From Halosegnis longus (GTDB lineage: Archaea; Halobacteriota; Halobacteria; Halobacteriales; Haloarculaceae), in assembly GCF_009663395.1 (NCBI RefSeq), contig NZ_QKNW01000001.1, forward strand, positions 1,736,001-1,800,000: a DNA stretch of 64,000 nucleotides, in the 5' to 3' direction. Numbering within the stretch: the stretch's first letter is position 1; every line of letters begins with the position of its first letter. Below the pieces are notes generated by a model. The model did not search any database. It was given only the letters and a program-made list of their open reading frames with translations, and was not told the origin of the DNA. The position numbers were made by a program, and so were the translations under genes. Shown here one piece after another: positions 1 through 64,000 of the stretch.

Positions 1-294
1 GTGGCGGCCGCGCTGTTGCGTGTCGTCGAGCAACACGGGGTCGCGCCCGACTACGAGACGCTCCCCGACCGGTACGAGACGGCGGCGACCCGGCTCACCC
101 GCGCGTACGCGACGGACGCGGCGTTCAACGGGCTCTCCTATGACCGCGAGGACGAGCGCCGACAGGTGGCCGAGTACGCCGACTCGGTTCACCCGCCCGG
201 CGAGGATACGCGACTACCGGCGTGGACGGACGCACCAGTCTCGCCCGACGAGGTGCGGGAGGCCGCCCGGCGAGACGTGGAGGCGCTCCGGTGA
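1..294 (+). CDS. C-terminal end of an unidentified protein (possibly a glycosyltransferase), cut by window edge
   Basis: The reading frame is open from base 1 to a TGA at 292-294, giving 97 codons. It has no recognisable start of its own, so this is probably the 3' end of a longer gene that begins outside the window. The visible part is alpha-helical and acidic, with a segment reading NGLSYDREDE. This vaguely resembles the tail of haloarchaeal glucosyl-3-phosphoglycerate synthase-like glycosyltransferases, but no catalytic motif lies inside the window, so that is only a guess. The stop overlaps the GTG start of the next gene by four bases (GTGA), which suggests one transcript. Confidence 0.5.
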   Translation: MAAALLRVVEQHGVAPDYETLPDRYETAATRLTRAYATDAAFNGLSYDREDERRQVAEYADSVHPPGEDTRLPAWTDAPVSPDEVREAARRDVEALR

Positions 295-743
295 CCCTCT
301 CGCCCGACGAGGTGGCCGGCGTGGTCGACCTGTTCGGCGAACTCTCGCCGACGGAGTTGGCCCGCGCCCGCGAGGAACTCGGCTACCGGCTGGGCGAGGC
401 GATTCCCGAGACGGACGTGCGGGCGGCCGTCCGGGCGTACACGCTCGTCCCGTACGAGCGCGACGGAGAGCGCCGCATCGCGGTCGGGCCGACGGCGTTT
501 CCGGTGATTCCCGACGGCGGCGAGGACCTCCCACACATCCTCGATATCGAGCCGCGCACGCCCGAGCGGGACGCGCTCGTCGCCGCCGCACTCGACCGCT
601 TTCGCGAGGCGAGCCTGTTGGCGCTCCGGATCGAGCGAGCGGGGGCGTGCGAGCGGCTGGTGGACGTGAGCTACGACATCGAGGCGTGGGCGGACGTGTC
701 GCTCGGCGCGATTCGCGAGCGACTCGACGCGGCTACTCGATAG
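291..743 (+). CDS. Conserved haloarchaeal hypothetical protein (DUF7109-like)
   Basis: This 150-residue protein starts at the GTG at 291, chosen because it overlaps the upstream stop in the typical GTGA arrangement and avoids a longer Arg/Gly-rich out-of-character extension. It starts with TLSPDEVAGVVDLFGELSP and appears to be a soluble helical protein followed by a beta-rich part with YERDGERRIAVGPTAFPVIP. I recall similar proteins being catalogued as DUF7109, but the function is unknown. It is co-transcribed with the truncated gene upstream and converges on the regulator at 733-993, overlapping it by 11 bases. Confidence 0.65.
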   Translation: MTLSPDEVAGVVDLFGELSPTELARAREELGYRLGEAIPETDVRAAVRAYTLVPYERDGERRIAVGPTAFPVIPDGGEDLPHILDIEPRTPERDALVAAALDRFREASLLALRIERAGACERLVDVSYDIEAWADVSLGAIRERLDAATR

Positions 744-993
744 CGAGCGTGTAGACGCGTTTTCGCGCGTCGGTGAAGGAGAATCGCGACGCGACGACGC
801 CACACTCCTCCAGTCGGGAGAGGGCGTATCTGACCGTCCGGGTCGGCAACAGCGTCTCGTCGGCCAACTGCGACTGCGTGAGCCTGTCTTCGTGTTCTAA
901 CGTCTTGGCGACGAGCTTCGCGCTCGGCGGGAGCTCGCGGACGGCTTCCCAGCCGTCGGCGTCGTCTGTCTGCTCGGATTCGGTGGCGCTCAT
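733..993 (-). CDS. Small winged-helix (MarR/IclR-like) transcriptional regulator
   Basis: The 86-residue protein is almost entirely one winged-helix DNA-binding domain. A helix-turn-helix with TQSQLADETLLPTRTVRYAL is followed by a wing ending KRVYTLAIE. The ATG at 993 is preferred over an upstream in-frame codon because the MSATESEQ start is typical. It lacks any ligand-binding domain, so it probably acts as a dimeric DNA-binding factor; the target is unknown. It is transcribed away from pan through a roughly 165-base AT-rich intergenic region, so it could affect itself or pan, but no operator can be assigned. Confidence 0.75.
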   Translation of the reverse strand: MSATESEQTDDADGWEAVRELPPSAKLVAKTLEHEDRLTQSQLADETLLPTRTVRYALSRLEECGVVASRFSFTDARKRVYTLAIE

Positions 994-1130
994 TACCCAC
1001 ACGAGTGGATGCGAACAAATAATACTTTCTCAATAAAGATTACTATGGAACATACAGTAACCACGGCGTAACCGGGTGATATCCGGAGAGGGCGGCGCGA
1101 AACGGTCGGATTTCGTGCCACCCGAAGCCT

Positions 1131-1140
1131 CTTATAAGTA
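1131..1140 (+). promoter_or_regulatory. TATA box of pan; likely leaderless mRNA
   Basis: The sequence cttataagta lies with its centre about 24 bases before the ATG at 1159. This matches the archaeal TATA-box to start-site spacing, so transcription probably begins at or within a base or two of the start codon. Confidence 0.7.
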
Positions 1141-1158
1141 CACGCGCTACATAGAGTA

Positions 1159-2373
1159 ATGACTGACACTGTCGAGAACATTGATCTCCCGTACGACGAG
1201 GGAGACTCGAAGCAGGAGAAACTCGACTCGCTGCGCGAGCAGCTGGAGACCATCGAGGCGCAAAACGAGGAGATGCGCGACAAGCTGTTGGACGCGAACG
1301 CGGAGAACAACAAGTACCAACAGAAGCTCGAACGGCTCACCCACGAGAACAAGAAGCTCAAGCAGTCGCCGCTGTTCGTCGCGACGGTCCAGGAGCTGAC
1401 CGACGAGGGCGTCGTCATCAAACAGCACGGCAACAACCAGGAGGCGCTGACGGACGTGACCGACGAACTCCGGGAAGACCTCTCGCCAGACGACCGCGTC
1501 GCCGTCAACAACTCCCTGTCCATCGTCAAGCAACTCGACGACGAGACGGACGTTCGCGCCCGCGTGATGGAGGTCGAACAGAAGCCGGACGTGGGGTACG
1601 AGGACATCGGCGGCATCGACGCCCAGATGGAGGAGGTCCGCGAGACGGTCGAACTCCCGCTCAAGAGTCCGGAAATGTTCGACGACGTCGGTATCGACGC
1701 CCCGAGCGGCGTCCTGCTCCACGGTCCGCCGGGGACGGGGAAGACGATGCTCGCGAAGGCCGTCGCGAACCAGACGGACGCCACGTTCATCCGGATGGCC
1801 GGCTCCGAGCTGGTCCACAAGTTCATCGGCGAGGGTGCAAAGCTCGTGCGTGACCTGTTCGAACTCGCCCGCCAGCACCAGCCGGCGGTCATCTTCATCG
1901 ACGAAATCGACGCCATCGCCTCCAAGCGCACCGACTCGAAAACGTCGGGCGACGCCGAGGTCCAGCGCACGATGATGCAGCTGCTCGCCGAGATGGACGG
2001 CTTCGAGGAGCGCGGCGACATCTCGATTATCGCCGCGACAAATCGGTTCGACATGCTCGACCGCGCCATCCTCCGGCCGGGTCGCTTCGACCGGCTCATC
2101 GAGGTGCCGAAGCCCGACGCCGAGGGGCGTGAGCTCATCTTCGAGATTCACACCCGCGACATGAACGTCGCCGACGAGGTCGACTTCGCGGAACTCGCCG
2201 ACATCGCCGCCACCGCGTCGGGTGCGGAGATCAAGGCCGTCTGTACGGAAGCCGGGATGTTCGCGATTCGCGACGACCGGACGGAGGTCCGCACGGAGGA
2301 CTTCGAGCAGGCGTGGGCGAAAATCGACCACGAGGACGAGGAGTCCAGCGAGGTCTCGAAGACCTTCGCATGA
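1159..2373 (+). CDS. pan: Proteasome-activating nucleotidase (PAN AAA ATPase)
   Basis: PAN is the hexameric regulatory ATPase that unfolds proteins, including SAMPylated ones, and feeds them to the 20S proteasome. The 404-residue protein has the family order: an N-terminal coiled coil (about residues 15-75), an OB fold (about 75-140), and one AAA domain. Walker A GPPGTGKT is at 189-196, Walker B FIDEID ends near 251, and the pore loop KFIGEG is at 221-226. The SRH region NRFDMLDRAILRPGRFDR is complete. The C-terminus is SKTFA; the classical hydrophobic-Tyr-X tail that opens the proteasome gate is therefore not present in strict form. It is a single-gene unit with its own TATA box. Confidence 0.96.
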   Translation: MTDTVENIDLPYDEGDSKQEKLDSLREQLETIEAQNEEMRDKLLDANAENNKYQQKLERLTHENKKLKQSPLFVATVQELTDEGVVIKQHGNNQEALTDVTDELREDLSPDDRVAVNNSLSIVKQLDDETDVRARVMEVEQKPDVGYEDIGGIDAQMEEVRETVELPLKSPEMFDDVGIDAPSGVLLHGPPGTGKTMLAKAVANQTDATFIRMAGSELVHKFIGEGAKLVRDLFELARQHQPAVIFIDEIDAIASKRTDSKTSGDAEVQRTMMQLLAEMDGFEERGDISIIAATNRFDMLDRAILRPGRFDRLIEVPKPDAEGRELIFEIHTRDMNVADEVDFAELADIAATASGAEIKAVCTEAGMFAIRDDRTEVRTEDFEQAWAKIDHEDEESSEVSKTFA

Positions 2374-2391
2374 GAACCTTTTCCAGCCTCG

Positions 2392-2408
2392 GGTGCGCGT
2401 AGCGCACC
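2392..2408 (+). repeat. Perfect 7-bp hairpin after pan
   Basis: Arms GGTGCGC and GCGCACC flank the 3-base loop GTA, 18 bases after the pan stop codon. A stable hairpin here could mark or protect the 3' end of the pan transcript. It is not followed by a T-rich run, so an intrinsic-terminator role is not certain. Confidence 0.6.
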
Positions 2409-2709
2409 GCTCGGCTGCAAAACGTTCATGAAAAGACCGCAGCCGGCGCTCACGTCGTTCGCGCCGGTGAACCGCTCGCTCGCGCTTGCTCGCGAGCAGA
2501 TGCTTTCTGCGTCCACGAGCCTCCCCAGCCGACTCCGTCGCTCACTGCGTTCGCTTCGTCGTCCCTCGCGCGAGCGACGGCGCGCACGAGGCGCGCCAAG
2601 CCGCACGCCGCTGCACGTCGACACTGTCCCAGGGCAGACCGCCACCGCAACGCTCTGCGTACAGTTCAAATAGGAAGCCGCGGCCAAACCGCCCATCACC
2701 CGAGACTGG

Positions 2710-2767
2710 CGGTAGTGGGCCACGGCGGGAGCACAGCCCACCTGCTACCGAGCGGTGCGTGGGCTGT
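2710..2767. repeat. Two mutually exclusive hairpins
   Basis: Hairpin A pairs CGGTAG-TGGGC (2710-2720) with GCCCA-cctg-CTACCG (2736-2750). Hairpin B pairs ACAGCCCAC (2733-2741) with GTGGGCTGT (2759-2767), a perfect 9-bp stem. The arms overlap at 2736-2740, so only one can form at a time. They lie just beyond the stop codon of the minus-strand micro-gene at 2786-2923. Confidence 0.6.
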
Positions 2768-2785
2768 CTGTTCGCCAAGCCGGCG

Positions 2786-2923
2786 CTACAGGAACATGAA
2801 CAGCGCGTACGGGATACCGAACAGCAGGACGGTCATCACGGCGAGCACGACGCCGTAGCTCGCGGCCGTGCTCAGGATGGCTCGCCACGACGGGTGGTCG
2901 TACGCGCTGATATCGGGTGCCAT
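2786..2923 (-). CDS. 45-residue small membrane protein
   Basis: A short frame starts at the ATG at 2923 and ends with TAG at 2786-2788. It encodes a polar start MAPDISAYDHPSWRAIL followed by one strong hydrophobic helix (about residues 21-45, ending PYALFMFL). The composition (early acidic residues, a single transmembrane segment) is convincing for a small haloarchaeal membrane protein. It lies 37 bases after the 65-aa gene on the same strand and is probably co-transcribed with it. Function unknown. Confidence 0.7.
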   Translation of the reverse strand: MAPDISAYDHPSWRAILSTAASYGVVLAVMTVLLFGIPYALFMFL

Positions 2924-2960
2924 ACCATCGTGTTCGGAGCGACTCGCTTAGTGGTTCCGG

Positions 2961-3158
2961 TCAGGCGAGGATATCGCTGACGCGGCGCGGCTCCCCCGAC
3001 AGCGACGGCTCTTCTTCCACCAGCTTCAGCACCTCGTGGTCGGTGACATCCGGGTAGTCCTTCTGGGTGGCGTCCTCGATGAGCGGCTTCTCCAATCGGA
3101 ACTCCGTCCCCTCGTACACCACGTCGACACCCTGCTCGTCGAAGGAGAGAATCGTCAT
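2961..3158 (-). CDS. 65-residue conserved haloarchaeal protein (DUF5800-like)
   Basis: The small acidic protein begins MTILSFDEQGVDVVYEGTEF and contains the conserved-looking DVTDHEVLKLVEEEPSLSGEP. I recall this signature from DUF5800, a family seen only in haloarchaea with no known function. It has no transmembrane segment and no metal-binding cysteines. It is divergent from the polymer-forming protein at 3262 and probably forms a two-gene unit with the membrane micro-gene downstream. Confidence 0.75.
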   Translation of the reverse strand: MTILSFDEQGVDVVYEGTEFRLEKPLIEDATQKDYPDVTDHEVLKLVEEEPSLSGEPRRVSDILA

Positions 3159-3261
3159 AGCTCCCGTACTCCGTGCGCGAGCAAAAGCCGCACGCTCCGG
3201 CGCGTCGTACGCCCGTCTGACGCCCCGGAGGGATTATGTGTCGGCATATCCAGACACAGAT

Positions 3262-4383
3262 ATGTCACTCCGGTCCGACCCGCTGGACCGACTCGCAATC
3301 CCCGACGGCACCCACGTCGAGGAACACGACCTCGTCGCCGACGGCGACATCATCGTCGGCGGGCAGTCGACCGTCGAGTTCGGCGTCCGCGGCCAGAACG
3401 TCGTCGCCGGCGAGCGCGTCAAGTTCGGCGGCGACATCGAGGCCGACGGCGACTGCCGACTCGACATGTGGTGTGACGTGGACGGGAACGTCCTCGTCGG
3501 CGAAGACGCCTACCTCGGCGAGCGCGTCCACATCGCCGGCCAACTCATGGTTTCTGGCGATATTGACATCGGCGACGACGTGGATATCGAGGAGGGGTTC
3601 GAGGCCAACGGCTGGATCGTCATCCGCAACCCAGTACCGACGGTGGTCTTCCTGTTCATCTATCTCGCCCAGCTGCTCCGACTCGGCGAGGAGGAAGCAG
3701 CGGAGGAAGTGTTCGAGACGCTCGACGCCGACCGGGAAGCCGACCCCGTGCTCATCCCGCGCTCGTCGCACGTCTCCGACGACGCGTGGCGCGTCTCCAC
3801 CCCCGCGAGCGTCGGGTCGAACTGTCGGCTCCACGGCAACATCCGCGCGACCGAACTCGACATCGGCACCGACACCGAACTGTTCGGGAGCCTCCGCGCG
3901 AAATCCGACATCACCATCGGTGCGAACACCGCGGTCCACGGCGACGTGACGACTCGCGGCGGGACGGTCACCATCGGTCCCGGCGTCCACATCCGCGGCG
4001 ACGTGGCCTGTGAACATCTCGAACTCGACGACCGCGCGACCATCGACGGGACGCTCCGCGCCCGCGGCGAGATTCAGGTCGTCAGCAGCGAGATTCCGGT
4101 CACCGACACCGGCGAAGACGACGTAGAGCCGGCCATCGTCCGCGTCGACGGCGAAACCGACGACGAGCGTCCCGGTGTCGAAGCCGCCGTCGTCGAGGTC
4201 GAACAGGCCGTCCGACGGGTCGAAGACGACGAGGCGGCCGATACCAGCGATGCGGACGACACGGGAAACCAGGAGCCGTCCGAGACCGTCGCGATTCCCG
4301 ACGCCGAGGAGACGGCAGACGCCGAGGAGGGCCACAGCGACGACGGTCTCGCCGGGGCGCTCGCCGAGGCGGAAAAGCGGTAG
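3262..4383 (+). CDS. Bactofilin-like polymer-forming protein
   Basis: The 373-residue protein contains two blocks of repetitive beta-strand sequence rich in G-x-V/I periodicity (about residues 25-118 and 180-285). Examples are DGDIIVGGQSTVEFGVRG and ANTAVHGDVTTRGGTVTIGP, as in the right-handed beta-helix of bactofilins and related polymer-forming cytoskeletal proteins. Between the blocks, about residues 125-140 form a hydrophobic stretch (VPTVVFLFIYLAQLLR). The C-terminal 90 residues are acidic and probably disordered. The ATG at 3262 begins the acidic coding sequence; in-frame codons further upstream encode Arg/Ser-rich sequence and were rejected. Likely role: envelope-associated scaffold or curvature protein (inference). 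Confidence 0.75.
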   Translation: MSLRSDPLDRLAIPDGTHVEEHDLVADGDIIVGGQSTVEFGVRGQNVVAGERVKFGGDIEADGDCRLDMWCDVDGNVLVGEDAYLGERVHIAGQLMVSGDIDIGDDVDIEEGFEANGWIVIRNPVPTVVFLFIYLAQLLRLGEEEAAEEVFETLDADREADPVLIPRSSHVSDDAWRVSTPASVGSNCRLHGNIRATELDIGTDTELFGSLRAKSDITIGANTAVHGDVTTRGGTVTIGPGVHIRGDVACEHLELDDRATIDGTLRARGEIQVVSSEIPVTDTGEDDVEPAIVRVDGETDDERPGVEAAVVEVEQAVRRVEDDEAADTSDADDTGNQEPSETVAIPDAEETADAEEGHSDDGLAGALAEAEKR

Positions 4384-4413
4384 GCCCTTCTATCGCCCCC
4401 CGATACCGGGTGT

Positions 4414-5598
4414 ATGCTCTCGGTCGCGCTCGCCGGCAAGCCGAACGCCGGTAAATCGACGTTTTACAAGGCCGCGACGATGGCCGACGTGGACATCGGG
4501 AACTACCCGTTTACGACCATCGACCCGAACCGCGGCGTCACGCACGTCCGCACGGAGTGTCCGTGTCTCGACCGCGACGAGCGGTGTGGCAACGAGAACT
4601 GCCACGACGGGAAGCGGTACGTCCCGGTCGAACTGCTCGACGTGGCCGGGCTCGTCCCCGGTGCCCACGAGGGGAAGGGACTGGGCAATCAGTTCCTCGA
4701 CGCGCTCTCGAACGCCGACGTGATACTGAACGTCGTGGACGCCGCCGGCGGCACGAACGCCGAGGGCGAACCGGTCGAGACGGGCAGCTACGACCCCACG
4801 AACGACGTCGAGTTCATCGAACGCGAGATGGACCTCTGGATTGCGGGTATCCTCACGGACAACTGGGAGACGGTCACCCGGCAGTCCCGCTCGCCCGACT
4901 TCGATATCGACGACGCGCTGACGGAGGTGCTCACCGGCGTCGGCGGGACGACCGCGAGCGTCGCCCGCGTCCTCCGGAGCGTTGAGTATCCTGACGCGCC
5001 ACAGGCATGGGAGGACGAGGACCGCGAACGACTCGCCGAGGCGTTCCGCCGTGAGACAAAGCCAATCGTCGTCGTCGCCAACAAGGCCGACATCGCCCCC
5101 GAGGAGAACATCGAAGCACTCCGTGAGACCGCCACCGGTCCGGTTGTCCCCTGCACGGCGGAGGGTGAACTCGCGCTCCGAACCGCGAGCGAGGCCGGCG
5201 TCATCGACTACGACACCGGCGACGCCGACTTCGAGATTCGGGGTGACGTGTCCGACGCACAGGCGGACGGGCTTGACCAGATTCGCGACGTGATGGCTCA
5301 GTTCGGCGGAACGGGCGTCCAGACCGCTCTCGACACCGCCGTCTACGACCATCTCGACCAGATTACGGCCTACCCAGTCCAGAACGAGACACGCTGGACG
5401 GACGGACAGGGGAACGTGCTCCCGGACGCGTTCTTACTCGATACCGGCGCGACCCCGAAGGACCTCGCGTACGCCGTCCACTCGGATATCGGCGACGGCT
5501 ACCTCCACGCGGTCGACGCTCGCGCCGACCGCCGGGTCGGCGAGGACCACGAACTCACGGAAGGGGATGTCGTCAAAATCGTCTCGACCGCGAGTTAG
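4414..5598 (+). CDS. Archaeal YchF/Obg-type GTP-binding protein with TGS domain
   Basis: This 394-residue GTPase has G1 GKPNAGKST (8-16), the G3 region [16 protein letters not shown], and G4 NKAD (bacterial YchF has a changed G4 and prefers ATP; this one keeps the GTP-type motif). The C-terminal TGS domain occupies about residues 315-394. Unusually for a core GTPase, the segment C49-x-C51-x6-C58-x4-C63 just after switch I looks like a small zinc site. Such proteins associate with ribosomes; the exact role in archaea is unsettled. The TAG stop overlaps the stop of the convergent aminotransferase by four bases. Confidence 0.9.
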
Positions 5599-6710
5599 CT
5601 GACGCGGTCGGTCGCCGCCCGCATCGCGTCGAGCGCCTCCTTCAGCGTTTCTACGTCGACTGCATAGGAGATACGCGCGTGGCCAGCGCCGTGCTCGCCG
5701 AACGCCTCACCGGGGACAACGACGACGCCCTCGTCGATGACCGCGTCGATCCACCCGTCGGGGACGCGCGGCATCGCGTAGAACGCTCCCTGCGGCGTCG
5801 GCGTCTCCAACCCCATGTCGGCAAGCCCGTCGAGTAGCACGTCGCGGCGCTCGTGGAAGGAGTCGCGCATCTCCGCCACGACGTCCTGCGGGCCGGAGAG
5901 GGCGGCCTCGGCGGCGTACTGTGCCGGTGCCGACGCACAGGCCTGCACGTACTGGTGGACCCGGAGCATGCGCTCGATGCGGTCGGTCGTCGAGGTGACC
6001 CACCCGAGCCGCCAGCCGGTCATCGAGTAGGTCTTCGAGCAGGCGTTCACGACGGCGACGTTTTCGCCGAACTCCATCGGCGAGCGGTGGTCCCCCTCGA
6101 AGATGATTCGTTCGTACACCTCATCCGAGAGACAGAGCACGTCGTGCTCGTCGGCGATGCGGGCGAACTCGCGCATATCCTCGGGCGACTGCACCGTCCC
6201 CGTCGGATTCGCCGGTGAGTTGACGACGAACACGGCGGTGTCGTCGGTAATCGCCTCCTCGACGGCCGCGGGGTCGAGCGTGAGGTCGTCGCGCAGCGCG
6301 ACGGGTTTCGGGGTGCCGCCCGCGAGCTTCGTCAGGGCGTCGTAGGCGACGAAGCCGGGGTCCGGAAAGATGACCTCCTCGCCCTCGTTCACGTGGGCCT
6401 CCATCGCGAGGTGGAGGGCTTCGCTCCCGCCGGCGGTCGCGATGACGTCGTTCGGGTCCATGTCGAGGTCGTTGTCGCGGGCGTGTTTCTCGGCAATGGC
6501 CTCGCGCAGTCCGATTGTCCCCTTGTTCGAGGTGTACGCGTCTACCTCGCCGGCTTCGATGGCCTCGATTGCGCCGCGGCGCGCGTGCGCCGGCGTCGGG
6601 AAATCCGGCTGCCCCAAGCCGAGATTGATGGCGTCGTCGCTCGCGGCCTCGAACACCTCGCGAATCCCCGAGATGGAGATGGCCTCCACCCGGTCCGAAA
6701 AGCGTGACAT
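5595..6710 (-). CDS. Class I/II PLP-dependent aminotransferase
   Basis: The 371-residue cytosolic enzyme has the fold-type I aminotransferase landmarks: FPDPGFVAYDAL, NSPANPTGTVQS, the aspartate in CLSDEVYERIIF, and the PLP lysine in SKTYSMTGWR. Substrate (aspartate, aromatic amino acids, other) cannot be decided from sequence alone. It is one of three related class I enzymes in the window (with 31826-32974 and 47110-48261). It converges on the GTPase gene with a 4-base overlap of stop codons. The ATG at 6710 gives the usual family N-terminus. Confidence 0.9.
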   Translation of the reverse strand: MSRFSDRVEAISISGIREVFEAASDDAINLGLGQPDFPTPAHARRGAIEAIEAGEVDAYTSNKGTIGLREAIAEKHARDNDLDMDPNDVIATAGGSEALHLAMEAHVNEGEEVIFPDPGFVAYDALTKLAGGTPKPVALRDDLTLDPAAVEEAITDDTAVFVVNSPANPTGTVQSPEDMREFARIADEHDVLCLSDEVYERIIFEGDHRSPMEFGENVAVVNACSKTYSMTGWRLGWVTSTTDRIERMLRVHQYVQACASAPAQYAAEAALSGPQDVVAEMRDSFHERRDVLLDGLADMGLETPTPQGAFYAMPRVPDGWIDAVIDEGVVVVPGEAFGEHGAGHARISYAVDVETLKEALDAMRAATDRVS

Positions 6711-6747
6711 ACCGGAGCAAGCGACCGGACCGGATTAACGGTTCCCG

Positions 6748-6891
6748 TTAGCTCTCGCGTTCGCGCTTGAGTTCGTCGACGTAGCTGCGGAGCTTGCGGA
6801 GCGTGGCGTCGGGGTCGGCGTACCCTTCGTCGTACTCCTCGAACGCGCGGTCGGCCTTCCGGATGAACTGGTCGAGGGCGTCGTCGCTCAT
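6748..6891 (-). CDS. 47-residue protein coupled to the PAC2-family gene
   Basis: A short frame begins MSDDALDQFIRKADRAFEEY and ends KRERES. It is a highly charged, helical, soluble protein. Its ATG shares one base with the TAA stop of the PAC2-family gene upstream (TAATG), a strong sign of translational coupling. The amino-acid composition is typical of haloarchaeal cytosolic proteins. No function is known; being tied to a proteasome-assembly-type protein suggests a related role (inference). Confidence 0.75.
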   Translation of the reverse strand: MSDDALDQFIRKADRAFEEYDEGYADPDATLRKLRSYVDELKRERES

Positions 6892-7625
6892 TACTGGAAC
6901 CCCCGGATTGCCGTCGCCTTGGTCGACTCGTCGTCGCCCTCGTGGACCTGCTGGGCGAGTCGCTCACGGGCGGCGCGAATCTCCTCTGCCCGCTCGACGA
7001 GCGTGTCGGTCTCGATGTCGACACCGATGAGCGGTTCGATGGCGCGTCTGATGACCGCGCGTGCCGCCTCGGGGTCGGGGAACTGCACCTCGCTCTGGGC
7101 GATGAGCGCGACGCCGTCGAGGTCGCGCTTGTTCGCGGCGTGGACGAGCGCACCCGTCGGGCCGGAGATGAGACCACCCTGCTCCGGGGGCGTCACGTCG
7201 GTGTCGGCCAGCCGGTCGGCTCCGTCGCCGGTCGCGATGCCGTAGACGCCCGGCACCTCACCTTTCTCCTCGGGGAGCCCCGAGAGAAACACCGGAAAGA
7301 CGGATTCGGATTCGAGCCAGCCGACGAGACAGTCGGTGAACGCCGACGCCTGCGAGGGGGAGACGGGCACGTCCGACTGGAGCACGAGCAACTCGCGGTC
7401 GTCGTCGCCGTAGATGCGCACCGGCGGCATCGTCTCCATCGACTCGCCCCGGTAGACGGACACCTGCGGAAGCCCGTCACAGTAACACGAGCCGACCCAC
7501 TCCAAGTCGAGTTCCTCGACGAGGTGGTCGGCGGCGATTTTCCCGACCAGCCCCGCGCCGGGTAACCCTTCGATGAGCGTCGGCTCGTCGAACGTCGCGT
7601 CGGCGTGTATCTCGACTTCTGCCAT
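6891..7625 (-). CDS. PAC2-family proteasome assembly chaperone-like protein
   Basis: This 244-residue protein contains the PAC2 family hallmark near its start (LIEGLPGAGLVGKIAADHL) and the later SGLPEEKGEVPGVYGIATG and LISGPTGALVHAANKRDLDGV. The last 30 residues form a charged helix. Archaeal PbaA/PbaB-type relatives are PAC2 homologues that form homomultimers; some bind the proteasome, but not all are confirmed assembly factors. The start at 7625 (MAEVEIHAD) fits the family; an upstream Pro/Arg extension was rejected. It is translationally coupled to the 47-residue gene downstream. Confidence 0.88.
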   Translation of the reverse strand: MAEVEIHADATFDEPTLIEGLPGAGLVGKIAADHLVEELDLEWVGSCYCDGLPQVSVYRGESMETMPPVRIYGDDDRELLVLQSDVPVSPSQASAFTDCLVGWLESESVFPVFLSGLPEEKGEVPGVYGIATGDGADRLADTDVTPPEQGGLISGPTGALVHAANKRDLDGVALIAQSEVQFPDPEAARAVIRRAIEPLIGVDIETDTLVERAEEIRAARERLAQQVHEGDDESTKATAIRGFQ

Positions 7626-7709
7626 GGCCGGCGTTCGGCGCGGCGGGGGATAAATACTCCACACCGCGGTTCAATACGTTCATAAGTCAGGCGCGAGCAG
7701 TCGCGCATA

Positions 7710-8420
7710 GTGAAGGGAGCCGAGTGGTACCAGGCCGACGACGTTGCCGAGGAGTACGACGACAAGCGATTCTCCCGGGGCGGACAGCTCATCGACGAGC
7801 GGGAGCGTGAGGCCGTGCTCCGCGCGCTCGCCCCGCTCGAGGGAAAGAAGGTGCTCGAAGTCGCCTGCGGGACGGGCCGATTCACGGCGATGCTCGCGGA
7901 GGCGGGAGCCGACATCGTCGGCGTCGATATCTCCGCCCCGATGCTCCAGCAGGGCCGCCAGCGCGCCCGCGAACTCGGCGTGGAAGACCACCTCCAGTTC
8001 ATGCGCGGCGACGCCGCCCGCCTCCCGTTCCCGGACGACCACTTCGACGCCGTCTTCGGGATGCGGTTTTTCCACCTCGCGGACACGCCGGCGTCGTTCC
8101 TCGGCGAGATGGCCCGCGTCTCGAACTCGCAGGTGTTCTTCGACACGTTCAAGCGCAACTCCACGCGCTCCATCTACAACTGGCTGCTCCCGATGGGGTC
8201 GCGACTCTACAGCGACGAGGAAGTGTCCCGACTGCTCTCGGGGGCGGGACTCACCCTCGCCGGCTCGGAACACGACTTCGTCGCGCCGTACGGCTTCTAC
8301 CGGCAGGTGCCGAACGCCCTCGCCAAGCCCGTCCGCCGGCTGGACAAGGCGGTCGGCGAGACGCCGCTCGGTCGGCCGCTCGCGTCCGTCTCCTACTGGA
8401 ACGCCACCGTCTCGGAGTGA
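7710..8420 (+). CDS. Class I SAM-dependent methyltransferase
   Basis: The 236-residue protein carries the SAM-binding motif I VLEVACGTGRFTAML, the acidic ribose-binding residue in IVGVDISAPML, and motif II RGDAARLPFPDDHFDAVFG. This is the UbiE/Methyltransf_11 layout. The methyl acceptor is unknown. The start is a GTG at 7710, about 26 bases after a TATA-like cataag, so a leaderless GTG mRNA is likely. The next gene, a glycosyltransferase, begins 46 bases downstream on the same strand. Confidence 0.88.
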   Translation: MKGAEWYQADDVAEEYDDKRFSRGGQLIDEREREAVLRALAPLEGKKVLEVACGTGRFTAMLAEAGADIVGVDISAPMLQQGRQRARELGVEDHLQFMRGDAARLPFPDDHFDAVFGMRFFHLADTPASFLGEMARVSNSQVFFDTFKRNSTRSIYNWLLPMGSRLYSDEEVSRLLSGAGLTLAGSEHDFVAPYGFYRQVPNALAKPVRRLDKAVGETPLGRPLASVSYWNATVSE

Positions 8421-8466
8421 GCGACGACACCGGCGCGTTTTTGCCGGTTCGCCTCGCAAGCCGGGT

Positions 8467-9384
8467 ATGAAGCTCTCGGTCGTCGTGCCGACGCTCAACA
8501 GCCGCGACCAGCTCGCGGCCTGTCTCGACGCGCTTTCTGCCGCCGACCCGACCGAGTGTATCGTCGTGAACGGTCCCTCCGCCGACGGCACCTCCGGGAT
8601 GTGTCGCGAGCGCGACGACGTGGACGTGCTCGTCGAAATCGACGCCCGGAACGTGAACGTCGCCCGCAACGCCGGCATTCAGCGCGCCCGCGGTGACGCC
8701 GTCGCCTTCGTCTCGCACGACCTCGCCGTCGACGCCGGCTGGACCGACGCCGTCGAGCGCGGTCTCGCCGACGCCACGGCCACGACCGGACCCGTCCACG
8801 CCCCCGACGAGCCGGCTCCCGACGGCCCCGAATCACGGACCATCGGCGGGCGCGAAGTCACCTATCTCGACGGCGGCAACGCCGCCTTCTCGCGGGACGT
8901 ACTCACGGAACTGGACGGCTTCGACGAGTCGCTCGACGTGGGTGGGGCACGCGACATCGCGCACCGGCTCGCCGCAATCGGGGAGTCCGTCCGCTGGGAG
9001 CCGTCGATGACCGCGACCAGACGCAGCGACACCGCGGTACAGCCGTCCGTCCTCGCCGACGGCGGCGACGGACCCAACTGGCAGTGGCGCTACCGGTCGC
9101 TCACCTACCGGCTCGTGAAGAACTACGGGCTCCGCCCGACGGTCGCCTATCGAGTCACTCGCCACGCCGTCGCCGACGGTGCCGATACCGCACGCGACGT
9201 GCTCGGCGGCGAGGGGACGCCCTCGCGGTGGGCGGGGAACGGCCGCGACGTGTTCACCGGCACGCTCGGCGGGCTGGCGAGCGGCATCCGCGCGCGACTG
9301 GGCGACCGGACCCCCCGCCGAAATCCGAACGGTCTCTCGGCGCGCGCCGACCGCGCGGTCGCCGTCCACGACCGCCGCGACTGA
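8467..9384 (+). CDS. Family 2 glycosyltransferase
   Basis: The 305-residue protein begins with the GT-A fold signature MKLSVVVPTLNSRDQLAACL, followed by VNGPSADGT and NVARNAGIQRARGDAVAFV. At the place where most GT2 enzymes have Asp-x-Asp, this one has SHDLAVD, so metal binding may be altered. The later GGNAAFSRDVLTELDGFDESLDVGGA matches the acceptor-site region. The C-terminal 90 residues are basic for this organism and could contact membrane. Sugar donor and acceptor are unknown; S-layer or lipid glycosylation is possible. The ATG at 8467 gives the canonical N-terminus. Confidence 0.85.
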   Translation: MKLSVVVPTLNSRDQLAACLDALSAADPTECIVVNGPSADGTSGMCRERDDVDVLVEIDARNVNVARNAGIQRARGDAVAFVSHDLAVDAGWTDAVERGLADATATTGPVHAPDEPAPDGPESRTIGGREVTYLDGGNAAFSRDVLTELDGFDESLDVGGARDIAHRLAAIGESVRWEPSMTATRRSDTAVQPSVLADGGDGPNWQWRYRSLTYRLVKNYGLRPTVAYRVTRHAVADGADTARDVLGGEGTPSRWAGNGRDVFTGTLGGLASGIRARLGDRTPRRNPNGLSARADRAVAVHDRRD

Positions 9385-9440
9385 CGTGGGGCGTGTTCAC
9401 ACGCCTCCCGTCTGGTGGTTCGCTCCACACCGGAGCGCAG

Positions 9441-9450
9441 CATTTATATA
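9441..9450 (+). promoter_or_regulatory. TATA box of the thermosome gene
   Basis: The sequence catttatata lies with its core about 26-32 bases before the possible starts at 9472 and 9478. This strong TATA element supports a start at one of these two ATGs and a nearly leaderless transcript. Confidence 0.7.
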
Positions 9451-9477
9451 GAACTGCAGACCACATATCAGATGATT

Positions 9478-11061
9478 ATGGCTCAACAGCAACAGCGCGC
9501 GATGGGCGGACAGCCCATGTTCATTCTCTCCGAGGACGCAGAGCGAACCCGCGGCGAGGACGCGCAGTCGTCGAACATTCAGGCCGGCAAGGCCGTCGCC
9601 GAGACGGTCCGCACGACGCTGGGTCCACGCGGGATGGACAAGATGCTTGTCTCCGACTCCGGAGACGTCGTCATCACGAACGACGGGGCGACCATCCTCG
9701 AGAAGATGGACATCGAACACCCGGCGGCACAGATGATTGTCGAAGTCGCCTCCACACAAGAGGAGGAGGTCGGCGACGGCACGACGACCGCATCCGTGCT
9801 CGCCGGCCAACTGCTCGCGCAGGCCGAGGACCTGCTCGACGACGACGTACACCCGACGACCATCGTCGAAGGGTACCACGCCGCGAGCCAGCTCGCGCTC
9901 GAAGCCGTCGACGACATCGTGCTCGACGAGGAGCTCGACGACGACCTGCTCCAGTCGGTCGCCGCCTCCTCCATGACGGGGAAGGGGACCGGCGACATCG
10001 ACGCGGAGTCGCTCGCCGAGACCGTCGTCGCCGCCGTCCGCCACGCCGAGACCGGCGACGGCATCGCGCGCAACGACATCGCGCTCCGCACCCAGACGGG
10101 TGCCGGCGCGTCCGCCACCGAACTCGTCGAGGGCGTCATCTCCGAGGAGGAGCCGGCCCACGCCGCGATGCCCCGGTCCGTCGAGGACGCCAACGTCGCC
10201 GTCCTCGACTTCGACCTCGACTTGCAGGAGGCCAACATCGACGCCGAGTACAACGTCACCGACGTGAGCCAGCTCGAGCAGGCCCTCGACGCCGAAGAGG
10301 AGGAGCTTGCGGGCTACGCCGACGCGCTCGTCGACGCCGGCGTCGACGTGGCGTTCGTCACGGGTGACATCGCCGACCGCGTCGCCTCCATCCTCGGCAA
10401 GGAGGGCGTGCTCGCCGTCGAGAGCGTCTCCGACGACGACGCCTCCGCCATCGCTCGCGCGACGGGCGCGACAACCGTCGGCTCGCTGCAGGACCTCGAA
10501 TCGTCCGACCTCGGCCACGCCGACTCCATCCACGTCGAGAGCTACGGCGGCGACGACCTCACCTTCGTCGAGGGCGGCGACAACGCCGAAACCGTCACGC
10601 TGTTTGTGCGCGGCGGCACGGAACACGTCGCCGACGAACTCGAACGCGCGCTCAACGACGCGCTCGATGTCGTCATCGCAGCACTCACCGAGGGCGGTGT
10701 CGTCCCGGGTGCCGGCGCGACCGAAATCGCCATCGCCGACGCCGTCCGCTCCGGCGCGACCTCCGTCGAGGGGCGCAAGCAGCTGGCCGTTGAGGCCTTC
10801 GCCGATGCGGTCGACGTGCTCCCGCGCACGCTCGCGGAGAACACCGGTGTCGACCCGATTGACGCGCTCGTGGACCTGCGCAACCGCCACGACAGCGAGG
10901 GTGTTGCGGGGCTCATCTCCGAGGGCCAGTCCGGTAACGTCGGTAACCCCGTCGACGCCGGTATCCTCGACCCCGCGGCCGTCAAGCGCGAGGCCGTGGA
11001 ATCCGCGACCGAGGCCGCCACGATGATTGCCCGTATCGACGACGTCATCTCGTCGAGCTAA
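9478..11061 (+). CDS. ths: Thermosome subunit (group II chaperonin), no GGM tail
   Basis: This 527-residue subunit of the ATP-driven folding chamber has the nucleotide-binding signatures [27 protein letters not shown] and [15 protein letters not shown], plus [14 protein letters not shown] near the C-terminus. It ends at [11 protein letters not shown] and lacks the Gly-Gly-Met-rich tail common on archaeal thermosome subunits. That makes it resemble the tail-less third-type subunits of haloarchaea, which form hetero-oligomers with other paralogues encoded elsewhere. The start could also be the ATG at 9472, two codons earlier. A T-rich stretch follows the stop codon. Confidence 0.94.
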
Positions 11062-11070
11062 TCCCGGTCG

Positions 11071-11085
11071 TCTTCTTCATTTTTC
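11071..11085 (+). terminator. T-rich terminator after thermosome gene
   Basis: The run tcttcttcatttttc begins 10 bases after the thermosome stop. Archaeal transcription commonly ends at such T-rich tracts without a hairpin. Confidence 0.4.
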
Positions 11086-11142
11086 AACTCGGTAGCCGCG
11101 GCACTCGCCCACACTCAAGTCCGTCGCCCGCGAGGGTCGCGT

Positions 11143-11604
11143 ATGGACATCGACGCACTCGACCACGAACAGCACATGGAGCGTGCCCTCGAACTAGCGC
11201 GAGAAGCCGGCGACCGCGGCGACGAGCCGTTCGGCTCCGTGCTCGTCCGCGACGGCGAGGTCGTCATGGAGGAGGGAAACGCCGTCAACTCCGCCGACGA
11301 TATCCGCCGGCACCCGGAGTTAACGCTCGCACAGCGGGCCGCGAGTGCGTTCACCCGCGAGGAGTGCAGGGAGGCGGTCATGTACACGAGCACGGAGCCG
11401 TGTGCGATGTGTTCGGGCGGTATCTACATCGCGAAGCTCGGGGGCGTCGTGTACTCCGTCTCCGCGGAGCGGGCCGGCGAGGTGGCGAACAACGACCTCG
11501 TGGTACCGTCGGCCGACATCTTCGAGCGCGGCAGCGTCGAGATTCCGGTCGTCGGGCCGGTGTTGCCAGACGAGGGCGAACGGATTCACACCGAGTGGTG
11601 GTAG
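11143..11604 (+). CDS. Nucleoside/nucleobase deaminase (CDA superfamily)
   Basis: The 153-residue zinc hydrolase shows the deaminase signature: His-Pro-Glu in RRHPELTLAQ (zinc His and catalytic Glu) and Pro-Cys-x-x-Cys in TEPCAMCSGGIYIAKL (the other two zinc ligands). The sequence around these motifs resembles guanine deaminase or tRNA-adenosine deaminase-like enzymes rather than cytidine deaminase. Whether it acts on free guanine, cytosine or another base is undecidable here. It stands on the same strand as the PhzF gene 41 bases downstream. Confidence 0.85.
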   Translation: MDIDALDHEQHMERALELAREAGDRGDEPFGSVLVRDGEVVMEEGNAVNSADDIRRHPELTLAQRAASAFTREECREAVMYTSTEPCAMCSGGIYIAKLGGVVYSVSAERAGEVANNDLVVPSADIFERGSVEIPVVGPVLPDEGERIHTEWW

Positions 11605-11644
11605 AGACGCAAGCTTTCTGGCACGCCGGAGCGACGACCCGAGC

Positions 11645-12547
11645 ATGACCCGCCGCGCCCTGCTCGTCGACGCCTTCACGGAGGAACCGTTCGCCGGCAA
11701 CGCCGCCGGGGTCGTCCCGGACGCCGACGACCTCTCCGCCGCGCAGATGCAGGCCATCGCGAGTGAACTCGGCGCATCGGAGACGGCGTTCGTACGCGAG
11801 AGCGACGCGGCCGACCGCCGGCTCCGCTACTTCACGCCGACCGAGGAGGTCGACCTCTGTGGCCACGCGACCATCGCGAGCCACGCCTTCCTCGCCGACG
11901 AACTCGGCGACGGCACCCACACCCTCGAAACGAACGTCGGCGTCCTCGACATCGAACTCGACGGCGACACCGTCTGGATGCGACAAGACGAGCCTGAGGT
12001 CGCGGAGGTGGACGTGACGTACGCCGAGGTGGCCGAGACGCTCGGCATTCGCGAGACCGGGCTGTCGGGGCTCGGCGCTGACCTGCCGCTCGCGCGCGCT
12101 TCGACCGGCCTTCCGTTCCTGATGGTTCCCGTCGAGTATCTCTCGGACCTGAGCAAGATGGCTCCAGACATGGCGGCGATCGAGACACTCGCCGCGGACC
12201 ACGACTGCCGGGGAATCTACGCGTTCACCTTCGACACGCTCGAAGCCGAGTCGACGCTTCACGGTCGGTGTTTCGTCCCGAGTGCCGGCATCCCGGAAGA
12301 CCCCGTGACCGGGACGGCGTCCGGGGCCTGCGGGGCGTATCTCGACCGCTTCGGCGCGTTCGACCCCACGCCCGAGGAGATGCTGTTCGAGCAGGGGCAT
12401 TTCCTCGACCGCGACGGACTCGTCCGCGTGGACGCGAGCGCGGCGACGACCGAGGGTCGAGTCCGGGTGGGCGGGACCGCCGTCACAGCCCTCGACGGCG
12501 AGATACAACTGCCTGCGGACGACGACGACGAGATTCTGGAGGCGTAG
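11645..12547 (+). CDS. PhzF-family isomerase/epimerase-like protein
   Basis: The 300-residue protein matches the PhzF family (diaminopimelate-epimerase fold with two pseudo-symmetric halves). It shows VDAFTEEPFAGNAAGVVP at the start, the presumed catalytic glutamate in GASETAFV, YFTPTEEVDLCGHATIAS, and the second-half motif IPEDPVTGTASGACGAY. Most family members have no assigned substrate, and phenazine synthesis is not implied. The ATG at 11645 starts the canonical N-terminus. The acidic C-terminal tail LPADDDDEILEA is a typical haloarchaeal feature. Confidence 0.88.
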   Translation: MTRRALLVDAFTEEPFAGNAAGVVPDADDLSAAQMQAIASELGASETAFVRESDAADRRLRYFTPTEEVDLCGHATIASHAFLADELGDGTHTLETNVGVLDIELDGDTVWMRQDEPEVAEVDVTYAEVAETLGIRETGLSGLGADLPLARASTGLPFLMVPVEYLSDLSKMAPDMAAIETLAADHDCRGIYAFTFDTLEAESTLHGRCFVPSAGIPEDPVTGTASGACGAYLDRFGAFDPTPEEMLFEQGHFLDRDGLVRVDASAATTEGRVRVGGTAVTALDGEIQLPADDDDEILEA

Positions 12548-12599
12548 CGATTGTCGCTATCCGAACGACCTAAGGTAGCGGGATAGGAACGCTCAGGTA

Positions 12600-14876
12600 A
12601 TGACACAGGGCGCGGAGGACGTGGTCCGCTGGCTCGACGCACTCGGCTCGGATGACCTCGCCGCCGTCGGCGGGAAGGGGGCGTCGCTCGGTGAGATGAC
12701 GAGCGCCGGACTGCCGGTGCCGCCGGGCTTCGTCGTCACCGCCGGGAGCTACCGCTCGTTCATCGAGGAGACAGGCATCGCCGAGGAGCTGTTCGCGGCC
12801 GTCGACGTCGACCCCGACGACTCCGGCGCGCTCGCGGAGGCCGAAGCGCGCGCCGAACAGCTCATCCTCGAGACCGAGATGCCCGAGTCGATGCGCGAGG
12901 CGATTCTCGACGCCTACGCCGACCTCGACGACGGCGACGCCTTCGTCGCCGTCCGGTCGTCGGCGACCGCGGAGGACCTGCCGGACGCCTCCTTCGCCGG
13001 CCAACAGGAGACGTTCCTCAACGTGCAGGGCGAGACGCTCATCGAGCGCGTCAAGGAGTGTTGGGCCTCGCTGTTCACCCAGCGGGCCATCTACTACCGC
13101 AACGAGCAGGGGTTCGACGACAAGGCCGTCGATATCGCCGTCGTCGTCCAGCGGATGGTCGACGCCGAGAAGTCGGGCGTGCTCTTTACCTCTCACCCGT
13201 CGACGGGCGAACCGAAGCTCATCATCGAGGCCGCGTGGGGGCTCGGCGAGGCCGTCGTCTCCGGCTCCGTCTCGCCGGACAACTACGTCATCGACCGCGA
13301 GACGGGCGAGGTGCTCGAACACACCGTCGCGGACAAGAAGCTCCTGATGGAGAAGGACCCCGAGACGGGCGAGACGGTCGAACGCGAGGTGAGCGAGGAG
13401 AAGCGCACCGCGCCGGTGCTCGAACCCGAGGAAATCGAGCGATTGGCCGAGCTCGGCGACCGCGCCGAGGCCCACTACGACAGCCCGCAGGACGTGGAGT
13501 GGGCGCTCGTCGACGGCGAGGTGTACATGCTCCAGTCGCGACCGATTACGACGATTCCCGACGACGCAGACGAGTCGGCGGAGTCGGCCGCCGACGAGAA
13601 CGACGGGGACGTGCTCGTGCGCGGGCTCGGTGCCTCGCCGGGTATCGTCGCCGGGCCGGTGCGTATCGTCCGCAAGCTCGACCAGCTCGACAAGGTCGGG
13701 GAGGGTGACATCATCGTCACCGAGATGACGACACCCGACATGGTGCCGGCGATGAAACGCGCCTCCGGTATCGTCACCGACGAGGGCGGGATGACCTCAC
13801 ACGCGGCCATCGTCTCGCGCGAACTCGGCGTCCCGGCCGTCGTCGGGGCGGGCAACGCGACCGAGACGCTCTCAGACGACCAGCCCGTCACGATGGACGG
13901 CGACAAGGGGACGGTGACGGCCGGCGAGGCCGAACCCGAGGAGGAGACCGAAGAACACGCCGACGTGCGGCCCCAAAACCCCGTGAAGCCGATGACGGCC
14001 ACGGAGGTGAAGGTGAACGTCTCCATCCCGGAGGCGGCCCACCGCGCCGCACAGACCGGGGCCGACGGCGTCGGCCTGCTCCGCATGGAGCACATGATTT
14101 TATCGACGAACAAGACGCCCGAACGGTACATCGACGACCACGGCGAGGAGGCGTACATCGAGGAAATCGTCGAGGGGGTCCGCGGCGTCGCGGACGAGTT
14201 CTACCCCCGACCGGTTCGGGTCCGCACGCTCGATGCGCCGACCGACGAGTTCCGGCAGCTAGAGGGGGGCGACGACGAGCCACACGAGCACAATCCGATG
14301 CTCGGCTACCGCGGGATTCGCCGCTCGCTCGACCGGCCCGACACCTTCGCCCACGAACTGGAGGCGTTCCGTCGGCTGTTCGAGATGGGCTACGACAACG
14401 TCGAAATCATGCTCCCGCTCGTCAACGACGCCGAGGACGTACTCAAGGCGCGCAAACTGCTCGAAGCGCAGGGTATCGACCTCGACAAGCGGAAGTGGGG
14501 CGTGATGGTCGAGACGCCGGCGGCGGCACTCACCGTCGAGTCGATGTGTGAGGCCGGCATCGACTTCGCCTCCTTCGGGACGAACGACCTCACCCAGTAC
14601 ACGCTCGCCGTGGACCGCAACAACGAGAACGTCGCCGACCGGTTCGACGAACTCCACCCCGCCGTCTTGTCGCTCATCGGTGACGTCATCGAGACGTGTC
14701 GCGAGCACGACGTGGCGACGAGCATCTGCGGACAGGCCGGCTCCAAGCCGGAGATGGTTCGCTTCCTCGTCAACGAGGGCGTCTCGTCGATTTCGGCGAA
14801 CATCGACGCCGTGCGCGACGTGCAACACGAGGTCAAGCGGGTCGAGCAGAAGCTGCTGCTCGACTCCGTTCGCTGA
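12600..14876 (+). CDS. ppsA: Phosphoenolpyruvate synthase (pyruvate, water dikinase)
   Basis: This enzyme makes phosphoenolpyruvate from pyruvate and ATP for gluconeogenesis. The 758-residue protein has the full three-domain order: an N-terminal ATP-grasp domain (GGKGASLGEM, then SSATAEDLPDASFAGQQET), the central swivelling domain with phosphohistidine H401 in GGMTSHAAIVSRE, and a C-terminal TIM barrel with the active-site cysteine C710 in SICGQAGSKPE. All key residues are present. It is followed by a T-poor 48-base gap and then the promoter of the next gene. Confidence 0.96.
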   Translation: MTQGAEDVVRWLDALGSDDLAAVGGKGASLGEMTSAGLPVPPGFVVTAGSYRSFIEETGIAEELFAAVDVDPDDSGALAEAEARAEQLILETEMPESMREAILDAYADLDDGDAFVAVRSSATAEDLPDASFAGQQETFLNVQGETLIERVKECWASLFTQRAIYYRNEQGFDDKAVDIAVVVQRMVDAEKSGVLFTSHPSTGEPKLIIEAAWGLGEAVVSGSVSPDNYVIDRETGEVLEHTVADKKLLMEKDPETGETVEREVSEEKRTAPVLEPEEIERLAELGDRAEAHYDSPQDVEWALVDGEVYMLQSRPITTIPDDADESAESAADENDGDVLVRGLGASPGIVAGPVRIVRKLDQLDKVGEGDIIVTEMTTPDMVPAMKRASGIVTDEGGMTSHAAIVSRELGVPAVVGAGNATETLSDDQPVTMDGDKGTVTAGEAEPEEETEEHADVRPQNPVKPMTATEVKVNVSIPEAAHRAAQTGADGVGLLRMEHMILSTNKTPERYIDDHGEEAYIEEIVEGVRGVADEFYPRPVRVRTLDAPTDEFRQLEGGDDEPHEHNPMLGYRGIRRSLDRPDTFAHELEAFRRLFEMGYDNVEIMLPLVNDAEDVLKARKLLEAQGIDLDKRKWGVMVETPAAALTVESMCEAGIDFASFGTNDLTQYTLAVDRNNENVADRFDELHPAVLSLIGDVIETCREHDVATSICGQAGSKPEMVRFLVNEGVSSISANIDAVRDVQHEVKRVEQKLLLDSVR

Positions 14877-14893
14877 CCCGTTGTCTGACGCGG

Positions 14894-14901
14894 ATTTATA
14901 C
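14894..14901 (+). promoter_or_regulatory. TATA box of the SMC operon
   Basis: The sequence atttatac is centred 27 bases before the ATG at 14925, the first gene of the small coiled-coil protein - SMC - ScpA cluster. It implies a leaderless transcript. Confidence 0.65.
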
Positions 14902-14924
14902 GTCTGTAGTGTGCGAATAGAGCT

Positions 14925-15185
14925 ATGAGTGGAAATCGCGTGGAGGAACTCGAAGAGACCGTCACCGAACTGCAGGCGACCGTCGCGGGCCTGACCGACG
15001 AACTCGTGGAGACGAAGGAACGACTCCACGCCGTCGAGGACCACCTCGGCTCGGACCTCGACGACGTGGTCGGCAGCTCCGACATCGTCGACGGCGACGC
15101 CGGCGCGTCGACGGACGCGGAAGCTAAGGAGTCGGAGTCGAATGATGAGGAAAGCGCCGGCAGCGACGAAATCATCGTCGCGTAA
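14925..15185 (+). CDS. Small coiled-coil acidic protein upstream of SMC
   Basis: The 86-residue protein has an N-terminal coiled coil of about 45 residues with heptad periodicity (VEELEETVTELQATVAGLTD and following) and then a disordered acidic/Ser-rich tail ending DEIIVA. It lies 18 bases before smc on the same strand and shares the only visible promoter, so the three genes probably form an operon. I recall haloarchaeal annotation as DUF7518 but cannot confirm that. A role as an SMC accessory protein is an attractive inference from position and coiled-coil nature only. Confidence 0.75.
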   Translation: MSGNRVEELEETVTELQATVAGLTDELVETKERLHAVEDHLGSDLDDVVGSSDIVDGDAGASTDAEAKESESNDEESAGSDEIIVA

Positions 15186-15203
15186 GCCGGCCACCCTCCC
15201 CGC

Positions 15204-18200
15204 ATGTACATCAAAGAGCTGGTCTTAGACGATTTCAAGAGCTTCGGGCGCAAGACCCGAATCCCCTTCTACGAGGACTTCACTACCATCAGCGGGCCGA
15301 ACGGCTCCGGAAAGTCGAACATCATCGACTCCATCCTGTTCGCGCTCGGTCTCGCCCGCACCTCCGGCATCCGTGCGGGGAAGCTGACGGACCTCATCTT
15401 CGACCCCGGCGACAGCGACGACGACAGCTTCGCCGGCGAGCGCGAGGCGACCGTCGAGGTCATCCTCGACAACGAGGACGACACCCTCACCCGCGAGCAG
15501 GTGGTCTCTGCGGCCGGCAGCGAGGATATCGGCGACACAGACGAGATTCGGGTCCGCCGCCGGGTCAAACAGACCGAGCCGGACAACTACTACTCCTACT
15601 ACTACCTGAACGACCGCTCGGTCAACCTCTCTGACATCCAGGACCTGCTCGCCCAAGCCGGCGTCACCCCCGAGGGGTACAACGTCGTGATGCAAGGCGA
15701 CGTGACCGAGATCATCACCATGTCGCCGTACGCGCGCCGCGGCATCATCGACGAAATCGCCGGCGTCGCCGAGTTCGACGCGAAGAAAGAGGACGCCTTC
15801 GAGGAACTCGAGACCGTCCAAGAGCGCGTCGACGAGGCCGACCTCCGCATCGAGGAGAAGCGCGACCGGCTCGACCAGCTGTCCGAGGAGCGCGAAACCG
15901 CTCTCCAGTACAAGGAGCTTCGCGAGCAGAAACAGGAGTACGAGGGGTATCTCAAGGCCGCGGAACTCGAGGAGAAACGCGAGGCGCTCGCCGAGACCGA
16001 AGCCGACCTCGACGCCCGCGAGGACGAACTCGACACGGAAAAGCGGGAACTCGACGAGCGGCAAGGAAAGGTCACCCGCCTCGAAGAAGACCTCGCCGAC
16101 CTCAACCGCGACATCGAACAGAAGGGCGAGGACGAACAGCTCGAAATCAAACGCGACATCGAGGAGCTGAAAGGCGACATCAGCCGGTTCGAGGACAAAA
16201 TCGAGACGCAACGCGAGCGCATCGAGGAGGCGGAAAACAGCCGCTCGCAGGCGTTCGTCCAAATCGACCGCAAACAGGAGACGGTCGATGACCTCGAAAG
16301 CGACATCCGGGACAAGAAGGTGCAGAAGGCGTCGCTGAAGGCCGACCGCGAGGAGAAGCAGGCCGCCCTCGACGAGGTGGAAGCCGAGATTGCGGAACTC
16401 GACACCGAGTACGAGGAGCTCCGTGCGGCTATCGACGAGCGTCGCGAGCGACTCGACGCCCTACGGGATGAGAAGAACGAACTCCAGCGCGAGCAGGACC
16501 GCCTGCTCGACGACGCGCGCCGACGCTCCAGCGAGAAACGCGAGACCGAATCGGACATCGAGACGGCCCGCGAACAGATACCCGACATCGAAGCCGAGCG
16601 CTCGGATTTGGAGTCCGAACTGGAAAAGGCCGAGGCGAATCTCGAGACCATCTCCGAGGTCGTCGACGACCTGAAAGCCGAGAAGGCGAGCCTGCAGGAC
16701 GACCTCGACGACATCGAGGACAAGATCGCGAGCAAACAGCAGGAGTACGCCGAAATCGAGGCACGGGCCGGCGAGTCGGGCGACTCCTCGTTCGGCCGTG
16801 CGGTCTCGACGGTTCTCAACGGCGACCTCGACGGCGTTCACGGTGCCGTGGCGCAACTCGGCTCCGTCTCGCCGGAGTACGCCGAGGCGTGTGAGACGGC
16901 CGCCGGCGGGCGGATGGCGAACGTCGTCGTCGACGACGACTCCGTCGGCCAGCGGTGCATCGAGTACCTCAAATCGCGCAACGCCGGCCGCGCGACCTTC
17001 CTCCCGATGACGGAGATGCACTCCCGCGGTCTGGGGTCGACGCCCGCCATGCCCGGCGTCGTCGACTTCGCCTACAACCTCGTCGACTTCGACCCGCAGT
17101 ACGCCGAGGTGTTCTCCTACGTGCTCGGAGACACCCTCGTCGTCGAGGACATGGAGACGGCCCGCGACCTGATGGGCGACTACCGGCTCGTCACGCTGTC
17201 GGGCGACCTCGTGGAGAAGTCCGGCGCGATGACCGGCGGCTCCACCTCGGGGTCGCGCTACTCCTTCGAGAAGGGCGGCGAGGGACAGCTCCAGCGCGTC
17301 GCCGAGCAGATTCAGTCGCTCGAAGACGAGCGCAGTTCCATCCGCGAGGACATCCGCGACGTGGACGACAGGCTCGACGACGCCCGCGACCGCAAGAGCG
17401 ACGCCGCCGACAAGGTGCGCGACATCGAGTCGTCCATTGAGCGCAAAGACGAGGAGCTCGCCGCCGTCGAGGCGGAAATCGAGTCGCTGGAAGCCGACCT
17501 CGACGATATCGAGTCGGCCCGCGAGGAGACGCAGGCCGAGATGGAAGACATCGAGTCGCAGCTAGAGGCGAAGGCCGACGAAATCGAGACGCTCGAAGCC
17601 GAAATCGAGGAGCGCCAGACCGAACTCGAGAACTCGGAGGTGCGTGAACTCAACGAGCGCGCCGAGGCGATTCGCGAGGACATCGACGACCTCACCGACC
17701 GGATGGACGCCATCGACGGCGACCTGAACGAACTCTCGCTGGAAAAGCAGTACGCCGAGGACGCCATCGAGGACCTCCACGACACCATCGAGTCGGCACA
17801 GAACAAGAAGGCCGACGCCGAGGGGAAGGTCGAGGAGTTCGAGGCCGAAATTGAGACGCGCGAGGAGACCCTGGCGGAGAAACGCGAGGCAGTCGCCGAA
17901 CTGGAGGAGGAACTCGCCGACCTGAAGGAGGAACGCGAGCGGCTGCGCGAGACGGTTCGCGAGGCGAAGGAGGCCCGCGACGAACAGCAGACGACGGTCG
18001 CGAACATCGAGAGCGACATCGCCGACCTGCGCGAGGAGCGCGAACGGCTCGAGTGGGAACTCGAGGAGCTGGAAGGCGAGGTCGGCGACTACGACGCCGA
18101 GGAGATTCCCGACCTCTCCAGCGTGAAGGGCCAGATTACCAAGCTGGAAAACCTGATGGAAGAGCTGGAGCCGGTGAACATGCTCGCCATCGACGAGTAC

Positions 18201-18779
18201 GACGAGGTGGAGGCCGACCTCGACACGCTCGAAGAGCAGCGCGCCACCTTACAGGAAGAGGCCGACGGCATCCGCGAGCGCATCGAGGAGTTCGAGACGC
18301 GCAAGCAGGCGACGTTCATGGACGCCTTCGAGGGTATCAACGAGGAGTTTCAGGATATCTTCGCGCGCCTCTCCGACGGCTCGGGAGAGCTCACGCTGGA
18401 GAATCCCGAGGACCCCTTCGACGGCGGGATGACGATGAAGGCGCAGCCGCGCGACAAGCCCGTCCAGCGGCTCGACGCCATGTCGGGCGGCGAGAAGTCA
18501 CTGACCGCGCTGGCGTTCATCTTCGCCATCCAGCGGTACAACCCCGCGCCCTTCTACGCGCTCGACGAGGTGGACGCGTTCCTTGATGCGGCCAACGCCG
18601 AGATGGTCGGCGAGATGGTGGACGACCTCGCGGGCGACGCCCAGTTCATCGTCGTCTCCCACCGGTCGGCGCTGCTCGAACGCTCCGAGCGCGCCATCGG
18701 CGTGACGATGCTCGATGAGAACGTCTCGGCCGTCACCGGTATCGACCTGAGCGAACAGGGGGTGCCGGCAGACGACTGA
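15204..18779 (+). CDS. smc: Chromosome segregation/condensation protein SMC
   Basis: SMC dimers with ScpA organise the chromosome by loop extrusion using ATP. The 1191-residue protein is full length: head half with Walker A GPNGSGKS at 31-38, long coiled coil (about 170-500), a hinge domain around 520-660 (with GAVAQLGSVSPEYAEACETA and GAMTGGSTSGSRYS after it), a returning coiled coil, then the signature motif LDAMSGGEKSLTALA and Walker B with FYALDEVDAFLD. The coiled coil is extremely rich in Glu and Asp. Its stop overlaps the scpA start by one base (TGATG). Confidence 0.97.
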   Translation: MYIKELVLDDFKSFGRKTRIPFYEDFTTISGPNGSGKSNIIDSILFALGLARTSGIRAGKLTDLIFDPGDSDDDSFAGEREATVEVILDNEDDTLTREQVVSAAGSEDIGDTDEIRVRRRVKQTEPDNYYSYYYLNDRSVNLSDIQDLLAQAGVTPEGYNVVMQGDVTEIITMSPYARRGIIDEIAGVAEFDAKKEDAFEELETVQERVDEADLRIEEKRDRLDQLSEERETALQYKELREQKQEYEGYLKAAELEEKREALAETEADLDAREDELDTEKRELDERQGKVTRLEEDLADLNRDIEQKGEDEQLEIKRDIEELKGDISRFEDKIETQRERIEEAENSRSQAFVQIDRKQETVDDLESDIRDKKVQKASLKADREEKQAALDEVEAEIAELDTEYEELRAAIDERRERLDALRDEKNELQREQDRLLDDARRRSSEKRETESDIETAREQIPDIEAERSDLESELEKAEANLETISEVVDDLKAEKASLQDDLDDIEDKIASKQQEYAEIEARAGESGDSSFGRAVSTVLNGDLDGVHGAVAQLGSVSPEYAEACETAAGGRMANVVVDDDSVGQRCIEYLKSRNAGRATFLPMTEMHSRGLGSTPAMPGVVDFAYNLVDFDPQYAEVFSYVLGDTLVVEDMETARDLMGDYRLVTLSGDLVEKSGAMTGGSTSGSRYSFEKGGEGQLQRVAEQIQSLEDERSSIREDIRDVDDRLDDARDRKSDAADKVRDIESSIERKDEELAAVEAEIESLEADLDDIESAREETQAEMEDIESQLEAKADEIETLEAEIEERQTELENSEVRELNERAEAIREDIDDLTDRMDAIDGDLNELSLEKQYAEDAIEDLHDTIESAQNKKADAEGKVEEFEAEIETREETLAEKREAVAELEEELADLKEERERLRETVREAKEARDEQQTTVANIESDIADLREERERLEWELEELEGEVGDYDAEEIPDLSSVKGQITKLENLMEELEPVNMLAIDEYDEVEADLDTLEEQRATLQEEADGIRERIEEFETRKQATFMDAFEGINEEFQDIFARLSDGSGELTLENPEDPFDGGMTMKAQPRDKPVQRLDAMSGGEKSLTALAFIFAIQRYNPAPFYALDEVDAFLDAANAEMVGEMVDDLAGDAQFIVVSHRSALLERSERAIGVTMLDENVSAVTGIDLSEQGVPADD

Positions 18780-19657
18780 TGCGCGACGACGACATCCCGC
18801 TCAACATCGCCGGGCACGAGGACGAAAAGCGAGACCGCGAGGAGGAGGGAGTCCTCTCGGAGTTCGACGTGACGGAGTCGGACGACGACGAGGTGGAGCC
18901 GGTCGAACTGCTCGTCCAGCTCGCGAAAGACGGCGAAATCGAGCCGTGGGACATCGACATCGTCCGCGTCACCGAGGAGTTCCTCGACCGGCTGGACGAG
19001 GCCGACCTCCGGGCCGGCGGTCGCGCGCTGTTTTACGCCTCGGTCCTCCTGCGGATGAAGTCCGACGCGATGGTGGCCGACGACGAGCCGGAGCCGGACC
19101 CCGAACAGGAGCCGTGGGACGCGCCGATGGACGACGACCACGACCCGTTCGCCGCGTTGGAAAGCGAAATCGACCGCCGGCTCGACCGGAAACACGCCCG
19201 CGGCACGCCACAGACGCTCGACGAGTTGGTGCGTGAACTCCGCGACCGGGAGCGCGAGACGGCACTGAAGGAGTCGCGCAGCTACGACACCTCCGACTCC
19301 GCGAGCGGGTACGCACGGGGGACACAGACGCTCTCGTACCACGGTGGGGACGACTTCCGGATGGACGACGAGCCCCGAGAGGCGGACGCGCTCGGAACGG
19401 CTCACGACGAGCACATGGAGGATATCGTCTCCGACGTGTATCTCGCCTGCCAGCAACAGTACGACAAGGGGCGCGACGAACTGCTGTTTGCAGAAATCGA
19501 GGGGGCCGGTGGAAGCCGCGTCGACACGTTCCTCGGACTGCTCTTCTTAGCACACCGCGGCCAGGTCTCGCTCCAACAGGACGACCTGTTCGGCGACCTG
19601 TGGATTCAGGACCCGGCGGCCGTCTCCGAGAAAGCAGAGGCCGTCGCCGACGACTGA
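18779..19657 (+). CDS. scpA: Segregation and condensation protein A (kleisin)
   Basis: The 292-residue kleisin bridges the SMC heads. It starts by MRDDDIPLNIAGHEDEKR and has the ScpA core VELLVQLAKDGEIEPWDIDIVRVTEEFLDRL near residues 40-70, followed by a helix that in this family binds the SMC neck. A winged-helix-like C-terminal part contains VDTFLGLLFLAHRGQVSLQQDDLFGDLWI. The middle is long and acidic. ScpB is not encoded next to it. It is translationally coupled to smc. Confidence 0.94.
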   Translation: MRDDDIPLNIAGHEDEKRDREEEGVLSEFDVTESDDDEVEPVELLVQLAKDGEIEPWDIDIVRVTEEFLDRLDEADLRAGGRALFYASVLLRMKSDAMVADDEPEPDPEQEPWDAPMDDDHDPFAALESEIDRRLDRKHARGTPQTLDELVRELRDRERETALKESRSYDTSDSASGYARGTQTLSYHGGDDFRMDDEPREADALGTAHDEHMEDIVSDVYLACQQQYDKGRDELLFAEIEGAGGSRVDTFLGLLFLAHRGQVSLQQDDLFGDLWIQDPAAVSEKAEAVADD

Positions 19658-19702
19658 CGGGCGGCGATAAATTTAGACGCGGAGCGCCCGGAGCCGTGCG
19701 CA

Positions 19703-19888
19703 ATGAACGTGCGTGACGTGGCCATCGCGGCCGTCCTCGCGACGCTTCTCGCCAACCTCCTCATCGCCGTCACGCCCGCCGGCGGGATCTTCTACGTCGG
19801 GTCGATTCTCGTCGGTAGCGTCGCCGGACTGCTCGTCGCGCGCCACCTCGTGGTGCCGTATCTGGACGGCGACTGGAATCAGAGGTAG
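19703..19888 (+). CDS. 61-residue membrane protein
   Basis: The protein has two hydrophobic helices (about residues 6-24, VAIAAVLATLLANLLIAVT, and 29-48) and a charged tail YLDGDWNQR. It lies 45 bases after scpA on the same strand, with an AT-rich spot (gataaattta) between that could be its own promoter. Its last 10 bases overlap the 3' end of the convergent MTA phosphorylase gene. No function known. Confidence 0.7.
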   Translation: MNVRDVAIAAVLATLLANLLIAVTPAGGIFYVGSILVGSVAGLLVARHLVVPYLDGDWNQR

Positions 19889-20730
19889 TCGCCGACGAGC
19901 AACTCGACCCGCTCGCGCGTCTCGGCGTCGATGGCCTCGGTCGGCGTGTTGACGGCTCCCTCGACGGCGTGACCGCAGTCGCACTCGCGTTCCTCGGGCA
20001 TCGACTCGACGGCCTTCCGGATGGTCGATTTGATGAACTCCTCGTTGGCGGCGGCGTTGTCGAGCACCTCTTCGAGGGTGACCTCGGCGTCGTCTTTCCA
20101 CACGTCGTAGTCGGTGATGCCGGCGACGGTCGCATAACAGAGTTCGGCCTCGCGGGCGAGTTTGGCCTCCGGGATGGCGGTCATGCCGATAATCTCGAAG
20201 CCGGACGCGCGGAAGTGCTCGGACTCGGCCTTCGTGGAGTACTGTGGCCCCTCGATGCAGACGTAGGTGCCGTCCTCGACGACCTCAGCCTCGGAGGCGT
20301 CGCGGGCACTGTCCGCGAGATGCGATTTCATGTGCGGACAGTACGGCTGTGCGAACTCCATGTGGACGACACACCCCTCCTCGAAGAAGGAGTAGTGGCG
20401 GTTTCGCGTCCGGTCGAAAATCTGGTCCGGGACGACGAGCGTCTGTGGCTCCAGTTCCTCGCGCAGCGAGCCGACGGCGTTGGAGGCGAGCACGCGCTCG
20501 ACGCCCAGCGACTTCAGCGCGTAGATGTTCGCGCGGTATGGCGCGCTCGTGGGTGAGTACTCGTGGTCGCGACCGTGACGGGGGAGGAAGGCGACTTCGG
20601 TGCCGTCGGGCATCGAGCCGACCGTAATCGGTGCGGCGGGGTCGCCGTACGGCGTCGTCACGTCCTCCTCGTGGGTGTCTTCGAGCGGGAGCGAGTCGTA
20701 GATACCGGAGCCTCCGATGAAGCCAATCAT
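19879..20730 (-). CDS. mtnP: S-methyl-5'-thioadenosine phosphorylase
   Basis: The 283-residue enzyme cleaves methylthioadenosine with phosphate in methionine/polyamine salvage. It begins MIGFIGGSGIYDSLPLEDTH, the MTAP/PNP family start with the phosphate-binding GGSGIY, followed by LPRHGRDHEYSPTSAPYRANI, DQIFDRTRNRHYSFFEEG and the base-binding segment IEGPQYSTKAESEHFRASG with GMTAIPEAKLARE. Sequence cannot fully separate MTAP from related purine (or methylthioinosine) phosphorylases. The start at 20730 is chosen because the family N-terminus begins there. Confidence 0.9.
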   Translation of the reverse strand: MIGFIGGSGIYDSLPLEDTHEEDVTTPYGDPAAPITVGSMPDGTEVAFLPRHGRDHEYSPTSAPYRANIYALKSLGVERVLASNAVGSLREELEPQTLVVPDQIFDRTRNRHYSFFEEGCVVHMEFAQPYCPHMKSHLADSARDASEAEVVEDGTYVCIEGPQYSTKAESEHFRASGFEIIGMTAIPEAKLAREAELCYATVAGITDYDVWKDDAEVTLEEVLDNAAANEEFIKSTIRKAVESMPEERECDCGHAVEGAVNTPTEAIDAETRERVELLVGDYL

Positions 20731-20780
20731 ATCCGCGATTCGACGGTCACCGACAAAAACGGCCCTGTCTCGACCGAAGA

Positions 20781-20790
20781 CACTTATCAA
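20781..20790 (+). promoter_or_regulatory. TATA box of lipoprotein gene
   Basis: The sequence cacttatcaa is centred about 25 bases before the ATG at 20810. This implies a leaderless transcript and supports that start rather than an upstream in-frame ATG inside the region divergent from mtnP. Confidence 0.6.
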
Positions 20791-20809
20791 CTTAGCCGGG
20801 TGTTCTGGT

Positions 20810-21391
20810 ATGAATCGTCGCTGCTTCCTCGCTGCTGTCGTGGCCAGTGTACCGCTTGCCGGCTGTCTCGGCTCACGGTCGACGCCGGAGTTGGTCGAAG
20901 GTGGGACGACACGGGGTAGTGCTGCCGTCGCTGCCGCCGAGCGTACGGTCACGGACGCCCCCGGCTACGAGGACGGTATCGAGTACTTTCCGGACAACGA
21001 CACCGTTCGCTACGCGACGAGCACCAGCGGCGGTGAGCCGACCGACTACGAGACGCGTTCCGTCGCGGAGTGGAGTGACATTCAGAGCACGGAACTGGCG
21101 GCAGAACGCGTCGGAAAATCGGTTACGTCGGAACTCGATATCGACTCGCAAACCGGGTTCGGGACCCCTCCGGACAGCTACGACGGTGACGCCCGCGCGG
21201 TCGCGTTCGTGACGCTGACACAGACCCTCGACCGCGACGGACGACTCGTCGGTGACCCCGTCGAGGTGTCACTCGAAACTCTCGCCGAGGCCACGCCACG
21301 AGCTGTCGATACGACAATCAGGCTCGACGGAGCGACGTTCACGAGGACGGTCCCAGTGTTTGCACGCATCCTGACTCGGCGATACTCCTAA
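20810..21391 (+). CDS. Secreted lipoprotein of unknown function (Tat-type signal)
   Basis: The 193-residue protein starts MNRRCFLAAVVASVPLAGCL: twin arginines, a hydrophobic stretch and a lipobox (LAGC) whose cysteine becomes the lipid anchor. The mature part is beta-rich and polar, with no recognised domain; it contains EYFPDNDTVRYATSTSGGEP and VTLTQTLDRDGRLVGDPVEV. It is likely displayed on the outer face of the cell membrane. It is a single gene with its own TATA box and stops one base before the end of the convergent phosphoribosyltransferase gene. Confidence 0.75.
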   Translation: MNRRCFLAAVVASVPLAGCLGSRSTPELVEGGTTRGSAAVAAAERTVTDAPGYEDGIEYFPDNDTVRYATSTSGGEPTDYETRSVAEWSDIQSTELAAERVGKSVTSELDIDSQTGFGTPPDSYDGDARAVAFVTLTQTLDRDGRLVGDPVEVSLETLAEATPRAVDTTIRLDGATFTRTVPVFARILTRRYS

Positions 21392-21392
21392 C

Positions 21393-22085
21393 TCAGGCGA
21401 GTCGCCACTCGTCGCTCGCGGTGCGTTCGACTTCCCCGCGGCGCTCCATCTCGGCGAGCACCTCGCCCATCCGGTTCGGCTGGGCGATCTCCATCTCGAT
21501 GCGCTTGATGTCGTGGGCCTCTGCGAGCGCGTCGCGAATCTCGTCTTTGGTGAACGTCGCCCCCTCGGTCACCTCCATCGCGCCCGAAACGAGGTCGATC
21601 ATATCCTCGATGAAGTTCCACGGGTAGACGACCCACGTCCATTCGGCGAGCTTCTCACCGACGAAATCAGGCTGGAACTCGCTGGTGTCGAGCAGTTGGA
21701 GCGTCGCGGTTCGGACCTCGCCGGCGTCGCGGTCGGTAACGTACTCGTAGGCGCGCTCGATGCTGCCGCCGGTATCGGCGATGTCGTCGATGATGAGCAC
21801 GTCCTTCCCCTCGACACTCCCCTCGGGCATCGGGTACCGGACGCTCGCGCCGTCGGACTTCTGTGCCGTGCCGACGTAGTGTTCCATCTTCAGACTCGTC
21901 AGGTCGTCCAGCCCGAGGAAGTCACACAGACAGCGACCGGCGAACCAGCCGCCCCGCGCGAGCGCGACCACCACGTCCGGTTCGAACTCCGCGCGTTTCA
22001 CCTCGTTCGAAACCGTCCGACAGAGGTCGTAGATGTACTCCCAGTTGGTGACCGTGCAGTCGAAGTCCTCGGGAAGGTCGCTCAT
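21393..22085 (-). CDS. Purine-type phosphoribosyltransferase with C-terminal HTH-like domain
   Basis: The 230-residue protein has the type I PRTase fold: the PRPP-binding loop KDVLIIDDIADTGGS (Asp-Asp pair) and the flexible-loop region DVVVALARGGWFAGRCLCDFLG. It resembles GPT-like xanthine-guanine salvage enzymes, including the WVVYPW base-site segment. The last 70 residues form a helix-turn-helix-like module (FTKDEIRDALAEAHDIKRIE...MGEVLAEMERRGEVERT), so a regulatory or RNA/DNA contact is possible. The start at 22085 (MSDLPEDFDCTVTNWEYIY) is the family start. Confidence 0.85.
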   Translation of the reverse strand: MSDLPEDFDCTVTNWEYIYDLCRTVSNEVKRAEFEPDVVVALARGGWFAGRCLCDFLGLDDLTSLKMEHYVGTAQKSDGASVRYPMPEGSVEGKDVLIIDDIADTGGSIERAYEYVTDRDAGEVRTATLQLLDTSEFQPDFVGEKLAEWTWVVYPWNFIEDMIDLVSGAMEVTEGATFTKDEIRDALAEAHDIKRIEMEIAQPNRMGEVLAEMERRGEVERTASDEWRLA

Positions 22086-22168
22086 GCCCGCAGGTGGGAC
22101 GCGCCCGTGGTTAAATGTGGACGTTCGGGGGTCGAAACCCACATCTCCGTCCGTGGCGTCGACTCGGT

Positions 22169-22954
22169 ATGACAGACCCCTCGATTCTCGTGACGAACGA
22201 CGACGGTATCGACGCCCACGGCATCCGCGCGCTGGCCGACGCGCTCGAAGCCGTGGGAGACGTAACCGTCGTCGCCCCCGCCGACAACCAATCCTGGGCC
22301 GGCCGCGATATGACGTAGCACGCCGGTCCCACGGGTATCGAGGAGACCGACCGCGGCTACGCCGTCGAGGGAACGCCCTCCGACGCCGTCGCGGTCGCGA
22401 TTTCCGTCCTCGATATCGACCCCGACATCGTCGTCTCCGGCATCAACGACGGGATGAACCTCTCCGCACACATCCTCGAACGCTCGGGCACCGTCGGCGC
22501 GGCAATCGAGGCCGTCCACTTCGGACTGCCCGCCATCGCCGTCTCGACGGCAGACCACACCAGCCCCGAGCCACCCCATCCCGACCCCGACGCCTTCGAG
22601 ACGCCGGCCGAGGTCGCTGCGTTCGTCACCGAGCGCGTCCTCGCCGACGGACTCGGCGAGGCGGAGTATCTGAACGTGAACGTTCCCGCCTTCCCCGACG
22701 ACCCCGAGATTCACCGAACGCGACCCACCCGGGAGTACGCCATCGAGCACGCACCCACCGAAGAACAGGAGGAGGACGGCGTGGCGCTTCGCGACCCCGG
22801 CTGGCAGCAGTTTCTCACCGGCGAGTCCATCGACGCGCCCGAGACCGACCGTCACGCCGTCCTCGACGGCAACGTGAGCGTGACGCCGATGCGGCTCCCG
22901 CGGGCCGTCGAGACCGACGCGGACTTTTCTGGGTTCGACCACCACCCAGCATAA
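22169..22954 (+). pseudogene. surE: surE (5'/3'-nucleotidase) interrupted by an in-frame TAG at codon 50
   Basis: One frame runs from the ATG at 22169 to the stop at 22952-22954 and encodes a complete 261-residue SurE, except for a TAG at 22316-22318. Before it are the metal-binding Asp pair in [12 protein letters not shown] and the serine of [10 protein letters not shown]. After it, in the same frame, come GYAVEGTPSDAVAVA and the SGINDGMN motif, then a normal remainder ending DFSGFDHHPA. No frameshift is seen and the codons after the stop look like ordinary coding sequence. A single C to T change (CAG to TAG) would explain it. Many nearby genes end with TAG, so TAG is a genuine stop here. 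Unless read through, the 49-residue product cannot be active. Confidence 0.85.
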
Positions 22955-22980
22955 TGTAGGTTGCTTTCGACGCCGGAGAT

Positions 22981-24294
22981 ATGAGCGACGACGGACGACT
23001 CGGCTTGGTCGGTGCTGCCTCGATTGCGCTCGGTGGGATGATCGGCGGCGGCGTCTTCGCCGTCCTCGGTGTTGTTGCACAGATCGCCGGCGCGGCCGCG
23101 TGGCTCTCCTTTTCGGGTGCCTGTCTCGTCTCCGCCGCGGCGGCCTACTCGTATCTCCGGCTCAACGACCTGAGCGACCGCCGCGGCGGCTCGGTCACGC
23201 AGATCCAGGCGTTCACCGGCAACGGAGCCGTCGCGGGCGTCGTCGGCTGGACGCTCCTGTTCGGCTACCTGGGCGCGATTGCGATGTACGCGTTCGCGTT
23301 CGGGAGCTTCGCCGTCGAACTGCTGGGCACGACACACCCGCTCGCACGCCCCGTGGCCTCCGTCGTCGGTATCGGGCTGTTCGTCGGACTGAACGTCCTC
23401 GGGACGCGCGCGTCCGGCATCTCGGAGACGGCGCTCGTCGCCGTGAAGCTGCTCGTGTTGCTCGTGTTCGGGCTCTGGGGATTCTACTACGGGAACCGGA
23501 CGGGGAGTCTCGACTTCGGTCTCGGCCGGCTCACCTCCGTCGGGCCGTACTACGCCCTCGCCGTCTCGTTCGTCTCGTTTCAGGGGTGGCAACTGCTCAT
23601 GTACGACCAGGAGGCGATCGCGAACCCGCGCGAGATACTGCCGAAGGCAATCTATCTCTCTATCGCGGTCACCGTCGTCGTGGACGGGCTCATCGCTATC
23701 GTCGTCACGTCGCTCGCCCCGACGGAGGTGATTCTCCAGAATCCGGAGACCGCCCTCGCCGTCGCCGCCGAGCCGTTCATGGGACAGGTCGGCTTCACGC
23801 TCGTCTCCGCGGCGGCCATCTTCTCGACCGGCTCTGCCGTCAACGGGACGCTGTTCTCGGCGGCGTACTTCACCAAGGGAATGATCGGTGACGGGCTGTT
23901 TCCCGACGCGGTCGGCCGGGCCGGCACTGACGGCGTCCCGACGCGGACCGTCGTCGTGCTCGGAACCGTCGCCGCCGGCTTCGCCGCCGTCGGCTCGCTG
24001 CAAGGGATTACCTCCTTCGGCTCGCTGGCGTTCATGGCCGTCTTCGGCGCGATGAGTTATCTTGCCTTCCGCGAGCGCGACGGGTACGTCTCGACGCTCG
24101 TCCCCGCCGTCGGCGTCGTCGGGACGAGCATCCTCTTTCCCGTCTTGCTCTACCACCTCGCGACGAACGAGCCGGGAACGTTCACGACGGTCGTCTTGGC
24201 GGCCGTCGCGGTCGTTTCTCTCGAACTACTCTACTTCGAGCGCGAGACCATCCGCGACGGATTCCACGCGGTCGAGGAGCGCATCGAGTCTTAA
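22981..24294 (+). CDS. APC-superfamily amino acid permease
   Basis: The 437-residue membrane protein starts with the APC signature IALGGMIGGGVFAVLGVVAQIAG (substrate-binding helix 1 with its Gly-rich break) and shows about 12 hydrophobic helices. Helix 6 includes FVSFQGWQLLMYDQEAIANP, typical of the family. It probably imports an amino acid by proton or sodium symport; substrate unknown. It follows surE by 26 bases. Its TAA stop lies inside a TTAA shared with the stop of the convergent gene. Confidence 0.88.
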   Translation: MSDDGRLGLVGAASIALGGMIGGGVFAVLGVVAQIAGAAAWLSFSGACLVSAAAAYSYLRLNDLSDRRGGSVTQIQAFTGNGAVAGVVGWTLLFGYLGAIAMYAFAFGSFAVELLGTTHPLARPVASVVGIGLFVGLNVLGTRASGISETALVAVKLLVLLVFGLWGFYYGNRTGSLDFGLGRLTSVGPYYALAVSFVSFQGWQLLMYDQEAIANPREILPKAIYLSIAVTVVVDGLIAIVVTSLAPTEVILQNPETALAVAAEPFMGQVGFTLVSAAAIFSTGSAVNGTLFSAAYFTKGMIGDGLFPDAVGRAGTDGVPTRTVVVLGTVAAGFAAVGSLQGITSFGSLAFMAVFGAMSYLAFRERDGYVSTLVPAVGVVGTSILFPVLLYHLATNEPGTFTTVVLAAVAVVSLELLYFERETIRDGFHAVEERIES

Positions 24295-25049
24295 TCCCAC
24301 GCGAGCGTGACCTGCTCGCCCGTGGTGACGCCGAACTGCTCGTCGCCGCGCCCCTGATTCACGGCCAACTCCACTCGCTCGTGGCTGCCCACCGTGACGA
24401 GGGCCGTCCCGGCATCGGCGCGGGCGTAGGCGGGGACCACGGGGTACTCCCGACCGCCGACGCGGATTTGCTCGCGGCCGTCGAGCAGGTCGCCGGGCAG
24501 ATTCGTCACGACGTTTCCGAAACCGTCGACCGCGAGCACCTCGCCGGTCGCGCCGTCGTCGCGAATCGTCGGCTCCGGCAGTCGAAACGCCTCGTACTCG
24601 CGGGTGCGGACGAGCGCGGGGAGTCGGTCGAGGTCCGCGACGCCGACCTCGTGGCAGTCGGCGGCGACGGGCGCGAACACGTCGCGCCCGTGGAAGGTGT
24701 TGCTCGCCGGGTCCTCGACGCGGACGGCGAACACCTCGATGTCGTCGCCGTCGGCGAGCGCCCGCGCCGGGGGCAAGAGGAGGCCGTTGTCCGGCCCGAC
24801 GAGTGCGTGGTCGCCGGCGCGGACGACGAGCGCCTGTCTGTCGGTGCCGACGCCGGGGTCGATGACCGCACAGTGAACCGCGGGTGGAAACTCCGGCAGG
24901 ACGAAGCGGAGCCAGAAGGCCGCCTCGCGTGGTGCCTGTCGGGAGAAGTCGTGGCCGATGTCGACCGTGTCGGCGTCCGTGCGACGCGCGATGACGCCCT
25001 TCATCGCGGCGGGGTACGGCTCGCCGAAGTCGGTTGCGAGGGTAATCAC
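24291..25049 (-). CDS. SAM hydroxide adenosyltransferase (SAM hydrolase, DUF62)
   Basis: The 252-residue protein begins VITLATDFGEPYPAAMKGVI and has the family residues in IDPGVGTDRQALVV, GPDNGLL and SNTFHGRDVFAPVAA. The C-terminal domain contains VDGFGNVVTNLPGDLL. Members hydrolyse S-adenosylmethionine to adenosine and methionine; relatives include fluorinases and chlorinases, but the halogenase-specific features are not evident. The GTG start at 25049 overlaps the nadM stop as GTGA. Coupling to NadM places it with adenosine-nucleotide metabolism. Confidence 0.9.
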   Translation of the reverse strand: MITLATDFGEPYPAAMKGVIARRTDADTVDIGHDFSRQAPREAAFWLRFVLPEFPPAVHCAVIDPGVGTDRQALVVRAGDHALVGPDNGLLLPPARALADGDDIEVFAVRVEDPASNTFHGRDVFAPVAADCHEVGVADLDRLPALVRTREYEAFRLPEPTIRDDGATGEVLAVDGFGNVVTNLPGDLLDGREQIRVGGREYPVVPAYARADAGTALVTVGSHERVELAVNQGRGDEQFGVTTGEQVTLAWD

Positions 25050-25555
25050 GTGTCCGAGTCCAGAATCTCGTGGAGTCGGTTGACGCCGTCGATTTCGTGG
25101 ATGGTCTCGACGACCGACTCGGGGACGAGTTCCTCCCACTCCCCGCCGTTGGCGATGCGGTCGCGGACCTCGGTCCCTTCGAACTCCTCGCGGCGGAACA
25201 TCGGCGAGGAGCGCACCTCGACGCCGGCCTCCTCGAACAGGCGGACGACGAGCGGATTGTTCGAGTAGGCGACGTCGAACTTCGGCGACATCGACTGGAC
25301 GTGGCTCACCCAGACGGCGTTTCGGTTGAGGTCCTCGATGGGGACGGCGTAGGTGAAGATGTCGAGGTCGGCCGTCGCCTTCGTGAGCATCATGATGCGC
25401 TCGCCGGCGGTGAAGGGGTTTCGGGCGGTGTGTGACTGGTCCGCGCTCCCGATACCCAACACGAGTTCGTCCACTTCGCCGGCGATACGCTCGACCATGG
25501 CGTGGTGGCCCTCGTGGTAGGGCTGGAATCGGCCGATGTAGAACCCGCGGTTCAT
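25046..25555 (-). CDS. nadM: Nicotinamide-nucleotide adenylyltransferase
   Basis: The 169-residue enzyme joins nicotinamide mononucleotide and ATP into NAD+. It has the archaeal NadM layout: the nucleotidyltransferase motif GRFQPYHEGHHAM (H14 and H17), GSADQSHTARNPFTAGERIMM, and a variant of the second ATP-binding motif in FEGTEVRDRI. A minus-strand TATA box (25577-25586) about 26 bases upstream suggests a leaderless transcript with the SAM hydrolase as second gene. Confidence 0.93.
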   Translation of the reverse strand: MNRGFYIGRFQPYHEGHHAMVERIAGEVDELVLGIGSADQSHTARNPFTAGERIMMLTKATADLDIFTYAVPIEDLNRNAVWVSHVQSMSPKFDVAYSNNPLVVRLFEEAGVEVRSSPMFRREEFEGTEVRDRIANGGEWEELVPESVVETIHEIDGVNRLHEILDSDT

Positions 25556-25576
25556 ATCCGGGAGTTGACCGGCACC

Positions 25577-25586
25577 AGTATAAGTA
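25577..25586 (-). promoter_or_regulatory. TATA box of nadM
   Basis: Read on the minus strand as tacttatact, this element is about 26 bases before the nadM ATG at 25555. It indicates a leaderless transcript. Confidence 0.6.
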
Positions 25587-25676
25587 CGGCGTGTCGCGGG
25601 TCGGTGTCCCGCGGCTGGGTAAATCGCCGCTCTGTCCCGTGGTTTTCTCCGATTGGCGACTCGACACCGGGAGAAA

Positions 25677-25683
25677 GTATATC
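25677..25683 (+). promoter_or_regulatory. Candidate TATA box of lonB
   Basis: The element gtatatc lies 39-45 bases before the ATG at 25722, predicting a short leader of roughly 15 bases. A second AT-rich spot (atatag at 25701-25706) is too close to the start to be the main TATA box and may lie at the transcription start. Confidence 0.45.
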
Positions 25684-25721
25684 AGTCGACGGGCCGTGTC
25701 ATATAGTAACGAAACAATTGT

Positions 25722-27806
25722 ATGAGCGACGATACCGACACGGACGACCCGTTCGACGACCTCGACATCGACGAGGACTCGTTCGGGGAGGACGACAGCA
25801 CGCCGACGGGCCGAGACAACACGAACGACCCGAACGGGAACGTTGCCCCGGTCGAGGACCGAGACGAACTCGGGAGCGACGTCGGTGCCGACGCCGGCGT
25901 CGAAATCGCCGACGACGAGGAGGACAACCTCCTCGGCGGGCTCCAACTCGACACGTCGGCCGACATCAGCGTCCCCGACCGGCTCGTCGATCAGGTAATC
26001 GGACAGGACCACGCCCGCGACATCATCCTGAAGGCGGCCAAGCAGCGCCGCCACGTCATGATGATCGGCTCCCCCGGGACGGGGAAGTCGATGCTCGCGA
26101 AGGCGATGAGCCAACTGCTCCCCCGCGAGGAGCTGCAGGACATCCTCGTCTACCACAACCCCGACGACGGCAACGAGCCGAAGGTCCGGACGGTGCCGGC
26201 CGGGAAAGGCGAGCAGATTGTCGACGCCCACAAGGAGGAAGCACAAAAGCGCAACCAGATGCGCTCGTTCCTCATGTGGATCATCATCGCGGTCATCTTC
26301 GGCTACACGCTGTTGATTCTCCAGAACCCGGTGATGGGTATCATCGCGGCCGCGCTGGTGTACATCGCGTTCAAGTACACCTCACGCGGCAGCGACGCGA
26401 TGATTCCGAACCTCCTCATCAACAACGCCGACCAGCAGACCGCGCCCTTCGAGGACGCGACCGGTGCCCACGCCGGTGCGCTGCTCGGTGACGTTCGCCA
26501 CGACCCGTTCCAGTCGGGCGGGATGGAGACGCCCAGCCACGACCGCGTCGAAGCCGGCGCGATTCACAAGGCCAACAAGGGCGTCCTGTTCGTGGACGAG
26601 ATCAACACCCTCGACATCCGCTCACAGCAGAAGCTGATGACGGCTATCCAGGAGGGGAAGTTCTCCATCACGGGCCAGTCCGAGCGCTCCTCGGGCGCGA
26701 TGGTCCAGACGGAACCCGTCCCGTGTGACTTCGTGATGGTCGCGGCCGGGAACCTCGACGCGATGGAGAACATGCACCCGGCGCTCCGCTCGCGCATCAA
26801 GGGGTACGGGTACGAGGTGTACATGGACGACACCATCGAGGACACGCCGGAGATGCGCCGCAAGCTCGCGCGCTTCATCGCGCAAGAGGTCGAGAAGGAC
26901 GGCCGACTGCCGGCCTTCACCCGCGAGGCGATGCAGGAGGTCATCCTCGAGGCACAGCGCCGTGCCGGCCGGAAGGACCACCTCACGCTCGAACTGCGTA
27001 ACCTCGGTGGCCTGGTCCGCGTCGCGGGCGACATCGCCCGCGCCGAGGACAAGGAGTTCACCGACCGCGCGGAAGTGCTGGAGGCGAAGGACCGCTCGCG
27101 GTCCATCGAACAGCAGCTCGCGGACAACTACATCGAGCGCCGCAACGACTACGACATGACGGTGAACCAGGGCGACGTGGTCGGCCGCGTCAACGGGCTC
27201 GCCGTCATGGGCGACGACTCCGGTATCGTCATGCCCGTCATGGCGGAGGTCGCGCCGTCGCAGGGACCGGGCGAGGTCATCGCCACCGGGAAGCTACAGG
27301 AGATCGCCCAGGAATCGGTCCAGAACGTCTCGGCCATCATCAAGAAGTTCTCCGACGAGGACATCTCGAACAAGGACATCCACATCCAGTTCGTGCAGGC
27401 CCACGAGGGAGTCGAGGGCGACTCCGCGTCGGTGACGGTCGCGACGGCCGTCATCTCCGCGCTGGAGAACATCCCCATCGAGCAGAACGTCGCCATGACC
27501 GGCTCGCTGTCGGTCCGCGGCGACGTGCTGCCGGTCGGCGGTGTCACGCACAAAATCGAGGCCGCCGCGAAGACCGGCGTCGACACGGTCATCATCCCGA
27601 AGGCGAACGAGCAGGACGTGATGATCGAAGACGAGTTCAAAGACCAGGTGGAGATCGTGCCCGTCTCGCACATCTCCGAGGTGCTCGAGGTCGCACTCGC
27701 CGGCGAACCCGAGAAGGACTCGCTCGTCGACCGGCTTCGCTCCATCACCGGAAAGGCCCTGGAGTCCGGCGAGACGCAGCCGAGCGGCTCGCCCAGCCCG
27801 CAGTAG
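25722..27806 (+). CDS. lonB: Membrane-bound Lon-type protease LonB
   Basis: LonB is the ATP-dependent protease of the archaeal membrane; in Haloferax it is essential and controls carotenoid synthesis (established for the family). The 694-residue protein has an acidic N-terminal extension (about 80 residues), Walker A GSPGTGKS at 116-123, and a two-helix membrane insertion inside the AAA domain (about 185-225: FLMWIIIAVIFGYTLLIL, then GIIAAALVYIAF). The C-terminal protease domain carries catalytic S568 (EGDSASVT) and K611 (VTHKIEAA). All catalytic residues are intact. A CPBP protease gene begins one base after its stop. Confidence 0.97.
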   Translation: MSDDTDTDDPFDDLDIDEDSFGEDDSTPTGRDNTNDPNGNVAPVEDRDELGSDVGADAGVEIADDEEDNLLGGLQLDTSADISVPDRLVDQVIGQDHARDIILKAAKQRRHVMMIGSPGTGKSMLAKAMSQLLPREELQDILVYHNPDDGNEPKVRTVPAGKGEQIVDAHKEEAQKRNQMRSFLMWIIIAVIFGYTLLILQNPVMGIIAAALVYIAFKYTSRGSDAMIPNLLINNADQQTAPFEDATGAHAGALLGDVRHDPFQSGGMETPSHDRVEAGAIHKANKGVLFVDEINTLDIRSQQKLMTAIQEGKFSITGQSERSSGAMVQTEPVPCDFVMVAAGNLDAMENMHPALRSRIKGYGYEVYMDDTIEDTPEMRRKLARFIAQEVEKDGRLPAFTREAMQEVILEAQRRAGRKDHLTLELRNLGGLVRVAGDIARAEDKEFTDRAEVLEAKDRSRSIEQQLADNYIERRNDYDMTVNQGDVVGRVNGLAVMGDDSGIVMPVMAEVAPSQGPGEVIATGKLQEIAQESVQNVSAIIKKFSDEDISNKDIHIQFVQAHEGVEGDSASVTVATAVISALENIPIEQNVAMTGSLSVRGDVLPVGGVTHKIEAAAKTGVDTVIIPKANEQDVMIEDEFKDQVEIVPVSHISEVLEVALAGEPEKDSLVDRLRSITGKALESGETQPSGSPSPQ

Positions 27807-27807
27807 C

Positions 27808-28602
27808 GTGTCGAACTGGGCCGCGTTCGCGGGCGTCGCGACCGCGGTCACGCTTCTCCTGTTGGCGCTCACTCACGCGACGAGCGTGAGCGCCAGCTTT
27901 CCGACCCGCGCCGAGGTGGAGTGGCTGGAGTCGCTTCCGGACGGGAGCGACCACCTCGCGCCGGACCGCGACGCGCCGCCGGACCCGGAGCCGTCGCTGT
28001 CGGCCACGGCGCTGTTCGTGAACGTGCTCGTCACGCACGGACTGCTCCTGTGTCTGCTCGTGGTCGCGGCGTTCTTCGCGGCGATTCCGGCCTCGGCGTT
28101 CGGACTCGCCGTCTCAGCCGAGACGGTCGCCGTCGGCGTCGGCTTCGGACTGGCGCTTTCTGTGGTGAACACGGCCGCCGGGCTGGTGGCCGAGCGATAC
28201 GGCTACGCGCCAAGCGAACAGCTTCGGGGAATCCTCACGCCGGAGACTCCTGGCGGGTGGCTGCTGTTGCTCGGTGGCACGCTTCCGCTCGTCGCCGGCT
28301 TCGAGGAGTTCCTCTTTCGGGGCATCCTCGTCGGCGTGTTCGCGGCGGGGTTCGACGCGTCGCCGTGGGCACTCGCCGCGGTCTCCTCCGTCGCGTTCGC
28401 CCTCGCTCACGAGTCACAGGGCCGGGTCGGCATCCTCGTTACGGGACTGCTGGGGCTGTTGCTCGCCATCGGCTACGTTCTCACCGGAAGTCTCGTTGTC
28501 GTGGTCGTGGCCCACTACCTTGTCAACACCGTCGAACTCGTCGTGTTTGAGGGGCTTGGTGTCAGGGGCAAACAGGGAGGTCAAGCGACGCCACACCGGT
28601 GA
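27808..28602 (+). CDS. CPBP-family intramembrane glutamic protease
   Basis: The 264-residue membrane protein has the three Abi/CPBP motifs: EExxxR in GFEEFLFRGIL, a motif with conserved His in AFALAHESQGRVG, and VVAHYLVNTVEL. About six to seven hydrophobic helices surround them; a long acidic loop (about 30-65) precedes. CPBP proteases cut substrates within the membrane (CAAX prenyl endopeptidase Rce1 and bacteriocin-immunity relatives). The start is a GTG one base after the lonB stop, so the two membrane proteases are probably made together. Confidence 0.85.
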   Translation: MSNWAAFAGVATAVTLLLLALTHATSVSASFPTRAEVEWLESLPDGSDHLAPDRDAPPDPEPSLSATALFVNVLVTHGLLLCLLVVAAFFAAIPASAFGLAVSAETVAVGVGFGLALSVVNTAAGLVAERYGYAPSEQLRGILTPETPGGWLLLLGGTLPLVAGFEEFLFRGILVGVFAAGFDASPWALAAVSSVAFALAHESQGRVGILVTGLLGLLLAIGYVLTGSLVVVVVAHYLVNTVELVVFEGLGVRGKQGGQATPHR

Positions 28603-28664
28603 CCCCCGCAACCGCGAAGCCGGTGTGGGCAACTCACCACACGGGGTCGGTGGTACGTCTTCTG

Positions 28665-29123
28665 TTATAATCCTTCGAGCGCTCGGAGCTGTTGGACGAC
28701 CTCGGGCGGGGCTGCACTCGGGCCGTCACGGACCCGGTGGTCGCCGACGACGAGGGGTGCGGGGTTCGCGGCGAGCGCCTCCCGCACGGCCCGCAGGTCG
28801 TCGTCCTCGTCGTCGTTCAGGTCCGGCGTCATCCGGGCGAGCGCGGCGACGCTCGTGTTCTCGCCGTAGCCGACGGCGCGGAGCGATTCGAGCACCGCTC
28901 GCTGGTCGGTCGGAAGCGTGAGCGCGACGGCTACGTCGTCGAAGTCGTCCGGTTCGCCTTCCAGATACCGCTCGATGCGGTCGAGCAGCGGGTGTGCGTC
29001 GCTCGCGTCGTCGTCGGGCGTCTCGGGAAACGAGACGGAAAGCAGTCGCTCGGATGCGTAGCCGAACTGCACACAGCGGCCGAGTCGGTCGCTCTCGCGG
29101 GCGTAGATTCCGGCAGTGTCCAT
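28665..29123 (-). CDS. Alkyltransferase-like protein lacking the active-site cysteine (MGMT family)
   Basis: The 152-residue protein matches the DNA-binding half of O6-methylguanine-DNA methyltransferase: QRAVLESLRAVGYGENTSVAALA (HTH region) and VREALAANPAPLVVGDHRV. In true MGMT the last segment reads PCHR with the methyl-accepting Cys; here it is GDHR with Asp128 in the cysteine position. So it cannot repair by methyl transfer and instead resembles alkyltransferase-like proteins, which bind damaged bases and flag them for excision repair. The N-terminal 70 residues are acidic. A minus-strand TATA-like ttatgc lies about 26 bases upstream. Confidence 0.75.
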   Translation of the reverse strand: MDTAGIYARESDRLGRCVQFGYASERLLSVSFPETPDDDASDAHPLLDRIERYLEGEPDDFDDVAVALTLPTDQRAVLESLRAVGYGENTSVAALARMTPDLNDDEDDDLRAVREALAANPAPLVVGDHRVRDGPSAAPPEVVQQLRALEGL

Positions 29124-29184
29124 ACCCACTCGTCGGCGCGACCGGGCATAAGGCTCGGCCCCACTGTTCGGGCGTCCGACACCC

Positions 29185-29193
29185 CTTTAAGCC
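29185..29193 (+). promoter_or_regulatory. TATA box of the NUDIX gene
   Basis: The sequence ctttaagcc is about 26 bases before the ATG at 29214, supporting that start and a leaderless transcript. Confidence 0.5.
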
Positions 29194-29213
29194 ACGGTGG
29201 AGTATCGTTGATA

Positions 29214-29780
29214 ATGATAGAGGCCACGAGTGCGGGAGCCATCCTCTTTCGGGATACCCGTGGCCGGCGCGAGTATCTGCTGTTGAAGTCGCGACCCGGC
29301 GATTGGGAGTTCCCCAAAGGCGGCATCGAGGGGGACGAAGAGCTACAGCAGACCGCCATCCGCGAGGTGACGGAAGAGGCCGGTATCGAGGATTTCCGGC
29401 TCTTAGACGGCTTCCGCCAGGACTACGACTACGTGTTCGAGGCGAACGGCAACACCATCCACAAGACGGTCCACCTGTTCGTCGCGAAATCCTTCGAGGC
29501 CTCCGCCGAACTCTCGAAGGAACACCGCGACATGCAGTGGCGCGACTACGAACAGGCCATCAACACCATCACGCAGGACGGTCCCCGCGAGATTCTCCAC
29601 GACGCCCACGAGTTTCTCGACGAGTACTTCGAGGAGGGTGACGAGGAGCCTCCGGAGACGGACGACGACGGAGACGCCGAGGCCGCGAGTGAGGCGTCGG
29701 TGGCGACCGACGACGAGCCACAGACCAGCGACGACATCGAGTCGGTCGGACAGCGCGTCGGCGAGTCCGACGACGAGTAG
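29214..29780 (+). CDS. NUDIX hydrolase, Ap4A-type
   Basis: The 188-residue protein starts MIEATSAGAILFRDTRG and contains a full NUDIX box (G-x5-E-x7-REVTEEAGI, about residues 40-62), which binds metal and cleaves nucleoside diphosphates linked to another group. The context FPKGGIEGDEELQQTA and the VHLFVAKSF region resemble diadenosine-tetraphosphate hydrolases. The last 50 residues are an acidic, low-complexity tail. The stop TAG overlaps the next GTG start by one base, so it is translationally coupled to the putative nuclease downstream. Confidence 0.88.
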   Translation: MIEATSAGAILFRDTRGRREYLLLKSRPGDWEFPKGGIEGDEELQQTAIREVTEEAGIEDFRLLDGFRQDYDYVFEANGNTIHKTVHLFVAKSFEASAELSKEHRDMQWRDYEQAINTITQDGPREILHDAHEFLDEYFEEGDEEPPETDDDGDAEAASEASVATDDEPQTSDDIESVGQRVGESDDE

Positions 29781-30796
29781 TGGACGACCCGGAGTTCATC
29801 TTCGAACTTCGCGTCTGTCGGTGGGCCGAACAGCAGTGGCCACCGACCCGCGAGCGCGGCGACACCGCCGTCCTCGTCGCCCGCCAGCTCGGGATTCGGT
29901 CGCGTCGCTACGACACTCTCATCTTCGAGTGTGACCCGGCGGCACTGGAGGCGCGCGGCGTCTTCGGCGACGAACGGCTCGAATCCGATATGCTCCACGT
30001 GCTCACGAACGCGCCGACAAGCTACGGCTACTACCGCGACGTGCTCCCGGACCCCGGCTACAGTTGGAACCACGTCCGCGAGACGATTCACGCCGCGGAC
30101 GACCGAGGTCTCGTCGACACGCGCCGCAACGGCAACCGTATCGAGATTCGCCGCCGCTACCGCTACCCCGACTGGGTGGACCGCGTCGTCGCTATCGAGA
30201 ACAAGCCGGACCTCTCGGCGAGTGCCGCCACGGCGCTCGCCGACCAAATCGAGCGCGACGTGGCACTCGGCTTGGCGGACGAAGTGTGGGTCGCGACGGA
30301 GGCGACCGACGACGAGGTCGCGCCGGCGCTGTACGAACGGCTTCCCGTCGAGGCCGGCATCCTCGCGGTCGGTGAGACGGTCGACGTAGCGTGGAACGCG
30401 ACCGCGCTCGCGACCGGCGAGCCGGGGACGCGCATCCTCGACCGACCCGACGGGGACGAACACGACCTGAGCGCGGCGCGGTTCGAGTACGCGAGCGTCG
30501 AGTGGAAACGGGAGAAACGCCGGCAGATCGCGGAACGCGCCTACGAGCGCGGCTGGCGGTCGTACGTCGACACGATGCGACCCGACTGCCGCGAGTTCGA
30601 ACTTCGGGACCCGGACATCCCGCTTCCCTACTGTCGGGCGAAGGGTCGCCACGTGACGAGCGCGGAGTGTCGCCACGCCTGCGGGTCGTTCGCGCCGGAA
30701 CCGCCGGCGTGGCGGTCGAAGGGGTGGCCGATCGAGGGCGGCCCGGGAAAGGGGTACAAACGACTGCTGGCCCGCCAGCGGGACCGCCGCCGCTAG
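29780..30796 (+). CDS. Putative PD-(D/E)xK nuclease-like protein with four C-terminal cysteines (DUF5787-like)
   Basis: The 338-residue protein is a haloarchaeal conserved family that I recall as DUF5787. What can be seen: an N-terminal region with LRVCRWAEQQW (E9, C13), RRYDTLIFE (D45), then WVDRVVAIENKPDL (E140-N-K142) followed by a helix with QIERDVALGLADEVWVAT. The D...ExK...Q arrangement is that of restriction-like nucleases. At the C-terminus C270, C285, C297 and C301 could bind a metal or 4Fe-4S cluster, as in Cas4 and AddB nucleases. No experimental function is known to me. The GTG start overlaps the NUDIX stop by one base. Confidence 0.7.
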   Translation: MDDPEFIFELRVCRWAEQQWPPTRERGDTAVLVARQLGIRSRRYDTLIFECDPAALEARGVFGDERLESDMLHVLTNAPTSYGYYRDVLPDPGYSWNHVRETIHAADDRGLVDTRRNGNRIEIRRRYRYPDWVDRVVAIENKPDLSASAATALADQIERDVALGLADEVWVATEATDDEVAPALYERLPVEAGILAVGETVDVAWNATALATGEPGTRILDRPDGDEHDLSAARFEYASVEWKREKRRQIAERAYERGWRSYVDTMRPDCREFELRDPDIPLPYCRAKGRHVTSAECRHACGSFAPEPPAWRSKGWPIEGGPGKGYKRLLARQRDRRR

Positions 30797-31308
30797 TCGT
30801 CGCGCTCCTCGACTTCGAGTTCGTCGCGGTCGACGGCGAGCCGGAACGTCGGGACGGTCTTTTTGATCGAGGTGACGACGCCCTTGCTCTCCAGCGAGCG
30901 GAGCCCCGAGCGAACCTCGCCGACTTCGGGGTCGTAGCCGGCATCGCGCAGGTCGTGCAGCACGCTGACGACGCTCTGTGGCTCCTCGTCACGTCCGGCG
31001 AGCACCTCGATGATGCCGACCTGTAGGGCGGGCACGCGGACGACGCGAGGACCGCCCGCGTCGCCGTCACCCTCGATGCCCGGTTCCACGTCGACGAGTT
31101 CGGCCGCCTCGTCGGTCGCGCGGATGAGGCTGTTGTCGTCGCGGTAGTAGAATCGCTTCAGTTCGCCTTCGAGATACTGGTGGACCTCGCTGCCCGACTC
31201 CATCCCCCACCGGTCCTGTAGCTCACCGTTTTTCGTCGGCTGGAGCGCGACGATGTCGGCGAGCCGCCCGCTGGCCGTCTCGTCCAGCTCCTGCTCGCGT
31301 TCGCTCAT
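30793..31308 (-). CDS. Conserved haloarchaeal winged-helix-like protein (DUF5797-like)
   Basis: The 171-residue protein begins MSEREQELDETASGRLADIV and contains LQPTKNGELQDRWGMESGSEVHQYLEGELK, a helix-turn-helix-like segment, with FYYRDDNSLIRATDEAAEL. A second helix-turn-helix-like half follows (VVSVLHDLRDAGYDPEVGEVRSGLRSLESKGVV). The two halves suggest a DNA-binding regulator with paired winged helices. I recall DUF5797 for this family; function unknown. It converges on the nuclease-like gene with overlapping stops in a CTAG. Confidence 0.75.
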   Translation of the reverse strand: MSEREQELDETASGRLADIVALQPTKNGELQDRWGMESGSEVHQYLEGELKRFYYRDDNSLIRATDEAAELVDVEPGIEGDGDAGGPRVVRVPALQVGIIEVLAGRDEEPQSVVSVLHDLRDAGYDPEVGEVRSGLRSLESKGVVTSIKKTVPTFRLAVDRDELEVEERDD

Positions 31309-31412
31309 ACGCGGCGGCTACGAGTGGGGTGTATTTCGCACTAGCGGTTCGGGGCCGCCGAGCGGACTGCGTCGAGCGGCAGGCCTTTCATCTCCCCGGC
31401 GGAAGCGAACGC

Positions 31413-31829
31413 ATGGTCACGCTCGGACTCGTGGTGGCGCAGTTCAACAAGGAACGGCCCATCACCCACGAGATGGAAGCCGCCGCGCGCGACGCCGCCG
31501 CCGAGCGCGACGCCACCATCGCCGAGACGGTTCCGGTGCCCGGTGCCTACGACGCGCCGCTTGCCGCGGACCGACTCGCTCGCCGCGACGACATCGACGC
31601 CGTCGCCGTCATCGGTGCCATCATCACCGGCGACACCGACCACGACCGCGTCATCGCCGACGCCACCGCACAGGGGCTGACGGACGTATCCCTCGACCGC
31701 GATACGCCGGTCACCTACGGCGTCACCGGCCCGGGGATGAGTGTTGCCGACGCCGAGGCACGTATTCCGAAGGGCGGCGATGTCGTCGACAGCGCAATCG
31801 ACCTCGCAGTAGAACTCGAAGACCTATGA
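31413..31829 (+). CDS. ribH: 6,7-dimethyl-8-ribityllumazine synthase
   Basis: The 138-residue enzyme catalyses the second-last step of riboflavin synthesis, joining the pyrimidine and the butanone phosphate. It shows the family core VVAQFNKERP, VPVPGAYDAPLAADRLA, and AVAVIGAIITGDTDHDRVI. The catalytic-site histidine of the family lies in TDHDR. The ATG at 31413 yields the usual N-terminus. Its stop overlaps the start of the aminotransferase gene (ATGA), suggesting one transcript. RibL, a later flavin enzyme, lies at 37050. Confidence 0.93.
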   Translation: MVTLGLVVAQFNKERPITHEMEAAARDAAAERDATIAETVPVPGAYDAPLAADRLARRDDIDAVAVIGAIITGDTDHDRVIADATAQGLTDVSLDRDTPVTYGVTGPGMSVADAEARIPKGGDVVDSAIDLAVELEDL

Positions 31830-32974
31830 CCCAGACATTCGCAGACCGCGTCACCCGTGTCGAACCGAGCGCCACTATCGCCATCTCCAACCTCGCCAGC
31901 GAACTCGAGGCCGACGGCGTCGACGTCGTCGACTTATCCGTCGGCGAACCCGACTTCCCGACGCCCCAGAACATCGTCGAGGCGGGCAAACAGGCAATCG
32001 ACGACGGCCACACCGGCTACGCTCCCTCCAACGGGATTCCACAGCTCCGGGAGGCCATCGTCGAGAAGTTCGAGGCCGACGGCCTCTCCTACGGCACCGA
32101 CGAGCTCATCGTCACGCCCGGCGGGAAACAGGCCCTCTTCGAGGTGTTCATGGCCCTGCTCGATGAGGACGACGAGGTCGTCCTCTTCGACCCGGCGTGG
32201 GTGAGCTACGAGGCGATGGCGAAGATGGCCGGCGCGTCCATCGAGCGCGTCGACCTCTCGCCGTACGAGTTCCAACTCGAACCCGCCCTCGACGAGCTGG
32301 CCGAGGTCGTCACCGACGACACCTCGCTCATCGTCGTCAACAGCCCGTCGAACCCGACGGGCGCGGTCTTCTCCGACGCCGCCCTCGAAGGCGTCCGCGA
32401 CCTCGCCGTCGAACACGACGTGATGGCACTCTCCGATGAAATCTACCAGGAGATTACCTACGGGACGGATATGACCTCCCTCGGCAGCCTCGACGGGATG
32501 GAAGACCGGACGATTACGCTCAACGGCTTCTCGAAGGCCTATTCGATGACGGGCTGGCGGCTCGGCTACGTCGGGCTTCCCGCCGACCTCCACGAGCAGG
32601 CCGCGAAGATTCAGAGCCACTCGGTCACCTGTGCGACTCACTTCGTCCAGTACGCCGGGCTCGAAGCCCTGACCAACACCGACGAGGCCGTCGCGGAGAT
32701 GCGCGATGCGTTCCACGAGCGGCGCGACATGCTGCTGGAGCTGTTCGCAGAACACGACAAGGACGTTGCCACGCCCGAGGGTGCTTTCTACATGATGCTC
32801 CCGGTCGACGACGACGACCAGGCGTGGTGTGAGGGTGCAATCGAGGACGCCCACGTCGCGACCGTCCCGGGCAGCGCGTTCGGGACCCCCGGCTACGCGC
32901 GATTATCCTACGCCGCGAGCGAACAGCGACTCCGCGAGGCGGTCAAGCGACTCGCCGAACACGACTACATCTAG
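31826..32974 (+). CDS. Class I PLP-dependent aminotransferase (AspC-like)
   Basis: The 382-residue enzyme has the class I landmarks: VDLSVGEPDFPTPQNIVEAG, NSPSNPTGAVF, the PLP-binding Asp and Tyr in ALSDEIYQEITY, and the Schiff-base lysine in TLNGFSKAYSMTGWRLG. The N-terminus resembles aspartate aminotransferases of the Ib subgroup, but substrate is not certain. It overlaps ribH by four bases (ATGA), an arrangement that may reflect shared expression rather than pathway. Its stop overlaps the convergent regulator gene in a CTAG. Confidence 0.9.
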   Translation: MTQTFADRVTRVEPSATIAISNLASELEADGVDVVDLSVGEPDFPTPQNIVEAGKQAIDDGHTGYAPSNGIPQLREAIVEKFEADGLSYGTDELIVTPGGKQALFEVFMALLDEDDEVVLFDPAWVSYEAMAKMAGASIERVDLSPYEFQLEPALDELAEVVTDDTSLIVVNSPSNPTGAVFSDAALEGVRDLAVEHDVMALSDEIYQEITYGTDMTSLGSLDGMEDRTITLNGFSKAYSMTGWRLGYVGLPADLHEQAAKIQSHSVTCATHFVQYAGLEALTNTDEAVAEMRDAFHERRDMLLELFAEHDKDVATPEGAFYMMLPVDDDDQAWCEGAIEDAHVATVPGSAFGTPGYARLSYAASEQRLREAVKRLAEHDYI

Positions 32975-34509
32975 TCGAGATACGCCTCGACCAGTTGTCG
33001 CTGTGCCCGCCGGAGATGGTAGTGGAGCGTCGCCGCGGAGATGCCGAGACGCTCGGCGAGGTCCTCTGCGGTCACGTCACGCGGCCACTCGAAGTAGCCC
33101 GCCTCGAACGCGGCTTCGACCATCTCGGTCTGTTTGTCCGTCAGCTCCGTCGAATCCAGCCACGCCGGCTGGTCGCGTCGCCCCTGCTCGGAGAGCGTCC
33201 GTTTGGCGCGCAGCTCCGTCTCGGGGTAGATTTCGCGTATCCGGTCGAGTATCTCCCGCACGTCCGTCCCCTCGGGTGCGGTCGCGACGATGGTCGCGCC
33301 GTCGGGGTCGAGTTCGATGCGGCGCGTCTCGGCACCCGCCGCGAGCAACATGCCGGCGGCCGACTCGTCGAAGCGCACCTCGTACAGGTTCGCGTCGGCG
33401 TCGACGACGCGTGACGACTGCACGTTGTCCGTGTTCTCCATCTCCGCCACGACCCGGTCGGGGGCGGCCCCTTCGATGGTGTAGTACTGCACGATGGTGC
33501 CGTCTCCCTCCTGTGTCATCCACTCGCGCTCGCCGGTCGCGCCCGTCTCTTTCGCGAACCGGACAATCGGGATGGCGTCGCTCTTGAGCCGAAGCTCGAG
33601 TTCGATGCGAGGCTGTGACAGCATCAGCCGCTCCGTCTGGACTGAGCCGATTGCCAACCCGGCGACGCGGCCGAGCTGTGTCAACAGCGTCTCCTCGAGT
33701 TCCCCGTACCGGTCGGGCGTGTCGGTGTAGCTGGTGAGCACGCCGTATATCGTCCCGTCGGCGACCAGCGGGACGGAACAGCCGGCGTGGAACCCGTGGT
33801 CGGCGGTGAACGCACGGGGACCGTCGGGAAGCTCCGAGTTGGGGATATCTCTGATGGTCGATATCCGCCCGGTCTGTGCGGTCACCAGCGCCGGACGCGC
33901 CTCGTCGGCTTCCGTCCACTCACCGGCGAACGCGTCGACGGACACCGTCTCCGGGCCCGCTGCTGCTACCGGTTCGAGTCGCCCGTCGCGTTCCTCGCCG
34001 ACCCAGACGGCCCGGTAGAGACCGGCGTTGCCGAGCGTCTCGCACAGCGCGTGCTCGATTTCCTCGCGCGTCTTGGCTGCGATGACGCGGTCGGTCGCGA
34101 GCTGTACTGCCTCGAGCAGTTCTGCGCGCGGCAGATCGCCGTCGGCAACCGAGACGATTCCGGTGAGAACGCTTTCTCCGCCATTCTGCGTCAGGTTCGT
34201 CGTGTGGTGGTGTGTACACTGCTCGCCGTCCTTGCGGACCATGTCGATTTTGTCGGTCCAGTAGGTCGTCTCGTCTGCTCCGGCGAGCCGCGCCTCGAAC
34301 CGGTCCCACGTCTCGGCGGGAAACAGGTCCGGTGCGTCCAACTGCGAGAGCTCCTCGTCGGTGTAGCCGACGACCGAGGCGAACTGCTCGTTCCACCACG
34401 CGATGTTGCCACCGGCAGCAAGCTGATACGCGGGCTGTGTGGTCTCGCCGAGCACGGCAGCGACCGAATCGGCCCCCGACCCGGCCGATACGACGTGCTC
34501 AGGGTTCAT
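32971..34509 (-). CDS. Bat-type regulator with PAS, GAF, BAT and HTH_10 domains
   Basis: The 512-residue protein has the order PAS (about 15-125, WWNEQFASVVGYTDEELSQL), GAF (about 125-290, YRAVWVGEERDGRLEPVAA and GCSVPLVADGTIYGVLTSY), a BAT-type middle (about 295-440), and a C-terminal HTH_10 domain (about 455-508, LTDKQTEMVEAAFEAGYFEW with SAATLHYHLRRAQRQL). This is the family of the bacterio-opsin activator of Halobacterium. The input of the PAS and GAF domains (light, redox, ligand) is not evident; no target gene is identified. The start at 34509 precedes MNPEHVVSAG, after an AT-rich stretch (aaacacaacg). Confidence 0.88.
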   Translation of the reverse strand: MNPEHVVSAGSGADSVAAVLGETTQPAYQLAAGGNIAWWNEQFASVVGYTDEELSQLDAPDLFPAETWDRFEARLAGADETTYWTDKIDMVRKDGEQCTHHHTTNLTQNGGESVLTGIVSVADGDLPRAELLEAVQLATDRVIAAKTREEIEHALCETLGNAGLYRAVWVGEERDGRLEPVAAAGPETVSVDAFAGEWTEADEARPALVTAQTGRISTIRDIPNSELPDGPRAFTADHGFHAGCSVPLVADGTIYGVLTSYTDTPDRYGELEETLLTQLGRVAGLAIGSVQTERLMLSQPRIELELRLKSDAIPIVRFAKETGATGEREWMTQEGDGTIVQYYTIEGAAPDRVVAEMENTDNVQSSRVVDADANLYEVRFDESAAGMLLAAGAETRRIELDPDGATIVATAPEGTDVREILDRIREIYPETELRAKRTLSEQGRRDQPAWLDSTELTDKQTEMVEAAFEAGYFEWPRDVTAEDLAERLGISAATLHYHLRRAQRQLVEAYLD

Positions 34510-34561
34510 TCTATACAAACACAACGTGGTCGAGGCGTAAAAGCCCACCCGACCGCGGCAC

Positions 34562-36460
34562 TTACTCGACGAGCGTCGAACGGAGGTCGTCGTCGAGTTC
34601 GGCATCGCTCATTTTCTCGACCAGCGCGTCGAGCACTTCCTCGCGCGCGCCGGGCACGAACTTGATGGAGCCGACGACGAGGTGGCCGCCGCCGCTGACG
34701 CCCGCCCCCGGTAGTTCCTCGGTCAGTTCGGACACCATCTCCGGGATGTCGAGGCGGACGCCGTCGGACCGAAGGACGGCGAAGTCCGGCCCGAACCCGA
34801 TGGTGATGACCGGGTCGCCCGTCTCCTGCACCTTGCGGTCGTGAATCTCGCCCGTCGTCTTCCCCGGCGCGGGGTAGATGAACCGGTGTGCGAACTCGTC
34901 CACGTCGACCCGATAGAGGTGCGCGTCGTTCGACAGCATCTCGTGGTCGATGTGCGGGAGCGCGTCCTCGACCTGCTTCGTTACGTCGCGCTCGGCGCGC
35001 TCGGCGAGGAACTCCACGAGGTCGTGGTGGCGTTCGGCGTCGCCGCCGAGGTTCAACACGTCCTCGATGACGGCGTCACCGGAGTTGTAGCGGAGCCAGT
35101 GGGCGGCGTAGTCGAGCGCCTCGCTGATGTCGTGGAGGTCGTCCTTCTCGTAGCCGGCTTCGCTCGCGAGCGCGAGGTAATCGTCCATCGCGTCGGCCTG
35201 CGAGCGGTCGGCGAGTCCCGCGACCGCGGGAACGTGTTCGAGGTCGGCAGAGAGCGACGGGTCGATCATCCGCGCGAGTTCGACGCTCATCATCCCCGTC
35301 GTGATGCGGTAATCCTCGTCGTGGAGGTACGGATTGACGTGGGCGTCGAGCAGCGGCTCGACGGCCTCCGGGTCGGGGTGGTGGTGGTCGACGACGACAA
35401 TCGGGATGTCGTACTGGGCGAGCGCGCGGTAGGCGGGCGTGTCCTCCTCCGTCGAGCCGTTGTCCAACATCAACAGGAGCGGGAGCTTCTGGCCGTGTCG
35501 CTCCTGGTCTTCGAGCGCGTAGTTCAGGTCCCGCGTCATGTCCTCCATCTCGTAGTACGGGGCCTTCGAGGGGAGCCGGCGGAACAGGTGCTGTGGTGCC
35601 TGGCTGTCCTCGTGCACCTCGCTGATGAAGCTCTGGAGCGCGAGCTGGACCGGGACGGACGCACACATGCCGTCGCCGTCGGCGTGGTGGCGCATCCGGA
35701 TCGGGCGGCCGTCGAGCACTGCTCGCCGGAGCCGTTTCGCGACGCCGCGAAGCTCCTCGCGAATCGGCTCGAAGGCCTCCCACTCGATGAGCGGCTCGAC
35801 TTCCGCCGGCGCGGCCGTCTCGTCTAACTGCGTTTCGAGCCGCTCGCGGACCTCGTCGCTCTCCTCGCCGTCGAGTCGCGCGAGTTCGTCGACCTCGACC
35901 TGAATCGCGCCCTCGCGGGTCTCCACGTCGCCGGTCACGCGGACGATGTCGCCGATCTCGATGTCGGGATACGCGCGGACGCCTGCCTCCTCGAAGGCCG
36001 CAGCCGGAACGACACCGGAGCCGTCACGCAGTTGGAACAGCGTCGGCCCGCCGGTCTGTTTGATACCGACGACTTCGCCCTCGACGTGGACCGCCTGGCC
36101 GACGGAGTCGGCGAGGTCGGAGACGCCGACGTTCTCGCCGTGGCGCACCTCGACGGTGACCGGGTCGGCGGGGTCGGCCTCGTGGAAGGACAAGTCGCCG
36201 TCCTCGCGAATTTCGGCGAGTTCGACGACGAACTCGTCGCCGACCTCGTACTCGCCGTCGAGGACGGAGTCGTGGACGAGCCCGGAGACGTGCGCTGAGA
36301 TGTCGACGAAGACGCCGTACTCGACGACGCCGTTGACGGTCGCGTGATACAGCGCGCCCTCCTCCACGTCGGCGAAGGTACAGCCGTCGGCGAGCGCGTA
36401 GACGGTGGGGCCGGCAGCCCCCGTGCTGGGACTTTCTCCAGCATCAACAGATGGAACCAT
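34562..36460 (-). CDS. DHH-family phosphoesterase/exonuclease with S1 and OB domains (archaeal RecJ-like)
   Basis: The 632-residue protein has an S1-like RNA-binding fold at the start (about 15-90, GALYHATVNGVVEYGVFVDI), an OB fold (about 110-190, VEGEVVGIKQTGGPTLFQLRD), a DHH domain with RHHADGDGMCAS (about 265) and VVVDHHHPD, and a DHHA1 domain with SGGGHLVVGS near the end. The metal-binding His/Asp residues are intact, so it should be an active nuclease or phosphoesterase acting on nucleic acid (RecJ-like). The start at 36460 follows a TATA-poor region; the upstream codons to 36499 encode a less acidic extension. Confidence 0.88.
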   Translation of the reverse strand: MVPSVDAGESPSTGAAGPTVYALADGCTFADVEEGALYHATVNGVVEYGVFVDISAHVSGLVHDSVLDGEYEVGDEFVVELAEIREDGDLSFHEADPADPVTVEVRHGENVGVSDLADSVGQAVHVEGEVVGIKQTGGPTLFQLRDGSGVVPAAAFEEAGVRAYPDIEIGDIVRVTGDVETREGAIQVEVDELARLDGEESDEVRERLETQLDETAAPAEVEPLIEWEAFEPIREELRGVAKRLRRAVLDGRPIRMRHHADGDGMCASVPVQLALQSFISEVHEDSQAPQHLFRRLPSKAPYYEMEDMTRDLNYALEDQERHGQKLPLLLMLDNGSTEEDTPAYRALAQYDIPIVVVDHHHPDPEAVEPLLDAHVNPYLHDEDYRITTGMMSVELARMIDPSLSADLEHVPAVAGLADRSQADAMDDYLALASEAGYEKDDLHDISEALDYAAHWLRYNSGDAVIEDVLNLGGDAERHHDLVEFLAERAERDVTKQVEDALPHIDHEMLSNDAHLYRVDVDEFAHRFIYPAPGKTTGEIHDRKVQETGDPVITIGFGPDFAVLRSDGVRLDIPEMVSELTEELPGAGVSGGGHLVVGSIKFVPGAREEVLDALVEKMSDAELDDDLRSTLVE

Positions 36461-36567
36461 TAGTGAGTATTGCGGCCTTTCTCCCGTTAAGCGTTTCACT
36501 TCCCGGCAGGGGCCGCCGAGACGCCGCCTATCGGAACCCTTAGTTTTGCGCCGACCCGAATCTGCGT

Positions 36568-37053
36568 ATGCGTCTGTTCCGGTCGAGTACGGTGATCGGT
36601 ATCGCAGAGGGCGCCCTCTCGTTTGCCCGTTCCGCCGCGGAGGACACCCACCCCGACGAGTACATGGGGCTCCTCCGCGGCGAGGACGCCCGCGACCTCG
36701 GGCTCGACCGCGACGGCACCGTCGTCACCGACGTGCTCATCATCCCCGGAACGACCTCCTCGCCCGTCAGCGCCACCGTCCGTTCTGACATGATTCCGAC
36801 CGGCGCACGCTCCGTCGGCTCGCTCCACTCTCACCCGAACGGCGTGCTTCGCCCCTCCGACCAGGACCTCCAGACGTTCGGCAACGGCAGCGTCCACGTC
36901 ATCCTCGGTGCGCCCTACGGTCCCGACGACTGGCGCGCGTTCGACCGGAGCGGCGACCACCGCGAGCTGGAGGTGCTCGACGTCGAGCTTCCCGACGACG
37001 ACTTCTTCGATTTCACGCAGGCTGATATCGACGCCGAGCTGGAGGGACGATGA
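36568..37053 (+). CDS. JAMM/MPN+ metalloprotease (desampylase-like, JAMM2 type)
   Basis: The 161-residue protein contains the zinc-protease motif: E31, then H87-S-H89-P and seven residues later S97-x-x-D100 (JAMM: E, HxHP, SxxD), all present. Haloarchaeal JAMM proteins cleave SAMP (ubiquitin-like) tags from proteins; HvJAMM1 of Haloferax is the proven desampylase, whereas JAMM2-type relatives are less studied. It begins [20 protein letters not shown]. It overlaps ribL by four bases (ATGA). Confidence 0.85.
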
Positions 37054-37475
37054 CGACGGTCGTCGCACAGGGGACCTTCGACATCCTCCACCCCGGCCAC
37101 CTTCATTACCTGCGTGAGGCCGGCTCGATGGGTGATGAACTCCACGTCATCCTCGCGCGCCGGTCCAACGTCACCCACAAGGAGCCGCCGATTTTACCCG
37201 ACACCCAGCGCCGGGAGATGGTCGATGCGCTCGACCCCGTCACCGAGGCCCACCTCGGCCACGAGTCGGATATCTTCGTCCCCATCGAGCGCATCGACCC
37301 GGACGTCATCGTGCTCGGCCACGACCAACACCACGACGACGACGCCATCCGCCGCGCGCTCGCCGACCGCGGCATCGACTGCGAGGTCGTTCGCGCCACG
37401 CCACACGAGACCGACGAGGAAGTGCTCTCGACGGGTCGCATCATCGACCGCATCTGCGAACAGCGGTGCGGGTAG
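37050..37475 (+). CDS. ribL: FAD synthase RibL (FMN adenylyltransferase)
   Basis: The 141-residue nucleotidyltransferase transfers AMP from ATP to FMN. It has the HxGH motif at H14-P-G-H17 in [12 protein letters not shown] and the second motif near the end ([12 protein letters not shown]), with [15 protein letters not shown] between. This matches archaeal RibL, a family distinct from bacterial RibF. The start overlaps the JAMM protease stop by four bases. It completes flavin-cofactor formation begun by RibH at 31413, though not in one operon. Confidence 0.92.
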
Positions 37476-37476
37476 C

Positions 37477-39078
37477 TCACTCGAACTGGAGTCGCCGCGC
37501 CGCGAGCAGACAGCCGACTCCGAGCACACCGAGCACCGCGATTAGCCCAGCCGGGCGCTCGCCACCGCTCCCGCTGGCCCGCCAGTCGCGGTCGAAGACG
37601 TTCCGGTAGTAGTCCGACACAGCAGCCCCCGACACTGCGAGCAGCACCTCTCTGTTTTCCCGCGCCGAGTTGTCGTTCCAGTTCATGCTCCCGAGGACGA
37701 CGGTCTCGTCGATGACGACACCCTTGGCGTGTACCTTCTCGTACCCCTGCGGGCGGGCGAGCCGCGCCGTGAGCGAGAGTCCCTCGCGTTCCGCAATGTG
37801 ATTCAGCCGATCTACGATGCGGCGATTCTCCTCCTCGACGTACCACGCACCCGACAGCAGTATCCGGACCTCGACGCCGCGGCGGGCCGCCTCAACGGTT
37901 GCCGCGACGAGCGACTGGTCGACGCTTCCGACGCTCATCTGAAGTACGCGGACCGACGACTCCGCCCGCTCGATACGGCGAACCACCTCCCGCTCGGCGT
38001 TGTCCGGCGCGGTGAGCAGCGACACGGACTCGTAGTCGAGCGTCGCGGGCTCCGTCCGGGCCCGGAACGACCCCGAGACGGGCGACTCGCTGGTGAACGT
38101 CTCCCCCTCGCGGAACTCTCTCCAGGGGATCGCCGCCCGATACCCGAAGTCGCCGGCGAACGTCTCCGCGAGTCGACTGACGACCGCCTCGTCAGCGACG
38201 GTCGCGCCCCAGCCGCGCGACGACGTGCCGCCGACCCCGGACGGCTTCCAGTTTTCCGTCAGGACGGTCGCCCGGCCGTCAGCGACGGCGTACTTCGCGT
38301 GGTGGTAGCGGTAGCGCGCCGTCGGCCCGTCGACGACCCGGACCCCGACTCCCGCGTTCACAAGTCGGTCCAGTCGCGCGGCCTGTTCACTCGTGATGCC
38401 GCCGACTGGCCCGCCTTCCAGCAGGACCCGCACCCGTGCACCGCGGTCGTGTGCCCGGACGAGTGCGTCGGTCACGCGCCGGGAGGTGAGCGTGTAGCCG
38501 GCCAGCAGGACGCGCTCGTCGGCCTGCTCGATTGGCGCGAGCGCGGCCGCTGGCGCGTCGGGTAAGACGAAGCCGCGCGCCTCGCCGCTCGTGCCGTCGA
38601 CGACCGGATACTCGGTCACGCCGACCGGTCGCCACCGTCCGTCACTGTACACCTCGGCTTCGGGTGCGTCCTCGTACGCGAGCGCGGCGACGGTTTCGCC
38701 GTCGCGCTGCAGCCGGAGCCGTTCGCCGCTGTTCGAGAGCCGCGGGAGCGGGACCTCGACGACGCTTCGATTCCCGGGTCGCCGGACCGCCTCTGGATGG
38801 GCGGTCAAAATCACGGTTCCGGTCGCGTTCACCGCCGGCAGCCCCAGTCGTTCCTCCCCGTCGTCGAGCGTGTACGCAGAGAGGTTTGTCCCCTCACCCA
38901 CAGTCACCGCGACGTACTCACCGCGGTCGTTCTCCGCGAGCGGGTTCGCGGCGACCGACGCGAACGCGGGATGCGGACCGTCCTCGGCGGTCGGTTCGTC
39001 GGCCGCGACCGCGACAGCCCCGGCTCCCGACGCGACGGTGAGCAGACACGCGAGGAGGACGAGTCGGAGGTGAGCCAC
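37477..39078 (-). CDS. Secreted phospholipase-D-family protein with C-terminal membrane anchor
   Basis: The 533-residue protein has a signal peptide (about 1-26, LVLLACLLTVASGAGAVAVA), a lamin-tail-like beta domain (about 35-175), and two PLD half-sites: HHAKYAVADGRATVLTENW and VHAKGVVIDETVVLGSMNW, each with the H-x-K-x4-D core. It ends with a hydrophobic helix (GLIAVLGVLGVGCLLAA) and a basic tail, so it probably sits on the outer face of the membrane. PLD proteins may be lipases, nucleases or transferases; substrate is unknown. It converges on ribL one base apart. Confidence 0.85.
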   Translation of the reverse strand: MAHLRLVLLACLLTVASGAGAVAVAADEPTAEDGPHPAFASVAANPLAENDRGEYVAVTVGEGTNLSAYTLDDGEERLGLPAVNATGTVILTAHPEAVRRPGNRSVVEVPLPRLSNSGERLRLQRDGETVAALAYEDAPEAEVYSDGRWRPVGVTEYPVVDGTSGEARGFVLPDAPAAALAPIEQADERVLLAGYTLTSRRVTDALVRAHDRGARVRVLLEGGPVGGITSEQAARLDRLVNAGVGVRVVDGPTARYRYHHAKYAVADGRATVLTENWKPSGVGGTSSRGWGATVADEAVVSRLAETFAGDFGYRAAIPWREFREGETFTSESPVSGSFRARTEPATLDYESVSLLTAPDNAEREVVRRIERAESSVRVLQMSVGSVDQSLVAATVEAARRGVEVRILLSGAWYVEEENRRIVDRLNHIAEREGLSLTARLARPQGYEKVHAKGVVIDETVVLGSMNWNDNSARENREVLLAVSGAAVSDYYRNVFDRDWRASGSGGERPAGLIAVLGVLGVGCLLAARRLQFE

Positions 39079-39108
39079 GCGACGGGTGGCGCGGCTCCGG
39101 TGATAAAG

Positions 39109-40398
39109 TTACGCGGCCGCGGTCGCGCCGAGGTGGTCTTCGGCCTTCTCGGCTTCCGACTGCACGAGGAACGAGCGGTCGTCGACGTACTGGGCGGCCT
39201 CTTCGAGGGCGCGTTCCGTGCCGATTTGGACGAGTGCCCACGCCGCCGCGGCGCGGACGCCGTCGCGCTCCTCCTCGGCGAGCACGTCGCCGAGCGGCTC
39301 GACCGCGCGGGTGTCGCCGATGCGACCGAGCGCGCGGGCGGCCTGCGACCGGACCTCGTAATCCTCGGCGACGAGCCGGTTCGCGACCGGCTGTGTCGAC
39401 TCCGGCGAGCCGATTTCGCCGAGCGCCTTCAGGACGGTCTTCTGGAGCGGCGGGTTCGACTCGTCGCTGATGTAGTCGTGGAGCATCTCGCAGGCCGCGT
39501 CGTCGCCGATCTTGCCGAGCACTTCGATGGCGGGTCGGTCACGCCGCTGTGCGAGCCCCTCCATCGCGTCGTACGCCTCCGGCGCGCCGAGCCGGCGGAA
39601 CGCCTCCACGCAGTTGTCCTGCATGAACTCCGAGTCGAACGTCTCGAAGGCGGTCAGGATGCGCTCGGGGTCGTTCTCCTGTTCGGCGATGCGGACGACG
39701 CCCAACTCCGGCGGGAAGTCCTTGCGGTTGTCCGAGTCGAGCCGGTCGTAGAACCCCTCGACGGTGAGCTGTTCGACGACGGTGAGGTCGTCCCACTCCT
39801 CTGTGGCCTCCAGCGCGTCGGCGAACGCGTCCGTGGCCTCCAACAGCGCGGCAATGGTCTCGGCGTCGTCGTCGGCGTCGAGGTCGGCGTCGGCGACGGC
39901 CTCGGCCACGCTATCGAGGGCGGCGGTGTAATCCTCGGGGAAGTCGGAGCCGTACTCGACGCTGGTGTCGAGGGTGCTGGTGACGCTCTCGGTGAGCGTC
40001 TCGGTCGCCGCGATTACGTCCGGCTCGCCGTCTTCGGTCCAGCGGGTGTCGGTGATGGTCTCGCTGCCCGCCTCGATGGCGTCGACCACGTCGCTCCCGT
40101 AGGGGCCGCGCTGTGCCTCGAGCTGGCCGCGAAGCTCCTCCAGTCGCCCGGTGAGCCGCTCTGCCGGCGGCTCTTCGTCCTCGTCGTCCGGTTCGGGAAA
40201 CGACGCGTTCTCGATTTGCGTCTCGGCGGCGTCGAGCGTCGCCTCGACCTCGTCGAGGTCGGCCTCGGTCTCGGCGGCCTCGAGTGCCGTCTCGGCCTCG
40301 TCGAGTCGTTCGTCCACTGTCTCGGGCGTGACGTCGACGGCCGTCTCCTCGTCGGCCGGCGCGTCGGTCTCGTCGGTCTCGTCGCTCCCGTCGCTCAT
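39109..40398 (-). CDS. HEAT-repeat protein with acidic coiled N-terminus
   Basis: The 429-residue protein has an acidic helical N-terminus (about 1-110), a central helical region, and from about residue 230 onward a run of HEAT repeats: AIEVLGKIGDDAACEMLHDY, TVLKALGEIGSPESTQPVAN, AARALGRIGDTRAVEPLGDV and AAWALVQIGTERALEEAAQY. HEAT arrays form protein-protein scaffolds. It is cytosolic with no enzyme motif. Function unknown. It follows the archaetidylserine synthase gene on the same strand by 39 bases. Confidence 0.88.
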   Translation of the reverse strand: MSDGSDETDETDAPADEETAVDVTPETVDERLDEAETALEAAETEADLDEVEATLDAAETQIENASFPEPDDEDEEPPAERLTGRLEELRGQLEAQRGPYGSDVVDAIEAGSETITDTRWTEDGEPDVIAATETLTESVTSTLDTSVEYGSDFPEDYTAALDSVAEAVADADLDADDDAETIAALLEATDAFADALEATEEWDDLTVVEQLTVEGFYDRLDSDNRKDFPPELGVVRIAEQENDPERILTAFETFDSEFMQDNCVEAFRRLGAPEAYDAMEGLAQRRDRPAIEVLGKIGDDAACEMLHDYISDESNPPLQKTVLKALGEIGSPESTQPVANRLVAEDYEVRSQAARALGRIGDTRAVEPLGDVLAEEERDGVRAAAAWALVQIGTERALEEAAQYVDDRSFLVQSEAEKAEDHLGATAAA

Positions 40399-40437
40399 AC
40401 CGTTCTCTCCGTGAGTTGCAGAAAAGAGCGTTTCCCT

Positions 40438-41145
40438 TCACTCACGCCAGTAGAACCGCGGCGACAGCGTGACGTACGCCAGCGCACAGATGAGCAACGC
40501 GATGGGGAAGGCCCGCCGGAGCGCCGACGGGAACAACACGGTACACGCCTGCACCGCGCCGAGAATCAGCGCGTCACCGGCAAGGAGGTCCGGATAGGTG
40601 ATCGGTGCGAGCATCGCGACCGCGAGCACGACCGTCGCGCCCACAGCAATCGTCGGGCCGACGACGCCGTAGATGACGCTGCCGGTCGCGGTGACGCCAG
40701 CTACCTGGAGTGCAGCGAGCAGCGTCGCGGCCAGCGTCGTCTGGACGCCTTCTGTCGTGGTGTCGTCCTCGTCGTAGGCGGCGTACATCCCGAGTCTGAG
40801 GACGCCGGCCGCGACGAACAGGCCACCGGCGACGAGCGGGGCGACTGTTGCGGCTCCGAGCGTGAATCCGGAGCCGACGCCGGCGAGACTGAATACGAGC
40901 ACAGCGGGCGCGACGACGAACGTCGACACGTCGGCGAGCGCATCGAGGAACGCGCCGGCCTCAGAGGAGCCGTATCTGCGGGCGACCACGCCGTCCAGCC
41001 CGTCGGCAATCGCGCCCAGCAGGATGAGCCGTGCCGCGAGCGTCGGCTCCACGGTGGCGACGGCGGCGGCGACGAAGCCGATAGCCGCGTTGGTGACGGT
41101 CACGATGTCGGCTGCTGACACCCTGCCGACGAACCGTGGCTTCAT
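40438..41145 (-). CDS. pssA: Archaetidylserine synthase (CDP-alcohol phosphatidyltransferase)
   Basis: The 235-residue membrane enzyme has the CDP-alcohol phosphatidyltransferase motif D-G-x2-A-R-x8-G-x3-D-x3-D in GLDGVVARRYGSSEAGAFLD, with about six to seven hydrophobic helices. It would make archaetidylserine, the precursor of archaetidylethanolamine. In Haloferax this pathway (PssA/PssD) is needed for archaeosortase-mediated anchoring of S-layer protein (established). No decarboxylase (PssD) is encoded nearby. The CDS starts at the ATG at 41145. Confidence 0.9.
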   Translation of the reverse strand: MKPRFVGRVSAADIVTVTNAAIGFVAAAVATVEPTLAARLILLGAIADGLDGVVARRYGSSEAGAFLDALADVSTFVVAPAVLVFSLAGVGSGFTLGAATVAPLVAGGLFVAAGVLRLGMYAAYDEDDTTTEGVQTTLAATLLAALQVAGVTATGSVIYGVVGPTIAVGATVVLAVAMLAPITYPDLLAGDALILGAVQACTVLFPSALRRAFPIALLICALAYVTLSPRFYWRE

Positions 41146-41234
41146 ATCTCTGGGTCGCCGGTCGCTCCCTTATGCGGTTCGCTTCGACGGTCGAACCACG
41201 GAACGTTTAGCCCCGTATCCCCAATCAAACGGTA

Positions 41235-41645
41235 ATGAAGCGCCGGACTCTTCTCGCGACGGTGGGGACGGTCGCAACCGCGAGCCTCGCGGGCTGTTCC
41301 AGCGGCCTGTCCGAAGAGGACTACGACATCGGGATGACAGCAAACCAGTTTCGCCCGACCAGCTACACCGTGAGCGTCGGCGACACGGTCGTGTGGGGGA
41401 ATCCGAGCTCGCGGGGCCACTCCGTCACCGCCTACGAGGACGCGCTCCCCGAGGGGGCCGACTTCTTCGCCTCGGGCGGAGCCGACACCGAGTCGGCAGC
41501 CAGAGACGGCTTCTGGGGGAGCAGTCGGGGACGACTCGCCTCCGGTGACCTGTACGAGCACACCTTCGAGGTCGCCGGCGAGTTCCCGTACTTCTGTATC
41601 CCCCACGAGGACGGCGGGATGGTTGGCACTATCGTCGTCGAATAA
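41235..41645 (+). CDS. Halocyanin (plastocyanin-like copper lipoprotein)
   Basis: The 136-residue protein begins MKRRTLLATVGTVATASLAG followed by Cys: a twin-arginine signal ending in a lipobox. The mature part is a cupredoxin fold with type-1 copper ligands His in SRGHSVTAY and Cys, His and Met in YFCIPHEDGGMVG. It carries electrons on the outer side of the membrane, as halocyanins do. A single gene, likely with its own promoter in the 89-base gap after divergent pssA. Confidence 0.9.
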   Translation: MKRRTLLATVGTVATASLAGCSSGLSEEDYDIGMTANQFRPTSYTVSVGDTVVWGNPSSRGHSVTAYEDALPEGADFFASGGADTESAARDGFWGSSRGRLASGDLYEHTFEVAGEFPYFCIPHEDGGMVGTIVVE

Positions 41646-41662
41646 ACGGAAAAGACGCTGCG

Positions 41663-42301
41663 TTACTCGACCTCGACGTCGTCTTCGTCCACGTCGACCG
41701 CGGTGTCTTCCTCCTCTGCGACCTCTTCCGGGCGTGCTTCGAGCGTGAGCTTCTGAATCTCGACGCGGCGAAGCGGGTAGATGGTCTTGGCCTCCGCGTA
41801 GATGGCCGAGGAGAGCCGCCCTTCGACGATGCTGTCGATGACTTCGTTGAACGTGTGTTCCTGTGCCGTCTCGCGCACGATGTCCGTCATCGTGCGGCGG
41901 ATGGCGCGCTCCTGGCTGTGGTCCGCCTTCTTAGTCGTGAAGGCGACGGGCTGAATCTGGATGCGGTAGTCGTCGCTCGTGAGAATCGTCTCGAACGACT
42001 CGATCTTCGAGGAGCCGTGTCGGACGAGCGAGCGCAGGTAATCACGCGTGAGCGTGTACTCGACGAACTCCGTGTAGACGGCGTCCGAGCCGACGTCGGT
42101 GATGCGGAACGTCAGCTTCGTGTTGTTCTCGCTGGCGTTGTCCTGTAGCTCGCCGAGGGTCGTCTCGATGGTTCGGTTGTAGAGCTGTTCTGGTTCGTCT
42201 GCGGTGGTCTCACCGAGCTCCGCCCGGTCGAACTGCTCGGGGGCGATGACGGTGTACCACTTCTTTTCTTGACTCTGCTTGGATACGCTTCGGTCACTCA
42301 T
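41663..42301 (-). CDS. rps3ae: 30S ribosomal protein eS1 (S3Ae)
   Basis: The 212-residue protein matches archaeal/eukaryotic S3Ae: KKWYTVIAPEQFDRAELGET, LTFRITDVGSDAVYTEF, DYLRSLVRHGSSKIE, and IYPLRRVEIQKLTL. The last 25 residues are an acidic tail. It is the final gene of the minus-strand cluster S15 - RecJ/Cdc45-like - Pcc1 - S3Ae; its ATG overlaps the end of pcc1 by eight bases. A component of the small ribosomal subunit near the mRNA exit. Confidence 0.95.
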   Translation of the reverse strand: MSDRSVSKQSQEKKWYTVIAPEQFDRAELGETTADEPEQLYNRTIETTLGELQDNASENNTKLTFRITDVGSDAVYTEFVEYTLTRDYLRSLVRHGSSKIESFETILTSDDYRIQIQPVAFTTKKADHSQERAIRRTMTDIVRETAQEHTFNEVIDSIVEGRLSSAIYAEAKTIYPLRRVEIQKLTLEARPEEVAEEEDTAVDVDEDDVEVE

Positions 42302-42521
42302 TGTTGGATGTTGTGTCTGTAATCGTCTGGTCTGCTACTATCAGATTCCGTACGTAGTCGTCCGCCGACGTGCGGAGGCCGCCGGTCGTCTCGCGAGCGA
42401 TGGTCGTCTCGACCACCTCGCCGTCGACCGTCGTCTCCATCTCCGTGGTGTTGTCCGGTTCCAGCGCCGCGGCCACCGCGGCCGCGCGCTCGTGTGTCGT
42501 CCGGACGGTCGCGCGCTTCAT
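42294..42521 (-). CDS. pcc1: KEOPS complex subunit Pcc1
   Basis: The 75-residue protein has the Pcc1 fold signature: a first strand and helix (ATVRTTHERAAAVAAALEPD), then ETTVDGEVVETTIARE and a C-terminal helix TSADDYVRNLIVADQTI. KEOPS makes the t6A modification of tRNAs and also functions in telomere and DNA maintenance in other organisms. Pcc1 is its dimerising, tRNA-contacting subunit. The gene overlaps the RecJ-like gene by four bases (ATGA) and S3Ae by eight. Confidence 0.87.
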   Translation of the reverse strand: MKRATVRTTHERAAAVAAALEPDNTTEMETTVDGEVVETTIARETTGGLRTSADDYVRNLIVADQTITDTTSNNE

Positions 42522-43645
42522 ACCGCGCGACGCACCTCCGTCTCGGCGGTGTCGGCGTCGATCCCCTCGATGTAGCCGGTCGTCGTCCGCCCCGTCGCGG
42601 TCGCCTCCGCCTGCTCGCCCACGCGCCGGGCGTGCTCGCCGGCGTGTTCCCCCGACAGCGCCGCCCGCTCACCGTCGACGGCGAGCGCGAGCGACTCCGG
42701 CGAGCGAAACGCCTGTGCGAGCCTGGCGACGGTCCCCAGCGGGGCCGTCTCCGCGACCCGAACCACGAACAAGCCGTTGTGGCGGGCGGTCTCTCCGGCT
42801 CGCAGGCCGGTGTGAGCCGCCGTCGCGTGGTCGCGCCAGACGTCGAGCGCCTCGTCGGCGCGTCTCGGCTCCTCGTCGGCGCGCGCGGCGTCGATAGCCA
42901 GCGCCACGCCGAGTCCGGGCCGGCGTCGGGCGCAGGCGTCGAGCACGTCGGCGTAGCCGCCGACCGTCGCGAACGGGCCGCCGACGTGTGGACGCAGGAC
43001 GCGCTCGACGCGCTCTGCGGCGTGGGCGGGTGCGTCCTCGATTGCGCGGAGCGCGACCGCCGACGCGATTCGCCGGTGGGTCTCCGAATCGAGCGACTCG
43101 GCGTCGAGCCCGCCGACGAGTGCCGCCGCGGTGTCGCGTGCGGCCGAGAAGCCGGCGTGGACGAGCGTCGAGTGGGCGAGCCCATCGACGAGCGTCTCCG
43201 TGTCGCCGCCGACCGGCACCGCGACGCCGGGTCTGCGGTCGAGCTTCGCCGTCGCCGGCTCGTACAGCGGCGTGTTCTCGCCGGGCGTGTAGCCGGCCGC
43301 GACGGCTCCTGCGAGCGCGAGGACGGCGTCGGCGTCGGTCCCGATGTCGTCCGCCGCGGTGTAGGCCGTCGCCGACAGCGGCTCGTCGGTGAGCGCGATG
43401 TCGGCGTCGGCGTCGGCTCCGAGACACACGGTGAGGTCACCGTCGGTGACGGTGATATCCGGGACCGCCCTGACTGAGGCGTGAAACGGGGTGTCGGTCG
43501 CGTGGAGCGCAGCCGCCAGTTGGCCGAGCGCCGCGAGGGCGTCGCCGTCGGCGGTCGCCTGGAGCCGAACGAAGTCGGCGTCGCGACAGGCGGCCGCGAG
43601 GCTCTCGGCCGGGGCGGACTGTGCTGGACGACCGGATTGTGTCAT
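42518..43645 (-). CDS. RecJ/Cdc45-like protein without the DHH catalytic motif
   Basis: The 375-residue protein lies where many archaea have a RecJ-family gene between S15 and KEOPS/ribosomal genes. It has the fold elements (LQATADGDALAALGQLAAAL; LTVCLGADADADIALTDEP; a DHHA1-like C-terminal part with NGLFVVRVAETAPLGTVARL), but I cannot find the Asp-His-His triad or the usual HxDxDG/DHH residues. It is therefore likely inactive as an exonuclease, similar to Cdc45, which descends from RecJ and serves as a structural part of the replicative helicase. It is immediately adjacent to S15 (zero spacing) and overlaps pcc1. Confidence 0.75.
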   Translation of the reverse strand: MTQSGRPAQSAPAESLAAACRDADFVRLQATADGDALAALGQLAAALHATDTPFHASVRAVPDITVTDGDLTVCLGADADADIALTDEPLSATAYTAADDIGTDADAVLALAGAVAAGYTPGENTPLYEPATAKLDRRPGVAVPVGGDTETLVDGLAHSTLVHAGFSAARDTAAALVGGLDAESLDSETHRRIASAVALRAIEDAPAHAAERVERVLRPHVGGPFATVGGYADVLDACARRRPGLGVALAIDAARADEEPRRADEALDVWRDHATAAHTGLRAGETARHNGLFVVRVAETAPLGTVARLAQAFRSPESLALAVDGERAALSGEHAGEHARRVGEQAEATATGRTTTGYIEGIDADTAETEVRRAV

Positions 43646-44110
43646 CTATTGGGTAATCTCGACGGCAACTTCGTACGAGTACGTGAACTCCTCGTCGATC
43701 TCGTCGCCGCGGTAGTAGTCGATGAGGCGTCGAATCTTCGACTCCGTGTTCTGGAGCGCGCGCTTGTTCTGGTAGTCGGTCTGATTCTCGTCCATGTGGT
43801 CGCGCAGCCGGACCGCACGCGCCAGCAGATTCCGGAGGTCCTCGGGGACCTCGGGGGCGGCGTCGTGCTCGTCGAGAATCTCGCCGACCTTCTTGCCGGT
43901 GACGAGCTTCACGTCCGGGACGGGAACGCCCTGGACGCCCTCGTCGCGCAGCTTCATGCCGATCTGGGACGGGTCGTCGCCCTGCTCGGCGAGTTCGACG
44001 ACGCGCTCCTCGACGGCGTCTGCGTCTACGTCACTCCACTCCGGGTTCTCGTCTGCCGCGGGCTTGTCCGAGCCGGACGAGCCACGACGGCGGGTATGCA
44101 TTCGTGCCAT
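43646..44110 (-). CDS. rps15: 30S ribosomal protein uS15
   Basis: The 154-residue protein has the archaeal S15 layout: N-terminal MARMHTRRRGSSGSDKPA, an extension with EERVVELAEQGDDPSQIGMK and VPVPDVKLVTGKKVGEIL, then the S15 core NLLARAVRLRDHMDEN with NTESKIRRLIDYYR. It binds 16S rRNA helices early in assembly. The start at 44110 is typical; upstream in-frame codons are not. It is first in its operon and is preceded by an unusually long gap of about 100 bases to the nearest TATA-like element. Confidence 0.95.
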   Translation of the reverse strand: MARMHTRRRGSSGSDKPAADENPEWSDVDADAVEERVVELAEQGDDPSQIGMKLRDEGVQGVPVPDVKLVTGKKVGEILDEHDAAPEVPEDLRNLLARAVRLRDHMDENQTDYQNKRALQNTESKIRRLIDYYRGDEIDEEFTYSYEVAVEITQ

Positions 44111-44237
44111 AGATTGATTGAACGAACACGAGCCGCGACAGCGAGGTCTACTCGCACGTCCGCAATCCCAAGCCACACAACCGGTGGCAGGTCGGATTTG
44201 CGGCTGTGCCGTTCCTACAACGTATTCTCCCGCTCGC

Positions 44238-44247
44238 GTACTTATGG
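44238..44247 (-). promoter_or_regulatory. Candidate TATA box of the S15 operon, predicting a long leader
   Basis: On the minus strand this reads like cataagtac. It is the nearest AT-rich element to the S15 ATG at 44110 but lies about 130 bases before it. It would put the transcription start near 44215 and leave about 105 bases of untranslated leader, unlike the leaderless genes around it. Confidence 0.4.
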
Positions 44248-44278
44248 GTTGTTACTCCCGCCTCTCTGGTTCGATGGG

Positions 44279-44285
44279 TTTATAC
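44279..44285 (+). promoter_or_regulatory. TATA box of tRNA-Ala
   Basis: The element tttatac lies 30-36 bases before the first base of the tRNA at 44315, suggesting a short leader removed by RNase P. Confidence 0.6.
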
Positions 44286-44314
44286 TCGAAAGCGGGATAC
44301 GATGGAGTGCACGC

Positions 44315-44386
44315 GGGCTTGTAGATCAGTGGTAGATCGTTCCCTTGGCAGGGGAAAGGCCCAGGGTTCAAATCCCTGCAAGTCCA
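44315..44386 (+). tRNA. tRNA-Ala (anticodon GGC)
   Basis: A 72-base cloverleaf. The acceptor stem GGGCTTG pairs with CAAGTCC and includes the G3-U70 wobble pair that identifies alanine tRNAs. The D arm is GATC-AGTGGTA-GATC. The anticodon stem TTCCC/GGGAA encloses a 7-base loop TTGGCAG with anticodon GGC at 44347-44349. The T arm is CAGGG-TTCAAAT-CCCTG. The discriminator is A, CCA is not encoded, and no intron is visible. Confidence 0.95.
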
Positions 44387-44426
44387 CTCCTTCGCTCCGT
44401 TTCACTCCGACCAGTCCCGGACTTTC

Positions 44427-45761
44427 TCACTCGAACGTCGCCCCGATAGCGTTATCGAGGACCGACACCGCACGGTCGATATCCGACTCGTCGACACACA
44501 GCGGCGGCGAGATGATGTTCTGGATGTCCGGACGACCACCGCCGAACAAGACCCCGTGCTCGCGGGCGTACTCGCGGGTCTCGGCCACGGGATTATCTTC
44601 GTCTCCGTTCTCGACCATCGGGTCGACGAACGGCTCGCCGGTAGCGGGGTCGCGAAACTCGACACCCCAGTGGAAGCCGCGCCCGTGCACGTCGGCGACG
44701 GCGTCGTGTTCGGCTTCGAGTTCCCGGAGCCGGTCTTCGAGCAGGGGAGCCAACTCCCGGACGTTGTCGATGAGCCCGTCCTCGTACTCGTCCATCGCAG
44801 CCAGTCCCGCCGCACAGCCGAGGGGGTGGCCAGCGAACGTCTGGCCGACGGCGATACCCTCCTCGCGGAAGTGGTCGCTCAACGCGCCGTTCGCGACGAC
44901 GCCGGCCAGCGGAACGTACGCGCTGGTGACGCCCTTCGCGAAGGTGATCATGTCCGGGCGGACGCCCTCGGTGCCGATGCCGAACCAGTCGCCACACCGC
45001 CCGAACCCCGTAATGACCTCGTCGGCCACGAGCAGGATGTCGTACTCGTCACAGAGCTCGCGGACGCGCTCGAAGTAGCCCGGCGGGGCCGGATACGCGC
45101 CGCTGGTCCCGCCGATGGGTTCGGTCAGGAGCGCGGCGATGCTGTCGGGACCCTCGTTCCGGATGACCCACTCCAGATGGTCGGCCGCCTGGTCGGCCAA
45201 CGCCTCGGGTGCGTCGGCGTCGAAACACTCCGGCAGGGGTGGCATGAACCGCGCGGTCCCGGAGGTGGCGGCGTACCGTTCGACGGTCGCGCGCGTCGAC
45301 GGGTCGCCCGTGAGACTCGCCGCGCCGTAGGTGCCGCCGTGGTACGAGCGCCATCGGGTGAGCACCTTCGGAGCGTCCTGATACGAGCGCGCGAGCTGCA
45401 TCGCGGCCTCGTTCGCCTCGCTGCCGGAGACCGAAAAGAAGACGCTGGCGTCGTCGACGGGCGCGACCGCGGCGAGCCGCCCGGCCAACGCCGAGCGCGC
45501 GTCGTTGTGTTTCGAGGAGGAAACGTACGCGATGCGGTCGAGTTGGTCGCGGATGGCGGCGTTGATGCGTTCGTTGCCGTGGCCGGCGTTCACACAGTAG
45601 AGCTGGGCGATGAAGTCGAGATACTCCTCGCCGTCTGCCGTCTGGATGTACGCGCCGTCGCCGTCGGTCACGTCCAGCGTCTCGGCGTCGGGCGAGTGCC
45701 AGTGTGGTATCGCTCGGTCCTCGGACCCGGGTGAGACGGGCGTTCGATTCGGTCGTGACAT
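44427..45761 (-). CDS. Class III PLP-dependent aminotransferase
   Basis: The 444-residue enzyme has class III hallmarks: the FFSVSGSEANEAAMQLAR segment, the aspartate motif LLVADEVITGFGRCGDWFG, and the PLP lysine in MITFAKGVTSAYVPLAG. Class III enzymes act on omega-amines such as GABA, ornithine, beta-alanine or taurine; which one is unknown here. It has the HSPDAETLDVTDGDGAYIQT start typical of the family. The ATG at 45761 is used; an upstream GTG two codons earlier is possible. It lies 40 bases from the tRNA-Ala 3' end in convergent orientation. Confidence 0.92.
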   Translation of the reverse strand: MSRPNRTPVSPGSEDRAIPHWHSPDAETLDVTDGDGAYIQTADGEEYLDFIAQLYCVNAGHGNERINAAIRDQLDRIAYVSSSKHNDARSALAGRLAAVAPVDDASVFFSVSGSEANEAAMQLARSYQDAPKVLTRWRSYHGGTYGAASLTGDPSTRATVERYAATSGTARFMPPLPECFDADAPEALADQAADHLEWVIRNEGPDSIAALLTEPIGGTSGAYPAPPGYFERVRELCDEYDILLVADEVITGFGRCGDWFGIGTEGVRPDMITFAKGVTSAYVPLAGVVANGALSDHFREEGIAVGQTFAGHPLGCAAGLAAMDEYEDGLIDNVRELAPLLEDRLRELEAEHDAVADVHGRGFHWGVEFRDPATGEPFVDPMVENGDEDNPVAETREYAREHGVLFGGGRPDIQNIISPPLCVDESDIDRAVSVLDNAIGATFE

Positions 45762-45827
45762 GTGCACGAGCTATGCAGTCTCGTGTGATAAGTGCTGGCA
45801 CGACACGCACCCGTCGGTCGAGGCCGG

Positions 45828-46631
45828 CTACGCCAGCCCTCGCCGCTCGACGAACGCGCGAACCTCGCTGACGGCGGCGTCGAACTCGTCACGAACGACG
45901 GTGTGGCCCGCACCGTCGATATGGACGAGGGGGCCGTCGAGCGGCCCGGCAAGCCGGCGTTCCTCCTGGCGGATACGGTCGTCGGCATCGGCCTTCAGGA
46001 CGAGCGTCGGCGCGTCGATGTCGCCGAACGCGTCCGACGTGACGGGGTAGCCGGCGTGTGCCAGCGCCGCCGTGCGCGGGTCGCACTCGCCCTGTGCGAC
46101 CGCGCGGCGTCGGGCCTGTTCGCCTTCGGCTTCGAGCGCGTCGACGCGCTCGGCGAGCGATTGGCTCCGCCACTCGTGGACGCGGTCGCGGACGAACCGC
46201 CGTCGCTCGTCGGCGCTCATCGGCGGCTCCGAGTCGGCAAAGCGCGCAGGGTCCTCCAGCACGAGGGCGTCGAGGTCGGCTTCGGTCGCGAGCCACGCGG
46301 CGGTCGCGGCTCCCATCGAGTGGCCGTAGACGACTGGCGCGTCGAGTCCGAGCGCGGCGATACCCTCGCGCATGTCGGCGACGCGGTCGGCCATCTGGTA
46401 GCCGGTCGCCGGGGCGTCGGTGTGGCCGTGGCCGCGGGCGTCGTACGCGTGGACGGTGAACTGCTCGGCGAGCGCGTCGACGATGGGCCGGCGACAGCGG
46501 GCGCTCTCGTAGAAGCCGTGTGCGAGAAGCAGCGGGGGACCGGCACCCGTCCGGTAGGTGCGGACGGTGATGTCGTTCGCCCGGACGGTGTCCGTGGTCC
46601 AGCCGTCGGGGAGTCGGAGCGGACGGCGCAC
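45828..46631 (-). CDS. Alpha/beta hydrolase
   Basis: The 267-residue hydrolase shows the nucleophile elbow VYGHSMGAATA (catalytic Ser), the oxyanion region PPLLLAHGFYESA, a probable acid residue (Asp) in APTLVLKADADDR, and the catalytic His in HIDGAGHTVV. Family members are esterases, lipases or C-C hydrolases, and the substrate cannot be predicted. The start is a GTG at 46631, two bases after the stop of the RHH gene, which suggests shared transcription. Confidence 0.85.
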   Translation of the reverse strand: MRRPLRLPDGWTTDTVRANDITVRTYRTGAGPPLLLAHGFYESARCRRPIVDALAEQFTVHAYDARGHGHTDAPATGYQMADRVADMREGIAALGLDAPVVYGHSMGAATAAWLATEADLDALVLEDPARFADSEPPMSADERRRFVRDRVHEWRSQSLAERVDALEAEGEQARRRAVAQGECDPRTAALAHAGYPVTSDAFGDIDAPTLVLKADADDRIRQEERRLAGPLDGPLVHIDGAGHTVVRDEFDAAVSEVRAFVERRGLA

Positions 46632-46633
46632 CC

Positions 46634-46876
46634 TCAGAGGGTGTACTCGTCCTCGGGGTCGGTGTCGGCGGCGGGGTCGTGTTGGTCGTCGGTCGCCTGC
46701 GTGAACAGGTCCTCGCCCGGTTCGCGGCCGGTGTCCTCGTCCACGTCGAAGGCCGTCAGTCCGAGGGTGAGCAGCTCCTCGATCGCCTCGTCGCGGTTGA
46801 TGAACTCGCCCTGGTTGACGAATCGGTCGATCTCCGAGTCGATGCGGTCGGGGAGGTCGATACGGATTTCGGACAT
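46634..46876 (-). CDS. Ribbon-helix-helix DNA-binding protein
   Basis: The 80-residue protein begins MSEIRIDLPDRIDSEIDRFV and continues to NQGEFINRDEAIEELLTLGL: a beta-strand, helix, turn, helix pattern of the CopG/MetJ/Arc fold, used as a dimer to read DNA with the strand. The C-terminal half is acidic and likely disordered. Two bases separate its stop from the hydrolase gene, so it may regulate that pair. Antitoxin-type relatives exist, but no toxin gene is seen next to it. Confidence 0.8.
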   Translation of the reverse strand: MSEIRIDLPDRIDSEIDRFVNQGEFINRDEAIEELLTLGLTAFDVDEDTGREPGEDLFTQATDDQHDPAADTDPEDEYTL

Positions 46877-46920
46877 ATCTCTACTCGGTGTGTCGTCCTT
46901 TTGAATCTACCGCGAGGAGC

Positions 46921-47025
46921 TTACTCGTCGCGCTCGTTGCCGCGTTCCCAGACGCTGTCGGCGCCGTCTCCGTTCGGTGCTGTGTGGCTGATCTCCTTCA
47001 GGCTCTCCCGTTCCCGGTCGTTCAT
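46921..47025 (-). CDS. 34-residue acidic protein
   Basis: A short frame begins MNDREREHK-like as MNDRERESLKEISHTAPNGD and ends ERGNERDE. It is strongly charged, with the Glu/Asp/Arg composition of a haloarchaeal cytosolic peptide and no hydrophobic segment. It has its own AT-rich upstream region with a palindrome (see dyad at 47074-47093). Length is too short for database-level certainty, so it is offered with moderate confidence. Confidence 0.55.
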   Translation of the reverse strand: MNDRERESLKEISHTAPNGDGADSVWERGNERDE

Positions 47026-47073
47026 CGTGTTACGCCACGAGGCCGCGTATCTACTTGAACGTTCGTACAATCC

Positions 47074-47093
47074 TGGTATTACTATCTATACCA
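47074..47093. promoter_or_regulatory. Perfect 6-bp dyad TGGTAT-N8-ATACCA, candidate operator
   Basis: The arms TGGTAT and ATACCA flank TACTATCT in a stretch unusually AT-rich for this genome. It is next to a minus-strand TATA-like ttatattc (about 47098-47107), so a dimeric regulator bound here would cover the predicted start of transcription for the minus-strand micro-gene at 46921-47025. Confidence 0.45.
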
Positions 47094-47109
47094 TACTAAG
47101 AATATAAGG

Positions 47110-48261
47110 TTATTCGAGGAACCGCTCGATGCGGTCCATCGCGGTGCGGAGGTCGTCCATCGAGGAGGCGTACGACATTCGGAGGTGTCCCTCGCCGCCG
47201 GTGCCGAATGCGTCACCTGGGACGACGGCCACCTGCTCTGCCTGCAGGAGGGCCTCGGCGAACTCGCCGGCGTCGGGCCACGGCGACTCGGGGAAGACGT
47301 AGAACGCGCCCGTCGCCTCGAAGCAGTCGATGCCCATCTCGTCGAGGCGAGCGAGCACGAAGTTCCGCCGGCGGTCGTACTGGGTACACATCTCTTCCAC
47401 GTCGGGCTCGCAGTTGTCGAGCGCCTCGATGGCCGCGTGTTGGGCCGTCGTCGGGGCCGACAACATCGTGTACTGGTGGATGCGGTTGATGGACTCGACG
47501 ACGTGTGCCGGCGCGAGCGCGTAGCCGAGCCGCATCCCCGTCATCGCGTACGCCTTCGAGAAGCCGTTGAAGACGACGGTCCGTTCGCGCATCCCCGGCA
47601 GCGTCGCGATGGAGGTGTGGTCGCCCTCGTAGGTGAGCGCGGCGTATATCTCGTCGGCCATCACCGCGATGTCGTGCTCGCGACAGAACGCGGCCACCTC
47701 CCGCAGTTCGTCCTCGGTCATGGTCGCCCCGGTCGGATTGTTCGGGTAACAGTAGACGAGCAGCTCGGCCTCCTGTGCGCCTGCGGCCTCCAGTCGCTCG
47801 CGCGTGAGGACGAACTCGTCTTCGGCGCGGGTCTCGACCGGGAGCGGTTCGCCGCCGGCGAATCGGACGCCCGGCTCGTAGGAGACGTACGCCGGCTGTG
47901 CGATGGCGACGCTGTCGCCCGGATTCACGAGCGCACGGAACGTGGCGTCGATCGCTTCACTCGCACCCGCCGTGACGATGATCTCCTCGTCGGGATCGTA
48001 GTTCAGGTCGTAGCGGGTGACGTGGTCGGCGATGCGCTCGCGCAGTTCGACCATCCCCTTGTTTGCGGTGTAGGAGGTCCGCCCGCGCTGGAGCGAGTCG
48101 ATGGCGGCTTCCCGCGCCCGGTAGGGGGTCGCGAAGTCCGGTTCGCCGACGCCCAGCGAGACGACGTTGTCCATCTCGGCGGCCACCTCGAAGAAGCGGC
48201 GAATCCCCGACTCGGGCACCGACGCCACGCGGTCCGAGGGCTGGAGGGGTGTCTCGCTCAT
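47110..48261 (-). CDS. Class I PLP-dependent aminotransferase
   Basis: The 383-residue enzyme has VSLGVGEPDFATPYRAREAA, YPNNPTGATMTEDEL, AVMADEIYAALTYEG, and the PLP lysine in VFNGFSKAYAMTGMRLGYAL. It belongs to the same class I subgroup as the enzymes at 5595 and 31826. It is the second gene after an Lrp-type regulator, whose stop overlaps its start by four bases (ATGA), so it is probably controlled by that regulator. Substrate unknown. Its stop lies near the AT-rich region holding the 47074 dyad. Confidence 0.9.
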   Translation of the reverse strand: MSETPLQPSDRVASVPESGIRRFFEVAAEMDNVVSLGVGEPDFATPYRAREAAIDSLQRGRTSYTANKGMVELRERIADHVTRYDLNYDPDEEIIVTAGASEAIDATFRALVNPGDSVAIAQPAYVSYEPGVRFAGGEPLPVETRAEDEFVLTRERLEAAGAQEAELLVYCYPNNPTGATMTEDELREVAAFCREHDIAVMADEIYAALTYEGDHTSIATLPGMRERTVVFNGFSKAYAMTGMRLGYALAPAHVVESINRIHQYTMLSAPTTAQHAAIEALDNCEPDVEEMCTQYDRRRNFVLARLDEMGIDCFEATGAFYVFPESPWPDAGEFAEALLQAEQVAVVPGDAFGTGGEGHLRMSYASSMDDLRTAMDRIERFLE

Positions 48262-48746
48262 GGGGAGTAGCTGATGCGTTCGTCCCCCTCCTCGGTGTCG
48301 AACCGGTGGTTCGACTCCTTGTACGTCTCCATCACGTAGTGGGTGACCGTCTGTGTGATTTCGGGCAGCGGGGCGACCTTCTCGGAGACGAACCGCGACA
48401 CCTCACCCATGGAGTCGGCCTCCACGTCGAGCGCGAAGTCGTAGTCGCCGGACATGAGCCGGAGCGAGGCGACCTCGGGAAAGCCCGCGAGTCGCTGCGC
48501 GATGTCGCGGTAGGAGGTCTCGCGGTCAAGCGTGACGTTACACTCCACGTGTGCACGCACGGGTTCGTCGTCGAGCTTCGACGGGTCGACGACGGCCGTG
48601 TAGCCGGCGACGACACCGTCGGTCTCCAGTGCGGCGATGGTCTCCTCGACGGCGGACTCGTCGAGCCCGGTCATCCGCGCGAGGTCGGCGGTCGTGTAGC
48701 GGGCGTTCTCCCGCAAAAGGTCGAGTACTGCGGCACGCTCGTCCAT
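48258..48746 (-). CDS. Lrp/AsnC-family transcriptional regulator
   Basis: The 162-residue regulator has an N-terminal winged helix (about 1-55, ARMTGLDESAVEETIAALET in the HTH) and a C-terminal ligand-sensing RAM/ACT-like domain (about 65-150, EVASLRLMSGDYDFALDVEA). Lrp proteins sense amino acids and control amino-acid metabolism. It overlaps the aminotransferase gene by four bases, so it likely controls it according to an amino-acid signal. A short dyad lies in its divergent intergenic region. Confidence 0.9.
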   Translation of the reverse strand: MDERAAVLDLLRENARYTTADLARMTGLDESAVEETIAALETDGVVAGYTAVVDPSKLDDEPVRAHVECNVTLDRETSYRDIAQRLAGFPEVASLRLMSGDYDFALDVEADSMGEVSRFVSEKVAPLPEITQTVTHYVMETYKESNHRFDTEEGDERISYSP

Positions 48747-48853
48747 ACGCCGACGCGGTCCAGCGTCCGGTTAACCCTTGCGTCGCCGACAGGCGTTACC
48801 CCCGCGTCTTTCCACATTTTCGCCGATGGGGCTATGTCAATAATTACCATACA

Positions 48854-48870
48854 GTGATATATTATCTCAC
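48854..48870. promoter_or_regulatory. Imperfect dyad GTGA-N9-TCAC in AT-rich divergent region
   Basis: A 17-base element gtgatatattatctcac lies between the divergent Lrp regulator (starts 48746) and the small gene at 48907. The 40 bases around it are the most AT-rich stretch of the region. An Lrp or other dimeric factor could bind here. Confidence 0.35.
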
Positions 48871-48906
48871 GATATTCTTATTATGTTCCCCCGTATTCGA
48901 GCAGGT

Positions 48907-49095
48907 ATGCACACGCATGCGCTGGAGACCGCGGTGACGCTCTACGAGAGTGACACGTACACGCTGTCGATGGCCGCACAGCAGGCCGGTGTCGAGGAGT
49001 CCCGGCTCGTGGACTGCCTCGCCCGCCGCGGCGTCGACACCACCGGTGCCGTCCCGGAGGACATCAAGGCCGCCGGCCGCGCCACCGCAGACTGA
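48907..49095 (+). CDS. 62-residue HTH-like protein (UPF0175-like/DUF7317-like)
   Basis: The protein begins MHTHALETAVTLYESDTYTL and continues SMAAQQAGVEESRLVDCLAR, a helix-turn-helix pattern with an added short C-terminal tail. It resembles the small UPF0175 group of HTH proteins found as antitoxin-like regulators. The ATG at 48907 is preferred because TATA-like cttattat is about 29 bases before it; an alternative ATG exists at 48883. It is divergent from the Lrp operon, so it could be regulated from the shared intergenic region. Confidence 0.65.
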   Translation: MHTHALETAVTLYESDTYTLSMAAQQAGVEESRLVDCLARRGVDTTGAVPEDIKAAGRATAD

Positions 49096-49177
49096 CACCG
49101 CTGACGCTCGGCCCCTCCGTCGCCCGCTCCCGCTCGTCGGTCCAGCCCGCTCTCCCGTCAGAAAACCGCCTTCCGAC

Positions 49178-51016
49178 TCAGTTCTCGCCGAAGAAGTCCG
49201 TCTCGACCGTCTGGTCCTGACTGAACGAGTCGAGCCGGACGCGCTTCGACCCGAAGGCCGTCTCCACGGTGACGTACATCTCCGTCGTCAGCGTGGAGCT
49301 CTCGCCGTTCCGGACGTGGGTCGGCCACCACTCGGCCATCTTCGAGTTGTCCAACTCCATCGTCGGGTCGATGGTCGTCGTGCCGACCGTTCCGATGAGA
49401 TACTCCTCGGGGTCGCCGTTCTCGTCGCGCACTACCTTCTCGTCCGCCAACACCACGTCGTTCAGCCGGACCGTGTAGGTCACGTCCGTGATGGTAATCG
49501 GCTGTGACCGCTCGTTGCGAATCTCGGCTTCAGCCTGCAGGGGTGCGACTGCCTCCGTCGCCGTTCCCCACTGCGCGCTCGTCCGCTCTATCGTCGCGAC
49601 CGTCCGGCCCTGCTGTTCGATGGTTCGCGGTTCGCTGCTCTCGAAACTCGACAGCAGGTCCGTCCCGACCGTGCGTTCCTCCTCGGGTTCGGGGGCGTCG
49701 AGTCGGGTCACACCGATATCGGCCGTCGTGTTCGCCTGTGTGATAACTGTCGACTGTTCCCCACGGTTGAGATGGCGCGCCCACCACGCCGGCACGCTGT
49801 CGTGGCGGAACTCGCTCGTCAGCGTGTACGTGTTGTTACCCGGTTCGAGTCCGTCGAACGTGGCCTGTCCGCTGGCCGCCTCGACACCGTTGATCGTCGT
49901 CCGCTCGGTCACGTCCAGCGTGACGATGTCCCCTACTTCGCCGTCGTTCGGGTTCGAGACGACGAGTTCGGTCTCGATGTCCGTCGTCGCGTCCGTCACC
50001 GCACCCCACTCGCTCGACCGGTCGACGAGCTCCGGCCGGTCGAAGCTCGTGTCCTCACCCGCGCCGGGAATCGTCGACACCTCGGTCGTCCCGGCACCGA
50101 GCAGGTCGGTCTGGAGGCGAGCGTTGCGCTCGAAGATGGTCAGCGGGACGCGCTCCAGTTCACCGTCGCGCTCGACGAGCCCGTACACCCGGACGGAGAG
50201 GTCGGTGGTCTGGTTCGCGCGGATGTGGCTCCGCCACCACTCGGCCATCCGCGGCGTGTCGATGGCCGGGTTCGCGGTGAACGTCCCCGACTCGCCGGGG
50301 ACGAGACTGAACGAATCCTCCGTGGTCCCCTCCCCGACGGTGACGCCGTTCATCTCAATCGCGTACGCCGTTCCGTCGAGCTGGATGGGGTAGTCGTGGA
50401 TGTTCTCGATGTCCGTCCGGACCTGTAGCGGGGTCGACTCGGCGGTCGCCTCACCCCAGCTCGCGCGCTGGTTCGAGACGCGAAGGATGGTGTCGTTGCC
50501 GACGCCGACCTCACGCGACTCGTCGCTCGTCACCGACGAGAGCAGGTCGGTCGTGAGCCGTTGTTCGGTCGCCGACAGCTCCACGCTCTGTGGAATGCCC
50601 GGCAGCGAGACGCGCGGCTCCGTCACCAGCGTCGTCGTCTCGCCGTTGTTGATGTGGGTGACCCACCACTCGGGAATCTTGTCGTTTCGGAGCGGAACGT
50701 CGACGGAGAGGGTGCTCTCTCCGGCCGGGAGCCCCACGCCGCCCTGTGACCCCTCGGCGACGGTCACGTCGTTCATCCGGACGGTGAACCCCAGCGTCGC
50801 GGCTCCGGGTATCGACCGGTCGTTCGGGTTCTGTATCGTGATGTCGTTGCGAATCGTCGTGGTCTCGTTCGTCACGTCACCGAACGAGGAGTCGACCGAC
50901 TCGACGGTCGGGCTCTCGAAGTTCTGGGCGAACTGGAAGACGTACACTCCCAGCCCGGCCGCCGCCACGAGTAGGACGACGCCTCCCACGAGAAGCGCTT
51001 TGCGGCGATTTACCAT
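49178..51016 (-). CDS. Membrane-anchored protein with four LEA14/WHy-type repeats
   Basis: The 612-residue protein has an N-terminal basic start and one transmembrane helix (about 7-27, LLVGGVVLLVAAAGLGVYVF), then four tandem WHy-like beta domains of about 100 residues (near 45-150, 185-290, 330-430, 475-595). Each has a strand pattern TDIxNPNDxx, a NGV-type turn, and ends in a repeated PxWWxxHINxGE-type motif (IPEWWVTHINNGETTT, MAEWWRSHIRANQTTD, VPAWWARHLNRGEQST, MAEWWPTHVRNGESST). LEA14/WHy proteins are linked to desiccation tolerance in plants and bacteria. Likely exposed to the high-salt exterior. Confidence 0.85.
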   Translation of the reverse strand: MVNRRKALLVGGVVLLVAAAGLGVYVFQFAQNFESPTVESVDSSFGDVTNETTTIRNDITIQNPNDRSIPGAATLGFTVRMNDVTVAEGSQGGVGLPAGESTLSVDVPLRNDKIPEWWVTHINNGETTTLVTEPRVSLPGIPQSVELSATEQRLTTDLLSSVTSDESREVGVGNDTILRVSNQRASWGEATAESTPLQVRTDIENIHDYPIQLDGTAYAIEMNGVTVGEGTTEDSFSLVPGESGTFTANPAIDTPRMAEWWRSHIRANQTTDLSVRVYGLVERDGELERVPLTIFERNARLQTDLLGAGTTEVSTIPGAGEDTSFDRPELVDRSSEWGAVTDATTDIETELVVSNPNDGEVGDIVTLDVTERTTINGVEAASGQATFDGLEPGNNTYTLTSEFRHDSVPAWWARHLNRGEQSTVITQANTTADIGVTRLDAPEPEEERTVGTDLLSSFESSEPRTIEQQGRTVATIERTSAQWGTATEAVAPLQAEAEIRNERSQPITITDVTYTVRLNDVVLADEKVVRDENGDPEEYLIGTVGTTTIDPTMELDNSKMAEWWPTHVRNGESSTLTTEMYVTVETAFGSKRVRLDSFSQDQTVETDFFGEN

Positions 51017-51093
51017 GGGCGTTCTACACCAGCATCGGTGGTAAAGCCGCCGGCCACACAGCAGTTTTGCCCGCGCCGCCACAACGGACCGGT

Positions 51094-51666
51094 ATGGTTC
51101 AGACCGACTCCGACTCACAGCTCCAGCGCGGCGACCTCGCCCCCGACTTCCGACTCGTCGGTACCGAGGGCGCACACTACACGCCCGACTCATTCGCTGA
51201 CAACGACGCCCTGCTCGTCGTCTTCACGTGCAACCACTGTCCGTACGCGAAGGCGAAGTTCGCCCCGCTCAACGCGATTGCCGAGGAGTACGACGACTGT
51301 GCCGTCGTCGGCATCAATCCCAACGACGCCGACGAGTATCCGGACGACTCCTACGAGCGCATGTGTGAGCTCGTCGACGACGGCACCATCGGCTACGACG
51401 CCTACCTCCGGGACGACGACGGCAGCGTCGCCGAGGCCTACGGAGCCGTCTGCACGCCGGACCCGTTCCTGTTTGCACGCGAGGACGGGGAGTGGCGACT
51501 CGCCTACCACGGCCGGCTGGACGACGCGCTCAACCCCGACGACGAGCCGTCGGGCGAGCCGGGCTTCGAGGTACGGCAGGCGATTGACGCGGTGCTCTCG
51601 GGTGAGGACGTGAGCCTCGAGGATAATCCGTCGCGGGGCTGTTCGATTAAGTGGCCGTCTGCGTAG
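51094..51666 (+). CDS. Thioredoxin-like (TlpA/AhpC-type) protein
   Basis: The 190-residue protein has a thioredoxin fold with the active-site pair in VFTCNHCPYAKAKFAPL (C-N-H-C, a variant of CxxC) and the later CTPDPFLFAREDGEWRLAYHGR region. The C-terminal RGCSIKWPSA has a third Cys seen in a subgroup of such thioredoxin-like proteins. It lacks a signal peptide, so it acts in the cytosol. The ATG at 51094 begins MVQTDSDSQLQRGDLAPDF. It stops directly against the stop of the convergent small gene. Confidence 0.85.
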   Translation: MVQTDSDSQLQRGDLAPDFRLVGTEGAHYTPDSFADNDALLVVFTCNHCPYAKAKFAPLNAIAEEYDDCAVVGINPNDADEYPDDSYERMCELVDDGTIGYDAYLRDDDGSVAEAYGAVCTPDPFLFAREDGEWRLAYHGRLDDALNPDDEPSGEPGFEVRQAIDAVLSGEDVSLEDNPSRGCSIKWPSA

Positions 51667-51849
51667 CTACTGCAGCGACGCGTCGACCGGCAGTTCGTTC
51701 GTCCGTGCGGCAAGCACTATCGCACCGGCGAGCAGCGCGACCGAGAGCACGCCGATGCCGGTGATGAGCGGGCTGTCCATGGTCCCACCGACCGCAGCGA
51801 GTGCCGCACCGGCCGCAGAACCACCGAACAGGGGGGTGAGCGTCGTCAT
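51667..51849 (-). CDS. 60-residue membrane protein
   Basis: The protein has two hydrophobic stretches (LFGGSAAGAALAAVGG and ITGIGVLSVALLAGAIVLAA). The ATG at 51849 is used; a GTG two codons earlier is possible. Its stop (TAG) abuts the stop of the thioredoxin-like gene. It precedes the NCS2 permease (downstream on the minus strand by gene order would be lower coordinates), so it is a separate unit. Function unknown. Confidence 0.6.
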   Translation of the reverse strand: MTTLTPLFGGSAAGAALAAVGGTMDSPLITGIGVLSVALLAGAIVLAARTNELPVDASLQ

Positions 51850-51912
51850 TACCACTACTGTCGCGGTCTCGTGAATAAATGATACGCCTCGCAGACGCCG
51901 TGTGAGCAGGTG

Positions 51913-53421
51913 TCACGAGCGCAGGCGTTCGAGGAACGTCTGGAACTCGTCGTCGCCCTCGGCGATGCGCTCCCAGTCGAGCAGCCCGCGCTCCTCGCGA
52001 GTCCCCGCGACGGTGTTGTCGAGGACGAACGCGATGACGCCGCCGACGGCCATCTGGACGCCGCCGACGATGTAGACCGTCCGGGCGACGACCTCCGTCC
52101 CGAGCACGGACCCGAGGACGGGCACGGACGCGAAGCCCGATTGGAGCGCCGTGTACCCCGACAGCCCGCCCATGTACTGTGGTACGGCCATTCCGGCGAA
52201 GATGGCCATCCCGATGATGAAGATGTTGCGCGAGGAGTCCAAGTCGACGTACTTCAGATTCGAGAGCCCGACCGCGACGATCTGCCCGAACATCGCGATG
52301 TAGAGTCCCCCGACGATGGGGTCTGGAATCGTCGCGACCAGTTGGCCGAAGTAGCCCACGAAGCCGGCCACGAGCATGAGGACTGCGCCGATCTGGACGA
52401 CGTAGCGGGAGGCGACGCCCGTCAGCCCGATTGCGCCGACGTTCTCGGAGTAGGAGGTCGACCCGCCGGTCCCCATCAGCCCGGAGAAGATGTTGGCGAG
52501 ACCCTCCATCCCGATGCCGTGGTTGATGCGCTTTGCCGAGGGCGCGCCGACGCCGGACATCCGGGCGACGGCGTGGTAATCGGCGAACGATTCGATGATG
52601 GACGCGAGCACGCCCGCGAACATCCCGATGGCGAACGAGACGCCGAACTCCGGGACGCCCCACTGGAGCGGGTAGACGACTTGGATGGGATCGGCGCTCG
52701 CGATGAGACTGAGGTCGATGTAGGCGGGATCACCCGACGGAATGACGCCGGTCGTAGAGCCGACCGCGGCCACGACCCACGCGCCGACGATACCGAGCAA
52801 GATGGGGAACAGCCCGAAGACGCGCGACTGTTTGTCGAGATACTGTGAGAACAACACGATGAGTCCGAGCGTCAGGAGGAGCAGATACCAGTTGTTCGTT
52901 GCGGCCGTCACCTGCGGGGCGTCGAACAGCGATAGCCCGATGAGGGTGACGACCGGCGTGACGACCACGGGGGAAAGATACTCGCGGAGCCGGCCGACGA
53001 GGCCGAGATAGCCGATGAACACCTCGGCGACGCCCGCGGCGATGATCGCTCCCTGCAAGAACAGGAGCTTCGTCTCCCAGCCGACGCCGGAGACGAAGGC
53101 GTTCGAGGAGACGATGGCGAGTCCCGGTCCGAGCATCGAGAACGGTGCACCTTGGACGATCGGATACCGGTTCCCGATGGTCGTCTGAGCCAGCGTCGCG
53201 ACGCCCGAGACGACGAAGAAGGTCCCGATGAACTGCGCGCGAAACTGCTGTGGCATCCCCATCGCGTTCGCGAGCAGCAGCGGGACCGCGATGTTCGCCC
53301 CGATCATCGTCAGGTAGTGTTGTGCGCCCAACAGGAGCGCCCTGTCCAGCGGCGGTTTGTCGTCGATGCCGTACTCGACGAGCGCGTCGCGGTCGTCCGT
53401 CTCGTCCCCGGTTGTGCCCAT
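51913..53421 (-). CDS. NCS2-family nucleobase (uracil/xanthine) permease
   Basis: The 502-residue permease has the NCS2 pattern: GAQHYLTMIGANIAVPLLL, SFADYHAVARMSGVGAPSAK, ANIFSGLMGTGGSTSYSENVGAIGLTGVASR (family signature region), and about 12-14 hydrophobic helices. It probably imports uracil, xanthine or another nucleobase by cation symport, which fits nearby salvage genes elsewhere in the window. The start at 53421 (MGTTGDETDDRDALVEYG) is supported by a minus-strand TATA box (53449-53457). Confidence 0.9.
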   Translation of the reverse strand: MGTTGDETDDRDALVEYGIDDKPPLDRALLLGAQHYLTMIGANIAVPLLLANAMGMPQQFRAQFIGTFFVVSGVATLAQTTIGNRYPIVQGAPFSMLGPGLAIVSSNAFVSGVGWETKLLFLQGAIIAAGVAEVFIGYLGLVGRLREYLSPVVVTPVVTLIGLSLFDAPQVTAATNNWYLLLLTLGLIVLFSQYLDKQSRVFGLFPILLGIVGAWVVAAVGSTTGVIPSGDPAYIDLSLIASADPIQVVYPLQWGVPEFGVSFAIGMFAGVLASIIESFADYHAVARMSGVGAPSAKRINHGIGMEGLANIFSGLMGTGGSTSYSENVGAIGLTGVASRYVVQIGAVLMLVAGFVGYFGQLVATIPDPIVGGLYIAMFGQIVAVGLSNLKYVDLDSSRNIFIIGMAIFAGMAVPQYMGGLSGYTALQSGFASVPVLGSVLGTEVVARTVYIVGGVQMAVGGVIAFVLDNTVAGTREERGLLDWERIAEGDDEFQTFLERLRS

Positions 53422-53448
53422 TTCGTCCGAGGTGTGCCAGACACCGGT

Positions 53449-53457
53449 GTTAAAATT
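53449..53457 (-). promoter_or_regulatory. TATA box of NCS2 permease
   Basis: Read on the minus strand as gaattttaa, this element lies about 30 bases before the ATG at 53421 and implies a leaderless transcript. Confidence 0.55.
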
Positions 53458-53517
53458 CCCGGTCGCTCCCGGGGAGGTAGCCGGAACGTATTTGCGCGTG
53501 GTGGCGCTGGTTCGGGT

Positions 53518-55761
53518 ATGAACTGGGTCGATACGATCGCTGACTGGCAGACCCGCCGCGTCGACGACGGCTACCCCGGTCTCCACGACCTCGCCGACGC
53601 CGGCTTCTCCGGCGGTGTCTCGACGGGCGACTCGTGGCTCCTCTTCGTCAACGGCACCGCCGTCTCCGTCACCGATCACTCCGAGGGTGGCCCGACGCCG
53701 GGCGACATCGAGCGCTTCGAGGATGCACCGCTCACGGCCTACGAATCTCCCCACCCCTCGCTCCCGCTGTTGGCCGCGATGCAGTTCGGCGACACCGAGG
53801 AGCGCGGAACATACTACACGGAGGAGACGCCCCTCTCGGAGGTGGAGGAGACGCTCGAGGACGGCGGCTTCACCGGCTACGTCGAACTCTCCGAGAACGT
53901 CCTCTCCGGTGACTACTACACCGTCTACCAGGCCGGCCGGTCGATGCACGCCGCCTTCGTCGGCAGCAGCGAGACGCTGCGCACCGACGAGGAGGCCCGC
54001 GAGGCTGCCCACGACGAGGTCGGTCTCTACGAGGTCGTCGCCGCGTCCATCGACGTGGTCGAGATTCCCGACGCGGCGGAGCCGGAGCCGGAATCGACGC
54101 CGGCCGCGACGGCATCTCTCGACGAGTCGAACGACGCTGGGGCGGCCGGAGACGCCCCCGACGTGGAGTCGGAGCCGGACTCTGAGGCCCCCAACGAGGC
54201 TCCGACGGCGGAGCCTGTCGCAGACGACACCGGGACCGAGGTGTACACCGACCCGGACGCCGGCTCCGTCACCGCGGATGCAGACGACGACGAGGAGTCA
54301 CCCCCTGCCGATAGTGAGGCGCACACGGAGGGCGACACCGAGCCGGACGAGGAGTCGGACGGCCCGACCGACACCGACCCAGCGCCCGCCACTCCAGCCG
54401 ACGAGCCGGCGACGGAGGAAACCCGCATAAAAGAGACGCCGGCCGAGGAAACCCCGCCGACGGATGCCGTCTCTCGCGTCACCGAGCCGGACGAGGAGCC
54501 GGACAGCGAGGAACTGGTCGGTGACGACGCCGCGGCGTCGAGCGACGACGCGGGCGTTCCGAACGCGCCGTCGTCGTCGCCGACGCGTTCAGCGTCGACG
54601 ACACAGCGCACGTCCGCGACCGAACAGCTCGCCGCCCGGTCGATTCCGTCCGTCGACCCCGAGCGAACCGGAGGAAGCACCTCGGCGCAGTCGACCCGCA
54701 ACTCCCGTACGCCCCGACAACGGAAACAGCGGGACCAGTCGCGCACACAGCAGGCGACGACCCGACAGTCCACGCGCCAACAGGAGTCGACCCAGCCCGA
54801 CGCCGAGGAACTCGACGCGGTTCGTTCGGAACTGGAGACCGTCCGGGAGTCGCTGGAGACGGCGGAGACCGAGCGCGACGAGGCGCGCGCACAACTGGAG
54901 ACGGCCCGCGAGGAGCTGGCGGCGGCCGAGACCGCCCGCGAGGAACTCGAAGCCGAGCGGGACGACCTCAAGCGGGAGGTCGAATCCCTCCAGTCGCGAG
55001 TGGACGAGCTCGAATCGCAACTCGGTGACGTGGCGACCGACGGGCCGTCGCTGCCGGCCCCGGAGGCGTTCGGCGGGACGAACCTCTTCGTCCGGTACGA
55101 CTCGAAGGGGAAGACGACGGTCGAGACCGCTCACGACGGCGACGGGTCGCCCGCGGAACTCGCGGAGAATCTCCGACTCGTCCACCACACGCAGTTCGAG
55201 ACCGAGGGGGCGACCGTCCACGGCGAGCCGTTCGAGCAGTGGCTCTACTCCACCCAGCAGTACCGGTTTGCCGAGTGGCTCGTCGGCCGGCTCGTCTTCG
55301 AGATTCGCGAGACCGACACGACGAGCAAGCTCTCGGAGCTGTACGACGCGCTGCCGGACATCGACCGCATCGAACTCGCGGGGTCGGTCGCCGTCCCCGA
55401 CGGCAACGAGGAGGTGGACATCGGCTTCGATATCGTCTGTCGCGACCGGATGGGCGACCCGCTGTTCGTCGCCGACCTCGACGCCTCCCGCCAGCCGGTC
55501 TCGGACGGACAGATGGCGTCGCTCGTCCAGGATTCGGGGCTGGTGTGTGAAGCAGAGTCGACGTTCGCGGGGGCCTTCTTCGTCTCGGCGGCCTTCTTCG
55601 AGCCGGGCGCACTGGAGACCGCACGCGACGCGACGAGCGGGAGTCTGTTGAGTCGCGACTCGCGGCTCAGCTACGTGAAGCAGTCGCGAAAACGCGGCTA
55701 CCACCTCGCGCTCGTCGAATCACGCGACGACGGGTTCCATCTCTCGGTGCCGGACCTCTAG
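53518..55761 (+). CDS. Large haloarchaeal protein with disordered middle and coiled coil (DUF7527-like)
   Basis: The 747-residue protein has a globular N-terminus (about 1-185, MNWVDTIADWQTRRVDDGYP with DDGYPGLHDLADAGFSGGVS), a long acidic/Thr/Ser-rich disordered middle (about 190-340), a more Gln/Arg-rich segment (about 370-420), a coiled coil (about 427-505, EELDAVRSELETVRESLETA), and a globular C-terminus (about 515-747, TNLFVRYDSKGKTTVETAHD). I recall similar proteins as DUF7527. The acidic middle with several T-P and E-P steps resembles a spacer or a condensing region. No transmembrane segment or catalytic motif is seen. Confidence 0.75.
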   Translation: MNWVDTIADWQTRRVDDGYPGLHDLADAGFSGGVSTGDSWLLFVNGTAVSVTDHSEGGPTPGDIERFEDAPLTAYESPHPSLPLLAAMQFGDTEERGTYYTEETPLSEVEETLEDGGFTGYVELSENVLSGDYYTVYQAGRSMHAAFVGSSETLRTDEEAREAAHDEVGLYEVVAASIDVVEIPDAAEPEPESTPAATASLDESNDAGAAGDAPDVESEPDSEAPNEAPTAEPVADDTGTEVYTDPDAGSVTADADDDEESPPADSEAHTEGDTEPDEESDGPTDTDPAPATPADEPATEETRIKETPAEETPPTDAVSRVTEPDEEPDSEELVGDDAAASSDDAGVPNAPSSSPTRSASTTQRTSATEQLAARSIPSVDPERTGGSTSAQSTRNSRTPRQRKQRDQSRTQQATTRQSTRQQESTQPDAEELDAVRSELETVRESLETAETERDEARAQLETAREELAAAETAREELEAERDDLKREVESLQSRVDELESQLGDVATDGPSLPAPEAFGGTNLFVRYDSKGKTTVETAHDGDGSPAELAENLRLVHHTQFETEGATVHGEPFEQWLYSTQQYRFAEWLVGRLVFEIRETDTTSKLSELYDALPDIDRIELAGSVAVPDGNEEVDIGFDIVCRDRMGDPLFVADLDASRQPVSDGQMASLVQDSGLVCEAESTFAGAFFVSAAFFEPGALETARDATSGSLLSRDSRLSYVKQSRKRGYHLALVESRDDGFHLSVPDL

Positions 55762-56063
55762 GACTCGATCTCCGGCGTGTCGTCGATCTTCATCCCTTCG
55801 AGCTTGTCGACGATCTCGTCGACCTTGCCGTCGAGGTCGTCGACGAACTCGTAGGTGGTCTCGGTCGTAATCGCCCCCTGGCTCGACGGCTCGATGAGGT
55901 TCTCCTCTTCGAGCACGCGCAGGGAGTAGCGGACCTTGTGGTGGGGGTACCCGGTCTCGTTGGACATTTTCACGATACCGATAGGCTCGTTCTCGATGAC
56001 CATCTTGAGCACCTGCAAATGGCGCTCCAGCATATCGACTTCCTTCTCAAGTCGGTCTATCAT
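55758..56063 (-). CDS. Winged-helix regulator (PadR/Lrp-like small HTH)
   Basis: The 101-residue protein starts with a helical dimerisation part (MIDRLEKEVDMLERHLQVLK) followed by a winged helix (NEPIGIVKMSNETGYPHHKVRYSLRVLEEENLI, wing TTETTYEF). It ends with a helix VDEIVDKLEGMK. No ligand domain is present. It converges on the large protein gene with stops shared in CTAG, and its upstream side faces the purA promoter region, so it could control purA or itself; no operator was identified. Confidence 0.75.
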   Translation of the reverse strand: MIDRLEKEVDMLERHLQVLKMVIENEPIGIVKMSNETGYPHHKVRYSLRVLEEENLIEPSSQGAITTETTYEFVDDLDGKVDEIVDKLEGMKIDDTPEIES

Positions 56064-56147
56064 GGCATTTGTTAACTTGTGTTAACGGGTTTTAAACATT
56101 ACCCTACCGGCCGGCACCGACTCGACACGACGTCTTCGCCCGAGGTG

Positions 56148-56155
56148 GTTATATC
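56148..56155 (+). promoter_or_regulatory. Candidate TATA box upstream of purA
   Basis: The element gttatatc is about 80 bases before the purA ATG at 56235, predicting a leader of about 55 bases. A second AT-rich site (ggtttagtc at 56204-56212) lies at about the spacing expected for a leaderless start. Either or both may be used. Confidence 0.35.
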
Positions 56156-56234
56156 CCTTGTGAATCCGTGGCGTGGCAGCCGTCCAGTGGCGTACCGAAA
56201 CCGGTTTAGTCGGCGATTCAGAGTTGTGACCGTA

Positions 56235-57605
56235 ATGACTGTCACAATCGTCGGCGCTCAGCTCGGCGACGAAGGGAAAGGCGGCATCGTGGACGTGTAC
56301 GGCGATGCGGCCGATATCGTCGTCCGATACCAGGGCGGCGACAACGCTGGTCACACGGTCGTCCACGAGGGCAACGAGTACAAGCTCTCGCTCGTTCCCT
56401 CCGGCGCGGTCCGCGGCAAGGTCGGTATTCTGGGGAACGGCTGCGTCGTCAACCCCGAGACGCTGTTCGATGAACTGTCCGAGCTCCGCGAGCGGGGACT
56501 CGACCCCGACGTGCGGGTCGCTCGCCGCGCACACGTCATCATGCCGTACCACCGCGTCCTCGACGGCATCGAGGAGAAGGCCAAAAGCGAGAGCGACGAC
56601 GAAATCGGCACGACGGGCCGCGGTATCGGCCCGACCTACGAGGACAAGGCCGGCCGCCGCGGCATCCGCGTCGGTGACCTGCTCGCGCCCGACGTGCTCC
56701 GCGACCGACTCGAACGCGTCGTTCCGGAGAAGCGCGCCATCGTGGCGGACGTGTTCGGCGTCCCGGTCGAGGACCTCGACAACCCCGACGCGCTCGACGT
56801 GGACGCGATGTACGAACACGCCCGCGCGTACGGCGAGCGACTGGCCGGCCAGACGGTCAACGCCGGCCAGTTCATCGCCGACGCCCGCAGCGAGGGCAAG
56901 CAGGTGATGTTCGAAGGTGCACAGGGCACCATCATCGACATCGACCACGGGAACTACCCGTTCGTCACCTCCTCGAACCCGACCGCCGGGGGCGCGGCTG
57001 TCGGCTCCGGCACCAGCCCCGGCGTCGTCGGACAGGGTGAGGTACTCGGCATCGTGAAGGGGTATCTGACCCGCGTCGGCTCCGGGCCGATGCCGACCGA
57101 ACTCGGCGGCGTCGAGGGTGACACCCCCGGCTACGGCGAGCAGGGCAGCGGCGAAAACGAGGAGATAGCGACCTACATCCGCGAGGAGGGCGGCGAGTAC
57201 GGTACCGTCACCGGTCGCCCGCGCCGCGTCGCGTGGCTCGACATGCCAATGCTCCGCCACTCCGCCCGCGTCAACGGGTTCACCGGCCTCGCAATCAACC
57301 ACATCGACGTGCTCGCCGGACTGGACGAGGTGAAAGTCGGACACAGCTACACGCTCGACGGCGAGGAGACGATGACGATGCCCGCCACCACCGAGGAGTG
57401 GAGCCGGTGTGAGGCGAACCTCCGCACGTTCGACGGCTGGGCGGCGTTCGACTCCGCGGCCGTCGCCGAGGAGGGGTACGAGGCGATTCCAGCGAACGCC
57501 CGCGCGTACCTCGAGTACGTGAGCGAGGAGCTGGACACGCCGGTCTACTGCGTCGGCGTCGGTCCCGGCCGCGAGGAGACGGTCGTCGCCGAAGACGTCT
57601 GGTAA
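56235..57605 (+). CDS. purA: Adenylosuccinate synthase
   Basis: The 456-residue enzyme makes adenylosuccinate from IMP, aspartate and GTP, the first committed step to AMP. It begins MTVTIVGAQLGDEGKGGIVD (the GTP/IMP-binding GDEGKG loop) and has GDNAGHTVVHEG, GRGIGPTYEDKAGRRGIRVG, EGAQGTIIDIDHGNYPFVTS and GVEGDTPGYGEQG. The protein is complete. It is followed, after a poly-T stretch, by the Trm112 gene on the same strand. Confidence 0.96.
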   Translation: MTVTIVGAQLGDEGKGGIVDVYGDAADIVVRYQGGDNAGHTVVHEGNEYKLSLVPSGAVRGKVGILGNGCVVNPETLFDELSELRERGLDPDVRVARRAHVIMPYHRVLDGIEEKAKSESDDEIGTTGRGIGPTYEDKAGRRGIRVGDLLAPDVLRDRLERVVPEKRAIVADVFGVPVEDLDNPDALDVDAMYEHARAYGERLAGQTVNAGQFIADARSEGKQVMFEGAQGTIIDIDHGNYPFVTSSNPTAGGAAVGSGTSPGVVGQGEVLGIVKGYLTRVGSGPMPTELGGVEGDTPGYGEQGSGENEEIATYIREEGGEYGTVTGRPRRVAWLDMPMLRHSARVNGFTGLAINHIDVLAGLDEVKVGHSYTLDGEETMTMPATTEEWSRCEANLRTFDGWAAFDSAAVAEEGYEAIPANARAYLEYVSEELDTPVYCVGVGPGREETVVAEDVW

Positions 57606-57613
57606 CCCGGCAC

Positions 57614-57620
57614 GCTTTTT
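57614..57620 (+). terminator. T-rich terminator after purA
   Basis: The run gcttttt begins nine bases after the purA stop. It is a plausible archaeal termination site and could separate purA from the Trm112 gene. Confidence 0.35.
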
Positions 57621-57644
57621 GTGTCGACACCACTCGGTTCACGT

Positions 57645-57830
57645 ATGCAAGAGTCTCTGCTGGACATCGTCTGCTGTCCGCTGGACAAGTCCGACCTCGA
57701 ACTGGAGGCGATTCGCCGCGACGACGACGAGGTGCTCGAAGGCCGGCTCGTCTGCACCGAGTGCAGCGAGGAGTACCCCATCGAGGACGGGATCCCGAAC
57801 CTCCTGCCGCCGGATATGCGCGAGGCCTGA
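57645..57830 (+). CDS. Trm112-like methyltransferase activator (zinc protein)
   Basis: The 61-residue protein starts MQESLLDIVCCPLDKSDLEL with cysteines C10 and C11, then C37 and C40 in RLVCTECSEEYPIEDGIPNL: four cysteines that form the Trm112 zinc site. Trm112 stabilises and activates several methyltransferases acting on tRNA, rRNA and release factors; the Haloferax homologue is known to partner many methyltransferases. The ATG at 57645 is chosen for the family start. It lies between purA and a membrane protein on the same strand. Confidence 0.88.
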   Translation: MQESLLDIVCCPLDKSDLELEAIRRDDDEVLEGRLVCTECSEEYPIEDGIPNLLPPDMREA

Positions 57831-57871
57831 GCGGCGAGACACTTTTGTAACGAGCGCGTCATTCCGCGACC

Positions 57872-58426
57872 GTGACCGACCGACTCGTCGTCCAAATCAA
57901 CCGGACGGGCGTCCACTCGCTCGACGTGCCCGAAACGTTCGAGACGGACGACTCCTTCCTCGTCGTGCTCCGCAACCACGGCGAGTCGACCCACGCCCAT
58001 CTCCACCTCGGCGACCAGCTCTCCACCGTCGGTCGAATCGACGCCACCAACCACTATCTCGACGGCGGCACCACCAGACACGTGAGCGTCGATATCGACG
58101 CCGAGCCGGGTACCAGACACCGCGGCCGGCTCAAGATCGTCGTCGGCCACGGCGCGGAAACCCGATTCGTCTCCGTCGTCATCGACGCCGCGGATAACAC
58201 AGTTCGCGTCGACCCGGACCTCTCGACGCCGTCGCGGTCTCAACCGGACACCGTCTTCGGCGGCCTCGACCCCCTCGCCGTCGGCGCGGTCGCGTCGGCG
58301 ACGCTGTGTCTGCTCCTCCTCGCGGCTGCGCTCGTCGCCTCCGCCGCGAACGTCGTCTTCGTCGTCTTCGCCGTCTTCGCCGTTCTCGCGGGGCTGCTCG
58401 CGGCCGGGCTGTTCGCTATTCGGTAG
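57872..58426 (+). CDS. Conserved haloarchaeal membrane protein (DUF7524-like)
   Basis: The 184-residue protein has a beta-rich N-terminal domain (about 1-125, NRTGVHSLDVPETFETDDSF and HLHLGDQLSTVGRIDATNHY), resembling an immunoglobulin-like or CARDB-type domain, and two C-terminal hydrophobic helices (about 137-160 and 160-184). The start is a GTG at 57872, short after the Trm112 gene. Function unknown; DUF7524 is a recollection. Its last 11 bases overlap the end of the convergent DR2241 gene. Confidence 0.7.
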   Translation: MTDRLVVQINRTGVHSLDVPETFETDDSFLVVLRNHGESTHAHLHLGDQLSTVGRIDATNHYLDGGTTRHVSVDIDAEPGTRHRGRLKIVVGHGAETRFVSVVIDAADNTVRVDPDLSTPSRSQPDTVFGGLDPLAVGAVASATLCLLLLAAALVASAANVVFVVFAVFAVLAGLLAAGLFAIR

Positions 58427-59495
58427 CGTCGGTCGACGTTCCGCTCAGATTCCCGTCGTCGTCGAACCGCTTCGCCCGGAGATACCGCGCCCGGTAGCGG
58501 TTGGCCGGGTCCGAGGTGTCCGCCTCCCGAATCTCGTCGGCGCGCCCGTCGGCGACGGCGTCGATGATCTCCTCGACCTGCTCCTTCTCGCTGGGCGTCA
58601 GGGTGAACTCGTACGTCTGTTCCTGTTCGCCCTCCAGTCGCGTCCACTTGCGCGCGGCCGCGATGACGAGCGAACACGGCTCGCGACACGGGAACTCGCC
58701 GTCGCCGCCCGGCACGTCGAGGTCGGTCTCATCGTCGTACTGCCACTCCCGGCGTTTCACACACTGCGAGTCGTCACAACACGCCTCCGCGACCCAGTTG
58801 ACGTGCTCGTAGCTGTCGCCCCGGTTCCACGTCTTGACGACGCCGTAAATCCCGCTCTGGCGACCGATAGTCGACTCCCAGTGGTCGATGTCGAGTTCGC
58901 CCTGCCGTTCGAGATACCAGTTCGCGACCGTCGCGGGGTAGATGTACTCGACCGTCTCGACGCACTCGCGGCCGGTCTGCTCGGGAAACACCCAGCCGTG
59001 CGGGAGCGACGGCGCGGTCTTCAGCGGCCGGTAGCGACCGTCGTCGTCGTAGGTGACGAGCGAGCGCGCGTCCAGCGGCTCGTCGTGTGCTTCGAGGCCA
59101 TCCGCCCCGACGTCGTCGGCGTGGCGAATCTCGTAGCGACGCTCTCCGTCGTCGAGTCGCGCCTCGATGCGGAGTTCGCCCCACGAGCGGGTCATCCCTG
59201 CACGGAGCGACTCGTAGCGCTCGGGGACGGACAGTTCGTCGGCGGCTTCGAGCCAGCGGAGGAAGGCGTCGTCGGCGTCGGCGCGGTCCTCGCTCCAGTA
59301 GGCCCAGTTCGTGACGTACGCCTCGTGGTCGGCGGCGAGCGTCTCGAACGCCTCCTCGCTCAGCCCCGTCTCCTCGACCCCGGCGTCGGGAATCGAGAGC
59401 CGGTAGTCGCCGTCGTACTCGGCGTGAAGCCCGTCACACGCGACCGGTTGCTCGCGGACGGCGCTGGAAAGTCGTGCGACTGCTGGCGCGGTCAT
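58416..59495 (-). CDS. DR2241-family protein with cysteine cluster
   Basis: The 359-residue protein has an N-terminal half rich in acidic residues and a C-terminal half with a cysteine cluster (C239, C240, C245, C270, C274) in EACCDDSQCVKRREWQ and FPCREPCSLVIAA. I recall the family as DR2241, a putative iron-sulfur protein next to cobalamin/siroheme genes. It lies 35 bases after the CbiX gene on the same strand, so it probably works with it in tetrapyrrole synthesis. No catalytic motif is recognised. Confidence 0.8.
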   Translation of the reverse strand: MTAPAVARLSSAVREQPVACDGLHAEYDGDYRLSIPDAGVEETGLSEEAFETLAADHEAYVTNWAYWSEDRADADDAFLRWLEAADELSVPERYESLRAGMTRSWGELRIEARLDDGERRYEIRHADDVGADGLEAHDEPLDARSLVTYDDDGRYRPLKTAPSLPHGWVFPEQTGRECVETVEYIYPATVANWYLERQGELDIDHWESTIGRQSGIYGVVKTWNRGDSYEHVNWVAEACCDDSQCVKRREWQYDDETDLDVPGGDGEFPCREPCSLVIAAARKWTRLEGEQEQTYEFTLTPSEKEQVEEIIDAVADGRADEIREADTSDPANRYRARYLRAKRFDDDGNLSGTSTDATE

Positions 59496-59530
59496 AGGTG
59501 TCGTTGGACCGGGGCGGTGAAGAATCCTCT

Positions 59531-60397
59531 CTAATCGGCACCCGCGCGGGTCTGTTCTCTGACCTCCTCGACGGCCGTGCCGACATCCGCGCCGGCGTCG
59601 CGAGCGCGCTCGAGGAGTACGTCCGCCATCAGCGGCTCCGTCCCGACCGCGCCGGCGTACCAGATGTTCACGCCGTCGACCTCTGTCGGCGTGTCCCAGC
59701 CCGTCCGGTAGTCGTCGGTCAGTCCCATATCCTCGGGAATGTCCTCCTGGGTGTGGTAGCCGTCTGCGATGAAGAGGGGGACGACGACCACGTCGTCGGT
59801 GTCGAAGTGGTCGCTCACGTCGTCCACCTCCGGCTCCTCGTCCATGTAGAGGTCGTGCACCTCGTCGAACCGACCCGACTCGCGGATGCGGTCGGCGTGA
59901 TACCGGATTGCCTTCGCGGAGTTCTCGTTGCGCTCGGTGCCGTGGCCGACGACGGCGAGTCCGAACCCCTCGCCCACCTCGTCGTCGCCGGTGACGGACT
60001 CGGCGCGGCGGACGATGACATCCGTCATGGCGTCGTGCGTGCCGGCGGGTCCACAGTAGTGGACGGTCTTGTCCACGTCGCTGGCACGCAGCGTCGTCGA
60101 GGAGGCGCTCGTCCCGTCGGAGTCCCACTGTTCGACATCGAACTCCTCTAAGCGGAGTTCGCGGGGAATCACCTGCTCGGTGAAGTACCCCTCCGAGATG
60201 AACAGCGGCACCACGTACACCTCCTCGGAGTCGAGGGTGCGAAGCACCTCGCGGAAGGACGGCTCCTCCTTCCAGAAGGCGGTCGCGACCTCGTCGAAGA
60301 CGCCCGTCTCTCTGACGGTGTCCGCGTGGCGATACGTCGGTGTCGATGAGTCGGGATTCAGATGCGACCCGTGTGCAACGACGACGAGAGCCTGCAT
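59531..60397 (-). CDS. cbiX: Sirohydrochlorin chelatase CbiX, duplicated form
   Basis: The 288-residue protein carries two CbiX-type halves: first VVVAHGSHLNPDSSTPTYRH, with VVPLFISEGYFTEQVIPREL; second VVGHGTERNENSAKAIRYHA, with VVVPLFIADGYHTQEDIPED. Each half has a metal-inserting histidine. Archaea also use a short single-domain CbiX (CbiXS) that dimerises; here the two are fused. It inserts cobalt (or iron, nickel) into sirohydrochlorin for cobalamin or siroheme. DR2241 lies downstream. Confidence 0.9.
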   Translation of the reverse strand: MQALVVVAHGSHLNPDSSTPTYRHADTVRETGVFDEVATAFWKEEPSFREVLRTLDSEEVYVVPLFISEGYFTEQVIPRELRLEEFDVEQWDSDGTSASSTTLRASDVDKTVHYCGPAGTHDAMTDVIVRRAESVTGDDEVGEGFGLAVVGHGTERNENSAKAIRYHADRIRESGRFDEVHDLYMDEEPEVDDVSDHFDTDDVVVVPLFIADGYHTQEDIPEDMGLTDDYRTGWDTPTEVDGVNIWYAGAVGTEPLMADVLLERARDAGADVGTAVEEVREQTRAGAD

Positions 60398-60481
60398 ACC
60401 CGAACCACGGGCGGCGCGCGCTTCAGCGTGTCGCCGCGGCGTGCCGATACGTTTTATTCCCCCTTGTGAGAAAACAACGGT

Positions 60482-60961
60482 ATGACGCTCGCCAGCGAGA
60501 CGCGCGCCGCCGTCCGGCGCGAACCGTTCCTCCATGCTGCACTGGCCGCCGGGGTCGTCAACTACACCGCCGCGGCCCGGTATCTGGACATCGGTGACGA
60601 AGACGAGGAGGCCGTCGCAGCCGCGCTCCGCCGGTACGCCGAAGACCTCTCACCCCCCGAACCCCCCGATCGCTCGCCGCCACGCGTCGATATGCAGAGT
60701 GGACTCGGACCGGTCGACGTGGCCGACGCGCTCCTTACTGTCGGTGACGCCGCGTTCGGTCCCGTCGACGGGTCGCTCACCGCCATCACGATTTCGGGCG
60801 ATGTGGCGGCGACCGACCTCGGGCCGGTGCTCGCGCGACTCGCCGTCGAGGGAATCGACGTTGAGGCGACCGGCGGGAGCGACGGCCACCTCGTCTGTCT
60901 CGTCGATCAGTCCGACGGGGTCGACGCGCTGCGAGCCGTCGAGGAGACGCTCGACATCTGA
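60482..60961 (+). CDS. Conserved haloarchaeal hypothetical protein (DUF7523-like)
   Basis: The 159-residue protein begins MTLASETRAAVRREPFLHAA and has a helical N-terminal half (VNYTAAARYLDIGDEDEEAVAAALRRY) that looks HTH-like, and a beta-alpha-beta C-terminal half (LTAITISGDVAATDLGPVLAR, then VEATGGSDGHLVCLVDQSDG) that resembles an ACT or regulatory domain. I recall DUF7523 for this family. Function unknown; an amino-acid sensing regulator is possible. It lies 45 bases before cysS on the same strand. Confidence 0.7.
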   Translation: MTLASETRAAVRREPFLHAALAAGVVNYTAAARYLDIGDEDEEAVAAALRRYAEDLSPPEPPDRSPPRVDMQSGLGPVDVADALLTVGDAAFGPVDGSLTAITISGDVAATDLGPVLARLAVEGIDVEATGGSDGHLVCLVDQSDGVDALRAVEETLDI

Positions 60962-61005
60962 CCCGAAGCGACGCACTCAAACCGCTACCCCCGGTAGCCG
61001 CCGGT

Positions 61006-62487
61006 ATGACGCTGCGCGTGCTGAACACGCTCTCCGGTGAGCTAGAACCGTTCGAGCCAGCCGACCCCGACGACGTGCTTCTCTACTACTGTGGGCTGAC
61101 CGTCTCGGACTTCGCTCACCTCGGCCACGCGCGGACGTGGGTCCACGTCGACGTGGTCCACCGGTGGCTCGACCACCTGGGCTACGACGTGCGCCACGTC
61201 GAGAACATCACTGACGTGAACGAGAAAATCGTCGCTCGCATCGGCGAGGACGACCTCGGCGACAGCGAGCGCGCCGTCGCGACGACGTTCACCGACCAGC
61301 TGCTCGCGGACATGCGCGCGCTCAACCTCAAGCGCGCCGAGGTGTACCCCCGCGTCACCGAGCACATCCCCGATATTATCGACCTCGTGGAGACGCTCAT
61401 CGAGGCGGGCTACGCCTACGAGACCGACGGCTCCGTCTACTTCGACGTGCACAGCTTCGAGGGGTACGGGAAACTCTCGAACCAGACCCTCGACGCCGTC
61501 GAGCCACAGGAAGACGGCGACCGGAGCGAGAAGCGCAACCCCGCCGACTTCGCGCTCTGGAAGGCCGGCGGCGTCGATTCGGAGGCCGTCGCCGACCACC
61601 GCCACGCCGACCGACAGTACGACGTTGACACGCCCGACGGCGAGACGTGGGAGTCCCCGTGGGGCGTGGGGCGTCCCGGCTGGCACATCGAGTGCTCGGC
61701 GATGAGCATGACGCACCTCGACAGTTCCATCGACATCCACATGGGCGGTCGCGACCTCGTCTTCCCACACCACGAAAACGAGATTGCCCAGTCTGAGGCC
61801 GCGACGGGCGAGCAGTTCGCTCGCTACTGGCTCCACGCCGACCTGTTCCAGATGGACGACGAGAAGATGTCCTCCTCGCTGGGGAACTTCGTCCCGGTCA
61901 CGGACGCGGTCCCGCGGTTCGGGGTCAACCCCCTCCGCGTGTTCTTCCTTTCGGCCTCGTACAACTCCACGCAGACCTACTCGGAGGCGGCCATCCACGA
62001 GGCCGAGGAACGCTGGGAGCGGCTCCAGAGCGCCTACCGACGGGCGAACGACGCCGCCGACTCGTCGGCGGCCCACACTACCGTCACCGACGACACCCTC
62101 CATGCGGGTGTCGAGGACGCCCGCGACTCGTTCACCGCCGCGATGAACGAGGACTTCAACACGCGGGAGGCGCTGACCGCGCTCTCCGCGCTCGCGTCGA
62201 CCGTCAACACCCACCTCGACGACCACGACGCGTACGACTACCGCGGGCTGCGTCGGGCCATCGAGACGTTCGAGACGTTCGGCGAGGACGTGTTCGGTCT
62301 CGACTTCACCGGGACGAGCGAAGGAACGGCGACGCTCGCCGACGAACTCGTCTCGCTGGTGCTCGACGTGCGGGAGGACGAGCGCACCGCCGGCAACTAC
62401 GAGCGCGCCGACCAGCTCCGCGATGAACTCGAAGCGCTCGGCATCGAGATCCAGGACACCGACGACGGGACGACCTACCGGCTGTAA
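61006..62487 (+). CDS. cysS: Cysteinyl-tRNA synthetase
   Basis: The 493-residue enzyme charges tRNA-Cys. It has the class I features: zinc Cys C29 in LYYCGLTVSD, the HIGH-like HLGH at 38-41, and KMSSS at 287-291 in DDEKMSSSLGNF, with GGRDLVFPHHENEIAQSEAA (zinc ligands of the family) before it. Archaea lacking CysS use the SepRS pathway; this organism clearly has CysS. A lipoprotein gene follows. Confidence 0.96.
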   Translation: MTLRVLNTLSGELEPFEPADPDDVLLYYCGLTVSDFAHLGHARTWVHVDVVHRWLDHLGYDVRHVENITDVNEKIVARIGEDDLGDSERAVATTFTDQLLADMRALNLKRAEVYPRVTEHIPDIIDLVETLIEAGYAYETDGSVYFDVHSFEGYGKLSNQTLDAVEPQEDGDRSEKRNPADFALWKAGGVDSEAVADHRHADRQYDVDTPDGETWESPWGVGRPGWHIECSAMSMTHLDSSIDIHMGGRDLVFPHHENEIAQSEAATGEQFARYWLHADLFQMDDEKMSSSLGNFVPVTDAVPRFGVNPLRVFFLSASYNSTQTYSEAAIHEAEERWERLQSAYRRANDAADSSAAHTTVTDDTLHAGVEDARDSFTAAMNEDFNTREALTALSALASTVNTHLDDHDAYDYRGLRRAIETFETFGEDVFGLDFTGTSEGTATLADELVSLVLDVREDERTAGNYERADQLRDELEALGIEIQDTDDGTTYRL

Positions 62488-62493
62488 GCCCCC

Positions 62494-62503
62494 TTATTTA
62501 TAT
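62494..62503 (+). promoter_or_regulatory. TATA box of DUF6517 lipoprotein gene
   Basis: The sequence ttatttatat is centred about 30 bases before the ATG at 62529, implying a leaderless transcript. Confidence 0.65.
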
Positions 62504-62528
62504 TCGTCTCGCGAGTACGACTCTCCCG

Positions 62529-63182
62529 ATGGATACACGACGCATTATGGCAGTCGTCGCGGTGGCCGCGCTCGTCACGATGAGCGGCTGTGGCTTTCTC
62601 CTCGGCAACGAGGCCTTGGAGTTCAACGCCAGCCCCGTCGCCGTGAGCGACAGCGCACAGAGTGACACCGGATACGAGGAGACCCGCCGCACGTCACAGG
62701 GGGTCGAACGCTCCTTCCAGGTCGCGGGCCAGACCCGGAACGTCTCGGTGACGAACTACCTCGCGGAGTACGGTCGCACGGCCGAGACCCTGTTTTCCGA
62801 CCAGCAGGTCGCCCGCGTGACGGTGCTCTCCTCGCCGAAGGTGCAGGTGCTCGGCGAGTCGTTCAACCCGCTCGGTGAGCTGAGCGACCGACAGCTCGCC
62901 CAGCGGTTCCAAGAGCAGTACGGCTCGCTCAACGACCTCCAGTTCCAGTCGAACCGCACGACGAGCATCCTCGGAAGCGAGCGCACCGTCTCGAAGTTCA
63001 CCGCACAGGCCCAGATGAACGGCGGCACGTCGGTCGACGTGAACGTCCACATCTCGAAGTTCGAGGACGGTGACGACTTCATCGTCGCCGTCGCGGTCCA
63101 CCCACAACAGATCGACGAGGAGTCGAACGTCGACACAATGTTCGGCGGTATCGTCCACCCGGCAGCGGAACCGTCCGAGTAG
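62529..63182 (+). CDS. Secreted lipoprotein of unknown function (DUF6517-like)
   Basis: The 217-residue protein starts MDTRRIMAVVAVAALVTMSG followed by Cys (a hydrophobic signal with a lipobox, possibly recognised via RR). The mature part (ASPVAVSDSAQSDTGYEETR, then VERSFQVAGQTRNVSVTNYL and VTVLSSPKVQVLGESFNPL) is beta-rich and contains no known catalytic motif. I recall DUF6517 for this family, found as lipoproteins across haloarchaea. It is likely anchored outside the cell membrane. Confidence 0.8.
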   Translation: MDTRRIMAVVAVAALVTMSGCGFLLGNEALEFNASPVAVSDSAQSDTGYEETRRTSQGVERSFQVAGQTRNVSVTNYLAEYGRTAETLFSDQQVARVTVLSSPKVQVLGESFNPLGELSDRQLAQRFQEQYGSLNDLQFQSNRTTSILGSERTVSKFTAQAQMNGGTSVDVNVHISKFEDGDDFIVAVAVHPQQIDEESNVDTMFGGIVHPAAEPSE

Positions 63183-63192
63183 CGTCTCTCTT

Positions 63193-64000
63193 CTATATTC
63201 CGAGCGCCAGCGGTCCGGTGAGCACACCCATCAGGTGGACGCGGCGTGCGCCGTACCGCGGTGGTACGAGTCCCAGCAGCGTCGCAACGAGAAAGACCCC
63301 GACACCGACCAGCCCCGTCAGCAGTGCCGTCAGCACGACCAAGCCCGCGAGCGTCGCGACCGACAGTCGGGCGTAGTCGAGTCGGCCGACGACGGTGAGA
63401 TAGCGGTCGCCGAGCACCGGAACGGCGAGCGCGCCGACGCCGGCCGCGACCGCGACTGCCGGCAGCCACAGGCCGAGTGACACCGGCGCGTTCAGCGAGT
63501 CGGCGGCGACGAGCACGCCCGTCCGTGGTGACCCGAGCGCGACGAGCGCAAACAGCGCGAAGACGGTGTTCGCTGTGTTGACTGCCGAGACGGCGATGAC
63601 GAAGCCTCGCGCACCGAGTCGCGCTGGGACGCCGAGCAGGGCGACCGTCGCCGCGACGGCCGAGGACACGCCCGGAATGTAGCCGACGGCCGCGCCGGCG
63701 AGTGTCCCGACACCGGCGACGGTTCCTGTCACCCGGGGCGTGACTGCGAGCGTGGCGTCTCCCTGTTCGGGGACGCCGTCGCCGGCGAGCGCGTCGACGA
63801 GCACCGGCGCGCCGAACAGTCCAGTGAACAGCGGCATCAGGATACTCCCACTCGCGAGTGGTGCCTGTGGCTGGATATCGAGCGTCACCGCGCCGAGTGC
63901 AGTGGCTGTACAGAAACAGCCGACGCCGGCGACCGCGGCCTGATGGCTCGACTCGGTGACGACGAGCAGTGCCGCCGTTGCGAGCAGGAGCACGCCGAGG
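63193..64000 (-). CDS. TctA-family (tripartite tricarboxylate transporter) permease, truncated by window edge
   Basis: The frame is open to the right edge, so the start lies beyond it; about 269 codons are visible. It is nearly all hydrophobic helices and has the TctA signature AAVGYIPGVSSAVAATVALLG, with SGSILMPLFTGLFGAPVLVD. Tct systems import citrate and similar tricarboxylates, though haloarchaeal TctA members without the TctB/TctC partners may have other roles. Partner genes are not visible here. Confidence 0.8.
   Translation of the reverse strand, partial: LGVLLLATAALLVVTESSHQAAVAGVGCFCTATALGAVTLDIQPQAPLASGSILMPLFTGLFGAPVLVDALAGDGVPEQGDATLAVTPRVTGTVAGVGTLAGAAVGYIPGVSSAVAATVALLGVPARLGARGFVIAVSAVNTANTVFALFALVALGSPRTGVLVAADSLNAPVSLGLWLPAVAVAAGVGALAVPVLGDRYLTVVGRLDYARLSVATLAGLVVLTALLTGLVGVGVFLVATLLGLVPPRYGARRVHLMGVLTGPLALGI

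Follow-up and report, generated by a model that had tools for sequence, protein, structure and literature searches.

Does an in-frame TAG at codon 50 of an otherwise intact haloarchaeal surE mark the loss of the gene, an error in its sequence or a regulated readthrough event? The stretch of DNA analysed here (the window, 64,000 nucleotides) comes from a genome of 2.77 Mb in 3 contigs that is 99.85% complete, and the features of the locus are collected in Table 1. Within the surE frame the TAG is the sole internal stop, the terminal stop being the TAA at 22952-22954. With the TAG read as X, the translation matched the Pfam SurE family (PF01975) with 170.9 bits (cut-off 22.1, E 3e-50) and the NCBIfam surE model (TIGR00087) with 173.8 bits (cut-off 135.1), that is, at full length and above both curated cut-offs of this 5'/3'-nucleotidase family. 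The frame was accepted as real because the 49 residues before the TAG and the 166 residues from codon 96 matched the SurE profile separately and in the correct order. GC content at codon positions 1, 2 and 3 was 0.74, 0.47 and 0.86, with composition and frame unchanged past the TAG, and the active-site motifs TNDDG, NQS and SGIND were all located in the alignment (DDG, NQS and SG-x-N in the family). The preliminary description of this locus, which had reported an otherwise intact surE with one frame on either side of the stop and all SurE motifs present, was therefore accurate in these respects. The gene is unlike other family members in its one interrupting stop: a SurE nucleotidase is encoded as a single protein, and here the TAG breaks it at codon 50. 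A 49-residue product would retain the N-terminal Asp-Asp and Asn-Gln-Ser and would be without Ser-Gly-x-Asn and most of the fold, and a product starting at codon 96 would be without the N-terminal metal/phosphate-site motifs. By these matches the interrupted gene is a SurE member by descent, the predicted product of which is not an intact SurE.

Table 1. Coordinates of the interrupted surE and its neighbours in the window.
Feature	Position	Strand	Remarks
Accessory surE paralogue	22169..22954	+	261 codons plus TAA; one in-frame stop; profile matches and orthologues
TAG, codon 50	22316..22318	+	TGG (Trp) in 4/4 same-genus orthologues; single G to A at 22317
Truncated product if the TAG terminates	22169..22318	+	49 residues
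First in-frame start past the stop (ATG, codon 96)	22454..22954	+	would give a 166-residue product
Phosphoribosyltransferase (apt/hpt-like), divergent neighbour	21393..22142	-	Pfam PF00156
APC-family permease, downstream neighbour	22981..24294	+	intact here, decayed in G002, absent at the site in G003

Orthologues of the interrupted gene, 70-95% identical, were found in four of the five other congeneric species examined (G001, G002, G004 and G005), and in all four codon 50 is TGG, lying within a stretch of 11 residues. CAG, suggested earlier as the original codon, was thus incorrect. As read from this alignment, the stop is one G to A transition, from Trp to stop, and is private to the source genome because all four congeneric orthologues read TGG; the disrupting mutation is missing from the close relatives, as in a recent pseudogene. 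That the stop is TAG is unsurprising, since 30 of the 47 one-step mutational routes to a stop in this gene give TAG.

The age of the stop was assessed from the substitutions that surround it. Between the window gene and its closest relative, that of G002, dN was 0.020 and dS 0.36, and the region past the TAG taken separately gave 0.016 and 0.34, in agreement with the earlier remark that the downstream codons look normally selected. When changes were polarised with G004, the window branch carried 5 nonsynonymous (stop excluded) and 23 synonymous changes and the G002 branch 6 and 20, and all length differences between the two genes were of whole codons. A wholly unconstrained window branch would be expected to carry approximately 67 nonsynonymous changes, compared with the 5 observed, and a neutral phase of more than approximately 15% of that branch is unlikely (P ~0.01). 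These values indicate strong purifying selection on surE around the stop, and the window branch has not gathered more amino-acid changes than usual; the stop is therefore either very young or a sequence error.

A second, intact SurE is encoded in the same genome at G000:C1:21166-21729, bearing out the earlier guess that a paralogue might be present elsewhere. A tree was built from 36 haloarchaeal SurE proteins, which were those fetched and do not comprise every second copy. In this tree the intact copy groups with the widespread haloarchaeal SurE, while the window copy falls in a separate, patchily distributed clade comprising 10 rows and four genera. The accessory clade, including the window copy, carries a motif of 11 residues, and the core haloarchaeal SurE carries DQSAVGR.

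The surroundings of the gene vary within the genus. In G003, the counterpart of window positions 22129-24308 is a clean empty site (L219:5366-5413, on G003:C16), in which the phosphoribosyltransferase is followed by approximately 50 bases and then by sequence matching the window from 24309 onward, so that approximately 2.2 kb (surE and the permease) are missing before a SAM hydroxide adenosyltransferase-like gene. The G003 genome, which is approximately 90% complete, yielded a single SurE, and this belongs to the core type. In G002 surE is intact and the adjoining permease is decayed (L032:3839-4972, equivalent to G002:C6:353838-354968), having lost 54 codons to a deletion and carrying two stops, a TGA early in the frame and a TAG late in it. 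In G004 surE and the permease lie together approximately 100 kb from the phosphoribosyltransferase, and the orientation of the permease is reversed. In these comparisons the pair has the character of accessory DNA that a genome can dispense with, and within one haloarchaeal genus it appears to have been lost in different ways: by a stop in surE here, by decay of the permease in G002 and by absence of both genes from the site in G003. Approximately 620 bases separating the phosphoribosyltransferase from an MTAP-like gene (window 20770-21391) are also missing in G002 and G003, and a possible lipoprotein ORF (20717-21391) lies within this missing stretch.

The preliminary description had left three options: a very recent nonsense mutation, a sequence error or regulated readthrough. 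Five observations made directly on the sequences bear on the choice: the stop is present, it is private to this genome, the gene around it has been under purifying selection, a second copy is intact, and one congener has an empty site. The first two options are favoured because codon 50 is TGG in four congeners, selection has been strongly purifying with no relaxed branch, a second surE is intact and G003 has an empty site; the third found no support. The best explanation, which we consider probable, is that a nonsense mutation has recently inactivated an accessory surE paralogue with which the organism can dispense. The haloarchaeon possesses two surE genes, the window copy being the accessory paralogue beside an amino-acid-type permease, and under this explanation a recent G to A transition would have turned Trp50 (TGG) into TAG. 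Translation would be expected to stop after 49 residues, ahead of the second half of the active site, and for this reason the window copy is probably inactive. The intact core SurE presumably covers any shared 5'/3'-nucleotidase function, and given such redundancy the mutation would be tolerated as the early decay of a dispensable gene. The window surE resembles the recent nonsense pseudogenes of prokaryotic paralogues in its private nonsense mutation, in the lack of other damage, in the intact paralogue elsewhere and in the absence of the gene from a congener, and no notable difference from them was seen. The case is an ordinary one of early gene loss (or a sequencing misread) and not a special decoding signal. 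Annotators would do best to flag the locus as a probable pseudogene or as a site that needs checking, and a recoded gene would be the wrong label; the case has little import beyond this.

The main rival to nonsense inactivation is a sequencing or assembly error, in which case the organism really has TGG at codon 50 and two intact SurE proteins. We regard this as a serious possibility, though clearly the less probable one. The stop is a single substitution in one assembly of one strain of the species, and selection is not relaxed elsewhere in surE, as an error would equally leave the gene conserved up to the present. Among the SurE matches listed from a scan of genome contigs, which were mainly bacterial, no copy from the same species appeared. 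However, the assembly is good, as its contig number and completeness attest, and in most assemblies indel errors are commoner than substitution errors. Gene damage was also compared between 404 kb of the source genome and 450 kb of G002. A handful of other in-frame stops was found in each, several of them at Trp codons, which speaks for the nonsense reading; the numbers of disrupted genes are to be read as maxima, because the mechanical ORF comparison lists antisense ORFs and over-extended starts. When the listed cases were judged by reading, no clearly real gene besides surE was broken in the 64-kb window relative to G002, and there is therefore no general error problem in this region.

Readthrough of the TAG, whether regulated or constitutive, with a full-length protein from the window copy as its result, would fit a gene that is otherwise intact and conserved, but it is very improbable on several grounds. 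Among the 43 tRNA genes found in the genome (42 with Rfam and an intron-bearing tRNA-Trp by pattern) none had a CUA anticodon, and the tRNA-Trp has a normal CCA anticodon, for which reason a suppressor tRNA-Trp was rejected. A tRNA-Stop (tta) reported by ARAGORN proved to be a misreading of a 106-base tRNA gene that contains an intron and has TTG in the region of its anticodon; this gene is probably a tRNA-Gln. The pylS profile gave only weak matches in the genome, scoring approximately 22 bits where the cut-off is 178; most control genomes also gave weak matches and only one control passed the cut-off. TAG is an ordinary terminator: of the ORFs predicted in the window it ends 20 of 54, and of those in 404 kb it ends 98 of 307. 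The stop occurs in none of the four congeners, unlike a conserved recoding site. The likeness to the pyrrolysine recoding of UAG in Methanosarcina is confined to the UAG that interrupts an archaeal gene intact in all other respects, whereas the present genome differs in having neither pylS nor a CUA tRNA among the tRNA genes found, and in a UAG that is unconserved and undepleted as a terminator. Pyrrolysine or other UAG recoding is thereby rejected, as the preliminary description had anticipated for pyrrolysine. According to PMC8037382 (2021), archaeal readthrough has been established unequivocally only for selenocysteine and pyrrolysine (see also the review PMC8211752). More doubtful still is the idea that the TAG is real and that a near-cognate tRNA decodes it at low frequency, which would be a natural means of keeping the accessory SurE down in this haloarchaeon. 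Hardly credible at all is that surE now functions as two separate pieces, the second translated by reinitiation past the TAG. An in-frame ATG exists at codon 96, but this ATG lies 46 codons downstream of the stop, the second piece would be without the N-terminal DDG and NQS of what is a single catalytic domain, and none of the relatives examined has a split form.

Single stops of a similar kind were seen at other loci. Outside the window, a metallo-beta-lactamase-domain ORF (G000:C1:1656024-1657438) has TAG at codon 172 where G002 has TAC, and may be another gene broken by a single stop, or else two genes side by side. In G002, the counterparts of L184:3321-4451 (a LEA_2-domain gene) and L179:1837-3564 (a DUF3604 gene) each carry a TGG to TAG change and may be recent pseudogenes.
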